The position numbers were made by a program, and so were the translations under genes. A stretch of 64,000 bases of DNA from an uncultured Opitutia bacterium (GTDB taxonomy: Bacteria; Verrucomicrobiota; Verrucomicrobiia; Opitutales; UBA953), in contig CAIOAN010000008.1 in assembly GCA_903855995.1 (NCBI GenBank), positions 310,001 to 374,000 on the forward strand, written 5' to 3'. Shown one piece after another: positions 1 through 64,000 of this stretch; position 1 is the stretch's first letter, and each line of letters opens with the position of its first letter. Below the pieces are notes generated by a model. That model saw nothing but the letters and a program-made list of their open reading frames with translations, had not been told where the DNA came from and did not search any database.

Positions 1-1
1 G

Positions 2-121
2 GTCAGCGGCAGCGCCGCGGCCGATCCGACACTCAGCACCGTGCTCACACCCTTGAATAACGTTCTCGGCCGTCGGTTCAAAGTCATCTCCATGCGCTGG
101 CTCAACCCTGATGAAATCTAA
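2..121 (+). CDS. C-terminus of a Verru_Chthon cassette protein A-like protein (5' partial)
   Basis: The frame is open from the window edge and ends in TAA at 119-121, giving 39 residues. Its tail contains NNVLGRRFKVISMRWLNP, which matches the tail of the large protein ending at 4837 (NRTLGRRFVILSTRTL). I infer that it is the 3' end of a paralogue of that protein. The stop overlaps the ATG of the next gene at 111, so the two are translationally coupled, as in the second cassette at 4834. No more can be said without upstream sequence. Confidence 0.6.
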   Translation, partial: VSGSAAADPTLSTVLTPLNNVLGRRFKVISMRWLNPDEI

Positions 122-917
122 GCTAACTGCCGCGCTCGCACTCTGCATCGGCAGTTTGCTCGCGAAAGGCGCCGACCAGCCTCCCACGACGGTCGAGGCC
201 CATCTGAAGCTCATATCCCTTGCCGACCCTTTGCTCGGCTATGGCTTCATGCAGGGCAAGAAGGCGACGGGCATCGTCATTGTCACCGACATGTTCACGG
301 AGGAGTTCATCTATCGTGGCTCCTCGCATTTCGAACTCATCCCCGTCAACGGCGCCGCCAAAGTGACCAAGGGCGATGCCCCGCCCAACTCGGTGGAAAA
401 AGCCAAACGTGCCGCGGAAGCGCGGGCCACCGCCCGTGAATTCGAAAGCGCCGGCAAGCCGCCCCTCGCCTGGCTAGATCTGCCGGTGAAGCAGGGGCCG
501 CTCCACCTGCTCCTCATGGTCAACCCTGGCAAAGAGAACGGCATCCTCGCCATCCAGGACCCGCCCGGAGCCTTCCCCGCCGGCACCAACCGCTACTTCA
601 ACCTCTGCCCCTTCAGGCTGGCGATCCGCACCCCCTCAGGCACGCAATTCGTCGAACCAAATAACTCCAAAGTCATCCGGCCCGGCAGCAAACCCTTCGA
701 GTATTACAGCCTCGAAATCCTAAACGCCACCGCGCCCGACGAGCAGCCCGCCTTTTCCGGCCGGGTCTTTCACACCGAGAACATCCGGAAACTCTATCTG
801 ATCAGCCCTGGCCTCGCGGGGACCGGCGGCGTGACCCTCAAGGTCGTCGAGGACCGGATGCTGGCGCCGAATAAACCCGCCGTGCAGCTCGTGGAGAACG
901 GGCCGGGGAAGAAGTAG
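111..917 (+). CDS. secreted partner protein of the Verru_Chthon-like cassette, copy 1
   Basis: This is a 268-residue protein with a Sec-type signal peptide (MKSKLTAALALCIGSLLAKG). The rest is soluble and without a recognised domain. It is a paralogue of the product of 4834-5841. Both have a segment like FIYRGSSHFELI / TSYQGTRTIRFI, a core FPAGTNRYFNL / FPNGSFSFINL, and a late GRVFHTENIRKLYLIS / GHVFRALQNPDVRSLVFLL. It lacks the coiled-coil insert of the second copy. Its ATG overlaps the stop of the preceding partial gene. A role at the cell surface or periplasm together with the cassette A protein is inferred from the repeated pairing only. Confidence 0.75.
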   Translation: MKSKLTAALALCIGSLLAKGADQPPTTVEAHLKLISLADPLLGYGFMQGKKATGIVIVTDMFTEEFIYRGSSHFELIPVNGAAKVTKGDAPPNSVEKAKRAAEARATAREFESAGKPPLAWLDLPVKQGPLHLLLMVNPGKENGILAIQDPPGAFPAGTNRYFNLCPFRLAIRTPSGTQFVEPNNSKVIRPGSKPFEYYSLEILNATAPDEQPAFSGRVFHTENIRKLYLISPGLAGTGGVTLKVVEDRMLAPNKPAVQLVENGPGKK

Positions 918-958
918 CCAGTGCTTATATTTAAGCTATAAACCGACCCTGCGGGCTT

Positions 959-3900
959 GTGCGGCCCGGCCCGGCAAATATCGTCCCGAAAGTGCTTCGC
1001 GCCCTTCGCAGCCCATCCGCCCAGCCGCGCCGCCAGCCCGGCTTCAGCCTCGTGCTGTCGCTCGTCGTGATGGCGGCGATGGTGATGCTCATCCTCTCCA
1101 TCGCCGGATTCCTCACGGTAGAATCGCGGCTCGTGGGCCAGCAGCAGTTGCGTCTCCGTGCACGATTGAACGCGGCCGTCTCGCTGCGCCTCGCCCTCGC
1201 CCACCTGCAGCAGGAAGCCGGGCCCGACCGGCGCATGACCGCCCGCGCCGACATCCTCGCCAATACCACGCAGGCCGGCTGGACCTGGAACACGATCCGA
1301 AATCCGCTCTGGACCGGCGTCTGGCGCAGCGACCAGCAGTTGCAGCCGCCGTCGTGGCTCGTGAGCGGCAGGCCCGACATGACCCCGGGTGCGCAGTCCG
1401 CCAACCTCTACGGAGAAGCCGATTTCTACCTCGACCAATGGGTGCCATGGCAGAACGACTTCACCCTCCCGGCCAACCTGCTGGTACCGCTGGTCGGCGA
1501 CACCTGCGCGAGCGGCCCCGAACTCGCGACCGCCACCAGCCCCGGCAAACCTGACGGCCGGATCACCCTGCCCCGCGTCCCCCTCCCCGACGCCGGCAGC
1601 AAAGGCTCCTACTGCTACTGGATCGGCGATGAAGGCGTGAAGGCCCGCATCAACCTCACCGACCCGCGGCTCACGCCGGTGAGCGGCACGACCACCGCAC
1701 AGCTGCAGCAGGAAGCCCTGCGCGGGACGGTGCGATCGGGCACCGACCTGCTCGCCGGACTGGAGACGATGCCCCTAAGCGGCATCGACCCGCGCATCAC
1801 CCAGATGCGCGAGCTGCCCTTCCTGACGAATTCCGGACTCGGCCTGATCGAGACCACGCCGCCGACCCGGGCCAAGCGGCTTTTCTCCGAGACCACGCTC
1901 TGGTCGCGCGGCGTGAACTGCGACTCGCTGTGGGGCGGCCTGAAGATCGACCTCTCGCTCGCCTTCGAGAAGACGGACGCCGAATGGAAGCTCTCTGAGT
2001 TCGGCGAAGGTTCGGCGCCGAAGGATTCCGCCGGCGCCCAGCTTTCAGGCGTCACCTACACCTCGCACCCGTCGGGCAGCGGGGTGCGCAGCGCCTTCGC
2101 CGACGCCAAGGTGACGGTCAAGCACGACGGGGTGACCCGGAACATCGCGCCGTTGTATTCGTTCGCGAGCAACAGCACCACGCGCGGCCCCACCTGGGAA
2201 GCGCTCCGCAACTACCACCGGCTCTACAAGGAGCTCAACTGGTTCAACCCGATCGGGCCGGAGCTCAACGCCCGCGCGCACTACCCGAACGCCGTCGCCC
2301 TCGCGGTGTCCGCCTACGGCGACCGCAATCACTATGGCCGCTTCTACGACCGTGCGGACGCCGCGGGTGATTTCCTCAACGCCACGACGGTCAACGGACT
2401 CTACCCGCCAAAGCCGACCAAAGTAGCCGTCTCGCCATACGTCTGCCGTCAGATGCTCGTCTGGGGCCTGCAAGACGGCGGCGGCGGGGCGCTGCGACTG
2501 ACCGTCACGCCGATCGTCGTCCTGCACAACCCTTACAACGTCGCATTGCGATTAGCTCGTGACAGCTCCTCGCTGGAGACGACGGCGATGCGCCTCTCGT
2601 TCCGCAATTGGGAGAGCCTGTCTTTGCAGTTCCAGACCCCGACCCAGACCTGGACCCGGACCATCGGCGAGCTCGCTGCAGCGGCGGACCCTAGCGTGAA
2701 CGCCGTGGAAAGCTTCCGGATGAACCTCGGAGTGGACAACGTGCTCCTGCCCGGAGAATTCCGCATCTTCTCCTACCCTGCGACAGGCACCTCGGCTTTC
2801 ACGCGCACCCCGGCGAACGCCATCGTGGGCATGGACACCCGAGGCGGCTTCTGGATGAACTGCACCGACGCCGCAGGCATGCCCTTGAACCTGACCTACG
2901 GCACCGGGGGCGAAAACGTCGCGGTCACGCTACGCAACACCGGCAGCTATGAAGCGCGGGTGCTGCTCACCTCCTGGCCCGGCGACCGCATCGCGCCCAC
3001 CGGCAACGGCTCCCTAAGCGCCGTCTTCAACACCTGCAGCGAACTCAACACCCTTTCCGCGATCGACCTCAGCCGCAGCGGAGGCGCCACCTCGCTGGTC
3101 GTCGGAGGCACCGGAATCGTCCCGCCGGATACGAAGTCCGAGCCCCGGATCCTCGGCATCCATGATTACGTCCTTCGCTGGCCCAAGGACACCCTACCCT
3201 TCCCGCTTTTCTCCCATTCAAACCCCATGGCACCGGTGCTCCGCGCCGATGCCAACGGCATGGCCAGCGCCTCCACCCCCGCAGGCTATGCGTTCACCTC
3301 GCCGAGCTACCGCATGATGCTGAGGCCGGCCAACTCCTGGAACGAAGTCATCGAGACGGCCACGGTCGGCGGCTCCCAGGCCTTCGGCGGACTCAGCGTG
3401 ACGTCGGGCCTCGGCGGCGTGACGTCGGCCGTCTACACCGAGGTTCCGCTCTCGGCGCCCCTCTCCTTGGCCCAATACACCCATGCCAACTTTGGGCTAC
3501 GCGACCAAGAACCGCTCTTCCAGATCGGCAACAGCTTCTCGCCCCTGTCGATCAATATCGCCAGCTCCTATGGCACGGACCCGGGGGGCAGCATCGTGAC
3601 GCACGACCACGCGTGGATGGCGAATGCCGCCATCTACGATCGTTTCTTTCTCTCGGGAGCCGCTCCGGTCGTCACGCGCGGACAAGTCGTCACGGAGTCC
3701 AAGGCCTTAAGCACCGTCCTCGATGAGTTCGCCGCCGGCACGGGCCGCCTCGCCAATCCTCGCACGAAACTGTTCGCGAGCCGCGATCCGGCCACCGTCC
3801 GGGCGATGCTCGGCGACCACCGGCGTATCGCCGGCACGATCCTCACCGACGGCACGTTCAACGTTAACAGCACCTCCGTCGACGCCTGGACCGCTCTGCT

Positions 3901-4837
3901 GGCGAGCGCCAAGCGCAACGCCATGGGCTCGGCGACCGCCTTGCTTCCCGGATCCGACAAGAACGCCCGCTTCCCGCGGTCCGTGCGCGCCGACGCCAGC
4001 GACTACAATTATAAGACCGCCCTCAACGACAAGAGGGCTTGGACCGGACTGGCGACCCTCGACGACGCGCAGATCAAGCTGCTCGCCAAGTCGATCGTCG
4101 AGGAGACCCGCATGCGGCTCCACTACAACCACCGCTATTCCTACGGCATCAAGCCGGGCATGGACGTCCATTATGTGATCAAGGACCGTGGCGTCGAAGT
4201 GCCCCTGCCCTACATCGGCCTCGCCCAGTTCGTGAACCGCTTCAACTGCGGCGCCTATCCCAGCCAGGTCTCATACCAGGGTTGCCTGCAGAACGCCATC
4301 CTCCGGGCGGACGTCGACGGCGCCAATCTCTCCAATCGCAGTTCGCCCCTGGCGGCGGCGCCCGCTTACGACAGCACGAAGCTGACGCAGCTGACGGGCA
4401 GCACCCCGGACACGAACCCCGCGGTCGCCGGCCAGATTCCCTACGTCTATCAGACGATGAACGTGAACGCGACCGATCCGCGGACCAGCCAGAACAAAGG
4501 GCATTCGCTCCGCGCGGCGCCGACGTCGCTGATGCAGTCCGACATCCTCGAGGCCGTCGGCTCGTCGCTCAGCACGCGCTCGGATACCTTCGTCATCCGA
4601 TGCTACGGCGACTCGACCGATCCGCTGGACCCTGACCGTACCCTCGCCGTATGCTGGATCGAAGCCGTCGTGCAGCGTATCCCGGAGTTCTGCGACCCCA
4701 GCCAGCCTCCCGAGACCGAAGTCTGCAAGTCGACCGACGGCCAGCTCCACAATCCCTTGCTCAACCAGATCAACCGCACGCTGGGCCGACGCTTCGTCAT
4801 CCTGTCCACCCGCACGCTCGCCCAGAAGGACCTATGA
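959..4837 (+). CDS. Verru_Chthon cassette protein A-like large protein with pilin-like leader
   Basis: The product has 1292 residues and a GTG start at 959. The N-terminus has a basic leader followed by QPGFSLVLSLVVMAAMVMLI, like a type IV prepilin cleavage site (Gly28/Phe29) and a hydrophobic helix. The usual Glu5 is replaced by Leu, as in GspK-like minor pseudopilins. The following region with QQQLRLRARLNAAVSLRLAL and the great length fit the TIGR02600 family (Verru_Chthon cassette protein A), whose function is unknown. The stop overlaps the ATG of the next gene (ATGA at 4834). Export through a type II secretion or pilus-like apparatus is an inference from the leader. Confidence 0.8.
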   Translation: MRPGPANIVPKVLRALRSPSAQPRRQPGFSLVLSLVVMAAMVMLILSIAGFLTVESRLVGQQQLRLRARLNAAVSLRLALAHLQQEAGPDRRMTARADILANTTQAGWTWNTIRNPLWTGVWRSDQQLQPPSWLVSGRPDMTPGAQSANLYGEADFYLDQWVPWQNDFTLPANLLVPLVGDTCASGPELATATSPGKPDGRITLPRVPLPDAGSKGSYCYWIGDEGVKARINLTDPRLTPVSGTTTAQLQQEALRGTVRSGTDLLAGLETMPLSGIDPRITQMRELPFLTNSGLGLIETTPPTRAKRLFSETTLWSRGVNCDSLWGGLKIDLSLAFEKTDAEWKLSEFGEGSAPKDSAGAQLSGVTYTSHPSGSGVRSAFADAKVTVKHDGVTRNIAPLYSFASNSTTRGPTWEALRNYHRLYKELNWFNPIGPELNARAHYPNAVALAVSAYGDRNHYGRFYDRADAAGDFLNATTVNGLYPPKPTKVAVSPYVCRQMLVWGLQDGGGGALRLTVTPIVVLHNPYNVALRLARDSSSLETTAMRLSFRNWESLSLQFQTPTQTWTRTIGELAAAADPSVNAVESFRMNLGVDNVLLPGEFRIFSYPATGTSAFTRTPANAIVGMDTRGGFWMNCTDAAGMPLNLTYGTGGENVAVTLRNTGSYEARVLLTSWPGDRIAPTGNGSLSAVFNTCSELNTLSAIDLSRSGGATSLVVGGTGIVPPDTKSEPRILGIHDYVLRWPKDTLPFPLFSHSNPMAPVLRADANGMASASTPAGYAFTSPSYRMMLRPANSWNEVIETATVGGSQAFGGLSVTSGLGGVTSAVYTEVPLSAPLSLAQYTHANFGLRDQEPLFQIGNSFSPLSINIASSYGTDPGGSIVTHDHAWMANAAIYDRFFLSGAAPVVTRGQVVTESKALSTVLDEFAAGTGRLANPRTKLFASRDPATVRAMLGDHRRIAGTILTDGTFNVNSTSVDAWTALLASAKRNAMGSATALLPGSDKNARFPRSVRADASDYNYKTALNDKRAWTGLATLDDAQIKLLAKSIVEETRMRLHYNHRYSYGIKPGMDVHYVIKDRGVEVPLPYIGLAQFVNRFNCGAYPSQVSYQGCLQNAILRADVDGANLSNRSSPLAAAPAYDSTKLTQLTGSTPDTNPAVAGQIPYVYQTMNVNATDPRTSQNKGHSLRAAPTSLMQSDILEAVGSSLSTRSDTFVIRCYGDSTDPLDPDRTLAVCWIEAVVQRIPEFCDPSQPPETEVCKSTDGQLHNPLLNQINRTLGRRFVILSTRTLAQKDL

Positions 4838-5841
4838 TCGCCCGATACGCCTCCCTTCTGCTGCTATTCTGCGCAAGCCTGGCGGCCCAGACCGCCGACA
4901 AGCCCGGAGTGCATGTCCGCTTCCGGGCGCTGGCCTTCGATGAGGCCATCCCGGGCGTCAGCTACCTCGAGGGCGACACCTTACGCCGACTCGACATCCC
5001 GAACAACGCCTTCACGAGGGAGACCAGCTACCAAGGCACCAGGACCATTCGCTTCATCACCATCGACGAAGAGACCCTCAACCCTCAGCCGCTCCCGCCG
5101 GAGATGGCCTCGGCCTTGCAACGCTTGCGCCGGGCGCAAGCGGTCACCTTGCAGGCGTCGGACGAATTCACCCAGATCAACCGGCTGCTCAACACGCTCC
5201 AGCTCCAACACACCGAACGCGCCCAGAAGCCCTCGGCCGGCGATCAGGCGCAGATCGAGGCCCTCAACGGAAGGCTCAAGGAGCTTTCCGGCATCCTGTC
5301 CGCGGCGTCCAAGGAAACCGAAGAGACCAACCTCCTGATCCTGAGGCTGGAATCCGCGCCGAAGACGCCCCCGAAGAATACCGAGAAGAAAGGGCGGAAA
5401 GGCCCTAAGCCCACTTCGACGCCGACGGCGGAACATACCTTCCAGAAAGACGGTGATTACCTCCTGCTTTTCTCCTCCGCGGGCAACGGACACCAGATTC
5501 TCGCCCTCGATGACAACGAAGGAATCTTCCCCAACGGCTCGTTCTCGTTCATCAACCTCACAGGTAAAGACGTCGAGATCCGTTACCCCGACCGGAAGAT
5601 CGCGCTCCGCGCCAACGCGCGGACGACCGTCAAGAACCCCGCCCCGGACCATCAATACGGTCTGGCGGAGATCTACACCAAGGCCGAAGACAGCTTCGAA
5701 CTCGGGCATGTCTTTCGCGCGCTGCAGAATCCCGACGTCCGCTCGCTGGTGTTCCTGCTGCCGATCCCCGACGAACCGCATGCGATCCGCAGCAAGTCGA
5801 TCGAAGACCGGCGTCCGGCGGAAACCGCCGGCAAGAAGTGA
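4834..5841 (+). CDS. secreted partner protein of the Verru_Chthon-like cassette, copy 2
   Basis: The frame is open further upstream, but I place the start at the ATG overlapping the previous stop because it gives a clean signal peptide (MIARYASLLLLFCASLAAQ). This gives 335 residues. It is a paralogue of the 111-917 product, with an extra central segment (about residues 90-180) rich in Leu, Gln, Glu and Arg that should form a coiled coil. That segment is followed by a basic Lys/Pro stretch (PPKNTEKKGRKGPKP). The family is not recognised. It ends at TGA 5839-5841, directly abutting the convergent recJ. Confidence 0.75.
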   Translation: MIARYASLLLLFCASLAAQTADKPGVHVRFRALAFDEAIPGVSYLEGDTLRRLDIPNNAFTRETSYQGTRTIRFITIDEETLNPQPLPPEMASALQRLRRAQAVTLQASDEFTQINRLLNTLQLQHTERAQKPSAGDQAQIEALNGRLKELSGILSAASKETEETNLLILRLESAPKTPPKNTEKKGRKGPKPTSTPTAEHTFQKDGDYLLLFSSAGNGHQILALDDNEGIFPNGSFSFINLTGKDVEIRYPDRKIALRANARTTVKNPAPDHQYGLAEIYTKAEDSFELGHVFRALQNPDVRSLVFLLPIPDEPHAIRSKSIEDRRPAETAGKK

Positions 5842-7554
5842 TCAGGAGGCGTAACGCCAGTCGAGGATCTCGGCCTGAGGGATACGGCGTCCCTGCCAGC
5901 GATTCCACTGCAGCTTGACCGCCATCTCGATCGCCTTGCCGGGTTCCGGCATGCGATCGGCCATACGCCAGGCGACGAAGTTTAAGCGCCGGCCTCCGCT
6001 GAGTGAAAGTTGATGACGGAAATTACCTTCACCGAAAGGGGTCGGTACGCGGTCGAAGATAAAACTCTTAAACCCGAACACTGGTTCGGCGTTGCCCTCG
6101 CCGTAAGGCTGGAGGAGATCGAGGTCATCGAGCAGGTTATCCGTGACCTCCGAAGGCTTGATCCAATGCACGATATCGATGTCGCGCCCGTCCACCTGAG
6201 CGACACCGGCTGCACGCTGAGCCTGAATGGCCGCGGCGAAGCGAGCGCGGAAAGCTTCGACGTCTTTGATATCCAGCGAAACGCCTACGGCCATCGGGTG
6301 ACCGCCGTAGGTCTTAAGCAAGTCAGCCGACGCGGCCAAGGCTTCCACCAGGTTGTTCCCCGGAACGCTGCGGCCCGAGCCTTTGGCGTTCTCACCCTCC
6401 TTGCCCAGGACAATCACCGGGCGGTCGAGTGCGCGGCAGATTTTGCCGGCAGCGATGCCCACCACGCCCGGATGCCAATCGCCAAAGACCACATAGCCTG
6501 CAAGGTCGCCCATGGATTTCGCCTGAGCGGTGGCTTCTTCGGTGACCTTCTTATCAATTTCCTGACGCTCCCGATTGATGGAATCCAGCTGGGCCGCATC
6601 GCGCAGGCAATCATCAGGGTCATCCGAGAGTAGCAGCCTCAAGGGCAAGGAAGCATCAGCCAAGCGACCGCTGGCATTGATTCGGGGACCGATACGATAA
6701 GACACGTCGACGGAAGTCAGCACCCCGCCCGGCTCCATGCCGCTGACGCTGATGAGCGCACGCACGCCTTGGCGGCGAGCTTCACCGAGGGCGCGTAAAC
6801 CATGTGCGGCCAGAATACGATTCTCCGTCCGCAACGGAACCAGATCGGCGATGGTGCCGAGCGCAGCGAGATCGAGGTAGTCCTTCACCGCGATACTCGT
6901 GCCACGATCATCCCCAGCCAGACGCAGCACCTTGAGGATACCATGGACCAGTTTGAAGACCAACCCAGCGGTGCAAAGATTCTGCCACGGCGCGTCTTCT
7001 GCGTCGTTGACGCGCGGATTCACGAGTGTGCAATGCACGCGCGTTTCCTTGGCGACGTGATGGTCCACGACGATGACGTCCACCCCTTCGGCCTTCAAAC
7101 GGTCGACCTCGGATTTGGAGTTAGTGCCGCAATCAAGGGCGACAAAAAGCTGCGGCCTAGCTTCGGCCAGCACGCGCTCCAGGGCGGCCACGGAAAGCCC
7201 GTAGCCTTCTTCTAAACGGCGCGGCACGAAGTATTCCGGCTGGGCGCCCAGACGGCGTAGAAAATGCACGAGCATCGCCGTGCTCGAAACCCCATCCACA
7301 TCATAGTCGCCCAGGATGGCGATGCGTTCACCCTTCTGGGCCGCCTGGACAAGCCGCTCCGCGGCTTCGCGCAGGCCGCCGACCGCGAAAGGGTCGGAGA
7401 CGTGGGCCAGCTGCGGGCGGAGGTGGCGCTCGGCCTCTGCCTCGTCCGCAAAGGAACGGGCGAGCACGAACGCAAGGGGTTCACTAACCCCCAGCGAGGC
7501 TGCGATACGTCGGGCGAGACCCGCGTCCGCAGCCCGGTGAGACCAGGCGGCCAT
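5842..7554 (-). CDS. recJ: single-stranded-DNA-specific exonuclease RecJ
   Basis: RecJ is a 5'-3' ssDNA exonuclease in recombination and mismatch repair. The 570-residue product shows the DHH-superfamily motifs: GDYDVDGVSSTAM near residue 82, ALDCGTNS, VVDHHVA near 163, and the DHHA1 motif GSGRSVPG with GGHPMAVG. The length is normal. I chose the ATG at 7554 (MAAWSHRAAD), 11 bases past the secDF stop, over a TTG at 7593 that would overlap secDF. It is the last gene of a yajC-secDF-recJ run; secDF next to recJ is a known arrangement in several phyla. Confidence 0.95.
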   Translation of the reverse strand: MAAWSHRAADAGLARRIAASLGVSEPLAFVLARSFADEAEAERHLRPQLAHVSDPFAVGGLREAAERLVQAAQKGERIAILGDYDVDGVSSTAMLVHFLRRLGAQPEYFVPRRLEEGYGLSVAALERVLAEARPQLFVALDCGTNSKSEVDRLKAEGVDVIVVDHHVAKETRVHCTLVNPRVNDAEDAPWQNLCTAGLVFKLVHGILKVLRLAGDDRGTSIAVKDYLDLAALGTIADLVPLRTENRILAAHGLRALGEARRQGVRALISVSGMEPGGVLTSVDVSYRIGPRINASGRLADASLPLRLLLSDDPDDCLRDAAQLDSINRERQEIDKKVTEEATAQAKSMGDLAGYVVFGDWHPGVVGIAAGKICRALDRPVIVLGKEGENAKGSGRSVPGNNLVEALAASADLLKTYGGHPMAVGVSLDIKDVEAFRARFAAAIQAQRAAGVAQVDGRDIDIVHWIKPSEVTDNLLDDLDLLQPYGEGNAEPVFGFKSFIFDRVPTPFGEGNFRHQLSLSGGRRLNFVAWRMADRMPEPGKAIEMAVKLQWNRWQGRRIPQAEILDWRYAS

Positions 7555-7565
7555 GGACGGCGGCT

Positions 7566-10280
7566 TTATTCGGCGTCGGAGCCTGCCTCCCAAGAGTAGG
7601 TGCGCGGAAGTTCCGCGGCATCCACACCCTTGCGATCACCCTTGTGCCACCAATAGAAGATGGGGCTGGCAATGAAGATCGAGGAGAAGGTTCCGGTGAG
7701 CACGCCGTAGATGAAGACCTCGCCGTAGAGACGGACATCGCCAGCGCCGAAGGCCCAGAGGGCGACGGCGCAGAGGAAGACCGTGGAGGACGTCAGGATC
7801 GTACGGGAAAGCGTGCGGTTGATGGCGAAGTGGATCACGTCGCGCAGAGAACGCGTGGGATTGGAGCCCAGCTCCTCGCGGATTCGGTCGAAGACGACGA
7901 TCGTATCGTTCACCGAGTAACCGATGATGAGCAGGATGGCCGCGATCAGCGCCGAATTGAACTGGCCGCCGAAGAAGACGAACAACGCGATGGTCATCAG
8001 TACGTCGTGGAGCGTGGCGATCATCGCCGCGATGCCGAAGCCGGTCTCGAAGCGGAGCGACACATAGATGCCGATGCCGACGAGCGCCAGAATGACGGAC
8101 CAGATGGCGTTGCTGCGCAATTCACCGCTGACGGAACCACCGATGGCCTCACGGGAAAGCATCAGTTTCTCCGGCGTGGCACCGCGATCTTTCAGGATTT
8201 CAGGGTTCTTCTCGCTGATCGCCGCGACGATGCGGGCCACATTGGCGAATTCACCCTTGGACTTGTCCTTGGTGATTTCGGTTTCAATGCGGAGCGTGAG
8301 ATCGCCGCCACCGACAGGAGTCTGGACGGACACGGTAGTGTCAGGCAGGCCAATCGCAGTCGCCAGCTTACCAATCTTACCCGTATCGACCTTGGCGCCG
8401 GGAGCGATGGCCACCAGGGTGGACTCGCCGCCGCGGAAGTCCTTACCGAACGCTTCCTTCCCCTTGTAGGCAAGCTCACTGATGCCGAGGGCGACGATGG
8501 CCCAGGACACGATGAAAGCCACGCGAGCGAAGTTCAGGAACGGGATATCCAGGGTAGGCTTGAAGACCGGCAGGCCGAAAATGCGCGACATGATGCCGCG
8601 AGCCAAAGCCAGTTCCTGCAACCCACGACAGGTCACAAGGGTCGTGAAGAGCGTCGTGAAGATACCGATAATCAGGGTGATGCCGAAGCCGCGTACCGGC
8701 CCCGTGCCCATGAAAGCCAGAATCAGCGCGACCAACAAGTGCGTCAGATTCGCGTCGACGATAGTCCACGTGGCACGGTTGTACCCCTCGCGGAGGGACA
8801 TCGCGCGATCCTTGCCTAGGCGGGCTTCTTCACGCACGCGTTCTAGAATCAGGATATTGGCGTCGACCGCCATACCCAGCGTCAGCACGAGCGCCGCCAC
8901 GCCCGGAAGCGTGATCGTAGCGCCGAAGTAAGCCATGGCACCAAGCATCAACAGAAGGTTGAGTACCATGCCGAAAACGGCGATGAAGCCACCCCAGACG
9001 TAGAAGCCGACCATGAAGAAGATGACCAGGCCGACAGCGACTGCGGAGGCGACGACGGACTTGGACTGCGCATCCTTGGCGAGCGTCGGCCCCACGGAGG
9101 TCACGTCCTGCGTGATCAGCGGAAACTCGAGCGGGTTGTTAAGGACGTTGGCGAGATTGACAGCTTCTTCGCGCGAGAAAGAACCCGTGATTGTCGCGCC
9201 CGTGCTACGGATGGCTTCGCGGACCGTCGGAGCGGACTGGAGCTTGCCGTCGAGGACGATGGCGAGCTGACCGACGGAGCGGGAGTTGCCTTCCGCGATC
9301 TTGGCGGTGAGGTCGCCGAACTTCTTGGAACCCTCATCCGTGAACTTCATGTCCACGTAGAAGGAGATGCCATCGTCAGAGCGGCCGGAGGCGGCCTTGA
9401 TGATCTTGCCGGTGGCGTCCGCGGAATACTTGACGAAGTAGCGGTTCATGCGCACCTCGCCGGTGCGGTTGTCGACGTCGCGGAGCGTGAGCACCTCGTA
9501 GGTCGAGATCGCGGAGGAGGCGCCGAGCATCGGGTCGACGGGCAGCGAACGGAGCGCGTGCTCGCGATCGTTCTCGCCCGGGCGCTCGGTGCGGTGCACC
9601 TGGCGGAACTCGAGCTTGGCCGGCTTCTTGAGCGCGTCCATGATGTCCGGGTTGTTGGCGGCGTCTTCGCCGGGGAGCTGGACCTCGAGGGAGAGGTCGC
9701 CGACGGGGCGGAGGACCGGCTCGGCGACGCCGAACTGGTTGACGCGCTGTTCCATGACCTGGAGGGCCTGGTTGACCATCTCGGCATGGGAGACGTTGGA
9801 CTTGTCGCCCGCGGACTTCTGGCCGGATTCGGTGCCGGTGGGGTCGACCTTGAGCGTGAAGGACACCCCGCCCTGCAGGTCGAGACCGAGCTTGAGACGG
9901 CCCTGAGAGGCGACCATCAGCTGCTTGAGCACGATGCCGTTGCGCTTAGCCTGGTCAGGCTCGCGGACGATCTGGGCTTCGGTGAAGAAGAACGGACGGA
10001 AGTCGACCGGGGCGGCGCGACCACGGCCTTCGCCGATGTCACGCAAAGCCTGGAAGTAGGAGACCGACTTCTTGTCGGCCGCGACGGCGGCGTCCTTGTA
10101 ATGTTTCACACGCTCGAGGGCTTCGGCGTGGAGCTTGTCGAATTCGGGCTTCTGCGCGATGACCTGCGCGGGCACGAACTGGTCGAGAGGGATTGGAGCA
10201 ATCGGGTGGAACTCGAACCAGGCGACAGCCAGGGCGACGAGCGAAACCGCGATCTTCCAGAACCAAGTCCTGGATGTCAT
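7566..10280 (-). CDS. secDF: protein translocase SecD-SecF fusion
   Basis: The product has 904 residues and combines SecD and SecF, the membrane subunits that use the proton gradient to help preproteins through SecYEG. The SecD half has one N-terminal TM helix, the conserved GLDLQGGVSFTLKV and VQLPGEDAANN in the periplasmic domain, and a TM bundle starting near residue 420. The SecF half begins near residue 610 and carries KDFRGGESTLVA and another TM bundle with SVNDTIVVFDRIREE. A single-chain SecDF is common in PVC and Bacteroidetes genomes. It lies 30 bases downstream of yajC. Confidence 0.96.
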   Translation of the reverse strand: MTSRTWFWKIAVSLVALAVAWFEFHPIAPIPLDQFVPAQVIAQKPEFDKLHAEALERVKHYKDAAVAADKKSVSYFQALRDIGEGRGRAAPVDFRPFFFTEAQIVREPDQAKRNGIVLKQLMVASQGRLKLGLDLQGGVSFTLKVDPTGTESGQKSAGDKSNVSHAEMVNQALQVMEQRVNQFGVAEPVLRPVGDLSLEVQLPGEDAANNPDIMDALKKPAKLEFRQVHRTERPGENDREHALRSLPVDPMLGASSAISTYEVLTLRDVDNRTGEVRMNRYFVKYSADATGKIIKAASGRSDDGISFYVDMKFTDEGSKKFGDLTAKIAEGNSRSVGQLAIVLDGKLQSAPTVREAIRSTGATITGSFSREEAVNLANVLNNPLEFPLITQDVTSVGPTLAKDAQSKSVVASAVAVGLVIFFMVGFYVWGGFIAVFGMVLNLLLMLGAMAYFGATITLPGVAALVLTLGMAVDANILILERVREEARLGKDRAMSLREGYNRATWTIVDANLTHLLVALILAFMGTGPVRGFGITLIIGIFTTLFTTLVTCRGLQELALARGIMSRIFGLPVFKPTLDIPFLNFARVAFIVSWAIVALGISELAYKGKEAFGKDFRGGESTLVAIAPGAKVDTGKIGKLATAIGLPDTTVSVQTPVGGGDLTLRIETEITKDKSKGEFANVARIVAAISEKNPEILKDRGATPEKLMLSREAIGGSVSGELRSNAIWSVILALVGIGIYVSLRFETGFGIAAMIATLHDVLMTIALFVFFGGQFNSALIAAILLIIGYSVNDTIVVFDRIREELGSNPTRSLRDVIHFAINRTLSRTILTSSTVFLCAVALWAFGAGDVRLYGEVFIYGVLTGTFSSIFIASPIFYWWHKGDRKGVDAAELPRTYSWEAGSDAE

Positions 10281-10310
10281 TGTGTCAGGGTCGGTAAGGG
10301 GTGAACGAAC

Positions 10311-10661
10311 TTAGGCCTGGACGATGGCGTCGGCGTCCTTGCCCATGATGGCGGACTTATGGACGGTCATGCGGCCGGAATCGAGTTCGATGGTCACGCG
10401 GTCATCCTTCATGGAGACGACGCGGCCGTAGATGCCGCCAGCAGCCAGCACCTTATCGCCCACGGCGAGGTCAGACTGGAGCTTTTCGAGCTCCTTCTGG
10501 CGCTTACGCTGGGGAGCGAAGAGCAGGAAGTACATGCCCACGAAAAGGAGGGCGTACATGGCCAGGATGGACCAGCCACCGCTTTGCTGATCTCCCGTGG
10601 CTCCGGCACCAGCCTGAGCCTGTGCAAGTCCTTGATTAGTAACAGTTTGGATGATATTCAT
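10311..10661 (-). CDS. yajC: preprotein translocase subunit YajC
   Basis: YajC is a small single-span membrane protein of the SecDF-YajC accessory complex. The 116-residue product has an N-terminal Gln/Ala/Gly-rich region, one TM segment (WSILAMYALLFVGMYFLLF) and the typical cytoplasmic stretch APQRKRQKELEKLQ followed by GDKVLAAGGIYGRV. It is the first gene of the run into secDF and recJ. The leader before the ATG (CCAAACAATACGAACA) has no Shine-Dalgarno motif. Confidence 0.95.
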   Translation of the reverse strand: MNIIQTVTNQGLAQAQAGAGATGDQQSGGWSILAMYALLFVGMYFLLFAPQRKRQKELEKLQSDLAVGDKVLAAGGIYGRVVSMKDDRVTIELDSGRMTVHKSAIMGKDADAIVQA

Positions 10662-10793
10662 TGTTCGTATTGTTTGGAAATAGGGAAAGGGGAAAGTCTG
10701 GAAATGCGATTTAAGGGCAAAAAAGCAAGCCCCAGCATGTCCCGATTGGCTTTGATTAGCCCGGCAGACCTGCCAGTGTGAATAACTCTATTC

Positions 10794-12830
10794 ATGAGCA
10801 AACCTTCCCAGGAGTCAGACAAAGGCTCCGTCCCCGTGAAACCGCTGACCATGGCTGCCGCCGTCGCAGCACTCGGGGTGGTCTTCGGGGATATCGGCAC
10901 CAGCCCGCTCTACGCGTTCCGAGAGTGCCTGCGTAACGGCCTGCAGGCCCACGCCAGCGTGGAGCAGGTCGTCGTCCCCGCCCTGTCCATGATCATCTGG
11001 TCGCTGACCTGCGTCGTGACCATCAAGTATGTGCTTTTCATGATGGAAGCCAATGACGACGGGGAAGGCGGCATCATGACCCTCGTTTCGCTGGCCTCCG
11101 ACAAGGACGGCTCGGAGCCGAAGAAGCGCAAGCATCGCAACGCCCTAGTCATGCTCGGCGTCTTTGGCACCGCGCTACTCTTCGGCGACGGGGTCATCAC
11201 GCCGGCCATCTCCGTGCTTTCTGCGCTGGAAGGCGTCAAGGAAGCCAATGAAACCCTGCACGGGCCGCTCACCAACAACTTCCTCACCTACTTCGTGCCC
11301 GCCGCCGCGGTCTCGATCCTCGTCGGCATCTTCTGGCTGCAGAAACGCGGCTCCGGGAAAGTCGGCATGTACTTCGGACCCATCACTCTGATCTGGTTCG
11401 GCTGCATCGCCGCCACGGGACTCAGCTCACTCTACGACAACAGCCTGCAGCTCTCCGCCGTGCTCTCCGCCTTCAACCCTCTCCAGGCGATCATCTTCAT
11501 GCTAGATAGCCCTGGCCTCGGCATGGTCGTGCTCGGCGCCGTCTTCCTTTCCGTCACGGGCGCCGAAGCCCTCTATGCCGACATGGGGCATTTCGGCCAA
11601 AAACCCATCCGCGCGGGGTGGTACTTCATCGTCTTCCCGGCGCTCATCCTGAACTACCTCGGCCAAGGCGCGTGGGCGCTCGCCCATCCTGATATGATGC
11701 AGCACGCGGGCTACAACCCGTTCTTCAACATGGCGCCTGCGATGGTCTGGATTCAAGTCCCGCTGGTCGTCATCGCCACGCTGGCCGCAATCATCGCGTC
11801 GCAGGCCCTGATCGCCGGCGCTTTCTCCACCACCATGCAGGCCGTGGTACTCAACTACCTGCCACGGATGCGCATGGAATTCACCTCCGACGAGGAGTCG
11901 GGCCAAATTTACATCCCGATCATCAACTGGCTGCTCATGATCGGCTCCATCTTCCTGGTGCTGCAATATAAGTCGTCCGAAAATCTCGCCAGCGCCTACG
12001 GCATCGCGGTCAGCCTGACGATGCTGGTGACAACGATCCTCTACGGACAGTTCCTGCATCGGCGCTTCAAATTCCCCGTTGTCACGGCCTACCTGTTCGT
12101 CGCCCCGGTCATCCTGATGGAAGTGCTGTTCGTCGGCGGTAACGCTCCGAAGATCTTCGAGAGCGGCTGGCTCCCCCTCGCCGCCGGCATGCTGATGTAT
12201 TACATCATGTCGGTCTGGAACAAGGGACGCATCGCGATGCGCGAGAAACTCGCCGAAACGGAATCCAGCGATGACTTCAAGCTCTTCTTGGACAGCGTCG
12301 AGGACCGGTTCATGGCCGGCAAACTCAGCCGCGTCCGCGGCACCGCCATCTATCTGGCCGGCTCCACGAAATCCGTGCCGATGGCCTTGGCGCACAATCT
12401 CAAGCACAACAAATCGCTGCACGACCATATCATCATCGTGACGCTCATCGTTGATGAAGACCGTGCGATTGTGAGCAGGGAACAGCGCGTAGAGTTCGAC
12501 TCGTTGCACGCCAACTTCTGCAAGCTCGAGGACCGCGCCGAATTCCCTGTAGTCATGCGCGTAATCGGTCGCTTCGGTTTCCGCGAGAAGCAGGATATCT
12601 TCCCGGTACTCGAAGCCGCCTACGCCGAACTGGGTATCAAGCCCAACCCAATGGAGACGACCTACTTCCTCAGCCGCGAGACAATCGTGCGCGCGACGAC
12701 CAGCTTCTCCCTCAACGCCGTGCAGGAAAAGCTTTTCGAAGTACTGAATCGCAACGCTCTTTCCGCCACCGCCTACTTTAATCTGCCGCCGGGCCGAGTC
12801 GTCGAACTGGGCATGCAGGTCGAGCTGTAA
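10794..12830 (+). CDS. kup: KUP-family potassium uptake protein
   Basis: KUP/HAK transporters take up K+ with protons through 12 membrane helices. The 678-residue product has the family hallmarks GVVFGDIGTSPLYAFRE near residue 25, GDGVITPAISVLSA, and GAEALYADMGHFG. A C-terminal cytoplasmic domain of about 200 residues follows, with ETTYFLSRETI near the end. The length matches the family. It is divergent from yajC (132-base spacer), transcribed alone, and converges on a lipoprotein gene 7 bases away. Confidence 0.95.
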   Translation: MSKPSQESDKGSVPVKPLTMAAAVAALGVVFGDIGTSPLYAFRECLRNGLQAHASVEQVVVPALSMIIWSLTCVVTIKYVLFMMEANDDGEGGIMTLVSLASDKDGSEPKKRKHRNALVMLGVFGTALLFGDGVITPAISVLSALEGVKEANETLHGPLTNNFLTYFVPAAAVSILVGIFWLQKRGSGKVGMYFGPITLIWFGCIAATGLSSLYDNSLQLSAVLSAFNPLQAIIFMLDSPGLGMVVLGAVFLSVTGAEALYADMGHFGQKPIRAGWYFIVFPALILNYLGQGAWALAHPDMMQHAGYNPFFNMAPAMVWIQVPLVVIATLAAIIASQALIAGAFSTTMQAVVLNYLPRMRMEFTSDEESGQIYIPIINWLLMIGSIFLVLQYKSSENLASAYGIAVSLTMLVTTILYGQFLHRRFKFPVVTAYLFVAPVILMEVLFVGGNAPKIFESGWLPLAAGMLMYYIMSVWNKGRIAMREKLAETESSDDFKLFLDSVEDRFMAGKLSRVRGTAIYLAGSTKSVPMALAHNLKHNKSLHDHIIIVTLIVDEDRAIVSREQRVEFDSLHANFCKLEDRAEFPVVMRVIGRFGFREKQDIFPVLEAAYAELGIKPNPMETTYFLSRETIVRATTSFSLNAVQEKLFEVLNRNALSATAYFNLPPGRVVELGMQVEL

Positions 12831-12837
12831 GCAACGG

Positions 12838-13359
12838 TCAGTGCGGCGACTCGATCTTAAAGACGAACGCCTGCTTACAGGGGTGATTCTCCTCGTCCGC
12901 CATCTCGCGCGGGGTCGTGATCACAAAGGCGTCTCCCAGCTGCGCGGCCGGGAGAATATCCGGCCAACCGAGCATCGTCACCACCGAGCCGGCGACGGGG
13001 CGTAAGGCCTTCGTGCGCACCTGGGGGCCTGGCCAACCATAGGCTATCAGGTAAGTAATCCTGCCGTCACGCGTGTGCGTGAAACGAAAAACCCCCTCGG
13101 CCGAGGGCACCATCGGCACCACCCCGACGACGGCCTCCCCATTGACGTCCAACCACTCCTCGACATAGATGAACTGGGCCGCCGCGGCTTCGTCGGTCGG
13201 GGTGACATTCTGATATTGACCCTCGGGCACACGACCCCGGACGGCATCTTCAATCAATTCGGCCAAGGCTTCCTCGGGGGAAATCGGCTTACTAACGCAA
13301 CTGGACAGCAAGCCAGCCACGAGAAGAAACCAGGCTGCAGAGAGACGAGCAGCCATCAC
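12838..13359 (-). CDS. predicted lipoprotein of unknown function
   Basis: The 173-residue product starts with a hydrophobic signal ending in a lipobox, GLLSSC, with Cys21 as the likely lipidated residue. The mature part has no family I recognise. It contains FIYVEEWLDVNGEAVVGV and TRDGRITYLIAYGWPG, which read like an alternating beta-strand domain. It lies 8 bases after carA on the same strand and may be co-transcribed with it. Confidence 0.75.
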   Translation of the reverse strand: MMAARLSAAWFLLVAGLLSSCVSKPISPEEALAELIEDAVRGRVPEGQYQNVTPTDEAAAAQFIYVEEWLDVNGEAVVGVVPMVPSAEGVFRFTHTRDGRITYLIAYGWPGPQVRTKALRPVAGSVVTMLGWPDILPAAQLGDAFVITTPREMADEENHPCKQAFVFKIESPH

Positions 13360-13367
13360 GGTCAGGC

Positions 13368-14525
13368 CTATTTGGCGGCCTTGCTCTTGGCGATCAGCTC
13401 ATAAAAGCGATCGAAGAGCACATCGGCGTCGTTCGGACCCGGACCAGCCTCAGGGTGATACTGGACGGAGAAGACCGGTTTATCCTTCAGGCGGAGTCCG
13501 GAGACGGTGTTGTCGTTCAAGTTAACCTCGGTGACGACGGCGCCACAGCGCTCGAGATCCTCGCGGTTCGAAGCGAAGCCGTGATTCTGGGCGGTGATGG
13601 AGACACGGCCTTCTTCCGTATTCTTGACCGGCTGATTCCCGCCACGGTGGCCGAACTTTAACTTGTAGGTCGAGGCGCCGATGGCGTGCGTGATAATCTG
13701 ATGTCCGAGGCAGATGCCGAAGACCGGGTAGGTCTTGATGAGGTCGGCCACGGCTTCGTGGGCATACTTCAGGGCGGCGGGGTCGCCGGGTCCATTCGAA
13801 AGGAAGACGCCGTCGGGGTTGAAGGCGCGGATTTCGGAGGCCGGGGTGCGGGCCGGAAAGACGTGCACATCGAAGCCGGAGGCGACGAGGCGACGGAAGA
13901 TCGAGGTCTTGGCGCCGAAGTCGTAAGCCGCGATGCGGTACTTCTTGGCGCGGGCCTTGGGCTTGTTGAGGTTGGTTCCCGGGACGGTGAAGGCCTCGCA
14001 GTCACCAGCGATGGCGTTGTAATGGTAAGGCGCCTTGCAGGTGACGTCCTTGACGAAGTCAGCACCAACGGTGCCAGTCCAGGCGCGGGCGCGCTTGAGG
14101 GCTTCCTCGTCGGTGATGCCTTCGGTGGAAAGACAGGCTTTCATGACACCGGCCGAGCGCAGTTTCTTGGTCAGCGAGCGGGTATCGAGGCCTTCAATGC
14201 CGGGGATGCCATACTTCGCGAGCCAGGTACTCAGGTCGGTCGTAGCGCGCCAGTTGGAGACGATGGGCGAAAGTTCGCGCACGACAAAACCGGCGACGTG
14301 CGGACGCGCGGATTCGAAGTCGTCCTCGTTGACGCCGTAGTTACCGATCTGCGGGGTCGTCATGGTGACGATTTGGCCGAAGTAGGAAGGGTCCGTGAGG
14401 ATCTCCTGGTAGCCGGTCATGCTCGTGTTGAACACGACTTCGCCGCAGAGGGTGGCCGAAGCTCCGAACGCCCTGCCCCGAAGAATGGTTCCATCTTCAA
14501 GAGCGAGCACGGCAGGTCGGTTCAT
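13368..14525 (-). CDS. carA: carbamoyl-phosphate synthase small subunit
   Basis: CarA hydrolyses glutamine to supply ammonia to CarB for carbamoyl phosphate, the precursor of arginine and pyrimidines. The 385-residue product has the CarA N-terminal domain ([20 protein letters not shown]) and a class I glutamine amidotransferase domain. That domain shows the nucleophile motif [13 protein letters not shown] and the His-Glu pair in [13 protein letters not shown]. The frame is open upstream, but [12 protein letters not shown] at 14525 is the family-typical start. carB is not in the window. The gene follows queE after about 110 bases. Confidence 0.95.
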
Positions 14526-14637
14526 GAGGTCGTTTTGAATGAGGGTTCCGCCCCCGAGTGAAGCAAAAAAAGTTCCCATTCGAAGATAGTGCCGAACCCG
14601 AGGTCCAGCATGAGACCGACGAGCATCGCCGACCTGC

Positions 14638-15321
14638 TCAGAAACCCTTGGCAACGTCGCCGCCCAAGGGCGCCGGCGGGCGGGCCCGAGCGTCCAGACT
14701 ATCGGCCGAATAGGGCTTATGGACCTGCCAACCTGCCCGATACGGGGCACCCCCCTGCTTCACCTGCTCGGTAATGGTCCGCAATACGGCCGGATCAGCC
14801 CGACGCGACCATTCCGGGTGGAGCCAGACGTTCGGGCTAAGCCACTTGCCGCCCACGGCGTCGGTCCAGCGGGTAATGCTATCTGGGGCCTCGACGATGA
14901 GTTTAACCTCGTCCGCCCGAGCCAAGGATTCAGCCAAGGGCGGCTTAGCCCACTTGGGGCTGACGGTCACCCAGGCGAAGCCTGAGGCGATCGGGTAGGC
15001 CCCGCAGGTCTCGAGGTGGACCTTGAGACCGATCGAGGCCATGGAGGCCAGCAGAAGGGTCAGGTCATGGATGCAGGGCTCGCCTCCGGTCAGGACGACG
15101 AATTCCGGGCGGGCGGCGGCGGCCTCTTCGGCCAGCTCGGCGGCCGAGGCCTTGCGGACCTGCTTGGGGACGAACTGCGGATGCCAGGTGGACGCGGAAT
15201 CGCACCAAGTGCACTTCACCGGGCAACCCTGCAGGCGGATAAAGAAGGCCTTGCGACCAAGATGCACCCCCTCCCCTTGCCAACTGAGGAACGTCTCATT
15301 GACGGGGTAGAGCTCAGCCAT
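14638..15321 (-). CDS. queE: 7-carboxy-7-deazaguanine synthase QueE (radical SAM)
   Basis: QueE converts 6-carboxy-tetrahydropterin to 7-carboxy-7-deazaguanine in the preQ0/queuosine pathway. The 227-residue product has [17 protein letters not shown] and then the radical-SAM cluster motif [11 protein letters not shown], with Cys33, Cys37 and Cys40 in CxxxCxxC spacing. The glycine motif [12 protein letters not shown] follows. The start lies 2 bases after the queD stop, so queC, queD and queE form one transcription unit. Confidence 0.94.
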
Positions 15322-15323
15322 GG

Positions 15324-15758
15324 TCAGGCCTTCGGCTGGTAGCTCGCCTTGTTCTTGGTGTCTTCGTGCAGAATGATCTGCCGGACCCAGGCACGACCGC
15401 CGGTCTCCTTGCGCACCATCGGGTCAAAGGTTTCGAAGAGGAACTGCGCGATGCCTTCGGTGGAGACTGAGTCGATGACGAGCGGACGGAAAAGTTTCGG
15501 GTAATCTTTGAGGAGCTGCTGGCGGATCGGGTCTTCCTTGGCGAAGAGGCAGGCGTGATCGAGGTAATCCGCGATCCAGGTCTTCAGGAAGCCGAGGCCG
15601 CCAAAGTCCACGACGAAGCCGCGCTCGTCGAGTTTTTCGCAACCGAACTCAATCTCGATACCCCAGTTGTGGCCGTGCAGGAACGAGCAATGCCCGTCGT
15701 GCCGGTGCTGCCGGTGGGCGAACGGGATGTCGCGATAGGTCTTGCTGCAGGTGAACAT
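15324..15758 (-). CDS. queD: 6-carboxytetrahydropterin synthase QueD
   Basis: QueD makes 6-carboxy-5,6,7,8-tetrahydropterin from dihydroneopterin triphosphate. The 144-residue product (MFTCSKTYRD at 15758; the longer open frame adds an atypical leader) carries FAHRQHRHDGHCSFLHGHNW. This gives the zinc histidines and the catalytic Cys, and LHEDTKNKASYQ near the end supplies the conserved acidic residue. It lies between queC and queE. No folE or queF is in the window. Confidence 0.92.
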   Translation of the reverse strand: MFTCSKTYRDIPFAHRQHRHDGHCSFLHGHNWGIEIEFGCEKLDERGFVVDFGGLGFLKTWIADYLDHACLFAKEDPIRQQLLKDYPKLFRPLVIDSVSTEGIAQFLFETFDPMVRKETGGRAWVRQIILHEDTKNKASYQPKA

Positions 15759-15847
15759 GCGGTCTGCCCTCGAAATAGAGGACTGCCCCCGCGAGTCGCA
15801 AGGCACAACCGAACCTAACCGGCCCGCAAAACAGCGAAATGCCGGAA

Positions 15848-16507
15848 TCAGGCCCGATAAACCGTCGGATCCTGCACGCCCGCGCGCACGAAGGCCTCCT
15901 TACGCTCCACACAGGTGCCGCACTTACCGCAATGCTTGTCGCCGCCAACATAGCAGGACCAAGTCAGCGCAAACGGAACGCCGAGCTCGACGCCGCGCTT
16001 CACGATGGTGGTCTTATCCATGCCCACGAACGGGCGCTCAAGCGAGACCTCATGCCAATCGGCAAGGCGGATGGCCTTGTCCAAGGCGTCCGCGAAGGCC
16101 GGACGGCAATCGGGATAGATGGCATGGTCGCCGCCGTGCGCGCCATAGGCGACCGACGTGGCCTTGAGCGACATCGCCCAGGCAGCGGCGGTCGCGATGA
16201 GCAGCATATTGCGATTGGGCACGACGGTCGCCTTCATGCTGACCTCTTCGTAGTGCCCCTCGGGTACATCGATATGAGTGTCCGTGAGAGCATTGGCGCC
16301 GAAGAGCGGCGTGAGACCTCGCAAATCAGCGACCCGATGGGCCACCTTATAATGCGCGCAGATTTCAGCGGCGGCCACGAGTTCGCGCCGATGTCGCTGG
16401 CCGTAGTCGACCGAAAGCGCATGCACCTCCCTGCCCTCGGCCAACAGGTGGGCCAGGAGCACGGTGGAATCCATCCCGCCGGAATGAATGATGACGGTGC
16501 GCTTCAT
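15848..16507 (-). CDS. queC: 7-cyano-7-deazaguanine synthase QueC
   Basis: QueC is the ATP-dependent enzyme that turns 7-carboxy-7-deazaguanine into preQ0. The 219-residue product begins [18 protein letters not shown], with the PP-loop motif SGGMDS at residues 9-14. It ends with a zinc-binding Cys cluster ([19 protein letters not shown]). The start at 16507 puts the PP-loop where it normally sits. The gene follows ybeY after about 40 bases and leads into queD. Confidence 0.95.
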
Positions 16508-16550
16508 CCTGCGGGGAAATTGGGCGGCCGCGGGGCCAAGGGCGAGCAAC

Positions 16551-17012
16551 TTAATTACGTACAGAGAGTTTCACGCGAAACTTATCTAGGTGCGAGACCG
16601 CCACCGCCTCGCCCACGCGCATCGCGACGGACTCCTGCTTATTGTGGTCGCGCAGGCCCGCAAGATGCAGCCAGCCGTGCGCGACATAAAGCCGCAGTTC
16701 GGTCGCCAGCGTCACGCCGTGCTCCTTGGCCGCACGGCGGGCCTGATCGATGTTCACACAGATCTCCCCGGCGAAAGGCTCGCCGGGATGATCCTCTCCA
16801 ACGAACGTGATGACATCCGTCACCGTAGGGTCGCCGAGAAAATCATCGTGCAATTTAGCCGTTTCCTTGTCGCCGAGAAAGGCCACGGACAACGAACCCT
16901 CGGGACAACGGTAGCCCCGAAGTTTATCCAAAGCGTGCACGACACGAATGACGGACACCGCGGAGACCTTGGTCTTCGCATGGCGGACAGAAACTTCGAC
17001 GATGCGACTCAT
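16551..17012 (-). CDS. ybeY: endoribonuclease YbeY (rRNA maturation)
   Basis: YbeY is a zinc-dependent RNase involved in 16S rRNA 3'-end maturation and ribosome quality control. The 153-residue product has the family motif [12 protein letters not shown], with three His ligands, and the preceding [10 protein letters not shown] and [10 protein letters not shown]. The ATG at 17012 overlaps the stop of the HIT-protein gene. The product ends just upstream of queC. Two extra residues within the metal loop (GLRDH rather than GxDH) look like small family variation. Confidence 0.88.
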
Positions 17013-17503
17013 TCTTGGGCGGCGAACACGGGTTGCAGCCGCACCCACAGGTCGGCCAAAGCCTGCGGCAAGACGCGGGTATCCGCGATCACCGGCATGA
17101 AATTATGATCACCGTCCCAGCGTGGCACGACGTGAAAGTGCAGGTGCGTCGGGATACCCGCACCGGCGGCCTTGCCGAGATTCAGGCCCATGTTGAAACC
17201 GGCCGGGCTCATCACCTCCTGCAACACCGCCTGACAGCGCACGAGCAGGTCCATCATCTCCGCCCGCTCGGCCGCAGTGAGGTCCGCCAGTTCGCCGACC
17301 TCGCGATTGGGCAGCACCATCAAGTGACCAGGATTATAAGGTGAATTATTGAGGATGACGAAGCAGTGAGCGCCGCGGTGCAGAATCAGATTCGCCTGAT
17401 CATCGTTGGCGGCGAGCAAGGCGGCAAAGGGGCTGCCCGCACCCGGGACCTTGCGAGACTGAATATATTGAATCCGCCAATGGGGATGGAGCTGTTCGGA
17501 CAT
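17009..17503 (-). CDS. HIT-domain protein, Ap4A phosphorylase-like
   Basis: HIT proteins are nucleotide hydrolases or transferases acting on compounds such as Ap4A. The 164-residue product has NNSPYNPGHLMVLPNREV and the histidine triad THLHFHVVPRW (His120, His122, His124). The YNPGH segment with HxHxHVVPR is typical of the branch annotated as ATP adenylyltransferase/Ap4A phosphorylase; the substrate cannot be fixed from sequence. It sits between galE (4 bases upstream) and ybeY (overlapping). Confidence 0.88.
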   Translation of the reverse strand: MSEQLHPHWRIQYIQSRKVPGAGSPFAALLAANDDQANLILHRGAHCFVILNNSPYNPGHLMVLPNREVGELADLTAAERAEMMDLLVRCQAVLQEVMSPAGFNMGLNLGKAAGAGIPTHLHFHVVPRWDGDHNFMPVIADTRVLPQALADLWVRLQPVFAAQE

Positions 17504-17507
17504 GGGT

Positions 17508-18497
17508 TCAGGTGGCGAAGCCCTTGGGTCGGGCGAGATGCCAATTGCAAGCCGTCAGGACGATGCTGTCGAGGGTATCGTAGCGCGGAATCCAGCCGAG
17601 CTCGCGCCGCACCTTGGAGGCATCGGCGTAAAGGGCGGGCGGATCCCCTTCGCGCCGCTCCGCAAACTGATGCGGCACCGGACGTCCGAGCACACGGCCG
17701 ACGCTCGCGATGACGTCCTTGACGGAATACGGAGTGCCCGTGCCGAGATTATAGAAAAATGCCTGACCAGGCTGATTCAGCAGCGGGATCACGTCGAGGT
17801 GGGCGCGCGACAAATCATCCACATGCACGTAATCGCGCAGACATGTGCCGTCGGGTGTGGGATAATCGGTGCCAAAGACCTTCAGCGGCGGCCGTCGGCC
17901 CAGTGCGGCGGCGATGGCGAGCGGAATCAGGTGCGTCTCCGGCGCATGGTCCTCGCCGATGGCACCATCAGAGGAAGCCCCGGCGGCGTTAAAATAACGG
18001 AACGCCGCGAAGCTCAAGCCATGCGTGCCGGCGAGTTCGGTCAGACGATGCTCGGTGACCAGCTTTGTCACCCCATAGGGATTGATTGGCTTCTGCGGGA
18101 GATCCTCCGTCATCGGCATCTTCTCCGGAATGCCGTAGGTCGCGCAGGTACTCGAGAACACCAGCTTCTTCACCCCCTCGGCGAGCATCGCCTGAAGCAG
18201 GCCTACAGTGCGCACGACATTGTTGTCGTGGTAGCGTTCCGGCTGCTGGACCGATTCCCCGACATTCGTCAAAGCAGCGAAATCGATGACCAGGTCAGTG
18301 CGATGGGAACGCAAGGCGGCTCGCACCGCGGCCTGATCCCCCATGTCAGCTGAGAAGAGCGGTACGCCGGCAGGGACCGATTCAGCGTGGCCGTAGGAAA
18401 GATTATCCAGCACCGCGACAGCGTGCCCAGCGGCCAGCGCCTGCCGGACGCAATGGCTGCCGATGTAGCCGGCACCGCCCACGACGAGCACGTTCAT
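17508..18497 (-). CDS. galE: UDP-glucose 4-epimerase
   Basis: GalE interconverts UDP-glucose and UDP-galactose. The 329-residue extended SDR has the NAD motif GGAGYIGSHC at residues 7-16, the Ser of FSSTCATYGIPE, and the catalytic INPYGVTK (YxxxK). GTGTPYSVKDVI and VPHQFAERREGDPPALYA are typical of GalE. It is the first gene of the minus-strand run reaching carA, divergent from leuS with a 106-base spacer. It could supply UDP-galactose for surface polysaccharide. Confidence 0.94.
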   Translation of the reverse strand: MNVLVVGGAGYIGSHCVRQALAAGHAVAVLDNLSYGHAESVPAGVPLFSADMGDQAAVRAALRSHRTDLVIDFAALTNVGESVQQPERYHDNNVVRTVGLLQAMLAEGVKKLVFSSTCATYGIPEKMPMTEDLPQKPINPYGVTKLVTEHRLTELAGTHGLSFAAFRYFNAAGASSDGAIGEDHAPETHLIPLAIAAALGRRPPLKVFGTDYPTPDGTCLRDYVHVDDLSRAHLDVIPLLNQPGQAFFYNLGTGTPYSVKDVIASVGRVLGRPVPHQFAERREGDPPALYADASKVRRELGWIPRYDTLDSIVLTACNWHLARPKGFAT

Positions 18498-18603
18498 GGC
18501 GGCAGATAACCCTCGCCAGACGGCCTAGGCAAGCGGGATAGGGGTCGCGGGGTGCTCCAAAACCTTGCCAGCACCGTCCCGAGCCTCCTATCTGCACGCA
18601 TTC

Positions 18604-21213
18604 ATGGACACTTCGGAAACAAAACCCGGCAGCTACGACTTCCCCGCCTTCGAACAGAAGTGGCAGGCCGTCTGGAAAGCCAACGCAACCTTCCGCACGG
18701 AGCCCATCTCCTGCGGCAAGCCGAAGTACTACGTCTTGGACATGTTCCCCTACCCCTCCGGCGCCGGCCTGCACATCGGGCACCCGGAAGGTTACACCGC
18801 TTCCGACATCCTCGCCCGTTATAAGAAAGCCAACGGCTTCAACGTCCTGCACCCGATGGGCTGGGACGCTTTCGGCCTGCCCGCCGAGCAGCACGCGATC
18901 GCCACCGGCGAGCATCCTGCCGTCCAGACCAAGCGTAACATCGACAACTTCCGCCGCCAGCTGCAGATGCTCGGCTTCGCCATCGACTGGGACCGCGAAC
19001 TTTCCACGACCGACGAGAACTACTTCCGCTGGACGCAGTGGATATTTCTAAAGCTCTTCCGCCACGGCCTCGCCTACGTCTCCGAGAAGCCCGTCTGGTT
19101 CTGCCCGGCCCTCGGCACGGTCCTCGCGAACGAAGAAGTCCTGAACACCCCTGAAGGCCCGCGCTCCGACCGTGGCAGCCACCCGGTCGAACGCCGCCCT
19201 ATCCGCCAGTGGGTCCTGCGTATCACCGCTTACGCTGACAAGCTCATCGAAGGCCTCGATCACGTCGATTGGCCCGATTCCACCAAGCGCCTCCAGAAGA
19301 ACTGGATCGGCAAGTCCGAAGGCGCGGAAGTCACCTTCAAGCTGGATGGCCATACCGACACGCTGACGGTCTTCACGACGCGTCCCGACACGCTTTACGG
19401 CGCGACCTACATGGTCATCGCCCCCGAGCACCCGCTCATCAGCAAGCTCACCACCGCGGCCCAGAAGAACGCGGTCGAAAGCTACGTCGCCGCGGTCCGC
19501 AACAAGACCGACCTCGAACGCACCGACCTCGCCGCCAAGAAGAAGACCGGCGTGTTCACTGGCGCTTACGCGATCAACCCCGTCAACGGCGCGAAGATCC
19601 CCGTGTGGACGGCGGACTACGTGCTCATCACCTATGGCACTGGCGCGATCATGGCCGTACCGGCGCACGACGAACGCGACTGGGAATTCGCCAAGGAATT
19701 CAAGCTGCCGATCATCCAGGTCGTCGGCTCCAAGGAAGCGGTCGACGTCAACGAGAAGCCTTGGACCGAAGACGGCCCGATGGTGAACTCGGGCCCGTTC
19801 GACGGCCTGTCCGCTACCGAGACAAAGAAGAAGATCACCGCCGACCTCGAGTCCAAGGGCCAGGGCAAGCTCGCCGTGAACTTCAAGCTGCGCGACTGGC
19901 TCTTCTCGCGCCAGCGCTACTGGGGCGAGCCCTTCCCGCTCCTCTGGGTCTCCCGCGAAGACTACGCCAAGATCCCGGCCGACTCCGAAGTGCGCGAGTT
20001 CCTCCCGAAGGAACCCGTGACCTGCCAGCTCAACGGCGTCGAAGTCTGCGCCGTGCCGCTGACCTCCAAGCAGCTCCCACTCACCCTGCCCCAGGTCAAA
20101 TCCTACCAGCCTTCTCCGACCGGCGACTCGCCGCTCTCGAAAGAACCCGAGTGGACCGAGGTCTGGTATGACGTCGCTTCCGGCGCTACCGTCTCGCAGT
20201 CCAAGTCGCAGCCGGGTCCGCTCTGGATCAAGGCCTCGCGCGAGACCAACACGATGCCCCAGTGGGCCGGCTCCTGCTGGTACTACCTGCGCTACATCGA
20301 CCCCAAGAACGCCGAGGCCCTCGCCTCCAAGGCCGACCTGGAATACTGGGGCTGCCCCGACTTCTACATCGGCGGTGCCGAGCACGCCGTGCTCCACCTG
20401 CTGTACGCGCGCTTCTGGCATCGCTTCCTTTACGAGATCGGCGTCCTGCCGACGGCCGAACCCTTCAAGAAGCTCTTCCACCAGGGCCTCATCATGGGCG
20501 AGGACGGCGAGAAGATGTCCAAGAGCCGCGGCAACGTCGTGAACCCCGACTCCATCGTCAAGGACCACGGCGCCGACGCGCTCCGCATGTACCTGATGTT
20601 CCTCGGGCCACTCGAGGCCTCCAAGCCTTGGAATTCCGACGGCATCATCGGCATCACCCGTTTTCTCCGTCGCCTCTGGCGCCTGGCGGTCGACGAGAAC
20701 ACTGGCAAAGTCTCGACGAAGATCAGCGCTGAAGGCGCCGAATCCGAAGAGCTCGTCCGTGAGCTCCACCGCACCATCCAGAAGGTCGAGAAGGACATCG
20801 AGACCCTGCAGTTCAACACCGCCATCTCGCAGATGATGATCCTCATGAACGTCGCCGAGAAGTCCCCTGCCCTGCGGCGCTCGACCGTCGAAGACTTCGT
20901 GCGCCTCGCCGCGCCATTCGCCCCGCACGTGTGCGAGGAGATCTGGGCCCGCCTTGGTCATAAGGAGAACGTCACCGCGGCCGGCTGGCCCAAGCTCGAC
21001 GCCTCCAAACTCATCGAGACGACCGTCGAGGTCATCTTCCAGGTCAACGGCAAGGTCCGCGCCACCGCCAAGGTCGCCAAGGACATCTCCAAGGACGCCC
21101 TGCTCGCGCTGGCCAAGGCCAACGCCGACGTGCTCAAGTTCACCGACGGCAAGCCCGTCGTGAAGGAGATCGTCGTCCCAGGCAAGCTGGTGAACATCGT
21201 CGTCGCCGGCTAA
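18604..21213 (+). CDS. leuS: leucyl-tRNA synthetase
   Basis: LeuRS charges tRNA-Leu. The 869-residue product has the class I signature [16 protein letters not shown] (HIGH near residue 57) and EKMSKSRGN near residue 637. It also has an editing domain ([31 protein letters not shown]) and the C-terminal domain [16 protein letters not shown] chose the ATG at 18604 ([13 protein letters not shown]) over an upstream TTG at 18565. No Shine-Dalgarno motif is visible. A strong terminator follows at 21234. Confidence 0.97.
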
Positions 21214-21233
21214 GCTCCGCGTACGCCGCCAAC

Positions 21234-21262
21234 AAAAAGGGCCCCGTCACGGGGCCCTTTTA
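21234..21262. terminator. bidirectional rho-independent terminator
   Basis: A perfect 12-base inverted repeat lies at 21235-21246 and 21250-21261 with a 3-base loop. The stem is AAAAGGGCCCCG paired with CGGGGCCCTTTT. It has T-runs on both strands and sits between the convergent leuS and MFS genes, so it can end both transcripts. Confidence 0.9.
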
Positions 21263-21282
21263 TCTTTCCGATAAGGCGACGC

Positions 21283-22515
21283 TTAGACGTCGGCCATCTC
21301 AAGCTTCGGCACCAAGATGTGGTGAATCACAAAGGCTACCACGTAAGCGAAGGCGCAGAAGCCGAAGAGGATCGCGTAGCCGTTGACGTTGGCGTCGAGG
21401 ATACGGCCGGCAACAATCGGAAAGATCATGCCACCGATGGAGCCGACGAAACCGCCAAGGCCGGAGACAGAAGCCACCGCCTCCTTTGGAAAGGTGTCGG
21501 AAATCGTAGCGTAGAGGCTTGCAGACCAAGCTTGGTGAGCCGAGGCGCCGAAAGCGATGAGAAGCACCGCCTCCCACATGCCGAGGCCGCGGACGAAGAA
21601 GATCGGCAGCGAGCAGAGGGCGAAGATGAGCATCGAGACCTTGCGAACCTTGACAATGTCATGACCGCTTTCGGCGAGCCTCTTGACCAGCCAACCGGCA
21701 AAGATGCTCAACACTGTCACGATACCGTAGAGGACCACGAGCGGGAGCGCGGAGGACTTCAAATCGAGGTGCTGCTCGCGTTTGAAGTAGTCAGGGAGCC
21801 AGATCAGGTAGAACCACCAGACCGGGTCCGTGAGAAACTTCGCCACCATGTAGGCCCAAGCCTGGCGCTTCCCGAGCAGACTCAGCCACGGCACCTTGCG
21901 GGTAGAGGTGATTTCCTCGTCATCAAGCTTCGGAGCCTCCTTGAAGAGCGGAATCCAGAAGAAGATCCAAATGACACCGAGCACGCCGGCGACGACGAAC
22001 GTAGAGCGCCAGCCGTAATTAATCGCTATCAGCGGGATAATCGCGGGCGCGATGAGGGCACCGATATTAGTGCCGGAATTGAACAAGGCATTAGCGAAGG
22101 CGCGCTCGGAACGAGGGAACCATTGGGCGACAGTCTTGATTGCCGCCGGAAAATTACCTCCCTCACCCAAGCCCAGCGCAATACGGGCAAGGCGAAATCC
22201 GGAAACGGATCCGACGAAGGCATGGCAGGCCGCCGCCGCCGACCACGCAAAAATGGAAACCGCGTAACCGATCTTGACGCCAAAACGGTCGATAAACCAA
22301 CCGAAGCCAACCAAGCCAAACGCATAGGCAGCCTGGAACGCCGAATTCACATAACCATACTGCTCGTTAGTCCAGCCGAGCTCCGCATCCAGCATCGGCT
22401 TAAGCAGGGCCAGAATCTGCCGATCGATATAATTAATCGTCGTGGCAAAGAACAACAGGGCTAGGATGACCCATCGATGCGAAGGGGCTCCAGTGTTTGA
22501 GGCAGAGGTCGACAT
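21283..22515 (-). CDS. MFS transporter, hexuronate/ACS-type
   Basis: The 410-residue, 12-helix protein starts MSTSASNTGAPSHRWVILAL, with NYIDRQILALLKPML in helix 1. GLGEGGNFPAAIKTVAQWFP resembles ExuT and related anion:cation symporters that import hexuronates and sugar acids. The ATG at 22515 is preferred over a much longer open frame, because the added N-terminus is not membrane-like. It is divergent (106 bases) from a plus-strand set including uxaC and a KDG-type kinase, so glucuronate or galacturonate is the likely substrate. The substrate is inferred from context. Confidence 0.85.
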   Translation of the reverse strand: MSTSASNTGAPSHRWVILALLFFATTINYIDRQILALLKPMLDAELGWTNEQYGYVNSAFQAAYAFGLVGFGWFIDRFGVKIGYAVSIFAWSAAAACHAFVGSVSGFRLARIALGLGEGGNFPAAIKTVAQWFPRSERAFANALFNSGTNIGALIAPAIIPLIAINYGWRSTFVVAGVLGVIWIFFWIPLFKEAPKLDDEEITSTRKVPWLSLLGKRQAWAYMVAKFLTDPVWWFYLIWLPDYFKREQHLDLKSSALPLVVLYGIVTVLSIFAGWLVKRLAESGHDIVKVRKVSMLIFALCSLPIFFVRGLGMWEAVLLIAFGASAHQAWSASLYATISDTFPKEAVASVSGLGGFVGSIGGMIFPIVAGRILDANVNGYAILFGFCAFAYVVAFVIHHILVPKLEMADV

Positions 22516-22621
22516 GATTTCGGGGTGTTTGCTACCAAACGCCGATTTTCGGGTAAGTCGACCCCAGAAGTCCTGTTGACGGAACCCCGCCCTAAAGCCA
22601 CTAATCGATGAGCATATTCCC

Positions 22622-23608
22622 ATGAAGAAGCCTCGCATCCTCCTCACGACCACTTCCTTCCAAGACACCCCCGGCGAGCACCATAAGTTGCTGGCCGAAA
22701 CGGGCTGGGAAGTCGTCACCGCCCGCGGTCCGCTCAACGAAGCCGACACGCTTGCGCTGATGGGTGAGTTCGACGGCTACATCTGCGGCGACGACCTGAT
22801 CACCGCCGCGGTCATCGAGAAGGCCCTCCCCCGCCTCAAGGTCGTCTCGAAATACGGCATCGGCGTCGACAAGATTGACGTGAAGACCCTCACGGCCAAG
22901 GGCATCCCCCTACTCTTCACCCCCGGCGTCAACCATACCACGGTCGCCGAGCACACGTTCCTCCTCCTGCTGGCCATGGAGAAGAACTTCTACTTCCACA
23001 CGGACTCCACCCGCTCCGGCGGCTGGAAGCGCAAGACGGGCCATGAGCTCCTCGATAAGACAATCGGCATCATCGGCATGGGCCGCATAGGCAAAGAAGT
23101 CGCCATCCGTGCCCGCGCCTTCGGCATGAAGGTCGTCGGCTTCGACCTCTATTGGGACGACAAGTTCGCCGCCCAGTACGACGTAAAGCGCGCCGCCACG
23201 ATGGACGAAGTCTTCGCCGCCGCCGACTACCTCTCACTACACACCAACCTGACCCCCGAGACGCGCGACCTGATCCGCGCCGAGAACATCGCCAAGATGA
23301 AAAAGGGCGTGCTCATCCTCAATTGCGCCCGCGGCGAGATTGTCCATACCGACGACATTGCGGCTGCACTAAAATCCGGCCAGGTCGGCGGCTACGGCAC
23401 CGACGTGCTCGATGAAGAGCCGCCTCGCGCCGACCACCCGCTCACGAAGCTTCCGAACTGCGTCGTCACGCCGCACATCGGTTCCCGCACCGCCGAGAGC
23501 GTCCAGCGCCAGGCCGTCGCCGCCGTCACGAACCTCATCCGCGCGATGCACGGCGAAAAGCCGCTCGCCCAGATCAACCCGGAAGTCCCGGTGAAGAAGG
23601 TCGTCTAA
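22622..23608 (+). CDS. D-isomer-specific 2-hydroxyacid dehydrogenase (SerA-like)
   Basis: NAD-dependent dehydrogenases of this family reduce 2-oxoacids to D-2-hydroxyacids. The 328-residue product has GIIGMGRIGKEVAIRARAFG (Rossmann), MKKGVLILNCARGEIV with the catalytic Arg, LDEEPPRADHPL with the Glu, and TPHIGSRTAESV with the His. It lacks the ACT domain of regulated SerA. It opens the plus-strand uronate block and may act on a sugar acid, glyoxylate or hydroxypyruvate. Nothing in the sequence identifies the substrate. Confidence 0.85.
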   Translation: MKKPRILLTTTSFQDTPGEHHKLLAETGWEVVTARGPLNEADTLALMGEFDGYICGDDLITAAVIEKALPRLKVVSKYGIGVDKIDVKTLTAKGIPLLFTPGVNHTTVAEHTFLLLLAMEKNFYFHTDSTRSGGWKRKTGHELLDKTIGIIGMGRIGKEVAIRARAFGMKVVGFDLYWDDKFAAQYDVKRAATMDEVFAAADYLSLHTNLTPETRDLIRAENIAKMKKGVLILNCARGEIVHTDDIAAALKSGQVGGYGTDVLDEEPPRADHPLTKLPNCVVTPHIGSRTAESVQRQAVAAVTNLIRAMHGEKPLAQINPEVPVKKVV

Positions 23609-23630
23609 TCTCCCACCTGAAACCTTACCC

Positions 23631-24725
23631 ATGAGCGAAGTCTTCTACGTCATCCCCCGCGCCGCCCACGAGGCACTTGTCACCGCCGCCTACGTCAAGC
23701 GCGGCTTCGGCGCCAAGGAATCAGCCCAGGCTGCCCAGATGGCCAGCATGGCCACGCACCACGGCATCCGCACGCACAACGCCCTGAAGGCGCTGCACCT
23801 CGACGAACTCTTCGGCTCCGGCGCCAAGGTCCCGGGCTGCACGCCCAACGCCACCGTCACCAAGAAGGCTTCGCGCTTCGCAGCCGCCGAAGTCTGGGAC
23901 GCGCATCAGAAGCTCGGTCAGGCCGTCGCCGTCGACGCCATCAACCGCTGCATCGAGCTCGCCGACAAGTACGGCGTGGGCACGGTCTCGGTCGACAACG
24001 CCTTCCACTACCTCTGGGGCGGCGGCTATGTGATGGAAGCCGCCAAGCGCGGTTATATCGCTTATACGAATTGCACCGCCACGCTCTCCGAAGTCGTCCC
24101 TTTCCAGGGCAAGCACCCGACCCTCGGCACCAACCCGCACTCGTGGGGCTTCCCCACCACCGACGCCGTCGGCTTCCCGATCGTGATCGACTGGGCCACC
24201 TCCGTCATCGCCATGGGCCGCGTCCAGGTGCTCAAGCGCGAAGGCAAGATGCTCCCGCCGGACGCCGCCGTGGACAAGGACGGCAAGGTCACCCTCGACC
24301 CAAATCAGGCCGTCTCGCTCATCCCCTTTGGTGCCCACAAGGGCTACGGACTCTCGCTCATCAATGAGATCGTCGCCGGCTTCATCGGCGGCTCCCTGCC
24401 GACCATCCGCAGCCGTACGCACGTCCCCGGCGAGAAGCAGGCCTGCGCCTTCTTCTTCCAGGTGATCCACCCTGAGGCCATCAGCTCCGGCGTCTTCGCC
24501 CAGGGCCGCAGCCAGTCCGAGAACGTGAAGGCCGTCCTCGCCGACGTCCTCGGCCACGGCAACGAGAAGTGCATGCTCCCCGGCCAGTTGGAAGCCGCCG
24601 CCGCCGCGCGCAGCGAAAAGGCCGGCGGTCTGCTGTTCTCCAAAGCTGAAATCGAAGAGTTCAACAAAGTCGCGGAACACATCGGCCACCAGCCGTTCGA
24701 CCTCGCGACCTTGCCCACGGCCTAA
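23631..24725 (+). CDS. Ldh2/malate dehydrogenase-family oxidoreductase
   Basis: The 364-residue product belongs to the NAD(P)-dependent Ldh2/MDG family, which includes ureidoglycolate, sulfolactate and 2,3-diketogulonate oxidoreductases. It shows MASMATHHGIRTHNALKAL near the start, then LGTNPHSWGFPTTDAVGFP and VIDWATSVIAMGRV, and FGAHKGYGLSLINEIVAG. The gap to the previous gene is 22 bases, with leader CTGAAACCTTACCC lacking a Shine-Dalgarno motif. Within a uronate block it could handle a keto-sugar acid; the substrate is not determinable. Confidence 0.85.
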   Translation: MSEVFYVIPRAAHEALVTAAYVKRGFGAKESAQAAQMASMATHHGIRTHNALKALHLDELFGSGAKVPGCTPNATVTKKASRFAAAEVWDAHQKLGQAVAVDAINRCIELADKYGVGTVSVDNAFHYLWGGGYVMEAAKRGYIAYTNCTATLSEVVPFQGKHPTLGTNPHSWGFPTTDAVGFPIVIDWATSVIAMGRVQVLKREGKMLPPDAAVDKDGKVTLDPNQAVSLIPFGAHKGYGLSLINEIVAGFIGGSLPTIRSRTHVPGEKQACAFFFQVIHPEAISSGVFAQGRSQSENVKAVLADVLGHGNEKCMLPGQLEAAAAARSEKAGGLLFSKAEIEEFNKVAEHIGHQPFDLATLPTA

Positions 24726-24761
24726 GCACCCTCACCTTAAAACCCAACCTTCCTCACAACC

Positions 24762-25859
24762 ATGGCTCTTCAGATCAAGTCGGCGAAGGAATGCGCCTTC
24801 GACCAAGTCTCCCTCGGTGAAATCATGCTCCGCCTCGACCCGGGCGAAGGCCGCGTGCGTACCACGCGCCACTTCCAGGTCTGGGAAGGCGGCGGCGAAT
24901 ACAACGTCGCCCGCGGGCTCCGCAAGTGCTTCAACCTGCGCACCTCCGTGTGCACGGCGTTCGTCGACAACGAGGTCGGCCGCCTGCTCGAGGACTTCGT
25001 GATGCAGGGCGGCGTGAACACCGACTTCATCAAGTGGCGCGAGGACGACGGCATCGGCCGCACGGTCCGCAACGGCCTCAACTTCACCGAACGCGGCTTC
25101 GGCATCCGAGGCGCCGTCGGCGTCCCGGACCGCGGCAACACCGCCGCCTCGCAGATCAAGCCCGGCGACTTCGACTGGGAATACCTCTTCGGAAAGCTCG
25201 GTGTCCGCTGGCTCCACACGGGCGGCATCTTCGCGGCCCTCTCCGAGACCACCGCGCAGGCCACCATCGAGGCCGTCAAGATCGCCAAGAAGCACGGCAC
25301 CATCGTCTCCTACGACCTTAACTACCGCCCTTCCCTCTGGAAGACCATCGGCGGCCTCAAGAAGGCCCAGGAAGTGAACCGTGAGATCGCCAAGTACGTC
25401 GACGTGATGATCGGCAACGAAGAAGACTTCACCGCCTCCCTCGGCTTCGAGGTCAAGGGCGCAGATCATAGCCTCTCCCACATCGAGACCCAGGCCTTCA
25501 AGGACATGATCGGTGAAGCGGTGAAGCAGTTCCCGAACTTCAAGGTCGCCGCGACCACGCTGCGTCGCGTGATCACCGCCACGAAGAACGACTGGAGCGC
25601 CATCTGCTGGCACGACGGCAAGTTCTACGACAGCATCCAGTTCCCTGAGCTCGAGATCCTCGACCGCGTCGGCGGCGGCGACAGCTTCGCCTCGGGCCTC
25701 GTCTTTGGTTTCCTCGAGCACAACGACGCCCAGAAGGCCGTGAACTACGGTGCCGCCCACGGCGCGCTGGCGTCCACGACCCCTGGCGACACGTCGATGG
25801 TCACCCGTAAGGAAGTCGAGAAGCAGCTCTCCGGCGGCGGCGCCCGCGTCGTCCGCTAA
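24762..25859 (+). CDS. kdgK: PfkB-family sugar kinase, probable 2-dehydro-3-deoxygluconokinase
   Basis: KDG kinase phosphorylates 2-dehydro-3-deoxygluconate to KDPG, late in uronate breakdown. The 365-residue product has the N-terminal GEIMLRLDPGEG typical of KdgK, GGEYNVARGL, and the C-terminal PfkB signature DRVGGGDSFASGLVFG with the catalytic Asp. It is slightly longer than average for the family. The first Gly-Ala-Gly-Asp position is GGGD here. uxaC downstream supports the assignment, although other PfkB substrates remain possible. Confidence 0.82.
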   Translation: MALQIKSAKECAFDQVSLGEIMLRLDPGEGRVRTTRHFQVWEGGGEYNVARGLRKCFNLRTSVCTAFVDNEVGRLLEDFVMQGGVNTDFIKWREDDGIGRTVRNGLNFTERGFGIRGAVGVPDRGNTAASQIKPGDFDWEYLFGKLGVRWLHTGGIFAALSETTAQATIEAVKIAKKHGTIVSYDLNYRPSLWKTIGGLKKAQEVNREIAKYVDVMIGNEEDFTASLGFEVKGADHSLSHIETQAFKDMIGEAVKQFPNFKVAATTLRRVITATKNDWSAICWHDGKFYDSIQFPELEILDRVGGGDSFASGLVFGFLEHNDAQKAVNYGAAHGALASTTPGDTSMVTRKEVEKQLSGGGARVVR

Positions 25860-25901
25860 GCCCCCACCTCCCCGATACTCTAAACTCGATACTCTAGACC
25901 C

Positions 25902-26672
25902 ATGTCCTCTCTCAATCTCTTCTCCCTCAAAGGCCGCACAGCCGTCGTCATCGGCGGCACCGGTGAACTCTGTGGCGCTATGGCCGAAGGCTTCGCCGGC
26001 GCCGGCGCCCACGTGATCCTCGTCGGTCGCGACCCCGCCAAGGCCGACGCCCGCCTCGCCAAAATCAAGGCCGCCGGCGGCTCGGGCGAATTCATCTCCT
26101 GTGAAGCCACCAACAAGGCCGAGCTCATCAAGCTGCGCGACGGCATCCTCGCCAAGCACGGCAAGGTCGACGTCCTGGTCAACGGCGCCGGCGTCAACTC
26201 GCCCACGCCCTTCCTCGAGATCGACGAAGCGCAGATCGACAAGATCCTCACGGTGAACGTCAAGGGCGTCATCTTCGGCTGCCAGGTCTTCGGCGAAGCG
26301 ATGGTCGCCGCCGGCAAGGGCTCGATCATCAACCTAGGCTCGGAATCAGGCATCCTGCCGCTCTCCCGCGTCTTCACCTACTCGGCCTCCAAGGCTGCGG
26401 TGCACAACCTCTCGAAGAACCTCGCCCGTGAATGGGCCGCCAAGGGCGTCCGCGTCAACACGCTCGTCCCGGGCTTCTTCCCGGCCGAACAGAACCGCAA
26501 GGTGCTCACCCCTGAGCGCGTGGCGATGATCCTCGGCAAGACTCCGATGAACCGCTTCGGCGAAGCCAAGGAACTCATCGGCGCCTCCCTGCTCCTCGCT
26601 TCCGACGCCGGCAGCTTCGTCACCGGCGCGGAAATCGTCGTCGACGGCGGCTTCGCCGCGATGTCCATCTAA
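25902..26672 (+). CDS. SDR oxidoreductase, probable fructuronate reductase
   Basis: The 256-residue short-chain dehydrogenase has a nucleotide motif [25 protein letters not shown], and the active site [18 protein letters not shown] (YxxxK). Bacillus-type D-mannonate oxidoreductases are SDR enzymes of this size, and the position between a KDG-type kinase and uxaC makes reduction of fructuronate to mannonate the best guess. The specificity is inferred from context. Confidence 0.8.
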
Positions 26673-26687
26673 GCGAGACCGACGACG

Positions 26688-28094
26688 ATGGCCTTCATGG
26701 ACGATCACTTCATCCTCTCGACGGGCACGGCCCAGCAGCTGTACCACGGCGTGGCGAAGGACCAGCCGATCGTCGATTACCACTGCCACCTCAGCCCGAA
26801 GGACATCGCCGACGACCGTCGTTTCGAAGACCTCACCGCCATCTGGCTCGCAGGCGACCACTACAAGTGGCGCGCGATGCGTGCCAACGGCATCAGCGAA
26901 GACCTCATCACTGGAGACAAGTCTACGTCGCGCGAGAAGTTCCAGGCTTGGGCCGAGACGGTCCCCTCCACGCTCCGTAATCCCCTCTTCCACTGGACGC
27001 ACCTCGAGCTGCGCCGCCACTTCGGCATCCAAAACGTCCTCGAAGGCGCCACGGCCCAGAAAATCTGGGACGAAGCCAACCGCCAGCTGAAGCATGGCGA
27101 CCTCACGGCCCGCGGCATCCTCAAGCTGATGAAGGTTCGCGTGGTCGGCACCACCGACGACCCGGCTGACTCGCTCGACCTCCACCACCAAATCGCGAAG
27201 TCCGGTTTCGCCACCAAGGTCGTCCCGACCTACCGCCCCGACGCGTGCCTGAAGGTCCGCACCCCTGACCGCGTGCAAGCCTGGGCCAAGCGCCTCGCCG
27301 CTGCTACGGGCAAGGGCGCCGACACCTTCGCCGGCCTGATCGCCGGCCTCAACCAGCGTCACGACGACTTCGCCGCGGCGGGTTGCCGCGCCTCCGACCA
27401 TGGCCTCGACTACCTGCCCGACGCCTCCTGCACCGAAGCCGAAGCCAAGGCCATCTGGGAAAACGCCATCGCCGGCAAGGCCGCCACGCTCGAGGAAGCC
27501 GAGAAGTTCACGGCTTTCATCATGCTGCACGTCGGCCGCCTCAATCACGCCAAGGGCTGGGCCACCCAGCTCCACCTCGGCGCCGTCCGCGACCCGAACC
27601 TCGGCCTACTCAAGCGCCTCGGCTCCGACGCCGGTTGCGACACCATCGGCGACTTCCGCCAGGGCCCCGGCCTCATCCGCTGGTTCGGCACGCTCTCGGG
27701 CGAGAACGCCCTCGGCAAGACCATCCTCTACAACCTCAACCCCGCCGACACCGCCCTCTTCGCCTGCCTACCTGGCTCGTTCCAGGACGGCGTCACGCCG
27801 GGCAAGATCCAGTACGGCTCGGGCTGGTGGTTCCTCGACCAGGAACGCGGCATGCGCGACCAGATGAATGCGCTCTCCGACCTCGGGCTGCTCAGCCGCT
27901 TCATCGGCATGATCACCGACTCACGCTCGTTCCTCTCGTATCCGCGCCACGAATACTTCCGCCGCATCCTGTGCGACCTCGTCGGCCAGGACGTCGAGTC
28001 GGGCCGCATCCCGGACCGCCAGGACTGGAACGAACGCCTGATTGCCGACGTCTGCTACGGCAACGCCAGCCAGTATTTCGGATTCCAGAAGTAA
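26688..28094 (+). CDS. uxaC: glucuronate isomerase
   Basis: UxaC isomerises D-glucuronate to D-fructuronate and D-galacturonate to D-tagaturonate. The 468-residue product matches the family length. It has the amidohydrolase-like metal motif DYHCHLSPKDIADDR near residue 30, WTHLELRRHFGI, VVGTTDDPADSL, QLHLGAVRDPN and GSGWWFLDQERGMRDQMNALS. It is the last catabolic gene of the block, 15 bases after the SDR gene. Mannonate dehydratase (UxuA) and KDPG aldolase are not in the window. Confidence 0.95.
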   Translation: MAFMDDHFILSTGTAQQLYHGVAKDQPIVDYHCHLSPKDIADDRRFEDLTAIWLAGDHYKWRAMRANGISEDLITGDKSTSREKFQAWAETVPSTLRNPLFHWTHLELRRHFGIQNVLEGATAQKIWDEANRQLKHGDLTARGILKLMKVRVVGTTDDPADSLDLHHQIAKSGFATKVVPTYRPDACLKVRTPDRVQAWAKRLAAATGKGADTFAGLIAGLNQRHDDFAAAGCRASDHGLDYLPDASCTEAEAKAIWENAIAGKAATLEEAEKFTAFIMLHVGRLNHAKGWATQLHLGAVRDPNLGLLKRLGSDAGCDTIGDFRQGPGLIRWFGTLSGENALGKTILYNLNPADTALFACLPGSFQDGVTPGKIQYGSGWWFLDQERGMRDQMNALSDLGLLSRFIGMITDSRSFLSYPRHEYFRRILCDLVGQDVESGRIPDRQDWNERLIADVCYGNASQYFGFQK

Positions 28095-28110
28095 GCGGAC
28101 CGCGGAAACC

Positions 28111-28488
28111 ATGGGCGACCTCATCATCAAGAAAGTCGTCGAGACTACATTCGGCTTCCTACCTTACCTCATCGCCTTCTCGATCATAAGCTACGTAGTA
28201 AAAGGTCGCCCTGGCCTATTCAATGACCTCACGCCCACCCGCGAACGCTCGCAGGCCGAGAAGATTCTTTCGTGGTCCGGCCTCTTGGTGATGCTCGTCA
28301 TCTTGGTTGAACTTTACCTCACCCAAAACGATCTATTCACTGCTTCCGAATCTTACTGGCTCAACATCCTGCCGCTCCTGTGGCTTGCGTTGACCCTTTA
28401 CCGCAAAGATATCCCGGGAGACCGGACCGCGACCAACGTCGGCGTATGGACGCTGGCCCCTTACGCCGCCTACGCCATCAGCCGCTAG
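28111..28488 (+). CDS. small membrane protein, apparently cut short by an in-frame TAG
   Basis: The 125-residue frame (ATG at 28111) has hydrophobic helices LPYLIAFSIISYVV, WSGLLVMLVILVELYL and LNILPLLWLALTL. It is a paralogue of the 155-residue product of 29129-29596. Shared points are TPTRERSQAEKIL / VPSRERTSGEALI, the spacing of the helices and WTLAPYAAY / WCFAPYLPF. It ends at TAG 28486-28488. The same frame continues with a segment matching the paralogue's last 30 residues, so the gene looks interrupted by one stop. The family is unknown. Confidence 0.7.
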   Translation: MGDLIIKKVVETTFGFLPYLIAFSIISYVVKGRPGLFNDLTPTRERSQAEKILSWSGLLVMLVILVELYLTQNDLFTASESYWLNILPLLWLALTLYRKDIPGDRTATNVGVWTLAPYAAYAISR

Positions 28489-28491
28489 GAG

Positions 28492-28578
28492 ATGCCTGAA
28501 AGCACCTGGCTGAGCCTATGCCTGTTCGGAGCCGCCTTCATCGTCGGCATCTTGCGCGATATCAAACGCTCGGCCTGA
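28492..28578 (+). CDS. in-frame continuation of the interrupted small membrane protein (28 residues)
   Basis: An ATG at 28492, two codons after the TAG and in the same frame, opens 28 residues ending at TGA 28576-28578. The segment LCLFGAAFIVGILRDIKRS aligns with the C-terminus of the neighbouring paralogue (FACLLAFGLIRDLRRE). Counting the TAG as one codon, the joined frame is 155 codons, equal to that paralogue's length. It may be translated by readthrough, by reinitiation, or not at all. Confidence 0.45.
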   Translation: MPESTWLSLCLFGAAFIVGILRDIKRSA

Positions 28579-28628
28579 GTCGGGAGGCTTGCCTGCGTTC
28601 GGCCGAGGGACACGATGGGAACACCCCG

Positions 28629-29120
28629 ATGCTCAAGCCACTCCTGTTCGCCTTGGTCTCCACCCTCACCCTTCTGGGGGCCGCGGATCCGAGTACGAAG
28701 AACTACCAACTGCGCGACTTCAATCTCGGCGCGCATCTCGCCGGCCCGCACCTCACCGAAGCCACGCTCAAGGGCAAGGCCGTGGCCGTCGTCTGCATGG
28801 GCACGATTTCCTCGAACCGCAACTCATGGGCCGCCGCCTGGACGCCCGAGTTCGAAGAACTCCACCAGAAGAGCTCCGCCAAGGTGACCGTGGTCGGCGC
28901 GGCCTGGGGCAAAGGAATGACCCCGAAAGATTTCGGCGAATACGCCAAGAAATTCAAACTCGATTTCGCAATCATCGCCGGCCTTGAACACGCCCCCTTT
29001 GATGTCCCGCGCGACGGCCACTGCCTCATCTTCAACCGCGATGGCAAACTCATCTACAACGGCCAGCCCAATAAAGGTAACGCCGAATTCAGGGAAGCCA
29101 TCAAGACCATCACGGAGTAA
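28629..29120 (+). CDS. secreted thioredoxin-fold-like protein without CxxC, copy 1
   Basis: The 163-residue product starts at ATG 28629 with a signal peptide (MLKPLLFALVSTLTLLGA). The mature part reads like a thioredoxin/TlpA fold: NYQLRDFNLGAHLAG, then a strand VAVVCMGTISSN where a CxxC would follow, KVTVVGAAWG, and HCLIFNRDGKLIYNG. There is no CxxC, so redox activity is unlikely. It is a paralogue of the 29675-30235 product. It follows the interrupted membrane-protein gene, forming the first of two tandem pairs. Confidence 0.72.
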   Translation: MLKPLLFALVSTLTLLGAADPSTKNYQLRDFNLGAHLAGPHLTEATLKGKAVAVVCMGTISSNRNSWAAAWTPEFEELHQKSSAKVTVVGAAWGKGMTPKDFGEYAKKFKLDFAIIAGLEHAPFDVPRDGHCLIFNRDGKLIYNGQPNKGNAEFREAIKTITE

Positions 29121-29128
29121 GCGCCCCG

Positions 29129-29596
29129 ATGACCAAACTCATCTTGCATTGGTTGGGTTGGAGTCTGGGCTGGAATGATTCCTCGCCGGCTACGAGCAGC
29201 GGTTTTGGCAGCGAACAGCTGGTGCCGTCCCGCGAACGGACCAGCGGCGAGGCCCTGATTCGCATACTTAGTACCGTGCTTTTTCTGGCCGTGATCGGCA
29301 GCAGTATTACGGACTGGCTCAACCCATTGGTCGCACCTGATCACTACTGGCTCGCCATTCCCGCCGCCCTCTGGGCCCTCCAGACATTTTTCCGACCCAG
29401 CTTGCCGATGGATGGAAATGCGATCAGCACCGGCCTGTGGTGCTTCGCCCCGTACCTGCCGTTCTTCTTCATCGACCCCACCACCACGCCGTTGTTCAGC
29501 CTCCTCTGGCAGATGGGCGGCTTCGCCTGCCTGCTCGCCTTTGGCCTCATTCGCGACCTGCGCCGCGAAATCGGCACAGATTTAGCGGGGAAATAA
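29129..29596 (+). CDS. small membrane protein, intact paralogue
   Basis: The 155-residue product has helices ILSTVLFLAVIGSSIT, YWLAIPAALWALQTFF, FAPYLPFFFI and MGGFACLLAFGLI. It ends with a short basic tail RDLRREIGTDLAGK. It is the intact relative of the interrupted product at 28111-28578. It lies 8 bases after the first thioredoxin-like gene and upstream of the second one. The family is not recognised; the repeated pairing suggests it anchors or escorts its secreted neighbour. Confidence 0.7.
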   Translation: MTKLILHWLGWSLGWNDSSPATSSGFGSEQLVPSRERTSGEALIRILSTVLFLAVIGSSITDWLNPLVAPDHYWLAIPAALWALQTFFRPSLPMDGNAISTGLWCFAPYLPFFFIDPTTTPLFSLLWQMGGFACLLAFGLIRDLRREIGTDLAGK

Positions 29597-29674
29597 GCCG
29601 AAAAAAGAAAAGACCCCATCCGAAGGCGGTGAAACTCACTTGCAGGCATAATAACAATATCTAAACACTTACCC

Positions 29675-30235
29675 ATGCGCACCCTGCTGCTCCTCGCTTT
29701 TACCGTCATCTCGGCATTCGCTGCCGAGCAGAAGCATTACCTCCGCGAATTCGCGCCGTTCAAGTCGATGTCAGGTCCGCGCCTCACGGCCGCCCTCCAA
29801 AAAGACAAAGGCGCAGTCTACATTTTCTGGCTTTACGAGTTCGAAAAATCCCGAAATGGCGAAGCCCTGAAATCTTTCCAAAAAATCGCGGAGGAATACA
29901 AGGACACGCTCGTCATGGTCGGCATTGAAAATAGTCCGAACAGCTCGATGAAGCCCGTCACGCCCAAGGAAATCGCCGCCCTCACCAAATCCGCCGGGGT
30001 GACCTTTTCCATCTACAGCGGCTGCAAAGCCCCTGTCGAAATCAACAGCTACCCGTCCATTTTCATTTTTGACCGCGAAGGACACATGCTCCATGGCGGC
30101 ATATTCCCCGAACCGGACGTGCTGGAAATCCTCTTAAAGAAGGCGGCTGCGCCGGTCGAAAAGAAAGACGGTAAAGCCGACTCAAAGAAGGACGGCAAGG
30201 AAGCCCCCAAGACCGACCCGAAGAAGGCCGCCTAA
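29675..30235 (+). CDS. secreted thioredoxin-fold-like protein without CxxC, copy 2
   Basis: The 186-residue product has a signal peptide (MRTLLLLAFTVISAFA) and a thioredoxin-like body: KHYLREFAPFKSMSG, AVYIFWLYEFEKSRNG, LVMVGIENSPNSS, and the cis-Pro region INSYPSIFIFDREGHML. The active-site CxxC is replaced by residues without cysteine. The last 35 residues are a Lys/Asp/Ala/Pro-rich tail (EKKDGKADSKKDG), absent from copy 1. It converges on alr 5 bases away. Confidence 0.72.
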   Translation: MRTLLLLAFTVISAFAAEQKHYLREFAPFKSMSGPRLTAALQKDKGAVYIFWLYEFEKSRNGEALKSFQKIAEEYKDTLVMVGIENSPNSSMKPVTPKEIAALTKSAGVTFSIYSGCKAPVEINSYPSIFIFDREGHMLHGGIFPEPDVLEILLKKAAAPVEKKDGKADSKKDGKEAPKTDPKKAA

Positions 30236-30240
30236 GGCCC

Positions 30241-31389
30241 TTAAGTACGGTCGGTTCGGTAGACGCGCTGCACCCGCTGGGTGAGCGTACAAAGCGCCTC
30301 CCAAGGAATGCAATCAGACCAGGCGCAGAATTCCGCCACGGTGATACGGTCCGCCCCCTGCCCGCCCAGAATCGTGGCGATATCGCCCACGGAAGCCTCA
30401 GGGACATCCGTCACGTCGACGATGGTCTGATCCATCGTCACCCGGCCGAGAATCGGACAGCGCTGGCCGCGCACGAGAAACTGCCCACGATTGCTCGCCG
30501 CCGTCGGCACACCGTCGCCGTAACCCACCGCCACGATCGCCACGCGCGTCGGACGCGAAAGCGTCTTAGTGCGGTTATAGCTCACCGCAGTCCCCGCAGG
30601 CAGGTCTTTGACCAGGACGACCCGCGCATGAAAGGAAAGCACCGGCTCAGGGCGGAGACTCGCCAGGAATGATCCAGCGGAAGGAGGCAGGCCATACTGC
30701 ATCAATCCCACCCGCACGGCGTTAAAGGGAGCGTTGGCTGAAAAACTTTCCAGACCGGCGCTGTTGTCCGCATGAATGAGCAACCCTGCCCGCAGCGAGG
30801 CCGGAATCAATTCCAGCAATCCCAGGAAAATCTTCCGCTGATCTGCGGTGTAACCGGCGTCGGTATCCGCATCGGAGAAGTGGGTGTATACGCCGCGCCA
30901 TGCAAACTCGGGCACGGATTGCACGAAGGCGAATAGTTCGGCGGCCTGCGCATGCCAGACCCCGGAACGACCCATACCGGTGTCGACCTTGACGTGCACC
31001 TTCGCCTGGCGATGCAAAGCCCGCGCCAAGGCGGCGAGCGCCTGAGCTTCAGCCAGCGAATTGAGCGTGATGTCCAATTCGAGGGCGAGCGCTCGCGGCA
31101 ACTCTCCCGGCAGGGTCGGGCTGAGCAGGAGGATATCCGCGTCGTGCCCCATCTCCCGCAGCACGGCGGCTTCGGCGACATTGGCGACGGCGAAACAATC
31201 CACCCCGGCCTGCAGCAGGCGCGTGGCGACCTCGGGCATCCCGTGTCCGTAGGCATTGGCTTTCACGACGGCGACATAGCGTACCTGGGGCGGCAGCGAT
31301 TGCTTGATGCGACCAACATTACGATCGATGGCGGGCAGATCGATCTCCACCCAAGCCCGGGCGGCGAAACTATTGGAGGAGGCGCTCAT
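30241..31389 (-). CDS. alr: alanine racemase
   Basis: Alr is a PLP enzyme that makes D-alanine for peptidoglycan. The 382-residue product has VAVVKANAYGHGMPEVA with the PLP lysine near residue 43, VHVKVDTGMGRSGV, and the C-terminal domain with YNRTKTLSRPTRVAIVAVGYGDGVP and VTMDQTIVDVTD. The length is normal. The ATG overlaps the stop of the upstream tsaB-like gene, so the two are translationally coupled. Confidence 0.95.
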   Translation of the reverse strand: MSASSNSFAARAWVEIDLPAIDRNVGRIKQSLPPQVRYVAVVKANAYGHGMPEVATRLLQAGVDCFAVANVAEAAVLREMGHDADILLLSPTLPGELPRALALELDITLNSLAEAQALAALARALHRQAKVHVKVDTGMGRSGVWHAQAAELFAFVQSVPEFAWRGVYTHFSDADTDAGYTADQRKIFLGLLELIPASLRAGLLIHADNSAGLESFSANAPFNAVRVGLMQYGLPPSAGSFLASLRPEPVLSFHARVVLVKDLPAGTAVSYNRTKTLSRPTRVAIVAVGYGDGVPTAASNRGQFLVRGQRCPILGRVTMDQTIVDVTDVPEASVGDIATILGGQGADRITVAEFCAWSDCIPWEALCTLTQRVQRVYRTDRT

Positions 31390-32036
31390 ACGGTGCCGCG
31401 GTGGCGTTCACCGGACCAAGTGGCGAAATCATTGGCGACGTTGAGCGCGTCGGGGCGGCCTTCGGCGCGCAGGAACCCAGGTTGTTGAAAATTAAGAGGC
31501 AACGTAGCCCACGGGGCCGGCACCATCACGACGGACGTCAGCGCGTTCACGGCGGCATCACTAGCCGAGATGACTCTCAGGCCAGAGGAGTTGAGCTGCG
31601 TGGCTTCCGCTTCGAAGGGCACGCCGAGCGCGCCGTCACTCCCGACTTCCAGCGCATGCCAGCGCTTCAATCGTGATTCCGTCGCCACCAGAAACGGCCC
31701 ATGCTCACCGGCTGAAAGTGCGGCGTGCGCCAGCGCCGCCAGCGACTCCCAGACAAAAATCGGGCGCGGCGTCAAAGCGCACCATCCGCGGACACTCAAC
31801 GCGGCGATGCGGATACCCAGCACCGAACCAGGGCCCACACTGAGGGCAAAAGATTTGATGTCAGCCAGCGTCAGGCCGGCCTGAGCCAGCGCCCCCTCGA
31901 CACAAGGAAAGAGCGACTCCAGCGCGCCGTCGGCCGAAACACCCTGCCCGCTCCAGCGCCCGCCCTGCAGTACGCCCGCCCGGACGCCGGCGCGGGCGGA
32001 GCCGTCGAGGACGAGGCACGGTTCGGGCACGCTCAT
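31386..32036 (-). CDS. tsaB: TsaB-like tRNA t6A biosynthesis protein
   Basis: TsaB is an inactive ASKHA paralogue of TsaD that supports threonylcarbamoyl-adenosine formation on tRNA. The 216-residue product (ATG at 32036) has LVLDGSARAGV at the N-terminus and FALSVGPGSVLGIRIAAL, matching the TsaB motif. The second half is divergent. I place it as TsaB with moderate certainty. It lies 4 bases after a HIT gene and overlaps alr, a neighbourhood common for tsaB. Confidence 0.75.
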   Translation of the reverse strand: MSVPEPCLVLDGSARAGVRAGVLQGGRWSGQGVSADGALESLFPCVEGALAQAGLTLADIKSFALSVGPGSVLGIRIAALSVRGWCALTPRPIFVWESLAALAHAALSAGEHGPFLVATESRLKRWHALEVGSDGALGVPFEAEATQLNSSGLRVISASDAAVNALTSVVMVPAPWATLPLNFQQPGFLRAEGRPDALNVANDFATWSGERHRGTV

Positions 32037-32040
32037 GGAC

Positions 32041-32388
32041 TCAGCCTGGTGGCCAACCCAGGGCGCGTCCACCCAGCAGATGCACATGGAGGTGCGGCAC
32101 CGTCTCGCCGCCGTCGGGACCGTTGTTGATCACGACCCGGAAACCTTTGCCCAAGCCAAGTTCACGCGAAAGTTGACCCGCGACCAGCAGAAGATGTCCA
32201 AGTATCGCCTGATCCTCCGCCGTGGCCTCCGCCACGCGCGGGATGGGCTTCCGCGGCACGATCAGGACGTGCACCGGGGCCTGCGGGGAGATGTCATGAA
32301 AGGCCACGCAGAGGGCGTCCTCGTGGACCAGCCGGGCGGAGACTTCCTTATCGGCGATCTTCTGGAACAGCGTCTTGGGGGCGCTCAT
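32041..32388 (-). CDS. histidine triad (HIT/Hint) nucleotide-binding protein
   Basis: Hint-type HIT proteins are small purine nucleoside phosphoramidases. The 115-residue product starts MSAPKTLFQKIADKEV, which is typical of Hint proteins. It continues with VAFHDISPQAPVHVLIVPRK and ends with the triad VPHLHVHLLGGR (His99, His101, His103). It lies between an unknown gene and tsaB in the nrdR-alr run. It is distinct from the larger HIT protein at 17009. Confidence 0.93.
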   Translation of the reverse strand: MSAPKTLFQKIADKEVSARLVHEDALCVAFHDISPQAPVHVLIVPRKPIPRVAEATAEDQAILGHLLLVAGQLSRELGLGKGFRVVINNGPDGGETVPHLHVHLLGGRALGWPPG

Positions 32389-32395
32389 AAGTAAA

Positions 32396-32869
32396 TTATA
32401 GCACGACGACCGTCACGCGGCGACGGCCGGCCTGACGGGCGACGAGACCTTGCACCGTATCGACCGCCTCATCGTAGGCGGTACGCCAGCGGGTCGAACG
32501 GGCGCGGGTGCCGGCGAGATACTGGTCTTGCAGGCCGACGACCCAGAAGAGCACGTCAGCGGCTTCGCCGGTCGTGGCCAGGGCGGCTTCAACGCGTTCG
32601 TTGGCCCAGAGGGCATCGAAAGGATCGGCGCGATGGTCGAGCACGGCCACGGTGGGCACGGGACGGTCGGGCGAAAGCAGGCGGAAAATCTGGGCGGCCG
32701 CGGCGGCGAGGTCAGTGGCATTAAGACGCGGATCGGTCTCATCATCGGCCTCGAAAACGCGCAGGACGGCGTCGACGTCGGAACGCAGCTGCGGGGCCGT
32801 GCCGACCATCGAGGCCAGCAGCGCATTAAGGGTGCGCAGGCGGATGGACTTGGGCAACGCGGCCGTCAC
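32396..32869 (-). CDS. protein of unknown function in the nrdR operon
   Basis: The 157-residue product has no signal peptide or membrane segment. Its composition is Ala/Arg/Asp-rich. Segments such as ATDLAAAAAQIFRLLSPD and ADVLFWVVGLQDQYLAG suggest an alpha/beta fold. I do not recognise the family. The position after nrdR is where nusB often lies in other bacteria, but the NusB signature is not visible. Its ATG overlaps the nrdR stop, so it is translated with nrdR. Confidence 0.65.
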   Translation of the reverse strand: MTAALPKSIRLRTLNALLASMVGTAPQLRSDVDAVLRVFEADDETDPRLNATDLAAAAAQIFRLLSPDRPVPTVAVLDHRADPFDALWANERVEAALATTGEAADVLFWVVGLQDQYLAGTRARSTRWRTAYDEAVDTVQGLVARQAGRRRVTVVVL

Positions 32870-33330
32870 TTGGCTTTGCCTCCCTTGCGCAATTGTTCGA
32901 TGGCCTTGGCTAGCTCCTCGATATCTCGGAATTCGCGGTAGACGCTGGCATAACGTACATAGGCGATCTGGTCGACCCCCTGCAGCTTCGCCATAATCTC
33001 CTCACCGATGGCACTGGAAGGAACCTCGTCCTCGAACTTCGCCTGCAAACCTTCGACGACCTCGGAAATCAGCAGATTGATCCGCTCGACCTCGATCGGC
33101 CGCTTATCGGTCGCCTTACGGATGCCGGCGGCGATCTTGCCCATGTCGAATTCCTCGCGCGCCCCATTGCGCTTCACCACCGCCAGGCCTTCACGCACAA
33201 TTTCCTCGATGGTGCTGAAACGGTGGGCGCAGGCGAGACACTCGCGGCGACGGCGGATGGAATGGTTACCCTTGCCGAGGCGGGTCTCCAGGACCTTCGT
33301 ATCCTCGTGATTGCAGCGGGGGCAGAACAT
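32866..33330 (-). CDS. nrdR: transcriptional repressor NrdR
   Basis: NrdR is a zinc-ribbon and ATP-cone repressor of ribonucleotide reductase genes. The 154-residue product has Cys3/Cys6 in MFCPRCNHED and Cys31/Cys34 in ECLACAHRFST. The ATP-cone shows VVKRNGAREEFDMGKI and QIAYVRYASVYREFRDI. The length is standard. It is 3 bases after the amidotransferase gene and overlaps the next gene. Confidence 0.96.
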   Translation of the reverse strand: MFCPRCNHEDTKVLETRLGKGNHSIRRRRECLACAHRFSTIEEIVREGLAVVKRNGAREEFDMGKIAAGIRKATDKRPIEVERINLLISEVVEGLQAKFEDEVPSSAIGEEIMAKLQGVDQIAYVRYASVYREFRDIEELAKAIEQLRKGGKAK

Positions 33331-33333
33331 CGC

Positions 33334-33897
33334 TCAGAGCTTGAGGAAGTTCCCCAGGAGCTGGAGGCCGTGCTCGGTGGCGAAAGACTCCGGATGGAAC
33401 TGGACGCCCCAGATCGGGAGTTCGCGATGGCGCAGGCCCATCACGAGACCGTCTTCGGTCCAGGCCGTCACCTCGAGGGCAGCGGGGAAAGTGGAGCGCT
33501 CGACGACCAGCGAATGGTAGCGGGTCGCGGCGAACGGCGAAGGCAGGCCCTTGAAGACATCCGTGTTATTATGAAACACCGGCGAAGTCTTACCGTGCAT
33601 CAGATGCGGGGCGCGGATGACGTTGCCTCCGAAGACATGGCCGATGGCCTGGTGACCAAGGCATACGCCGAGAATCGGCTTCTTACCGGCGAAGGCCTTG
33701 ATCATCGCGCACGAGACGCCAGCTTCGGCGGGCGAGCACGGGCCGGGCGAAATCATCACGCGGTCAGGATTCAACGCGAGCGCTTCCTCGACCGTGATCT
33801 GATCGTTGCGGTACACCTTCTGCTCCACGCCCAATTGACCAAAGTATTGGACCAGGTTATAGGTGAACGAATCGTAGTTATCGATGACCAGCAGCAC
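33334..33897 (-). CDS. pabA: glutamine amidotransferase component of anthranilate/aminodeoxychorismate synthase
   Basis: The protein supplies ammonia from glutamine to TrpE or PabB. The 187-residue product starts at GTG 33897 ([19 protein letters not shown], the family's usual beginning). It has [14 protein letters not shown], the nucleophile loop [18 protein letters not shown], and the final His-Glu in [15 protein letters not shown]. TrpG and PabA cannot be separated by sequence and many bacteria use one for both. It is the first gene of the minus-strand run through alr. Confidence 0.92.
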
Positions 33898-34270
33898 GTG
33901 CGGACGATTTGCCCGGCGCCTCGAACTGTCAAGGAACCGCAGCCCCGTGTGAACAAGTGAGCATGCGAACAAAGTTCACGCGGGGGATATAAACAGGGCT
34001 AGGGCTTGGACTAGGAAGATGCGTTGTTCACAGCGATGAAGTCACCCTTTGCATACTACACGCACTCCGTCGTACATCGTTCGTTGTTCCTTGTTGGCCT
34101 CATCTTGCAGCCCATCCGCCGCGTTCCTTCCTAGCCCAAGCCGAAGCCCCGGCCCGAGCCCTAAAACGCACCTATCCCACCCCCTAGCCCTCCACCGTGA
34201 ATTCTGCCCCAAACCCCTCGAAAGTAGGCCTTTACAGAGGGATGGGGGTGTGAATAACTATGTGAAAGGC
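33898..34270. other. intergenic region between pabA/trpG and lpxC-fabZ
   Basis: This 373-base spacer separates divergent operons. I see no convincing gene in it; the open frame upstream of lpxC reads as low-complexity Pro/Ser. It holds a TATAAA at 33988-33993 that could be a plus-strand -10 box. It also holds an inverted repeat GTGAAC/GTTCAC (33949-33954, 33974-33979) and a long inverted repeat listed separately. It probably contains both promoters and a long lpxC leader. Confidence 0.6.
33996..34149. repeat. long imperfect inverted repeat upstream of lpxC-fabZ
   Basis: The left arm at 33996-34018 and the right arm at 34127-34149 are reverse complements at 20 of 23 positions, with a 108-base loop. 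A third related element, CCCTAGCCCT at 34182-34191, is the exact complement of AGGGCTAGGG at 33995-34004, so two alternative pairings are possible. It could be an RNA leader structure or an operator; no known riboswitch class was recognised. Confidence 0.55.
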
Positions 34271-35614
34271 ATGAAACAGCGCACCCTCGGCAAAGAAGCC
34301 TCCGTCAAAGGCAAGGCCCTGCACACTGGCCAGGAGGTCACCCTCACCCTGAAACCGGGCGCGCCCAACACCGGGCTGGTCTTCCGCCGTATCGACCTCT
34401 TTGGCAAACCCGAGGTCCGTCCGGTCTCGGAAATGATCACCGAACTCGAGCGAAAGACGACAGTTTCCTCCGATGCGGTGAAGCTGCACACGATCGAGCA
34501 TGTACTCTCCGCCCTCAGCGGCATGGCGGTCGATAATGCCATCATCGAACTCGACGCATCCGAGCCGCCCATCGTCGACGGCTCCGCCCGCCCATTCACG
34601 ACGCTCATCCACCAGTGCGGCATCGTGGAGCAAGCGGAACCCCGCGAAGTTTTCACGCTGACGCATCCGATCACGATCAACGAAGGCAGCCGCTCGATTA
34701 TCGCCCTACCCTTCGACGGACTGCGTATCACCTGCACGTCGGCCGATGACCGCGGCATCCATACGCAGCATCTCACAATCGACATCGACCCGGAAACCTA
34801 CGAAGCCCAGATCGCGCCGGCCCGCACGTTCACGATCTACGAAGACATCGAGGAGCTCCTGAAGAAGGGCCTCATCCAAGGTGGCTCGCTCGATTCGGCC
34901 ATCATCCTCAAGGGAGATAAGGTCGTCAGCAAAGAGCCCCTACGCTTCAAGGACGAACTCGTCCGCCACAAAATCCTCGATATCGTCGGCGATATCGTAC
35001 TGTCGGGCATCCGCCTCAAAGCCCACATCATCGCGGTCCGACCCGGCCACGCGCTCAACGCCCGCTTGGCCGCGGCCGTCCGCAAGCAGTGGCAGGAATT
35101 CAAGGCTCCCAAGGCCAAAGTCGCGGCGGCCACAGCTAAAATCGAAGCTCCCAAGGCGCCGATGGGCTCCGCCCTCGACATTCGCCAGATTCTCAACGCC
35201 CTGCCGCATCGCTATCCTTTCGTGATGGTCGATCGCGTGGTGGAACTAACCGAGGACTCCTTGGTCGCCATTAAGAACGTCACGATCAATGAGCCCTACT
35301 TCCAAGGCCACTTCCCCGGCCAGCCGGTGATGCCGGGCGTGCTGCAGATTGAAGCGATGGCGCAAGCTGCCGGCCTCATCATGCTGCGCCGCGGGGCCGC
35401 CGACGAAGCCCCGAAGGTAGTATTCTTCATGAGCGCGGACAAAGTGAAGTTCCGTAAGGCCGTCACCCCAGGCGACACCCTCGAAATCCGCGCCAAGCTC
35501 ACCAAGGTGCGCGGCCGCATCGCCGCCGCGGAGTGCGAATGCCTCGTCAACGGCGAGACCGTCTCCTCGGCCGACCTACTCTTCACCATCACCGACTCCG
35601 GCGCGGAGGCGTAA
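34271..35614 (+). CDS. lpxC/fabZ: bifunctional LpxC-FabZ (UDP-acyl-GlcNAc deacetylase / 3-hydroxyacyl-ACP dehydratase)
   Basis: LpxC commits UDP-3-acyl-GlcNAc to lipid A; FabZ dehydrates 3-hydroxyacyl-ACP. The 447-residue product has an LpxC domain (residues 1 to about 290) with [15 protein letters not shown] and [14 protein letters not shown], giving the zinc His and Asp. After an Ala/Lys linker it has a FabZ domain with [15 protein letters not shown] and [17 protein letters not shown]. The start is ATG 34271 ([17 protein letters not shown]); a GTG at 34250 is an alternative. The fusion is known from Bacteroidetes and PVC bacteria. lpxA follows 7 bases later. Confidence 0.95.
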
Positions 35615-35621
35615 TCAGCGG

Positions 35622-36398
35622 ATGGCCACACAGCTTCACCCGACGGCGATCATCGAACCTGGCGCCAAACTTGGCCAAGATGTCATCGTGGGCGCTTATG
35701 CTTTCGTAGGCGCCGACGTCACCCTCGGCGATGGTTGCATCCTTCACCACCACTCGACAGTCGAAGGCTTCACGCAACTCGGCCCCCAGTGCGAGATCTT
35801 CCCATACGCCTTTATCGGCGGCCGTACGCAGGACCTGAAGGCTAAACCTGGCAAGCCCGGCCTCAAGGTCGGCGCCCGCAATACCTTCCGCGAGTACGTC
35901 AGCGTCCACCGCGGGACCCAGGAAGGCGAATGGACCATCCTCGGCGACGACAACGTGCTGCTGGCCTATTCGCACATCGCGCATGACTGCGTGATCGGTA
36001 ACCACCTCGTCATCTCCAGCCACTCCGCCGTCGCCGGGCACGTGCATGTCGGTGACCACGTGAATATCGGCTGGAACGCCGGCATCCACCAGTTCTGCCG
36101 CATCGGTGACCACGCCATGGTCGCGGCGTGCTCGAAGTGCGTCCAGGACGTCCCGCCTTTCGTCATCGCTGACGGCAACCCGTGCGAGACCAAGATGATC
36201 AACGCCGTCGGCCTGAAGCGTTCGGGCTTCACCGACGAAGAGATCGCCACGGCCAAGCTGATGCACCGCCTCTTCTACCGCGACGGGCTCAATACTTCAC
36301 AGGCCCTCGAGAAGGCACGTGCGCTGCCCGAGGCCTCAGGCCGGGTCGCCAAGGCCTTCGTGGACTTCGCGGCGGCGACCAAGCGCGGCCTGGCCTAA
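35622..36398 (+). CDS. lpxA: UDP-N-acetylglucosamine acyltransferase
   Basis: LpxA adds the 3-hydroxyacyl chain to UDP-GlcNAc, the first step of lipid A synthesis. The 258-residue product is a left-handed beta-helix of hexapeptide repeats (HPTAIIEPGAKLGQDVIVGA). It has LLAYSHIAHDCVIGNH with the catalytic His region, GWNAGIHQFCRIGDHAMV and a C-terminal helical domain. It directly follows lpxC-fabZ, grouping three consecutive lipid A/acyl functions. Confidence 0.96.
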   Translation: MATQLHPTAIIEPGAKLGQDVIVGAYAFVGADVTLGDGCILHHHSTVEGFTQLGPQCEIFPYAFIGGRTQDLKAKPGKPGLKVGARNTFREYVSVHRGTQEGEWTILGDDNVLLAYSHIAHDCVIGNHLVISSHSAVAGHVHVGDHVNIGWNAGIHQFCRIGDHAMVAACSKCVQDVPPFVIADGNPCETKMINAVGLKRSGFTDEEIATAKLMHRLFYRDGLNTSQALEKARALPEASGRVAKAFVDFAAATKRGLA

Positions 36399-36447
36399 GC
36401 GTTCGTAGGCGCTTGCGCCGCCTGACGGGCTTCCTAGGTTAGCAGGC

Positions 36448-37227
36448 ATGAAAGCCCTCCTGCCCTCCCTCATAGCCTTCCTAAGCTCCTTCGCTTCGCT
36501 GTCCGCGGCCATCGTCGAGAAGCCCCTCGAATATAAATCCGGCGATGTCCTCTGCGAAGGCTGGCAGGCCTATGACGACGCCGTGAGCGGCCAGCGTCCT
36601 GGAGTGCTCGTGGTCCACCAGTGGACGGGCATCAGTGACCACGAGAAGGAAGCCGCCCGCAAGCTCGCCGCCCTCGGCTACAACGTCCTCGTCGCCGACA
36701 TCTACGGCAAGGGCATCCGCCCGCAGCCTCCGGCCGCCGGCAAGGAAGCCGGCAAGTACAAGAGCGACCGCGCCCTGCTTCGCGCTCGTGTCAACGCCGC
36801 GCTCGACGTCCTGAGCCATGACACCCGCACCGATGCCTCGAAGATCGCCGCGACCGGCTACTGCTTCGGCGGCACGAGCGTCATCGAACTCGCCCGCAGC
36901 GGCGCCGCCATCAAAGGTGTCGTCAGCTTCCACGGCGGTCTCGATTCTCCGACCCCGGCCGACGGCAAGAACATCAAGTCCAAGGTCCTCGCGCTCCATG
37001 GTGCCGACGATCCCTACGTCCCGGCCAAGGATGTCGCCGCCTTCGAAGCCGAGATGAAGGCCTCGGGCGTTGACTACAAACTCATCAAGTATCCCGGCGC
37101 CGTCCACAGCTTCACGCACAAGGCCGCCGGCAACGACAACTCCAAGGGTGCCGCTTATAATGCCGAGGCCGACAAAGCCTCCTGGGCCGAGATGGAGCAA
37201 TTCCTAAAGACCACTCTCGGCCGCTGA
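36448..37227 (+). CDS. secreted dienelactone hydrolase-family protein
   Basis: The 259-residue product has a signal peptide (MKALLPSLIAFLSSFASLSA) and an alpha/beta-hydrolase domain of the DLH type. It shows VLVVHQWTGISDHEKEAARKLA, the nucleophile Cys in ATGYCFGGTSVIELA, the Asp in LALHGADDPYVPAKD and the His in PGAVHSFTHKAAG. The triad is complete. The natural substrate is not evident. It is 49 bases after lpxA and followed by another secreted hydrolase. Confidence 0.88.
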   Translation: MKALLPSLIAFLSSFASLSAAIVEKPLEYKSGDVLCEGWQAYDDAVSGQRPGVLVVHQWTGISDHEKEAARKLAALGYNVLVADIYGKGIRPQPPAAGKEAGKYKSDRALLRARVNAALDVLSHDTRTDASKIAATGYCFGGTSVIELARSGAAIKGVVSFHGGLDSPTPADGKNIKSKVLALHGADDPYVPAKDVAAFEAEMKASGVDYKLIKYPGAVHSFTHKAAGNDNSKGAAYNAEADKASWAEMEQFLKTTLGR

Positions 37228-37243
37228 GCGACCTATCTTATAA

Positions 37244-38407
37244 ATGAAACCTGGAGTCCTGTTATTCCTCTCGGCCTCGGCCCTGTTGGCCGAACCCAGC
37301 AACGGCCTCGCCCCCGAGGTACCCGGTCTGAACGCCGCCGCGGTCTCCTACGCCCTGGAAGCCAAACTGCCTGACCTCGAGAAACCCTTCCTCACGAGTA
37401 AGCCGCAGGAACTGAAGGATGGCCTTACCGTCGGAGAACTTCAGGGAGCACAGAAGGACGCCGTCCTGAAGTTTGCCCATGAAATCGCGGACGGTAAGCA
37501 CGGCGAAATCGACAGCCTCCTCGTCGCCCACCACGGCCAGCTACTCTTCGAGTCCTATTACCGCCGCGGCCGCCAGAATTATCCGCACTATCAGATGTCG
37601 ATCACGAAGTCCTACACGGCGATGGCCGTGGGACGCGCAATCCAGCTTGGCCACCTGAAGATGTCGGACCTTGATCGTCCAGTCTGGACGTTCCTCAACG
37701 AACTGCAGCCCGCGAAGTTCGTCGATGGCGCCAAGGACGTCACCTTGGCCCAAGCGATGAACATGAAGTCGGGCATCAGGGTCGACGACGCCAAGGTCGG
37801 CGCACTCGTCAAGAATCCTGCCGCCTTAAAAGGCCAAGGCCAGATACAGGCTTACTTTCAGCATAGCGCGCCGATTCCCGCCGCGCCGCGCACCTTCAAG
37901 TACCAGTCCTCCGATCCTTGCATGGCGATGCAGGTCGTACAGGCCAGCGTACCGGGCTCCGCCGAGGAATTTATCCGTAAGGAGCTCTTCGGTAAGCTCG
38001 GCATAACGAATTACAACTGGGAGACGGACACCGTCAGCGGACAGCCTAAATCGGCCGCCGGCGCGGGCGTCCTTTCGCGCGACATGGTCAAATGGGGCCT
38101 ACTCGTCCTTGATCAAGGTAAGTGGCACGGCGAACAGCTCATCCCCGCCGAGTACGTGGCCAAGGCCACTTCGCGCATCAACGAGAATTCCGCCACCAAC
38201 GGTTACGGCTACTTCTGGTGGACCGATGACTTCAAGATCGGCGACAAGTCCTACCACGCCGTGGAAGGTCGCGGTGCCGGCGGCCAGTTCATCTTCATGT
38301 TCCCCGAGGCCGACCTCGTAGTCGTCGTGACCGCCCACCATAAAGGCATGGGCACGATGCTCAAAGAACTTCCGCCCGCACTCCTACCGGCGTTCCTTGC
38401 CCGATAG
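37244..38407 (+). CDS. secreted serine hydrolase, beta-lactamase/class C PBP family
   Basis: The 387-residue product has a short signal peptide (MKPGVLLFLSASALLA). Its serine beta-lactamase-like domain has the catalytic SxxK in QMSITKSYTAMAVGRAI, MNMKSGIRVDD, and the second-motif region KYQSSDPCMAMQVV. GAGVLSRDMVKWGLLVLDQG and NGYGYFWWTDDF are further family hallmarks. Such proteins are esterases or peptidases and not necessarily drug resistance enzymes. It follows the DLH gene after 16 bases. Confidence 0.88.
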   Translation: MKPGVLLFLSASALLAEPSNGLAPEVPGLNAAAVSYALEAKLPDLEKPFLTSKPQELKDGLTVGELQGAQKDAVLKFAHEIADGKHGEIDSLLVAHHGQLLFESYYRRGRQNYPHYQMSITKSYTAMAVGRAIQLGHLKMSDLDRPVWTFLNELQPAKFVDGAKDVTLAQAMNMKSGIRVDDAKVGALVKNPAALKGQGQIQAYFQHSAPIPAAPRTFKYQSSDPCMAMQVVQASVPGSAEEFIRKELFGKLGITNYNWETDTVSGQPKSAAGAGVLSRDMVKWGLLVLDQGKWHGEQLIPAEYVAKATSRINENSATNGYGYFWWTDDFKIGDKSYHAVEGRGAGGQFIFMFPEADLVVVVTAHHKGMGTMLKELPPALLPAFLAR

Positions 38408-38431
38408 TCGGCCTACCGAGGGGGACTGAAA

Positions 38432-38854
38432 ATGCGAATCTCCCACTTCCCGCTGCTCGCAGTGCTTATGCTCGTCGGCTGCAAGCCTGAGGCGGTGACG
38501 CTGCGCGGGACGCCGGCGGAGCTAAGCGCGGTGCACAGTTCTGGCAATCGCGGCTTCAGCGCGGGAGACGTCGTGACCTGGGCGCAGCTGGACGATCACT
38601 TCCGCGACCGCACGGCGAAGCTCGAAGCCGGCCAGGCCGACGGCAAAGCCCTGCTAGGACGACTCGTGATGCTGGAGAATGGCACCGAGGCCGATCAGTT
38701 CCTCAAGGCCCACGGCTGCGTCAAAATTTCAGGCCCGACGGGCGTACGCAAGCTGCCGACCGCTCTCGAAGTGGAAGTAGAAATTACGGGCAAGGATGGC
38801 AAGAAACTCATCCTCATCCTGAAGTCCGACGGCACGCCAGCCGGTGAAGGCTGA
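38432..38854 (+). CDS. small lipoprotein of unknown function
   Basis: The 140-residue product has a lipoprotein signal ending LAVLMLVGC, with lipidated Cys17 expected. The mature part (VTLRGTPAELSAVHSSG and EVEVEITGKDGKKLILILKS) belongs to no family I know. It follows the serine hydrolase by 24 bases and ends 1 base before a convergent small gene. Confidence 0.7.
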   Translation: MRISHFPLLAVLMLVGCKPEAVTLRGTPAELSAVHSSGNRGFSAGDVVTWAQLDDHFRDRTAKLEAGQADGKALLGRLVMLENGTEADQFLKAHGCVKISGPTGVRKLPTALEVEVEITGKDGKKLILILKSDGTPAGEG

Positions 38855-38855
38855 G

Positions 38856-39047
38856 TTACTCCGTAGGAGCGATCAGCCGGGCGATTCCATAGCCCATCGC
38901 GCAAAGGGCGACCACCGCGATGGCCGAAGCCCAGACATTGCCGGCACCGGCTCCGATCAAGAAGACCCCGAAGCTCGTCCAACCAATGGTAACAAGGACC
39001 GTACGATAACGGCAAAGCGTCTCAGGTTGGGTCATTTCCCTGAGCAT
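38856..39047 (-). CDS. small hydrophobic protein of unknown function
   Basis: The 63-residue product has two likely membrane helices (VTIGWTSFGVFLIGAG and ASAIAVVALCAMGYGIARL). A GAGGA five bases before the ATG at 39047 supports that start; the ATG at 39035 is an alternative. It is convergent with the lipoprotein gene. A real gene is likely but not certain. Confidence 0.5.
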   Translation of the reverse strand: MLREMTQPETLCRYRTVLVTIGWTSFGVFLIGAGAGNVWASAIAVVALCAMGYGIARLIAPTE

Positions 39048-39070
39048 AAAAGTCCTCGACTTAGGGCAAT

Positions 39071-39096
39071 AAAAAAGCCGCGGATTTCTCCGCAGC
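39071..39096 (-). terminator. rho-independent terminator of the thymidine phosphorylase gene
   Basis: On the minus strand, an 8-pair stem (39077-39084 with 39089-39096, one GU pair, TTTC/GAAA loop) is followed by six T residues (A-run at 39071-39076 on plus). It lies 25 bases beyond the stop of the gene ending at 39121. Confidence 0.85.
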
Positions 39097-39120
39097 TCTG
39101 TTCTTTCCTGGCGGGCCGAC

Positions 39121-40455
39121 TTAGGCCACGCGCTCGACGACGAGCGGGGGCATGTTCGGGCGCTTAGGAGCGAGGCGGTAGGCGTCGCGGAAGTACGGGA
39201 GCGCGGCGTCGACCTTGGCCTCGTCGTTGTAATGAATCATGATCAGTGGCTCGCCCTGCTTGACCTGCGTGCCGACCTTGCGGATTTCGGTGACGCCGAC
39301 CGATGGGTCGAGCGTGCCATCCTTGAGGGTAGCGAGGAGGCGGACGCCCTGGGCGATTTTGCCGGCGTCGATGGTGTGCACGTAGCCACGCTTCGGGGCG
39401 GGCAGCTTGCGGATGAACTTCGCCTTGGGGAATTTCGAAGGATCATCGATCCAGTCGGTCTTGCCACCTTGGGCGCGAACCATCGCCTTAAACTTCTCGA
39501 GAGCGGAACCGTCCTTGAGGTGCTTCTCGACGGTCTGTTTGGCGGAAAGGGTCGAACCGGCGACGCCAGCGAGGCGAACTACTTCCATGCCCAGCTTGAG
39601 GACGAGGTCCTGAAGGTCTTCGGGGCCTTCGCCCTTCAGGAGGCGGACGGCTTCGAGGACTTCGAGGCCCGTGCCAACGGAGTCGCCGAGGGGCTGGTTG
39701 ATGTCGGTCACGAGGGCGACACACTTGCGGTTAAGCGAGCGGGCGACGCGGGTGACGATGCGGGCGAGCTGCTTAGCCTGCTCGAGATCGCGGATGAAGG
39801 AACCGTTGCCCCACTTCACGTCGATCACCAAGCCTTCGCAGCCTTCAGCGAGTTTCTTGGAGAGGATACTGCCCGTGATGAGCGGGAGAGACGGGATCGT
39901 GCCCGTCTTCTGGCGGAGCTTGTAGAGGATGTCATCCGCCGGAGCGATTTCACTGCACTGCTCGGTGACGGCGCAACCCACGCGCTCGAGCTGCTGGCGG
40001 AACTGGTCCATCGTGGCCTTGCCCTTGAAGCCCGGGATCGAGCTGAGCTTCTCGACGGTCGAGATGCAGAATTCTTCGTCCTTGCCGTTCATGCCGGGCA
40101 TGATGACACCGGCGGCGGCGCCAAGGGGGCCGAGCACCATGGAAGTCTTGTCGCCTACGCCGCCGGTCGAGACCTTGGCAATCTTGGGCTGGGTGAGACG
40201 GTCGAGGTCGATGACGTCGCCAGAGAGACGGAGCTCTTCGGCGAGCATCGCGGTTTCCTGGGCGGACATCTGCTTGAAGTAAATCGCCATGGCCAGAGCA
40301 GCCTGCTGGGCTTCTGGCATCTCGGCATCCATCACCGAGTCGATGATATGACGGATCTCGTCGGCGGTGAACTCTCCGCCATCCCGCTTCTTCTCGATGA
40401 GAGAGGTGAAGGAGGGCTTCTCCTTACGCTTGTGGTCCAAGATTTTCTCTGTCAT
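39121..40455 (-). CDS. deoA: thymidine/pyrimidine-nucleoside phosphorylase
   Basis: These enzymes cleave thymidine or uridine with phosphate in nucleoside salvage. The 444-residue product has LIEKKRDGGEFTADEI and the signature VSTGGVGDKTSMVLGPLGAAAG. It also has KTGTIPSLPLITGSILSKKLAEG and VIDVKWGNGSFIRDLEQA. The C-terminal PYNP domain is present. The length fits DeoA/Pdp; thymidine versus broader pyrimidine specificity is not decided by sequence. It is transcribed alone, with a terminator behind it. Confidence 0.92.
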   Translation of the reverse strand: MTEKILDHKRKEKPSFTSLIEKKRDGGEFTADEIRHIIDSVMDAEMPEAQQAALAMAIYFKQMSAQETAMLAEELRLSGDVIDLDRLTQPKIAKVSTGGVGDKTSMVLGPLGAAAGVIMPGMNGKDEEFCISTVEKLSSIPGFKGKATMDQFRQQLERVGCAVTEQCSEIAPADDILYKLRQKTGTIPSLPLITGSILSKKLAEGCEGLVIDVKWGNGSFIRDLEQAKQLARIVTRVARSLNRKCVALVTDINQPLGDSVGTGLEVLEAVRLLKGEGPEDLQDLVLKLGMEVVRLAGVAGSTLSAKQTVEKHLKDGSALEKFKAMVRAQGGKTDWIDDPSKFPKAKFIRKLPAPKRGYVHTIDAGKIAQGVRLLATLKDGTLDPSVGVTEIRKVGTQVKQGEPLIMIHYNDEAKVDAALPYFRDAYRLAPKRPNMPPLVVERVA

Positions 40456-40656
40456 AAGTAGTTAGGATTTAGAAGGTTAGGGCCATTCTGCTTTAGGCAG
40501 GGAGGCGGACTCGCTGTGATGTAAGTTTTTCTTGAAAAGGCGAGCCAAAACCTACAGGCGGACCCATTCGTGACAAAAAGACCTGGCCCCACCTGCCTTC
40601 GAGCACAGGAATCGGCATATTTTGCCCTATAGAACATTTTGAAGCCCTAAGGCCAC

Positions 40657-41748
40657 CTACCCTAAGAATCCCTGAAAAAGGGCGTCCTGCCCCATAATAG
40701 AGGTCCGCATCGCCCAGCCGGCAAGATCCACCCCCTCATGCCAGACCGGCGACGCGGAGTCGCCTGTCCGGGGCGCGACATAGGCCAGGAGATAATGCAC
40801 AGACCTGGCGCCCAGCAGAGATGCCGCCAGACGCGGACCGGCCTCAATCAGAACGCCGGTGACTTTCTCTTGGGAGCAACGCTCCGCCCAGACCTCAAGG
40901 AAGGATTCTTCGTCGCCGACCAAGGACCAGACCTTGATGCCCTCGGCCTCGTACCAGCTCAGGTCGGCTTTCTTGGCGGAAGACCCCAGCCCTACGACGA
41001 TGGTGCGCTCGCGGTAATGATCCTGAAAGAGATTCAGGCCGGAGCGGCCAGCGGTCTTGAAGTGGCGATCGAGGACGAAGCGCAGGCCGCAAGATTCGGC
41101 GCCGGTATTGCGGGCGGTTAGGCGAGGATTATCAGCGAGGGCGGTGTCGGCGCTCACGGCGACGGCCGGGAAGAGACGACGGAGACGATGCACGTCGGCA
41201 TGCGCCTCTGCACCGGTGACCGCCCTGCCCTCGCCCGGGGACAAGACCAACTTACCATCAAGGGTCGTCGCGATCTTGAGCGCCAGCAAAGGCGAACCAG
41301 TGGTGATCCAATGATTAAAGATTAGGTTCAGTTGCTCGCATTCCTCCCGGAGTACGCCCTCGACGACGGCCACGCCTTTAGCGCGGAGCATCGCAAGGCC
41401 CTTGCCTGCATGGGTCGGATTCGGATCCGTAGCACCTACGACCACGGTGCGAATCCCTGCGGCCAGGATCGCATCGACGCACGGAGGCGTGCGCCCATGC
41501 GTGCAGCAAGGCTCGAGCGTGACATGCAGGACTGCATCGGCGGCGGGCCGGCGGCCCAACGCGCGGAAAGCCATCACCTCAGCGTGCGGCTCGCCGACCT
41601 GGGCATGAAAACCTTCGGCCACGACGACCCCACCCTCGGTGATTACCGCCCCGACCATCGGGTTCGGGTGCGTGCGACCCCACGCCTGTCGGGCGAGCTC
41701 CAGCGCTCGGCGCATCGGGGGCTCGGCCGCGGGCGTCGTCACGATCAA
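40657..41748 (-). CDS. ribD: bifunctional riboflavin biosynthesis protein RibD
   Basis: RibD deaminates and then reduces the pyrimidine intermediate of riboflavin synthesis. The 363-residue product has the deaminase zinc site in EPHAEVMAF (His55, Glu57) and EPCCTHGRTPPC (Cys81, Cys90), with HPNPMVGAVI before it. The reductase domain starts near residue 155 (LALKIATTLDGKL). The C-terminal half is rather divergent. The start overlaps the upstream helicase gene by 4 bases. Other rib genes are not in the window. Confidence 0.93.
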   Translation of the reverse strand: MIVTTPAAEPPMRRALELARQAWGRTHPNPMVGAVITEGGVVVAEGFHAQVGEPHAEVMAFRALGRRPAADAVLHVTLEPCCTHGRTPPCVDAILAAGIRTVVVGATDPNPTHAGKGLAMLRAKGVAVVEGVLREECEQLNLIFNHWITTGSPLLALKIATTLDGKLVLSPGEGRAVTGAEAHADVHRLRRLFPAVAVSADTALADNPRLTARNTGAESCGLRFVLDRHFKTAGRSGLNLFQDHYRERTIVVGLGSSAKKADLSWYEAEGIKVWSLVGDEESFLEVWAERCSQEKVTGVLIEAGPRLAASLLGARSVHYLLAYVAPRTGDSASPVWHEGVDLAGWAMRTSIMGQDALFQGFLG

Positions 41749-42932
41749 CGATTGCGCTTACGCGAGACCGCGGCGGCCTTGGCGCTGCCGGGCGTCAGCT
41801 GAGGTTCGGAATAATAACGGAAGTCCTCGAGTTTACGGCGTTCGATGCCGCGGCCCAGGAGCTGCTCGATCTGTTGCAGGTGATGCATCTCATCGGGCGA
41901 GAAGAGCGTGAAGGCCTCGCCTTCGGCGGAAGCACGGCCGGTGCGGCCGATGCGGTGGACGTAGTCTTCGGCGTGCTCAGGCACATTGTAATTAATGACG
42001 TGCGTGACCCCGCGGATATCGAGACCGCGCGAGGCGATATCGGTCGCCACCATGATGGAGAACTTGCCGGATTTGAAGCCCGCGAGAGCGGCGGCACGCT
42101 CGGTCTGCGTGCGGTCGGCGTGCATCGTGGCGACCGGGGTGCCGTGGCCCTCGATCCATTCGGCAATGCGGTCGGCATCGCGCTTGGTGCGGGTGAAGAC
42201 GATGACCGACTTATAGCCGCTCTTGTTCAGCAGGGCCAGGAGGAGGTCATATTTCTGGAAAATATCGACGGGGTAGATTGCGTGCTCGACCGTGTCGGCG
42301 GCGCCCAGACCGGTACGGACGTCGACCGTGACGGGATCGCGGAGAGCCCAGCCTGCGATGCGGCCAATGGCATCGGAAATCGTAGCGGAGAAAAGGAGCG
42401 TCTGACGATCCTTCGGGCAATAGTTGACGATGCGGGTGACGTCTTCAATGAAACCCATATCGAGCATGCGGTCCACTTCGTCCATGATCAGCATCTGGAT
42501 GGATTTCAGGTCCAGGATTTTCTGCTCATGCAGATCCAGCAGACGACCCGGGGTGGCGATAACGACATCGACCCCCTCCTCGAGAGCCTTCACTTGGGCG
42601 CCGTAACCCACGCCGCCATAAAGGAGCGCGGTGCGGGTACCGAAGTGCTTGCCGTATTTCTGGAAATTTTCGTCGACCTGCACCGCGAGCTCGCGCGTCG
42701 GGACGAGGACGAGGCAGCGCGGCTTGCCGGCGGCGGGTCCGAGGAGCGCAAGCGTCGGGAGAGCGAAGGCGGCGGTCTTGCCGGTGCCAGTCTGGGCCGC
42801 GCCGATGAGATCCCTCCGGGCCATGATGGCGGGAATCGCCTGAGCCTGAATCGGGGTCGGGGTCACATAGCCGTGTTCGGCCAAGGAGCGCAGGACTGGC
42901 TCGGGCAGACCGAGTTCTGAAAACGTAGACAT
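41745..42932 (-). CDS. DEAD-box-family RNA helicase (RhlE-like, DEVD variant)
   Basis: The 395-residue product has the full helicase motif set: PTPIQAQAIPAIM (Q motif), AQTGTGKTAAF (motif I, residues 46-55), PTRELAVQ, TPGRLLDL, motif II as DEVDRMLDMGF (residues 151-161), FSATIS and HRIGRTGRASAEG. Motif II is DEVD rather than DEAD. The size and layout match RhlE. It overlaps ribD and is preceded by a plain 175-base spacer shared with tRNA-His. Confidence 0.92.
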   Translation of the reverse strand: MSTFSELGLPEPVLRSLAEHGYVTPTPIQAQAIPAIMARRDLIGAAQTGTGKTAAFALPTLALLGPAAGKPRCLVLVPTRELAVQVDENFQKYGKHFGTRTALLYGGVGYGAQVKALEEGVDVVIATPGRLLDLHEQKILDLKSIQMLIMDEVDRMLDMGFIEDVTRIVNYCPKDRQTLLFSATISDAIGRIAGWALRDPVTVDVRTGLGAADTVEHAIYPVDIFQKYDLLLALLNKSGYKSVIVFTRTKRDADRIAEWIEGHGTPVATMHADRTQTERAAALAGFKSGKFSIMVATDIASRGLDIRGVTHVINYNVPEHAEDYVHRIGRTGRASAEGEAFTLFSPDEMHHLQQIEQLLGRGIERRKLEDFRYYSEPQLTPGSAKAAAVSRKRNR

Positions 42933-43048
42933 AATATGAGGTTAGAAAGCGTTACGCAGGGGCAAAGGGAAAGGATAAAGGAAGGCAAACTCCGGAAAGG
43001 TGGCAAGGTTCGGCCCGGCGGGGCTTTTCGACGCTTTCGGGTCCGGGT

Positions 43049-43077
43049 TTGACAATCCCCGCGGGATTCCCTGCATA
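43049..43077 (+). promoter_or_regulatory. probable sigma-70-type promoter of tRNA-His
   Basis: An exact TTGACA at 43049-43054 is followed after 17 bases by TGCATA at 43072-43077, a weak -10 match. Transcription would start near 43084, about 25 bases before the tRNA. Confidence 0.55.
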
Positions 43078-43107
43078 GGTCTTCCTTCCGCTAAAGAAGG
43101 AACGCAC

Positions 43108-43185
43108 GGTGGTTGTAGCTCAGTTGGTTAGAGCACTGGTTTGTGGTACCAGGGGTCGGGGGTTCAAGTCCCCTCAATCACCCCA
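43108..43185 (+). tRNA. tRNA-His (GTG)
   Basis: The acceptor stem is GTGGTTG (43109-43115) with CAATCAC (43175-43181). The D-arm follows TAGCTCAG. The anticodon stem is CTGGT/ACCAG with loop TTGTGGT, anticodon GTG. The T-loop is TTCAAGT and the CCA end is encoded at 43183-43185. A G at 43108 faces C73, the G-1:C73 identity element specific to tRNA-His. Confidence 0.97.
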
Positions 43186-43194
43186 CTTTGCAGG

Positions 43195-43219
43195 AGCCCC
43201 GGAGAAATCCGGGGCTTTT
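43195..43219 (+). terminator. rho-independent terminator of tRNA-His
   Basis: The stem AGCCCCGGA (43195-43203) pairs with TCCGGGGCT (43208-43216) across a GAAA loop. It is followed by TTTTC, 10 bases after the tRNA CCA end. Confidence 0.88.
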
Positions 43220-43272
43220 CTGCATGCGCCGGCAACCCCGGGGCCGCCGCGGTGTATTAACAATATAAACCT

Positions 43273-44049
43273 ATGCGCCCACTGTTCCTGGCCCTCCTCC
43301 CCTTCGCCGTCTTCGCCGCGGACCTGAAACCGCGGCTGCTCATCGCGGATCAGCCGGTCTTCGCCGATGATTTCAGCCAGCCGCGTGAACTGAAGGCCGT
43401 CGCGGCGAAATCCCCGACGGTGGGCGCTTGGAATCCGAACCAGGGCACGCGCTGGAAGGTCGCCGACGGCGTGCTTAGGGGCGAGGCCTCCACCGCGGAA
43501 TATCAAGCCGCCCATGACACCCACAAGGGAGTGCACCCCCGCATCGTGCTCACCAAGACGCCGGCCGAATATATCCTGCAATTCTCCTTCCGACTGGTCG
43601 ACGGGAAGGCGTTCATCGCCGGTGAACGGAAGTCCGTGGCGCCCTTCATCGAAATCGGCCACCATATCGCCCGCGTGACCTGGGGGCCGAACGGTGCGAT
43701 GCTGCTCGCCGACGGCGATTCCCTGCAGCTCGATGTCGCCAAGGATTACAAACTCGAGAACGGCAAATGGTATACGGTAATGGTGGAACGCCGCGCGGAT
43801 GAAGTCTTCGTTCAATTCCAGGACGGCCCGTCATTCTACGGCAAGCACCCGAGCTATAAGAGCGAACTCCACGCGGTCATGCTGGGCGGGCTAGAAGCGG
43901 GCCACATGGAAATCGATAACGTGACCGTCTGGTCAATCAAAGCCGGGCGACAAGCCGACGCCGAAGACATGCTGAAAGCGCGGACGCCGACCAAGGAAAT
44001 CCGCATCAAGGAAGCCAAGCCCGCCGAGGCCGCCAAGAAAGCCGCCTAA
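43273..44049 (+). CDS. secreted LamG/3-keto-disaccharide-hydrolase-like protein
   Basis: The 258-residue product has a signal peptide (MRPLFLALLPFAVFA). The beta-sandwich-like domain has FADDFSQPRELKAV, GTRWKVADGVLRGEA, YILQFSFRLVDGK, GKWYTVMVERRADEVFVQF and MEIDNVTVWSI. This pattern resembles concanavalin-like domains such as DUF1080, abundant in Verrucomicrobia and Planctomycetes. The C-terminus is Lys/Ala-rich. Catalytic activity is unproven. Confidence 0.7.
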   Translation: MRPLFLALLPFAVFAADLKPRLLIADQPVFADDFSQPRELKAVAAKSPTVGAWNPNQGTRWKVADGVLRGEASTAEYQAAHDTHKGVHPRIVLTKTPAEYILQFSFRLVDGKAFIAGERKSVAPFIEIGHHIARVTWGPNGAMLLADGDSLQLDVAKDYKLENGKWYTVMVERRADEVFVQFQDGPSFYGKHPSYKSELHAVMLGGLEAGHMEIDNVTVWSIKAGRQADAEDMLKARTPTKEIRIKEAKPAEAAKKAA

Positions 44050-44058
44050 ACGGGAGCC

Positions 44059-44553
44059 CTACTGCGCACCCTTCGCCTTGAAGTAGGCCTCGATCGTCTC
44101 GCGGATAGCCTTCTCGAAGGCATCATCCCGGGATTTGAGTTCGGCGTCGATCACCGGGTCGCCAATCCGTGCGCCGCGGCGGAAATATTTCTCCGCCTGA
44201 AGGTCGATCCGCTGGCCATAGAAAGTCGCGTAACTGACCCGGAACTTATAGCCGGAAGGATAATTCTCCAACTCCACCGCTGCTAGCCCCACCGGATAAT
44301 CCGGCTTAATCTTAAGCAAGGCCTTGTGCACTTCGGCCGTGACCTCGGAGCTCTTGCAGACAATCCGATTGTCCATGAAACGGGCGTCCGCGAAAGCCAC
44401 CTGCATGGGAAAGAAAATCCCCGTCTGCATGCCGTGAAATTCCGTCCCGGGAATACCATTGTAAAGCACAGCCCCCGTCAGACCGGTGACGGTCAGCAAA
44501 CCCACCAGAACCAAGGCGGGGTGCAGGGACTGTTTCAGTTTAACTTCGGACAT
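44059..44553 (-). CDS. membrane-anchored protein of unknown function
   Basis: The 164-residue product has one N-terminal helix (HPALVLVGLLTVTGLTGAVL) and a soluble remainder with a Tyr/Lys/Arg-rich region (YPSGYKFRVSYATFYGQRI). I do not recognise the family. It follows the large cytochrome-containing gene on the same strand after 61 bases and may be co-transcribed with it. Confidence 0.65.
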   Translation of the reverse strand: MSEVKLKQSLHPALVLVGLLTVTGLTGAVLYNGIPGTEFHGMQTGIFFPMQVAFADARFMDNRIVCKSSEVTAEVHKALLKIKPDYPVGLAAVELENYPSGYKFRVSYATFYGQRIDLQAEKYFRRGARIGDPVIDAELKSRDDAFEKAIRETIEAYFKAKGAQ

Positions 44554-44614
44554 GACGGAGGGGATAGACTCGGATGGCTCCGAATCAATCAGATTGGGTC
44601 AACTCGCACAAATG

Positions 44615-47548
44615 TCACTTCAGCGTCTGCAGGAACGCCTTCACGTCCTCAATTTCTTGCGGCTTGAGAATCAATCCCATGGGAGGCATCGGCGAAACGC
44701 CGAGCTGCTCAAAGCCCTTCGCGAGCACCTTATTCGGTTCGAGCAGAGATTCCTGGATATACGCGGGCGTGGCACGGGTCGCGATGCCGTCCAGCGCGGG
44801 CCCGATGGCACTACCCTTCCCTTTCACCATGTGGCAATTCACACAGGCGGCGACCGGATGCTTGAGGAAAATCTGCTCACCGCGTTCGGCCACGCCAGCG
44901 GTCACCGGAGCCTCGCCCACCAGCGTCAGCTCACACAGTTTGACGTCATCGAACGTCGCATCCCCGCCCGACGCCACCTGCAGCAGGTTGATACTCGCCT
45001 TGGTGCGGCTACCGCTGTTGAAGACTGTGTCGACCTCAACCCAGTCGGACTCACGGGCGATGACCTTGTCGGTCTCGGCGCGGCCAATATGATCATTAAG
45101 GCTAGCCTTGCCGCGCATCGCGTGGGTCTTGATCCACGCACTCAGGCGATACTCGGTATTCGGCTTCAGCTCGACGTCGGCAAAGAGGCTCGTGTCGTCG
45201 TCGCCTCGTGCGATGGCGCGCACCGCGTTCTTACCGGAATGGATAAGCGCAGGGTCGGTGACGATTGCCCACGTGACGGTCTTGTTGCCTGGCTTGTTAT
45301 TGCCGCCATAGTCACGTCGCTTCCAACCCGCAGGCAGTTTCTTGTCTGCGGACAATTCCTCGAAGCCAGGATTGGGCAAGAGATTGGGGCCTTCGACGTA
45401 ACTGGCTGTCTTGTGCTTCTTGGCGAGTAGGCGAGCAGCCTCGTTGAGCCATTCGTCGGCCTTAATGATGGGATCGGCGGCGAGCTGACGCACGAGGGTC
45501 TGCACCTCGGGCGTGGTGGGAAAGTCAGCCAGTTTGACGAGCGCAGCCAGACGCGTGACGGGATTCTTATCGGCGACGACCCCCGCGCCGAAAAATAACT
45601 TCTGGGAGGCCGCATCCTCACCGAGCGCACGAATCGCATTTCGACGTAAGACATCATCTTTCGACAGCAGGGCCTTCTGATGGGTTTCGGCATCCAAACG
45701 GCCCAGCCCCTGGAGCGCCCAGAGGGCATGAATAGCGGTGACGCCGGAATTATCGGCCAATACCACCCTCGTAAGTTCCGCGACCAAGCCGACCTTGCGG
45801 CCCTCGACGATTGCCTGCTGGGCGCGGAGGCGGCCATACTGCGTCGATCCTGACAAAGCCGCGAGCAACTCGGCATCGGCAGAACCGAGCGCAGCCGAAA
45901 CCACTGGCTTAGATTTGGAAACGACACGATAGATTCGACCTCGACTATGATCGCGCAGCGCATTCTCGTGAGCTCCGCCGACACCGGTCTTCGCATCGTA
46001 ACCGCCCCGAATCATGCTCGGCGTAGGATTGTGTTGAATAATGAAGTTCTGCCAGTCTGCCACCCAGACCGCACCGTCGGGACCGACCGCAGCACAGACC
46101 GGGGAAAGCCACTCATCGGAGCTGGCGAGCAGATTGAAGCCATCCTTGGCGACGTAGCCCGCCCCCTCGGCCTGCACGTCCATGAGCGCCACGATTTTCA
46201 TCGTCGGCTCGCAGACCATGGCCTTACCCTGCAGACGTTCAGGCAGTTGGGCGGAGTAGATGAAATTGGAACACGCGGCGGCCGTATAACCGCCCATGAC
46301 GTCGACTTGCCGGAAGTTCGGCGTAATCGTGTGGGCCTCACCGACCAAATTAATCTTCTTGGCCGTCATCGTACGTGCTCCCTTCGGAATCACGGTATTG
46401 GGAATACCTCCATAGAAGATCGGGGCGCCATTAGCGGTGCCGCCAAAATCATCGCCAGCGGCGTTGGCGCTCTGACCCCAGGTGTTGTTGCTAAACTGAT
46501 GGAGGAACTCCAGCTTCGCTCCATCTGCGGAAAAACGGTAGCTGCCTTGGGCGAACCTCTTGCTCTCGCCGCCGACCTTGCCATCAAAACCACTGTAGCC
46601 CACGGCGCCTCGCAACCAGTTGTCATAGCCATAGGAAAGATTGCTGGCCTGCGCGTGCGTATCGCGGATACCCCAACCCGTCATGATCACCTGGCGGATA
46701 TCCGCATGATCGCCACCGGTGCTATCCTTCAAGAACAGAAAGTTCGGCGGCTGGGATACGATGATACCGCCGTTGGCGAAGGTGAAGCTCGTGGGGATGT
46801 TAAGATGATCGGCGAAAACCGTGAACTTGTCGGCCTTGCCGTCGCCGTCGGTATCTTCGCAGATGATGATTTTGTCATGCCCCTGCTGCTGGTCTTCCAT
46901 GACGCCATGGGGGTAATCGGAGGTCTCGGCGACCCACAGACGCCCACGATTATCCCAGGCGAAGGCGATGGGCTTCATGATGTCCGGCTCGGAGGCGAAA
47001 AGCATCAGTTCCATGTCGGCTGGAACCTGCGTGCGCTCCATGCTGCCCTTCACGGAGAAAGGTTTCTGGAAAGTCAGTGGTTTCGGACGTTTTTCGTAGT
47101 TCGCGACATTGGCATTTTCTTCGCGAATCTCCGGCTCACGCTGGTCGAGGAATTTCTGCCAATTCGCAAGACGTGCGGAAGGCAGACCTGCTTCCAATTC
47201 TTTGCGAAAGGATTCGGCGGTGACACCTGCCTTTAGCACGAAGACCGACACGAGCTGACCGGAAGGCAGTTTGATCGACTCACCGAGCGCGGGTTGGCCC
47301 TGAGCGTCGGGCTTCACCAAAAGCGCATCATAATACCCCAGACGAGCGGCATCAGGGGTCGCCCCGTGGGCGTAGTCGAACCAGATGGCATCGCGACCAA
47401 GGGCCGCCATGAGGTCATGCAACGGGCCGCGGGCTGATTGCTCTCCGCCGGCGGCATCAAAATATAACACGCGCAGAGGGCCGGCGGGGGCGGCGAACGA
47501 TGAGACCATGGACAGGACCAGGGTGAGGAGCGAGACCAGGAGACGCAT
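44615..47548 (-). CDS. PVC-type membrane-bound dehydrogenase with C-terminal cytochrome c
   Basis: The 977-residue product (ATG at 47548, signal peptide MRLLVSLLTLVLSMVSSFAA) is a multidomain protein. An N-terminal segment looks like a short ThuA-type domain. A beta-propeller-like domain follows (FAWDNRGRLWVAETSDYPHG, CEDTDGDGKADKFTVFAD). Next come HEAT-like repeats (about residues 560-700) and a carbohydrate-binding-type module (NLLPNPGFEELSADKKLPAG). The cytochrome c domain has CVNCH near residue 902 and SPMPPM as Met ligand. This architecture is typical of planctomycete/verrucomicrobial large dehydrogenases thought to oxidise carbohydrates; the substrate is unknown. Confidence 0.88.
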   Translation of the reverse strand: MRLLVSLLTLVLSMVSSFAAPAGPLRVLYFDAAGGEQSARGPLHDLMAALGRDAIWFDYAHGATPDAARLGYYDALLVKPDAQGQPALGESIKLPSGQLVSVFVLKAGVTAESFRKELEAGLPSARLANWQKFLDQREPEIREENANVANYEKRPKPLTFQKPFSVKGSMERTQVPADMELMLFASEPDIMKPIAFAWDNRGRLWVAETSDYPHGVMEDQQQGHDKIIICEDTDGDGKADKFTVFADHLNIPTSFTFANGGIIVSQPPNFLFLKDSTGGDHADIRQVIMTGWGIRDTHAQASNLSYGYDNWLRGAVGYSGFDGKVGGESKRFAQGSYRFSADGAKLEFLHQFSNNTWGQSANAAGDDFGGTANGAPIFYGGIPNTVIPKGARTMTAKKINLVGEAHTITPNFRQVDVMGGYTAAACSNFIYSAQLPERLQGKAMVCEPTMKIVALMDVQAEGAGYVAKDGFNLLASSDEWLSPVCAAVGPDGAVWVADWQNFIIQHNPTPSMIRGGYDAKTGVGGAHENALRDHSRGRIYRVVSKSKPVVSAALGSADAELLAALSGSTQYGRLRAQQAIVEGRKVGLVAELTRVVLADNSGVTAIHALWALQGLGRLDAETHQKALLSKDDVLRRNAIRALGEDAASQKLFFGAGVVADKNPVTRLAALVKLADFPTTPEVQTLVRQLAADPIIKADEWLNEAARLLAKKHKTASYVEGPNLLPNPGFEELSADKKLPAGWKRRDYGGNNKPGNKTVTWAIVTDPALIHSGKNAVRAIARGDDDTSLFADVELKPNTEYRLSAWIKTHAMRGKASLNDHIGRAETDKVIARESDWVEVDTVFNSGSRTKASINLLQVASGGDATFDDVKLCELTLVGEAPVTAGVAERGEQIFLKHPVAACVNCHMVKGKGSAIGPALDGIATRATPAYIQESLLEPNKVLAKGFEQLGVSPMPPMGLILKPQEIEDVKAFLQTLK

Positions 47549-47673
47549 AGGGGTGTGCTTAAACAAACATCGGGCCCCGGATTGGCAACCCGGAGAATCG
47601 TCGAACTTGGGGCATTTCACGCGAAAATCGCCGGACGTTGTCGCAATAATGAAAGGCTATAGGAATGAGGCAC

Positions 47674-47701
47674 AAAAAACGGCGCCCGCTTGGGCGCCGT
47701 T
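47674..47701 (-). terminator. rho-independent terminator of groS-groL
   Basis: The stem CGGCGCCC (47680-47687) pairs with GGGCGCCG (47692-47699) around a 4-base loop. On the minus strand it is followed by six T residues (A-run 47674-47679 on plus), 24 bases after the groL stop. Confidence 0.88.
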
Positions 47702-47724
47702 GTTCGAACGACTGATCAGCGATC

Positions 47725-49350
47725 TCAGTGGTCGTGGTGATCACCACCCGCCGCAGGCTTATTGTCCTCGGGCATGTCGGTGATAAGGCACTCGGTCGTG
47801 AGCAGCAGGCCGGCCACAGAGGCAGCGTTGATGATCGCGGTACGGGTGACCTTGGTCGGGTCGACGACGCCGGCCTTGATGAGGTCTTCGTAAGCGCCGG
47901 TTGCCACGTTGTAGCCCTCGGCACCCTTGTGCTTGAGCATCACTTCCTGGACAATGAGGGAACCTTCGACGCCGGCGTTGAAGCACAGTGTGCGGAGCGG
48001 CTCTTCGATCGCCTTACGGACGATCTGGGCGCCAATCTTCTCGTCGCCGACGAGGGAGTTGATCACGGAGTCGATGGCCTTGACGGTGCGCAGGAGGGCG
48101 ACACCACCACCGGGGACGATGCCTTCTTCCACGGCCGCACGGGTGGCGTGCAGCGCGTCGTCGACGCGATCCTTCTTTTCCTTGAGCTCGGTTTCGGTCG
48201 CGGCACCCACGTGGATGACGGCGACGCCGCCGGCCAGCTTAGCCAGGCGTTCCTGGAGCTTTTCCTTATCGTAGTCGGAGGTGGTTTCTTCGATCTGGCG
48301 ACGGATCAGCTTCACGCGACCCTGGATATCGGCGGACTTGCCGGCACCCTGGATGATGGTGGTGTTTTCCTTATCGGCGACGATGCGCTTGGCACGGCCG
48401 AGGTCGGCGATCTTCACGGACTCGAGCTTGATGCCGAGGTCTTCCGTGACGAAGCGGCCACCGGTGAGGACGGCGATGTCTTCCATCATGGCCTTGCGGC
48501 GGTCGCCGAAGCCAGGGGCCTTGACGGCGCAGACGTTGATCGTACCGCGGAGGCGGTTGACGACGAGGGTGGCGAGGGCTTCGCCTTCGATTTCCTCGGC
48601 GATGATCAGGAGCGGCTTGCCGGTCTTGGCGACCTCCTGGAGGAGAGGCAGCAAGTCCTTCATGGCGCTGACCTTCTTCTCGTAGAGAAGGATGTAAGCG
48701 TCTTCGAGGACGGCCTCGAGCGTCTCGGCGTTGGTCGCGAAGTACGGAGAAAGGTAGCCCTTGTCGAACTGCATGCCTTCGACGACGTCGAGGGTGGTCT
48801 CGATGGTCTTGGCTTCTTCGACGGTGATGGTGCCGTCCTTACCCACGCGGTCCATGGCTTCGGCGATGATGTCTCCGATGGATTCGTCCCAATTGGCGGA
48901 CACGGTGGCGACCTGCTTGATCTCCTTGCGGTCCTTGACCTTCTTCGAGATCACGGCGAGTTCCTTGACGATGGCTTCGGTGGCCTTGTCGACGCCACGC
49001 TTGACGAAGATCGGGTTCGCGCCGGCAGCGACGAAACGGAGACCTTCTTTATAGATGGCTTCGGCCAGGACGGTCGCGGTGGTCGTGCCGTCACCCGCCT
49101 TGTCGGCGGTCTTGGAAGCGACTTCGCGCACCATCTGGGCCCCCATGTTTTCGTAGGGATCGTCGAGTTCGATCTCCTTGGCGACGGTGACACCGTCCTT
49201 GGTGACCTTCGGGGCGCCGAATTTCTTGTCGATCATCACATTGCGGCCCTTGGGACCGAGGGTGACTTTGACGGCACGGGCGAGGATCGAAACGCCGTTC
49301 AGCACCTTGCGGCGGGCGGCTTCATCGAACAGGATTTGCTTCTTAGACAT
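47725..49350 (-). CDS. groL: chaperonin GroEL
   Basis: GroEL is the 14-mer ATP-driven folding chamber. The 541-residue product has [47 protein letters not shown] and [18 protein letters not shown]. The length is normal. The C-terminus is His/Asp-rich ([11 protein letters not shown]) instead of the common Gly-Gly-Met repeats. groS lies 28 bases upstream. The leader CTCTCAACCAAGAATCCT has no Shine-Dalgarno motif. Confidence 0.98.
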
Positions 49351-49378
49351 AGGATTCTTGGTTGAGAGGTGGTGTGGA

Positions 49379-49684
49379 TTATTCGATGACGGCGAGGATT
49401 TCTTCTTCGCGGAGCAGGAGGTAGAGCTCTTCGTTGAGTTTCACTTCGGTGCCGGCATACTTACCGACGAGCACCTTGTCGCCGATCTTGACGTTAAAGG
49501 CGATTTTCTTGCCATCCTTGTCGAGGGCGCCGGTGCCGAGGGCGATGACCTTGGCTTCCTGCGGCTTCTCCTTGGCGGAGTCAGGGATAATGATGCCTCC
49601 CTTGATTTCTTCTGCCTCTTCGATGCGCTGGAGGAGGACGCGATCACCGAGGGGCTTGACGCTGGGTTTGGTGTTTTTGGCCAT
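49379..49684 (-). CDS. groS: co-chaperonin GroES
   Basis: GroES caps the GroEL chamber as a heptamer. The 101-residue product starts at ATG 49684 ([20 protein letters not shown]). It carries the mobile loop [18 protein letters not shown] and [16 protein letters not shown]. The leader ACCCACACATCCAAC is A/C-rich without a Shine-Dalgarno motif. It is the first gene of the groS-groL pair. No CIRCE element lies upstream, unlike in many bacteria with HrcA control. Confidence 0.97.
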
Positions 49685-49775
49685 GTTGGATGTGTGGGTA
49701 GAGGTTAGTCCGTGGGGACGTCGGGGAGTTTGCAGAACAGATGCCAAAGCCGTTTCGGCAGGATTTAGCAAACGA

Positions 49776-49859
49776 TTAAGGGGTTTTTCTCGGGTCCTAG
49801 CCCTTAACGACCCTCCAAATGAGCCATTGTTCCCACTTTTACCCGAGACACCCTGTCTC
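49776..49859. promoter_or_regulatory. two inverted repeats in the groESL upstream region
   Basis: A 15-base palindrome (GAGACA, CCC, TGTCTC at 49845-49859) lies about 160 bases before the groS start. A second repeat pairs TTAAGGG (49776-49782) with CCCTTAA (49801-49807). On the minus strand the palindrome overlaps TTGAGA, a possible -35. They could be an operator and a leader hairpin; the regulator is unknown. Confidence 0.4.
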
Positions 49860-49884
49860 AAGGGTGGGACAACCGAAACACTAG

Positions 49885-49950
49885 GGGCAGGGGTCGGGGT
49901 AGTTACGATAGCACGTTCTCCTGCATTTTAGGCTAACCCTACCCCTGCTC
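49885..49950. repeat. imperfect inverted repeat between TPR gene and groS
   Basis: The arms at 49885-49902 and 49933-49950 are complementary at 15 of 18 positions, separated by 30 bases. The right arm overlaps the 3' end of the TPR gene. There is no T-run, so it is not a standard terminator. Confidence 0.4.
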
Positions 49951-50323
49951 AGAGTTCCCCCGGCTGTTTACCTTCGGGCTCCTTAAGTTGGTCGCCCCAT
50001 CCCAAGATCCGGGCTTGGGCGCCATGATACTCGGCCTTGGTCTTGTCGCCACGCTCCATCCAGACCCGCGAAAGGGATGTATGAATATGAATATCCCTGG
50101 GACGCAGCTGCAGGGCCTGTTCGCCGGCCGCCAGCGCCGCATCGAGCTGACGCAGGGTGAAATGAACTTCGGCCTTGGCGAGCCACGCCTCAAAGCACCT
50201 CGGATCGATCGCGACCGCCTGCTCCAGCTTCGCCAACGCCGCGGCTTCATCGCCCATGGCGAAATCAAACGCCGCCTCCTCCGCCAAGGCCAGGGCGCGC
50301 GCTGAGGGCGAAGAATCGGACAT
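49949..50323 (-). CDS. small TPR-repeat protein
   Basis: The 124-residue product (ATG at 50323, [20 protein letters not shown]) contains about three tetratricopeptide repeats. Examples are [40 protein letters not shown] and [20 protein letters not shown]. Such repeats mediate protein contacts. There is no signal peptide, so it is probably cytoplasmic. It lies upstream of groS on the same strand; a link to chaperonin function is not shown. Confidence 0.75.
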
Positions 50324-50410
50324 GCGGACACCGTGCGTGGAGCCCGCGGCATCGCAAGCGCTCCTTTCACGCTTGGAAAGCGAGCGGAGGGGTCGCAACT
50401 TACCCCCATC

Positions 50411-51529
50411 ATGGATCCACGATATGGACAATTAGCCGACGTGCTCTGCGGTTTCTCGACCCGCCTCAAGAAGGGGGAGAGTGTGCTCATCGACGCCCAC
50501 GACGTGCCAGAAGACTTCGTCATCGCCCTCATCCGGGCCGCCCGCGAACGCGGCGCCACCCCCATGGTCAACCTCCACAAAGCTCGTATCGGCCGCGAGA
50601 TGGTCAAGGGCGGCACCAAGGAACAGTTCAAGCTGGCTGCCGACCACGAACTCGCCCGCATGAAGAAGATGCAGGCCTACATCGCCGTGCGCGGTTCCGA
50701 TAATATTTTCGAGGGCAGCGACATTCCGGCCGGCCAGGCGAAACTCAATGGCGAGCTCATGCGCCCGGTCCTCGACCACCGCGTGAACAAGACCAAGTGG
50801 GTCGTGCTCCGCTGGCCGACCTCTTCGATGGCCCAGCAAGCCAAGATGAGTACCGAAGCTTTCGCTGACTTCTACTTCCGCGTCTGCACGCTTGATTACT
50901 CCCGCATGATCCCGGGCATGGACGCGCTGAAGCAGGCGATGATGAAGACCGACGAGATACACATCGCCGGACCGGGCACCGACCTTAAGTTCAACATCAA
51001 GGGCATGAACGCCATCCCCTGCGGCGGCGAATACAACATCCCCGACGGCGAGGTCTTCACCGCTCCGATCAAGGATTCCGTCAACGGCGTGCTGCAGTAC
51101 AACTGCGCCACCATCTACCAGGGCGTTTCCTTCGAGAACATCCGCCTCGTCTTCCGCAAGGGCAAGATTGTCGAGGCCACCTCGAACAACACCAAGCGCC
51201 TCAACGAGATTCTCGATACCGACGGCGGAGCGCGGTTCATCGGTGAATTCGCCATCGGCTTCAACCCCCACATCCTCAATCCGATGCAGGACATCCTGTT
51301 CGACGAGAAAATCGCAGGCTCCTTCCACTTTACGCCCGGCAAGTGCTACGAAACCACCGACAACGGCAATCACTCGTCCATCCACTGGGACATGGTCTGC
51401 ATTCAGCGTCCAGAATACGGCGGCGGTGAAATCCGTTTCGACGGCCAGGTAATCCGCAAAGACGGCCTTTTCCTTCCCAAGCCCCTCCAAAAATTGAATC
51501 CCGCATACCTCCTCGGTAAGGCCAAATAA
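50411..51529 (+). CDS. aminopeptidase, M29 family
   Basis: M29 enzymes are dimetal aminopeptidases (AmpS/AmpT type). The 372-residue product (ATG at 50411) has an N-terminal domain ([20 protein letters not shown]) and the catalytic part. That part has [27 protein letters not shown], and [15 protein letters not shown], which provides the Glu, His and Asp metal ligands. Ends and length fit the family. It is followed by a pseudouridine synthase gene after 1 base. Confidence 0.88.
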
Positions 51530-51530
51530 A

Positions 51531-52649
51531 ATGGCCCAACCCAAGAAACCCAAGAAGCCGCAGCCCAAGCGCCTCGGCTCACGTCCGCAGGCCCGCACGG
51601 CCAAAGCGCTCAAGCGCAAGGACAAGCCAGCCCCGCACGTGCCCTATGCGGCCCGGCCCGCCAAGGCTCCGGTCGAGGAGGCCCGCCCTGACGAGATCGT
51701 CACCACGCGCATCCCCGATACGTTTGAACCGGCCCGCGCCGATAAGATTGTCGCAACTGTGCTCGAAGGCGTCAGCCGCTCGCGGGTCCAGAAGGCCCTC
51801 GACCTCGGCATGGTCAAAGTGAACGGCAAGCCTGCCGACCGCCGCACGGTGCTCAACCCCGGCGATCATATCGAAGTGGCCCTACCCTCGCCCGGTGAGC
51901 CCACGGCTCGCCCGGTCAAGATGGCCCTCGAAGTGATTTTCGAAGACGCCCACATCATCGCCATCAACAAGCCCGCGGGCTTGCTCACGCACCCCGTTCA
52001 GGGATCCGACGAGGTCTCCGTCGTCCACGGCCTCCTCCACCACACCAAGGGCAAGCTGGCACCGGCCGGCGGAGCCCCCCGCCCTGGAGTCGTCCATCGT
52101 CTCGACCGCGAGACCTCCGGCGTCATCGTGCTCGCGAAGACCGACAAGGCCTACCATGCGCTCGTCGCCCAGTTCGCCGAACGGACCGCGAAGAAAGAAT
52201 ACCTCGCCCTCGTCGACAAGGCCCCGCGCCTGCTCTCCGGCGTCATCAACGCCAACATCGACCGCCACCGCACCGTCCGTGTGCGCATGGCCGTGCGCGA
52301 AGACGGCCGCGAAGCCATCACCGATTGGCGCGTGGAAGGAAAATATGGCGTCGAAGCCGCGCTGGTCCGCGCCTTCCCGCACACCGGCCGCACCCACCAG
52401 ATCCGCGTGCACCTCGCGCACATCACCCATCCGATTCTGGGTGACCGCACCTACGGTAAGTTCGATGTACCGAGCTACACCGGCTGGCCGATGCCACGCG
52501 TGATGCTGCACGCCCACAAACTGACGCTGACGCACCCCCAGACGGGTAAGCCCCTCACCCTCTCGGTCGAGCCTCCCAAGGACTTCCTGGAGCTCAAGGA
52601 ATGGTTGGCCAAGAAGTTTGGTCGGAAGTCTTACCTTCTTCCCGCGTAG
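51531..52649 (+). CDS. RluA/RluD-family pseudouridine synthase
   Basis: Enzymes of this family isomerise uridines in 23S rRNA or tRNA. The 372-residue product has a basic N-terminal extension (MAQPKKPKKPQPKRLGSRP). An S4 domain (SRVQKALDLGMVKVNGKPA) and the catalytic domain follow, the latter with VHRLDRETSGVIVLAKTD (catalytic Asp) and GRTHQIRVHLAHITHPILG. Target position cannot be read from sequence. The roughly 70-residue Lys/Pro/Ala extension before S4 is unusual and could bind RNA. Confidence 0.92.
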   Translation: MAQPKKPKKPQPKRLGSRPQARTAKALKRKDKPAPHVPYAARPAKAPVEEARPDEIVTTRIPDTFEPARADKIVATVLEGVSRSRVQKALDLGMVKVNGKPADRRTVLNPGDHIEVALPSPGEPTARPVKMALEVIFEDAHIIAINKPAGLLTHPVQGSDEVSVVHGLLHHTKGKLAPAGGAPRPGVVHRLDRETSGVIVLAKTDKAYHALVAQFAERTAKKEYLALVDKAPRLLSGVINANIDRHRTVRVRMAVREDGREAITDWRVEGKYGVEAALVRAFPHTGRTHQIRVHLAHITHPILGDRTYGKFDVPSYTGWPMPRVMLHAHKLTLTHPQTGKPLTLSVEPPKDFLELKEWLAKKFGRKSYLLPA

Positions 52650-52870
52650 CAGGTTTAAGTGGTTGGCGGTTAGTGGATGGGAAAATCAAGGGAGCAATTC
52701 TGCCGGAGGCACGGTCGCGATCAGCATCGCATCCGTGTGCAGATGAGCACCGTACGTTCAAAGACCTTGTCCGGTTACACGAACCCACTTCTGCGAACGG
52801 CAACCTCGGAGAGCGCGCCCTACCCACCAACCCCCGGAGCCTCGTGCCCTCAGGCCCTCCGGCCTTGCCC

Positions 52871-54295
52871 TCAGAACCCCTTCTGACCGGGCTTGGGCAC
52901 CTTGGTCGGGGCCTTCCACTCGGCAGGCGTAAGGGTCTGGGCGGTGAGCGGATCAGGGTCGTCGGTCGCTTTCATTTCCGCGGCGAGCTGGGCGAGCATC
53001 GCCTTCACGCGTTCGGCCTGCTCGGGCAAGGCAGAGAGATCCTTGGTCTCATAGGGATCTGACTGCAGGTCGAAGAGCTGGGTGCGATCAACGTGCGGAT
53101 ACCGAATGAGCTTCCAGCGACCATCCGTGTACCCCTTCTGCACGGTCTTATATCCGAAAAGCAGCGAGGAGCGTATTGACTTAGAGGGGTCGTGCAGCAC
53201 CGAGGTAAACTCCTGACCGTCGCTACTCTTGGGTGCCGTGATGCCACACATTTTGCCGAGGGTCGGCATGACATCGAAGAGGTAGCACATCGCCTCCGTG
53301 CGGCGATTAGCAACGATGCCAGGCCCGGCGATGATGAGCGGTACGCGCAGAGAGTGTTCGTACAGGTTTTGCTTGCCAATAAGCCCGTGCGAACCACGGG
53401 CCACTCCCGAATCCGCAGAATAAACGATAATGGTGTTGGCGGCGTAGGGTGCAGCATCAATCAGGTCGAGAATCCGACCCACTTGCTGGTCGAGGAAACT
53501 GATGTATCGGTAGTACTCGGAAAGCATCACTTTCACGTCCGCCTCGGGGCGAGGCCACTTCAGGAGTTGCTCATCGCGGACTACCATCTCGCCATTATCA
53601 AATGGGTGCTGCGGCAGAAAATTCGGCGGGAGCGGAAAAGTCTTCGCATCATATCTCACCGGGAAGCCGTCCGGCACGATGTGCGGGTCATGCGGCCCAT
53701 CAAAAGCGAGATACGAGAAGAATGGCGTCTTGCCGTCCTGCGACTTCAGGAACGCCAACGTCTCATCGGTGGCCTCTTCGCAGAGGTGCTTGGGTGAGAT
53801 GACGCTCGGGGTCAGCTTACCGGTCGGCAGCATATCGCTGGTGGGCGCCTGCATCGGATTAGCCATGCCGCCCACGAAGAGCGCACGGGCCTGCTGGAAT
53901 GATTTCGAGATCGAGGGCGGACCATTGTGCCATTTACCACTCGCAAAGGTACTGTAGCCGGCCGCGCCGAAGGCATGCGGCCAGGTTGCATGCTTCATCA
54001 GCTTCTCATCAATGTGGGTAAGCATCATGCCCGAAAGCAACATAGCACGCGAAGGCACGCAGGTGGCCCCTTGATTCCCTCCCTGCATGTAGGCTCGGTC
54101 AAACGAGACTCCTCGCTTCACCAAGCGATCCAAATTCGGAGTCTTGATGACGGGATTGCCGAGCGCCGCAATCGTGTCAGCACGCTGGTCGTCAGCGAAA
54201 ATAAAGACGACATTCGGCGGCTGGGCGGCGACCAAGGAAACAATCGTCGCCAGCAAGGGCACGAAGAGACGGGGCAAGCTCATACCCACATCCAA
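52871..54295 (-). CDS. secreted sulfatase (Cys-type)
   Basis: Sulfatases remove sulfate esters, often from polysaccharides. The 474-residue product has a signal peptide (PRLFVPLLATIVSLVAA), the metal motif VFIFADDQRAD (Asp35, Asp36), and the formylglycine site CVPSRAMLLSG (Cys79, CxPSR). It also has YLAFDGPHDPHIVPDG and ADSGVARGSHGLIGKQNLYE with the C-terminal metal/substrate residues. Here a GGGAGAGGGG sequence just upstream of ATG 54295 acts as a plausible ribosome-binding site; ATG 54283 is an alternative. A maturase was not seen in the window. Confidence 0.93.
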   Translation of the reverse strand: MDVGMSLPRLFVPLLATIVSLVAAQPPNVVFIFADDQRADTIAALGNPVIKTPNLDRLVKRGVSFDRAYMQGGNQGATCVPSRAMLLSGMMLTHIDEKLMKHATWPHAFGAAGYSTFASGKWHNGPPSISKSFQQARALFVGGMANPMQAPTSDMLPTGKLTPSVISPKHLCEEATDETLAFLKSQDGKTPFFSYLAFDGPHDPHIVPDGFPVRYDAKTFPLPPNFLPQHPFDNGEMVVRDEQLLKWPRPEADVKVMLSEYYRYISFLDQQVGRILDLIDAAPYAANTIIVYSADSGVARGSHGLIGKQNLYEHSLRVPLIIAGPGIVANRRTEAMCYLFDVMPTLGKMCGITAPKSSDGQEFTSVLHDPSKSIRSSLLFGYKTVQKGYTDGRWKLIRYPHVDRTQLFDLQSDPYETKDLSALPEQAERVKAMLAQLAAEMKATDDPDPLTAQTLTPAEWKAPTKVPKPGQKGF

Positions 54296-54324
54296 ACCCC
54301 TCTCCCGCGGATCGCAACCCGTCT

Positions 54325-55245
54325 TCAGTCGTTACGACCGTGGTGCCCGTCCTGCTTACGATGTTCGGGCGCGTCTGGCTCCACATGCACGAGCACGGAA
54401 ATGACCTCCGGATGCAGACGAAGAATATCCGACTTCACCTGACCCGCAATAGCGTGTCCCTGGGCTACCGTGGCGGTCTCGGTCACCTGTAGGTGGAAAT
54501 CGACCTCGAAACGATCTCCCAGGCGTCGTGCCCGGAAGGCATGGAAGCCCTTAGCACCGGGAACAGCCAAGATATGTTCACTGAGATCCTTGAGGACGTG
54601 TTCTTCTGGCGCCGTATCCAGCAAGTCTTCGCAGGCGCCCTTGAAAAGTTTAATGCCCTCGGAACCGAGCCAGCCCGCGAGCACCAAGCCCACGACCTTA
54701 TCCAAGGCGCTCCATTCCGGATGGAGATGCGCGATGACCACCGCGACAAGTGCCAGCAGTGAAGCAACGGCATCCGCCCGATGATCGGTGGCGTTAGCCA
54801 TCAGCAGACGAGAGCCGAGCCGTTCGGCCTGACGGCGGGCATATTGATAAAAGCCTTCCTTGATAATCAAGGCGGCGCCGGCGACCCAAGCGGCGGCGAT
54901 ACCCGGTTTGGCCGTAGCCTGACCACTCACGAGGGCTGACAAGGATTGCCAAGCGAGCCCGACGCAGAAGACGAGCACCAACGCTGAAATCAGCATCGTC
55001 GTGAGCGTAGAGAAACGATGATGCCCATAGGGATGGTCATCATCCTTGGGCAGATGGGCAAACTTCAGCCCGATAATCGCGGCGATGTCGCCGGCGATAT
55101 CCACCAAGGAATGAATACCATCTGCCATCAACGCCTGGGATGAGGCAACGAAACCAACACTGAGTTTAGCACCAGCCATTAGCACGTTCACCCCGAGACT
55201 AAAAGCGACGGTCTTGCCGCCTTCACGCTGGAGGGTGGAACTCAT
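54325..55245 (-). CDS. cation diffusion facilitator (CDF) metal transporter
   Basis: CDF proteins export Zn2+, Fe2+, Mn2+ or Cd2+ by proton exchange. The 306-residue product has ALMADGIHSLVDIAGDIAA (metal site Asp/His/Asp), DDDHPYGHHRFSTL, and ATDHRADAVASLLALVAVV with the second His-Asp pair. The C-terminal cytoplasmic domain ends in a His-rich tail (EHRKQDGHHGRND) that may also bind metal. The metal is not determinable. It overlaps the upstream gene by 4 bases. Confidence 0.93.
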   Translation of the reverse strand: MSSTLQREGGKTVAFSLGVNVLMAGAKLSVGFVASSQALMADGIHSLVDIAGDIAAIIGLKFAHLPKDDDHPYGHHRFSTLTTMLISALVLVFCVGLAWQSLSALVSGQATAKPGIAAAWVAGAALIIKEGFYQYARRQAERLGSRLLMANATDHRADAVASLLALVAVVIAHLHPEWSALDKVVGLVLAGWLGSEGIKLFKGACEDLLDTAPEEHVLKDLSEHILAVPGAKGFHAFRARRLGDRFEVDFHLQVTETATVAQGHAIAGQVKSDILRLHPEVISVLVHVEPDAPEHRKQDGHHGRND

Positions 55246-55886
55246 TTGGGGGAATTGGCGCGAATGAGATCCGCCTCGGCCACCCAGTCAATCCGCACGA
55301 GATGAGCTGAAGCCACGGCGGGGTGACCGTTTAATTCCCGGACGAGCTCCTCTAGTTTGGCCCAAGGGGCGCCACCCGGGAGTTTGCGCCAGGCGTCAAG
55401 ACGGATGAGCACTTCCTCGTGGCCGGGCCAGGCGGCGGCAACGTCACCAGACTGCAGGGAGATTTCCGCGGCCTGATGCCCCGGCTTGAGCGTCACCGCG
55501 ATCCGATCAGCGTAACTAAACTCATAGGCCTCCACCGGGCCGGCTTCGGCAAGGGCGACACCCGCCGGGTAGGTCTCTTTAATGTAAATATGCTCCTCGG
55601 GCAGCTCGCGCCCTTCTGGCGTATAACGACGCGTGCCTCCGGTCACGAGCGTGCGCACCTTGGCGCCTCCCTTCGTCTCGGCGACCTGCTCGAACAGGAC
55701 ATACCTGCCGTAGAAGCCCTTCTTCATGACCGCATAGTCATACATCATCGGTGCCATGCTCAAAGCGGAACGAACCTGACGCATCTGCTGCTTTTTTTCG
55801 CTACCGCAGGACTTGCCTCCCAGCAGCAACATCACGCCCAGCAGGGCGCCGACGAGGAAGATCACGAAGCGTTCACGCTGGCCCAT
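55242..55886 (-). CDS. membrane-anchored protein of unknown function
   Basis: The 214-residue product has one N-terminal helix (FVIFLVGALLGVMLLLGG) and a soluble region. Its motifs VEAYEFSYADRIAVTLKPGH and SGDVAAAWPGHEEVLIR suit no family I recognise. It is followed by the CDF transporter with an ATGA overlap, so both are probably made together. Confidence 0.65.
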   Translation of the reverse strand: MGQRERFVIFLVGALLGVMLLLGGKSCGSEKKQQMRQVRSALSMAPMMYDYAVMKKGFYGRYVLFEQVAETKGGAKVRTLVTGGTRRYTPEGRELPEEHIYIKETYPAGVALAEAGPVEAYEFSYADRIAVTLKPGHQAAEISLQSGDVAAAWPGHEEVLIRLDAWRKLPGGAPWAKLEELVRELNGHPAVASAHLVRIDWVAEADLIRANSPK

Positions 55887-55994
55887 GCCAGAACATCAGC
55901 CGAGTAAGCCATCCGGGGCAAGGAGAAGCCATCCGCCGGGTGAGGGCGGTGCATTTGACGTTGGAAAATCGCCAAGGCGGGGCAAAACAAAGCC

Positions 55995-56399
55995 ATGCTG
56001 CAGGCCTCCGTCGAAACCCGCGTCCGCTTCGCCGAAACCGACGCCATGGGCGTAACCTATCACGGGAACTATCTCCCTTGGTTCGAGATGGCCCGCGTCG
56101 CCCTGCTCGATCAGCTCGGCACCCCCTACCGCGAGCTCGAAAAACAGGGGTGCCTGCTGCCCGTCCTCGAGACTGGCCTCACCTACCACCGCCCATCGCA
56201 CTTCGACGACCGGATTCGCATCACCGTGACCCTCGCCGAAAAGCCCAAGGCCCGCCTGCGGCTGACTTATAAAGTCGAGCGCGGCGAGGAGCTACTGGTC
56301 GAAGGCTTCACCGTCCATGCTTTCGTGAATCGTGAATTCAAAGCCATCCGGCCGCCTGAGAATATCGACGCCGCCATGCGTAAAGCCTTCAGCGCCTGA
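55995..56399 (+). CDS. acyl-CoA thioesterase, YbgC/4HBT family
   Basis: The 134-residue hotdog-fold protein has VRFAETDAMGVTYHGNYLPW, with the catalytic Asp16 of the 4HBT/YbgC group, and YRELEKQGCLLPVLE and RLRLTYKVERGEELLVEG. YbgC-type enzymes hydrolyse short or phospholipid-derived acyl-CoA. Substrate unknown. The metallo-hydrolase gene starts 2 bases after its stop. Confidence 0.9.
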   Translation: MLQASVETRVRFAETDAMGVTYHGNYLPWFEMARVALLDQLGTPYRELEKQGCLLPVLETGLTYHRPSHFDDRIRITVTLAEKPKARLRLTYKVERGEELLVEGFTVHAFVNREFKAIRPPENIDAAMRKAFSA

Positions 56400-56401
56400 A
56401 G

Positions 56402-57052
56402 ATGAAAATCATCGCCGCCTCCCTTGGGCCGTTCGACACCAACGCCTACCTCGTCATCGCCGACGACGGCAAAGACTGCTGCGTCATCGACGCGCCGAAG
56501 GACGCCGGCCCGCTGTTGCTCGCGGAGATCAAGAAGCAAGGCCTGCGCCTCACTCACCTGTTGATTACGCACGGTCACTGGGACCACATGTGCGACGCAC
56601 ATCATTTCGCCGCCGCCGGTGCGCAACTCATCGCGCACAAGGACGACCAGCAGTTGATTGAAAATATCGAAGCCTACCGCAGCCGCTATCAATCGATGCT
56701 CCCCATGCTCTCCGACGAGGATTTCTGCTCGGCTAAGGTGGATCGGTGGGTCGATGAAGGCGAGATGGTTGAGACGTGTGGCCTGACCTTCGAAATCCGC
56801 CACGTGCCGGGCCATTGCCCAGGCAGCATCCTTTTCTACTCCGCAGCCCAGAAGATCGCCTTCACCGGCGACGCCATCTTCAAGGGCTCCGTCGGGCGCA
56901 CCGACCTGCCCAACGGCGACTGGAATCAACTCCTCACCTCGATTCGCAATCGTATCTACACGCTGCCCGACGACGTCGTCCTGCTTCCCGGACACGGAGG
57001 AAAAACCTCCGTCGGGTACGAGAAAAAGCACAATCCCTACGCCAAGCCCTGA
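56402..57052 (+). CDS. MBL-fold metallo-hydrolase (glyoxalase II-like)
   Basis: The 216-residue product has TNAYLVIADDGKDCCVIDAP and the dinuclear metal motif LITHGHWDHMCD (His57, His59, Asp61, His62). It also has RHVPGHCPGSILFYS and IAFTGDAIFKGSVGR, then LLPGHGGKTSVGYEKKHNPY. Hydroxyacylglutathione hydrolase-like enzymes share these motifs, but many other thioester substrates are possible. It sits between YbgC and an unknown gene. Confidence 0.9.
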   Translation: MKIIAASLGPFDTNAYLVIADDGKDCCVIDAPKDAGPLLLAEIKKQGLRLTHLLITHGHWDHMCDAHHFAAAGAQLIAHKDDQQLIENIEAYRSRYQSMLPMLSDEDFCSAKVDRWVDEGEMVETCGLTFEIRHVPGHCPGSILFYSAAQKIAFTGDAIFKGSVGRTDLPNGDWNQLLTSIRNRIYTLPDDVVLLPGHGGKTSVGYEKKHNPYAKP

Positions 57053-57057
57053 GTCGC

Positions 57058-57570
57058 GTGCCGACGCCCTGCCCTTTCCTCCCGTCGTGCGGCCGCCCGC
57101 TCTCGTGGCGCGACCTCAATGCCTTGCGCGATGACCAAGGGCCCGAGCTTTACCGCCTGTGCCTCGAATACGGCCAGCAACTCTGGCTCGATGACCTGCC
57201 CGCACGTGCGCTGCTCGCCGTCGATCGGGCGCTCTATTGCGATGTCCCCGTCGACGCCGAAGTGCTGGGCGAATACCCGATGCCCTACCGGACCATCGGC
57301 TGGATGGTGAAGCAGCCGAGTGAGAACTTCGCCGGCAACGCCCGCGTGCATTACCAACACCTCGCTGACCGCGTGCGGGGCGAAAAAGCCGAACTTAAGA
57401 AGTGGCGGGCATGGGCCGCCTGGGCCGTCACGCGGCAGGCGCGGCCGGATCTCGAAGGCGACCCCAAGCACATCGTCACCGAGCCTACCCACGCGGAGAT
57501 CGAAGCCGGCCTGCGTGCCTGTGGCGTCTGCGGCGAGATCGCCGAGTGGTGCAAAGCGCTCGCCGATTAA
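57058..57570 (+). CDS. hypothetical protein
   Basis: The 170-residue frame starts at GTG 57058, 5 bases after the metallo-hydrolase stop, and reads VPTPCPFLPSCGRPLSWRDL. It contains charged helical segments (RALLAVDRALYCDVPVDAEV, AELKKWRAWAAWAVTRQA) and ends RACGVCGEIAEWCKALAD, with a CGVC pair that might bind metal. I do not recognise the family. Real gene status rests on codon use and the run of plus-strand genes. Confidence 0.55.
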   Translation: MPTPCPFLPSCGRPLSWRDLNALRDDQGPELYRLCLEYGQQLWLDDLPARALLAVDRALYCDVPVDAEVLGEYPMPYRTIGWMVKQPSENFAGNARVHYQHLADRVRGEKAELKKWRAWAAWAVTRQARPDLEGDPKHIVTEPTHAEIEAGLRACGVCGEIAEWCKALAD

Positions 57571-57589
57571 AATACCCTGACATATCCCC

Positions 57590-57928
57590 ATGACCCTCCA
57601 CTCAGACCATTCAATCCGCGTCGTCGTCGACGCGACCGACCTGCACGCAGGTCAGCCGGGGGAACGCGCGCTGGAGCAACGCGACGCGCCTGCCGAGAGC
57701 CGCATTACCCTTCGCTCGCTCAAGGCCGGCGAGACCATATCACACGACGGCAAGCACCTACTGGAAGTGCTCGTCGTGCGCGGCCAAGTGAACCTCAAAG
57801 GCGAAACCCTCGGCTCGTCGTCCTATGTGCGACTGGCGCCAGGCGTCCCCGCGACGTTCACGTCAACGGAGGCCAGCATGGTTTACCTCAATGAACGTAC
57901 CCCTATGGAGCAAGAGACGGATTCCTAA
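57590..57928 (+). CDS. cupin protein, N-terminal half of an interrupted ChrR-like double cupin
   Basis: The 112-residue frame forms one cupin-like beta-barrel (RITLRSLKAGETISHDGKHL, VLVVRGQVNLKGETL). It ends at TAA 57926-57928. The same frame continues beyond the stop with LDWRQGMVPGLKV and a second cupin, as in single-chain ChrR-like anti-sigma cupin proteins of about 210-220 residues. I read it as the first part of such a protein, split by one stop, or as a genuine two-gene pair. It begins 19 bases after the upstream gene. Confidence 0.7.
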   Translation: MTLHSDHSIRVVVDATDLHAGQPGERALEQRDAPAESRITLRSLKAGETISHDGKHLLEVLVVRGQVNLKGETLGSSSYVRLAPGVPATFTSTEASMVYLNERTPMEQETDS

Positions 57929-57964
57929 GCCTTACGCGGTGCCGATCTGGATTGGCGACAAGGC

Positions 57965-58234
57965 ATGGTGCCTGGACTCAAGGTCACCTCCCTCCATCAA
58001 GGCCTGACCAAGCATACCGCCTTGGTGCGCTGGGCGCCGGAGACTCGATTCAACCCTCACACCCACGTCGGCGGCGAAGAGATTCTCGTTCTCGAGGGCG
58101 TCTTCCGCGACGAGCACGGCAGCTACCCGGCTGGCACCTGGATTCGCAGCCCGCACATGAGCAATCACCGGCCGTTCACCGGACCGGAAGGCGCGACCAT
58201 CCTCGTCAAGGTCGGCCACTTGGACGTGGCCTAA
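57965..58234 (+). CDS. ChrR-like cupin protein, C-terminal half
   Basis: The 89-residue frame has a cupin with the typical metal motif NPHTHVGGEEILVLEGVFRD, followed by GSYPAGTWIRSPHMSNHRPF. These are the hallmarks of the ChrR-type cupin domain of anti-ECF sigma factors. It is in the same frame as the preceding gene, whose TAA lies 12 codons upstream. The ATG at 57965 may serve as its own start. No neighbouring ECF sigma factor is visible. Confidence 0.72.
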   Translation: MVPGLKVTSLHQGLTKHTALVRWAPETRFNPHTHVGGEEILVLEGVFRDEHGSYPAGTWIRSPHMSNHRPFTGPEGATILVKVGHLDVA

Positions 58235-58238
58235 GCCA

Positions 58239-58910
58239 TCACTTCGACACGTCGAGGATTTCGGCCTCGAGCGTCATCGTCCGTCCGTTCGAACCAGCCA
58301 TCACCGCCGGCTTCCCGGGCATGATCGTCACCGTGGTCTTGGCTCGGGAAACCAGCGTCTCCGGAGTCTCGAGGATGACGCCTTTGTGTAGCACCAGCTC
58401 GACGGACTGGCCGAGGCGGGAGAGCGTCAGCGCCTCGCGCTTCTCGTCATAGGACTTCAGCGTCCAGCCATCGATGCGACGGCCCAGCGGCACCCACTGG
58501 CGCTTACCCGCGGCGTCTTCGATCGAGAACAGTTTATCTTTCGTCAGCACCCCATGGAAGAACGGCAGGTTACTCTTTGGGCGCGGCGCGGGCGCCGTCT
58601 CTTTGGTCGCGGGGGTAGTAGCCGGCGCAGGCGGCGCCTCCCGGGATTCCAGATCCGCATCCAAAGTCAGCGTGCCGTCTTTATTGACCTTTGGCGTCAC
58701 CGTGAAGACCACGCCTTCCTCGGCCGAACCGACGCGTATCGTCGTTTGCTTACCGTCGACCGTGATGACGGTGGGCTCGGCGTAGACCTCCGGCTTACCA
58801 TCCTTGTCGAGGCGGGTGAACGATGCCTTCACCTTCAGGTGCGTCGGGACCTCGTCATCCGCGGCAAACGCGGCAGCGGCAAGCAAAGAGAGTAAAAGCC
58901 TGCCACACAT
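58239..58910 (-). CDS. secreted secretin-like short protein, copy 1
   Basis: The 223-residue product has a signal peptide (MCGRLLLSLLAAAAFA). One segment reads like the beta-rich end of secretins (PTVITVDGKQTTIRVG, GVVFTVTPKVNKDGTLTL). It is a paralogue of the 58914 product; shared points are LFSIEDAAGKRQW / LFSVQDGRGNRRW and DGWTLKSYDEKREAL / DGWTLESYDDEKQML. Function is unknown; a role with an outer-membrane or secretion complex is inference. It lies 3 bases after its paralogue, same strand. Confidence 0.65.
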   Translation of the reverse strand: MCGRLLLSLLAAAAFAADDEVPTHLKVKASFTRLDKDGKPEVYAEPTVITVDGKQTTIRVGSAEEGVVFTVTPKVNKDGTLTLDADLESREAPPAPATTPATKETAPAPRPKSNLPFFHGVLTKDKLFSIEDAAGKRQWVPLGRRIDGWTLKSYDEKREALTLSRLGQSVELVLHKGVILETPETLVSRAKTTVTIMPGKPAVMAGSNGRTMTLEAEILDVSK

Positions 58911-58913
58911 GGA

Positions 58914-59642
58914 TTAGCGAGCGACCCCTGGAACCACGGGTGCCTGTATCACCACGGCGCTGACCGTGAGTTCTAGGCCGCCGACGCCGGGCACCTTCAC
59001 GGTCTCGCCCGAACGCAGCGTCACCACCGTGCTAATCTCATTCGCCGAGGCCTCGATCGTGGACTTGTAAAGATGTAACTCCTGGTGCGTGGCCCCCTGC
59101 CCGACAATCAGCATCTGCTTCTCGTCGTCGTAGGATTCCAGCGTCCAACCGTCGACGGTGGCATTAACTTTATACCAGCGGCGATTGCCTCTGCCGTCTT
59201 GAACCGAGAAAAGACCTTCCTTCGCCAAGACCGAATAGAAGATAAGACTACCGTCATGGGTCTTCGATTCACGCTTGCGCACTTTTTCCGTCTTAACCTC
59301 TAAGGGGTCGGGCTTATTATTGATTACCACGCGAAGACTAACGGAAACCGTGCCATCGGCCTGCACGGTCGGGCTCAGCGTCATCTCCAGGGTATTTTCA
59401 ACCTTACCCTTGATGTCGGGCTTTCCGGCGACCGCGACGCGGGCTTCCGTCCCAGAGAGAGCCGTGACGGCAGGGACGCTCATGGAGTCGGGCTTACCGG
59501 TCTTGGGGTCGAGCTGCGTGATCACCGTGCGGACCGTTACCGAAGGCGTGGGGGCGGGTGCCGCCACAGGGACCTGGGCGAAGGCGACAGAGGCCAGACC
59601 GAGCCAGACGAGAAGGAAACGAGGGGCCATGGGGAGACGCAT
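58914..59642 (-). CDS. secreted secretin-like short protein, copy 2
   Basis: The 242-residue product (ATG at 59642, signal peptide APRFLLVWLGLASVAFAQ) has a Pro/Ala/Val linker, then VPAVTALSGTEARVAVAG and ENTLEMTLSPTVQADGTVSV, patterned like secretin C-terminal strands. It shares the GWTLESYDDEKQM block with the 58239 product. It begins 62 bases after fabF ends, so fabF and the pair may be co-transcribed. Confidence 0.65.
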   Translation of the reverse strand: MRLPMAPRFLLVWLGLASVAFAQVPVAAPAPTPSVTVRTVITQLDPKTGKPDSMSVPAVTALSGTEARVAVAGKPDIKGKVENTLEMTLSPTVQADGTVSVSLRVVINNKPDPLEVKTEKVRKRESKTHDGSLIFYSVLAKEGLFSVQDGRGNRRWYKVNATVDGWTLESYDDEKQMLIVGQGATHQELHLYKSTIEASANEISTVVTLRSGETVKVPGVGGLELTVSAVVIQAPVVPGVAR

Positions 59643-59703
59643 AGTTCTATTTCCCTTATACCCCATCGCGAGGCAAAAGGTTGCACCCCGACGCGGAGAA
59701 ACC

Positions 59704-60957
<1,254 letters not shown>

Positions 60958-60989
60958 GGGAACGGGCCTGGGTGAGAAGCCCGTATCGG

Positions 60990-61232
60990 TTACTTCGTGG
61001 CGCTGGCCTTGATGTGCTCGATGGCATCACCAAGGGTCTTGATCCCAGCGGCCTTATCTTCCGGGATCGTGATGCCGAACTCGTCTTCGAAGGCCATGAT
61101 GATTTCTACCAGGTCAAGGGAGTCGGCCTTCAGGTCGCCCTGGAAGCTGGCCCCAGGGGTGAGCTGATCGGGGGTGACTGAGAGCTGCTTGACGATGATG
61201 TCCTTGACGCGCTGTTCGATGTTTTCGGGCAT
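60990..61232 (-). CDS. acpP: acyl carrier protein
   Basis: ACP carries growing acyl chains on phosphopantetheine. The 80-residue acidic product has the attachment motif ADSLDLVEIIMAFEDEFG (Ser38 in DSLD) and ends in TLGDAIEHIKASATK. Upstream fabG and downstream fabF are classic neighbours. The leader AACTTAAACACCCTTTATT has no Shine-Dalgarno motif. Confidence 0.97.
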   Translation of the reverse strand: MPENIEQRVKDIIVKQLSVTPDQLTPGASFQGDLKADSLDLVEIIMAFEDEFGITIPEDKAAGIKTLGDAIEHIKASATK

Positions 61233-61386
61233 AATAAAGGGTGTTTAAGTTGTTATCTGGGTGTCAGATAGGGGGGGCATCGTCAAGTTTAGAAAAACCG
61301 CGGAAACCCCGCCCAAAATAGACGATTAGAAACATAGCAGGCTGATAATCTGACAGCACAGGGGAGATGTCCTATGGTAGCAGATC

Positions 61387-61420
61387 GCACACGGATGTGT
61401 GCATCGATAAAAACGATGGT
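61387..61420. repeat. two small adjacent hairpins in the fabG-acpP spacer
   Basis: GCACAC-GGAT-GTGTGC (from about 61387) is a perfect 6-pair stem. It is followed by CATCG-ATAAAAA-CGATG, a 5-pair stem. There is no T-run. The 239-base spacer around them (61233-61471) shows no gene; it may hold the acpP promoter. Confidence 0.35.
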
Positions 61421-61471
61421 CATCATCCGGACAGACCGGCGGTGAAGCAAACCCTGCCCAGCCAATGAGCG

Positions 61472-62215
61472 TCAGATGGCCATGCCACCGTCCACCGAGA
61501 AGACCTGTCCGGTAATGTAGCCACCCTCTTCTGAGGCGAGATAATCGACCATGGCGGCGATATCCGTCACCGAGCCGAAACGGCCCAGCGGAATGACCCC
61601 GAGGATCTTCTGCTTAACCTCGTCGGAAAGTTCACCCGTCATATCCGTGGTAATAAACCCTGGGGCGACAGCGTTCGCGGTGATAGATCGCCCGGAGAGC
61701 TCACGGGCGAGCGTCATAGTCAGGCCATGGAGGCCGGCCTTAGCGGCGGCGTAATTCGCCTGCCCCGCATTGCCCTGCACCCCCGTGACCGAGGAAATGC
61801 TGATGATACGACCCCAGCGCTTCTTGGTCATCGGACGCACCAATCCTTTGGTCCAGTAGAAGGCCGAAGACAGATTGGTGGAGATCACGTCGTTCCAGTC
61901 TTGGTCCGACATCGCCATGACCAATTTGTCGCGGGTGATGCCGGCGTTATTGACAAGGATTTCAACCGCACCGAATTCAGCATTGATCTGTTCGCAGGCC
62001 TTGGCGACGGCGATGGGATCCGAGACGTCGACCTGGAAGGCCTTGGCCTTCTGGCCCTTGGCGACGATGTCGTTGGCAACCTGCACGCAGGTCTCGGACT
62101 TCGAGACGCAAAGGACGGTGTGCCCGTGGGAAGCGAGACGTTCCGCGATGGCCTTACCGATGCCGCGACCGGCTCCGGTGACGAGGGCGACGCGAGGATG
62201 GTGCGTGAGATGCAT
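61472..62215 (-). CDS. fabG: 3-oxoacyl-ACP reductase (FabG)
   Basis: FabG reduces 3-oxoacyl-ACP with NADPH. The 247-residue SDR (ATG at 62215) has VTGAGRGIGKAIAERLASHG, NNAGITRDKLVMAMSDQDW, SSVTGVQGNAGQANYAAAKAG-type active-site sequence (YxxxK) and ITGQVFSVDGGMAI at the end. NNAGITRD is characteristic of FabG. It precedes acpP and fabF on the same strand. Confidence 0.94.
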   Translation of the reverse strand: MHLTHHPRVALVTGAGRGIGKAIAERLASHGHTVLCVSKSETCVQVANDIVAKGQKAKAFQVDVSDPIAVAKACEQINAEFGAVEILVNNAGITRDKLVMAMSDQDWNDVISTNLSSAFYWTKGLVRPMTKKRWGRIISISSVTGVQGNAGQANYAAAKAGLHGLTMTLARELSGRSITANAVAPGFITTDMTGELSDEVKQKILGVIPLGRFGSVTDIAAMVDYLASEEGGYITGQVFSVDGGMAI

Positions 62216-62294
62216 CGGCCTTTTATGTGCAAGGAAACATGGGCGCTGGCAAGTGGCTAATACCCCGCCCCAAAGCACCGCAGGCCGCAGAAGA

Positions 62295-63443
62295 TCAATA
62301 GACGTCGCGCTGGTAGCGGCCTTCTTTCTTAAACTGCTTCACCCACTCCAAGGCAGCCTCAGGCGTCAGTCCACCCTGCTCCGCCACGATGGCGTGCAAG
62401 GCCGCGTCGACATCCTTCGCCATGCGCTTCGCATCGCCGCAGACGTAGAAATAGGCACCCTGCTGAATCCATTTCCAGAGTTCGGCGGCGTTCTCGCGCA
62501 TCCGGTCCTGGACATAGACCTTCTCAGCTTGGTCGCGCGAGAAAGCCGTGTCGAGACGGGTGAGCACGCCCGCCTGCTGATACTCCGACCATTCATCGGC
62601 GTAGAGGAAATCATGGTCCTTGCGCTGGTCGCCGAAGAAGAGCCAGTTCGGGCCCTTCGCGCCACGGGCGGCACGATCCATCACGAAGCTACGGAAGGGG
62701 GCGACACCGGTACCTGGGCCGACCATGATGACCGGGATATTATCGTCGGCCGGGAGGCCGAAGTGAGAATCCGCGACAAAGATCGGCAAATCTGGTTCAT
62801 TCATGCGGGCGCGGTCAGCGAGGTAGCTGGAGCAGACGCCTTCGCGCGAGCGGCCATTGGTCTCGTAACGGACCACGGCGACCGTGAGATGGATTTCCTG
62901 CGGATACTTCGAGGGCGCGGAGGAGATCGAATACAGACGCGGCATCAGCTTGCGCATGAGTTCGATGAGTTCCTGTGCGGATGGACGGGCAGACGGGTGC
63001 TCCAGGAAGAGGTCGAGGAATTCGCGTTGCTCCATCCAAGCTTTCTTTTTTTCGGGATCAGCTTCGCCGATGGCGGCCGCGAGACGATCCTTGTCCGCAG
63101 CGTCGGTCGCCCGGTCATGCAAGAGCTGGGCGAACTTATACGTTGGGCCATTGAGGGCGAGGCGGGTCGACAGCGCTTGCCGCAGGGTAACCGGGGATAG
63201 ATCCTTGGGGATGGTCACCTGCTCGTCGCCCGTGAAACCGGCAGCCTTGAGCAAGGCGACCACGGTGGCCGGGTTGTTGGTCGGAAACACGCCCAGGCTG
63301 TCGCCGCATTTATAGGTGAGGCCGCTGCCGGCGAGGGACACTGAGAAGTGCTGAGTATCCTTCTGGCTGGCAGGAGAACTCAGACGACGACGGTCGACGA
63401 GACGGGCCGGGAACGGGTTATTCTTATCGAAAGGGGCGGACAT
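62295..63443 (-). CDS. CysJ-like NADPH-flavoprotein reductase lacking the flavodoxin domain
   Basis: The 382-residue product contains the FAD- and NADPH-binding part of sulfite/cytochrome P450 reductases. It shows YKCGDSLGVFPTNNPA, PRLYSISSAPSKYPQ, GVCSSYLADRAR, GPGTGVAPFRSFVMDRAA and FYVCGDAKRMAKDVD, ending in RYQRDVY. The N-terminal FMN flavodoxin domain of CysJ is absent. It could pair with a separate flavodoxin or sulfite reductase. It lies 79 bases upstream of fabG on the same strand. Confidence 0.85.
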   Translation of the reverse strand: MSAPFDKNNPFPARLVDRRRLSSPASQKDTQHFSVSLAGSGLTYKCGDSLGVFPTNNPATVVALLKAAGFTGDEQVTIPKDLSPVTLRQALSTRLALNGPTYKFAQLLHDRATDAADKDRLAAAIGEADPEKKKAWMEQREFLDLFLEHPSARPSAQELIELMRKLMPRLYSISSAPSKYPQEIHLTVAVVRYETNGRSREGVCSSYLADRARMNEPDLPIFVADSHFGLPADDNIPVIMVGPGTGVAPFRSFVMDRAARGAKGPNWLFFGDQRKDHDFLYADEWSEYQQAGVLTRLDTAFSRDQAEKVYVQDRMRENAAELWKWIQQGAYFYVCGDAKRMAKDVDAALHAIVAEQGGLTPEAALEWVKQFKKEGRYQRDVY

Positions 63444-63503
63444 GGCGAATCCAACGCAGGATGCCTACCCGGGTGCTGATGCAAACCTCTTTTGACCGAC
63501 GGC

Positions 63504-64000
63504 TTACTTCCAGACCTTGACCCAGTCGATGTCCACGTCGTCGGGTAGTTGCTTGAGATTCAGACTCGGGCGTTCGAATTCCGCCACGCGGTGGGAAAAG
63601 GTGATATTCACCGGGAGTTTCATCTCCACGCGGTCGACCTTATGCACCTGCTTGCCGTTCACATACCAGATATAACTTTTCTCGGAGCAGAGTAGTCCGT
63701 AGGTGTTGAATTTCTTGGACGCTTCGCCCGCCTTCAGAAACTGGGTCATCTTACCTTCTGGCCGGTAATCATGCTGACCGTTATCATTCACGGTGCGCAT
63801 CCAGGGGTGAAGGGAATCGCCGCCAAGCCCCTCAAAGAGCACCAAGGTATTGGGAATAGCCTTACCATCGGCGGGCCCGAGTCGCAGGTAGCCCGTATGC
63901 CCCTTGTAAGCATTCATCCGCATCGATGCTTCAAAGTAGCCGAACAGCTGTTCGAACTTCCCCTTGGTGCTGATGCCATTCCCCTGAATCATGTCCGCAC
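63504..64000 (-). CDS. GH16-like secreted protein (partial, 5' end beyond window)
   Basis: The frame stays open through the window edge. Visible residues include ISTKGKFEQLFGYFEASMRM and end with DDVDIDWVKVWK, both typical of the GH16 beta-jelly-roll. The catalytic EIDxxE motif does not appear; the aligned stretch reads NTLVLFEGLGG, keeping only the last Glu. It may be an inactive or divergent relative. The signal sequence should lie upstream of the window. Confidence 0.7.
   Translation of the reverse strand, partial: ADMIQGNGISTKGKFEQLFGYFEASMRMNAYKGHTGYLRLGPADGKAIPNTLVLFEGLGGDSLHPWMRTVNDNGQHDYRPEGKMTQFLKAGEASKKFNTYGLLCSEKSYIWYVNGKQVHKVDRVEMKLPVNITFSHRVAEFERPSLNLKQLPDDVDIDWVKVWK

Follow-up and report, generated by a model that had tools for sequence, protein, structure and literature searches.

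The described cases that lie closest to the gene reported here are the candidates for stop-codon readthrough, pyrrolysine or amber-suppressor recoding, and the ordinary nonsense-mutated genes (young pseudogenes) of bacteria. Low dN/dS in the sequence flanking in-frame stops has been taken as a sign of readthrough in bacteria, and most such stops are assumed to be short-lived and without functional recoding (Belinky et al. 2021, PMC7918605). Here, we describe a small membrane protein gene, referred to as A-type, that is interrupted by an in-frame TAG in the window, the whole stretch of 64,000 nucleotides that was analysed. The window comes from a freshwater Opitutae bacterium and lies on a 497-kb contig of a genome of 2.66 Mb (13 contigs, 97% complete). 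We argue that the gene is an accessory one and that the interruption is probably a nonsense mutation of recent date.

The A-type frame (28111-28575) runs in a single phase for 155 codons, counting the TAG that interrupts it at codon 126 (Table 1). From the ATG at 28111, 125 sense codons lead to the stop; beyond it the frame resumes with GAG ATG and continues, its phase unchanged, for 29 sense codons (28 when counted from the ATG) until a TGA at 28576-28578. Since orthologues of 45-63% identity read straight across the position of the stop, the two parts do not lie side by side by chance, and the original prediction that a single frame is divided here by TAG is confirmed. A codon-score scan of the window for further split frames gave little information, most of its hits being antisense shadows or neighbouring genes in a common frame.

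Table 1. Coordinates of the split gene and its neighbours in the window.
Feature	Position	Strand	Basis
uxaC (glucuronate isomerase), at the left edge of the variable interval	26688..28094	+	Pfam PF02614, E 1e-183
Small membrane protein gene (A-type), codons 1-125 up to the premature stop	28111..28485	+	ORF reading; orthologues
In-frame TAG, codon 126	28486..28488	+	Codon and DNA alignments with orthologues
Post-stop part of the A-type gene, 29 codons and TGA, with the last predicted TM helix and G-x-x-R-D tail	28489..28578	+	26/29 residues identical to L031; dN/dS 0.105
Possible reinitiation frame, 28 aa, judged not to be a separate gene	28492..28575	+	ATG not conserved in orthologues; AGGAG abuts the ATG
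Redoxin-like protein, signal-peptide-like start, between both membrane genes	28629..29120	+	phmmer to PDB 28db_A 'Redoxin domain protein', E 1.4e-4
Intact B-type paralogue, a 155-aa member of the same membrane protein family	29129..29596	+	Uninterrupted frame; BLASTP
Second redoxin-like frame (tentative)	29675..30235	+	Open frame; homologues in the same interval of relatives; no family match
Alanine racemase-like frame (alr), right boundary	30241..31389	-	Open frame; conserved beside the interval in relatives; named by eye from the sequence, not by profile search

The intact B-type gene is a distant paralogue of the split gene, and neither the A-type nor the B-type protein matches a Pfam or NCBIfam family. 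The two align by BLASTP with an E value of 2e-13 and 27% identity over residues 38-153. This alignment runs past the stop, pairing LFGAAFIVGILRDIKR of the split gene with GGFACLLAFGLIRDLRR of the paralogue, and the claim that the part after TAG corresponds to the C-terminus of the paralogue is borne out: the post-stop codons are homologous. The split frame had also been matched to this neighbour by its length. Both do come to 155, but the agreement is a coincidence and gives no evidence of correspondence, since the N-terminal 37 residues are unaligned, the alignment contains gaps, and lengths vary among orthologues and paralogues (approximately 143-151 residues for intact A-type orthologues, 153-159 for the other paralogues).

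The codon found at the stop position in related genomes is of particular weight. Among 55 genomes of the genus that were searched, the A-type gene is present in 13 besides that of the window, and the orthologues used lie in the same place, downstream of uxaC. The comparison with orthologues that had been suggested for this site shows that relatives do not end the protein at this point: in the codon alignment, a sense codon stands opposite the TAG in each of the 13 other carriers. Lysine (AAG or AAA) is encoded in nine of the ten close orthologues and arginine (AGA) in the tenth, while the three most distant ones have histidine or proline. TAG at codon 126 is confined to the genome of the window (G000) among the 55. 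In the nearest relatives in this region, L031 and L034, the sequence reads AGC CCG AAG GAG ATG CCC where that of the window reads AGC CGC TAG GAG ATG CCT, so that one A-to-T change accounts for the stop. The sense codons in all 13 relatives favour a recent nonsense mutation, the first of the explanations offered earlier, and leave sequence error as the remaining serious rival. The TAG would then have arisen in sequencing, consensus calling or assembly, or would represent a minority strain within a metagenome-assembled genome, and most cells would carry an intact gene. The same-genus carriers of the gene are named as uncultured Opitutae or Verrucomicrobia metagenome-assembled genomes from lakes, and the genome of the window, with its 13 contigs and 97% completeness, is probably of the same kind, which gives some room to an error. 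However, errors in a high-quality assembly take the form of a single substitution, as would be the case in this 497-kb contig, less often than that of an indel, and the neighbouring genes that were examined showed no frameshift. A second copy of the species' sequence was sought among viral contigs by exact pattern, with no match. Although we consider an error or minority variant unlikely, it is the main rival to a nonsense mutation, and we infer that the TAG base is real and the change young.

A young change is also consistent with the state of the tail. Over the 29 post-stop codons, 7 synonymous and 3 nonsynonymous differences separate the gene from L031 (dN/dS 0.105), compared with a dN/dS of 0.174 for the 44 codons before the stop and 0.135-0.37 when intact relatives are compared with each other over the same region; the region is short, and these values alone are compatible with a young, an unreal or a read-through stop. 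Relaxed constraint past the stop was looked for by dN/dS against L031 and was not found, and the label of decayed pseudogene is unsupported. The post-stop part appears to be as constrained as the remainder of the gene. Relaxation need not be seen if the mutation is so recent that changes have had no time to gather. Since the tail shows no decay, the stop is either very young, or an error, or read through; constraint on the whole gene, tail included, would also be expected of a readthrough product or of a wrong base, and an undecayed tail together with a codon one base away in the relatives is a point in favour of an error.

Programmed or suppressor-mediated readthrough of the TAG would yield some full-length protein, and the constraint unbroken across the stop (dN/dS 0.1) is the signature on which Belinky et al. 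2021 (PMC7918605) relied. A stop too young for decay explains this constraint equally well, however, and the same paper itself regards most such stops as short-lived and unrecoded. The position of the stop is not conserved across species: it is occupied by Lys or Arg in close orthologues, with His or Pro in distant ones, and TAG is seen in one genome only. None of the 44 tRNA genes detected, all of which could be assigned an anticodon, has the anticodon CTA, and RF1 (prfA) is present with a match above the curated cut-off; readthrough by means of a suppressor tRNA was rejected on these grounds. Furthermore, TAG terminates about 10 of the 54 non-overlapping long frames in the window, which is ordinary usage. 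Readthrough promoted by RNA structure was rejected as well, the RNA at 28470-28560 being less structured than its shuffles (z +0.70), and no Rfam element was found in 28050-30300. Readthrough, also among the options of the original prediction, finds no support in the tRNA set, the release factor, the RNA structure or the conservation of the stop, and we consider it very unlikely. It is scarcely credible that low-level amber readthrough serves as a conditional on/off switch selected in the species, with the TGA of another genome, G070 (see below), as a parallel case.

Another option put forward for the split frame was reinitiation. Ribosomes terminating at TAG would start again at the ATG at 28492, and the resulting peptide of 28 residues, with a single helix, would complement the truncated part as a separate product. 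The ATG does lie 3 nt past the stop, with GGAG before it. This GGAG, however, abuts the ATG without a spacer and equals the ancestral Glu codon plus flanking bases, while the ATG itself is an internal Met codon in L031 and L034; other orthologues have Leu, Val, Thr or Ala codons in its place. Nor does any relative have a split gene. With its start codon unconserved, reinitiation is without support and, in our estimation, extremely improbable.

The surroundings of the gene bear on whether a nonsense mutation could be tolerated. In 30 genomes in which the surroundings of uxaC were compared, uxaC lies directly beside the alr-like gene in five, and one to about four genes separate the two in others. 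The genes of this interval (28095-30240 in the window, L087-L116 in the genomes compared) encode membrane proteins of the A, B and C types as well as redoxin-like proteins; the redoxin-like protein at 28629-29120 has no Pfam or NCBIfam match above cut-off. While the contents of the interval vary, uxaC retains 74-94% DNA identity across the genus. The A-type gene is also broken, independently, in another species. In G070 (L038, G070:C35:10767-11180) codon 62 of the aligned frame is TGA, compared with TGG (W) in the close relative G065 (L039), and the two genes otherwise differ by only six nucleotides. Premature stops are thus found in 2 of the 14 carriers of the A-type gene, at different positions. 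The singleton stop of G070 could be an artefact of the same kind as an erroneous TAG, but the TAG of the window sits in a gene whose dispensability is shown independently, and one would expect such a gene to tolerate a genuine nonsense change. Judged by its distribution, the A-type gene is accessory and dispensable in the genus; absent or broken as often as it is, it can bear a nonsense mutation.

Several other features of the interval were observed. At L033:1029-1169, only 47 residues remain of the redoxin-like gene that lies between the A- and B-type membrane genes, a further indication that genes are being lost from the interval. The A-type genes at L031:2632-3063, L032:1696-2127 and L034:2989-3420 form a clean mosaic in DNA identity: L031 is 91-100% identical to L032 in the first half and 75-86% in the second, while its last 50 codons are 95-100% identical to those of L034, and the first half of the same pair is only 37-55% identical. 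The pattern points to an intragenic recombination event close to the YWLNILP motif. In addition, the approximately 19 bases that directly follow the A-type stop codon (28579-28597, GTCGCGAGGCTTGCCTGCG) show strong conservation among close orthologues, including those in which a different gene follows. They are found in L004-L007, L031-L034, L038 and L039 and have no Rfam match; GAGGCTTGCNTGCG occurs a single time in the genome. These surroundings are somewhat more widely useful than the stop itself: in this genus, the interval between uxaC and alr is a fast-changing spot, where genes for small membrane proteins and redoxin-like proteins come and go, break, and recombine in halves.

What the stop removes can be described from the predicted protein. 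An AlphaFold2 model of the read-through protein, built from 9 sequences, is of low confidence (mean pLDDT 61, pTM 0.39) and served for helix positions only; the helices are predicted at residues 2-30, 48-70, 79-97, 105-123 and 131-153. The stop at codon 126 takes away exactly the last of these, together with G146, R149 and D150, and leaves four of the five helical stretches. The three residues make up a G-x-x-R-D tail that is invariant across orthologues and paralogues. From the loss of the last helix and of this invariant motif, we infer that the product is inactive; a loss of function is likely, although the 125 residues, with their four helical stretches, could still be partly functional. 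We propose that a recent single-base substitution converted AAG (Lys) to TAG at codon 126 of 155. Translation would most likely stop at the TAG and give a 125-residue product without the last TM helix or the G-x-x-R-D tail, which would probably be non-functional. In a dispensable gene such as this, the mutation can persist as a loss-of-function allele or as a young pseudogene.

The case, an accessory gene truncated recently in a single genome, is of little significance by itself, and it should not be cited as an instance of readthrough. It resembles the readthrough candidates of Belinky et al. 2021 (PMC7918605) in that dN/dS is below 1 on either side of the stop, but differs from them in that the stop occurs in no other species, the youth of the stop explains the constraint on the tail, and neither a suppressor tRNA nor an RNA structure was found. 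With pyrrolysine or amber-suppressor recoding it shares the codon, TAG; here, no CTA anticodon is present among the 44 tRNAs, RF1 is present, TAG is an ordinary terminator, and the relatives have Lys or Arg. Its closest likeness is to ordinary nonsense-mutated bacterial genes, with which it has in common a stop in a single genome, intact orthologues, dispensability with variable presence, and a sense codon one substitution away in the nearest relatives. Unlike in those young pseudogenes, the tail has not yet decayed, which would place the gene, its base being read from an assembly, at the very young end of their range.
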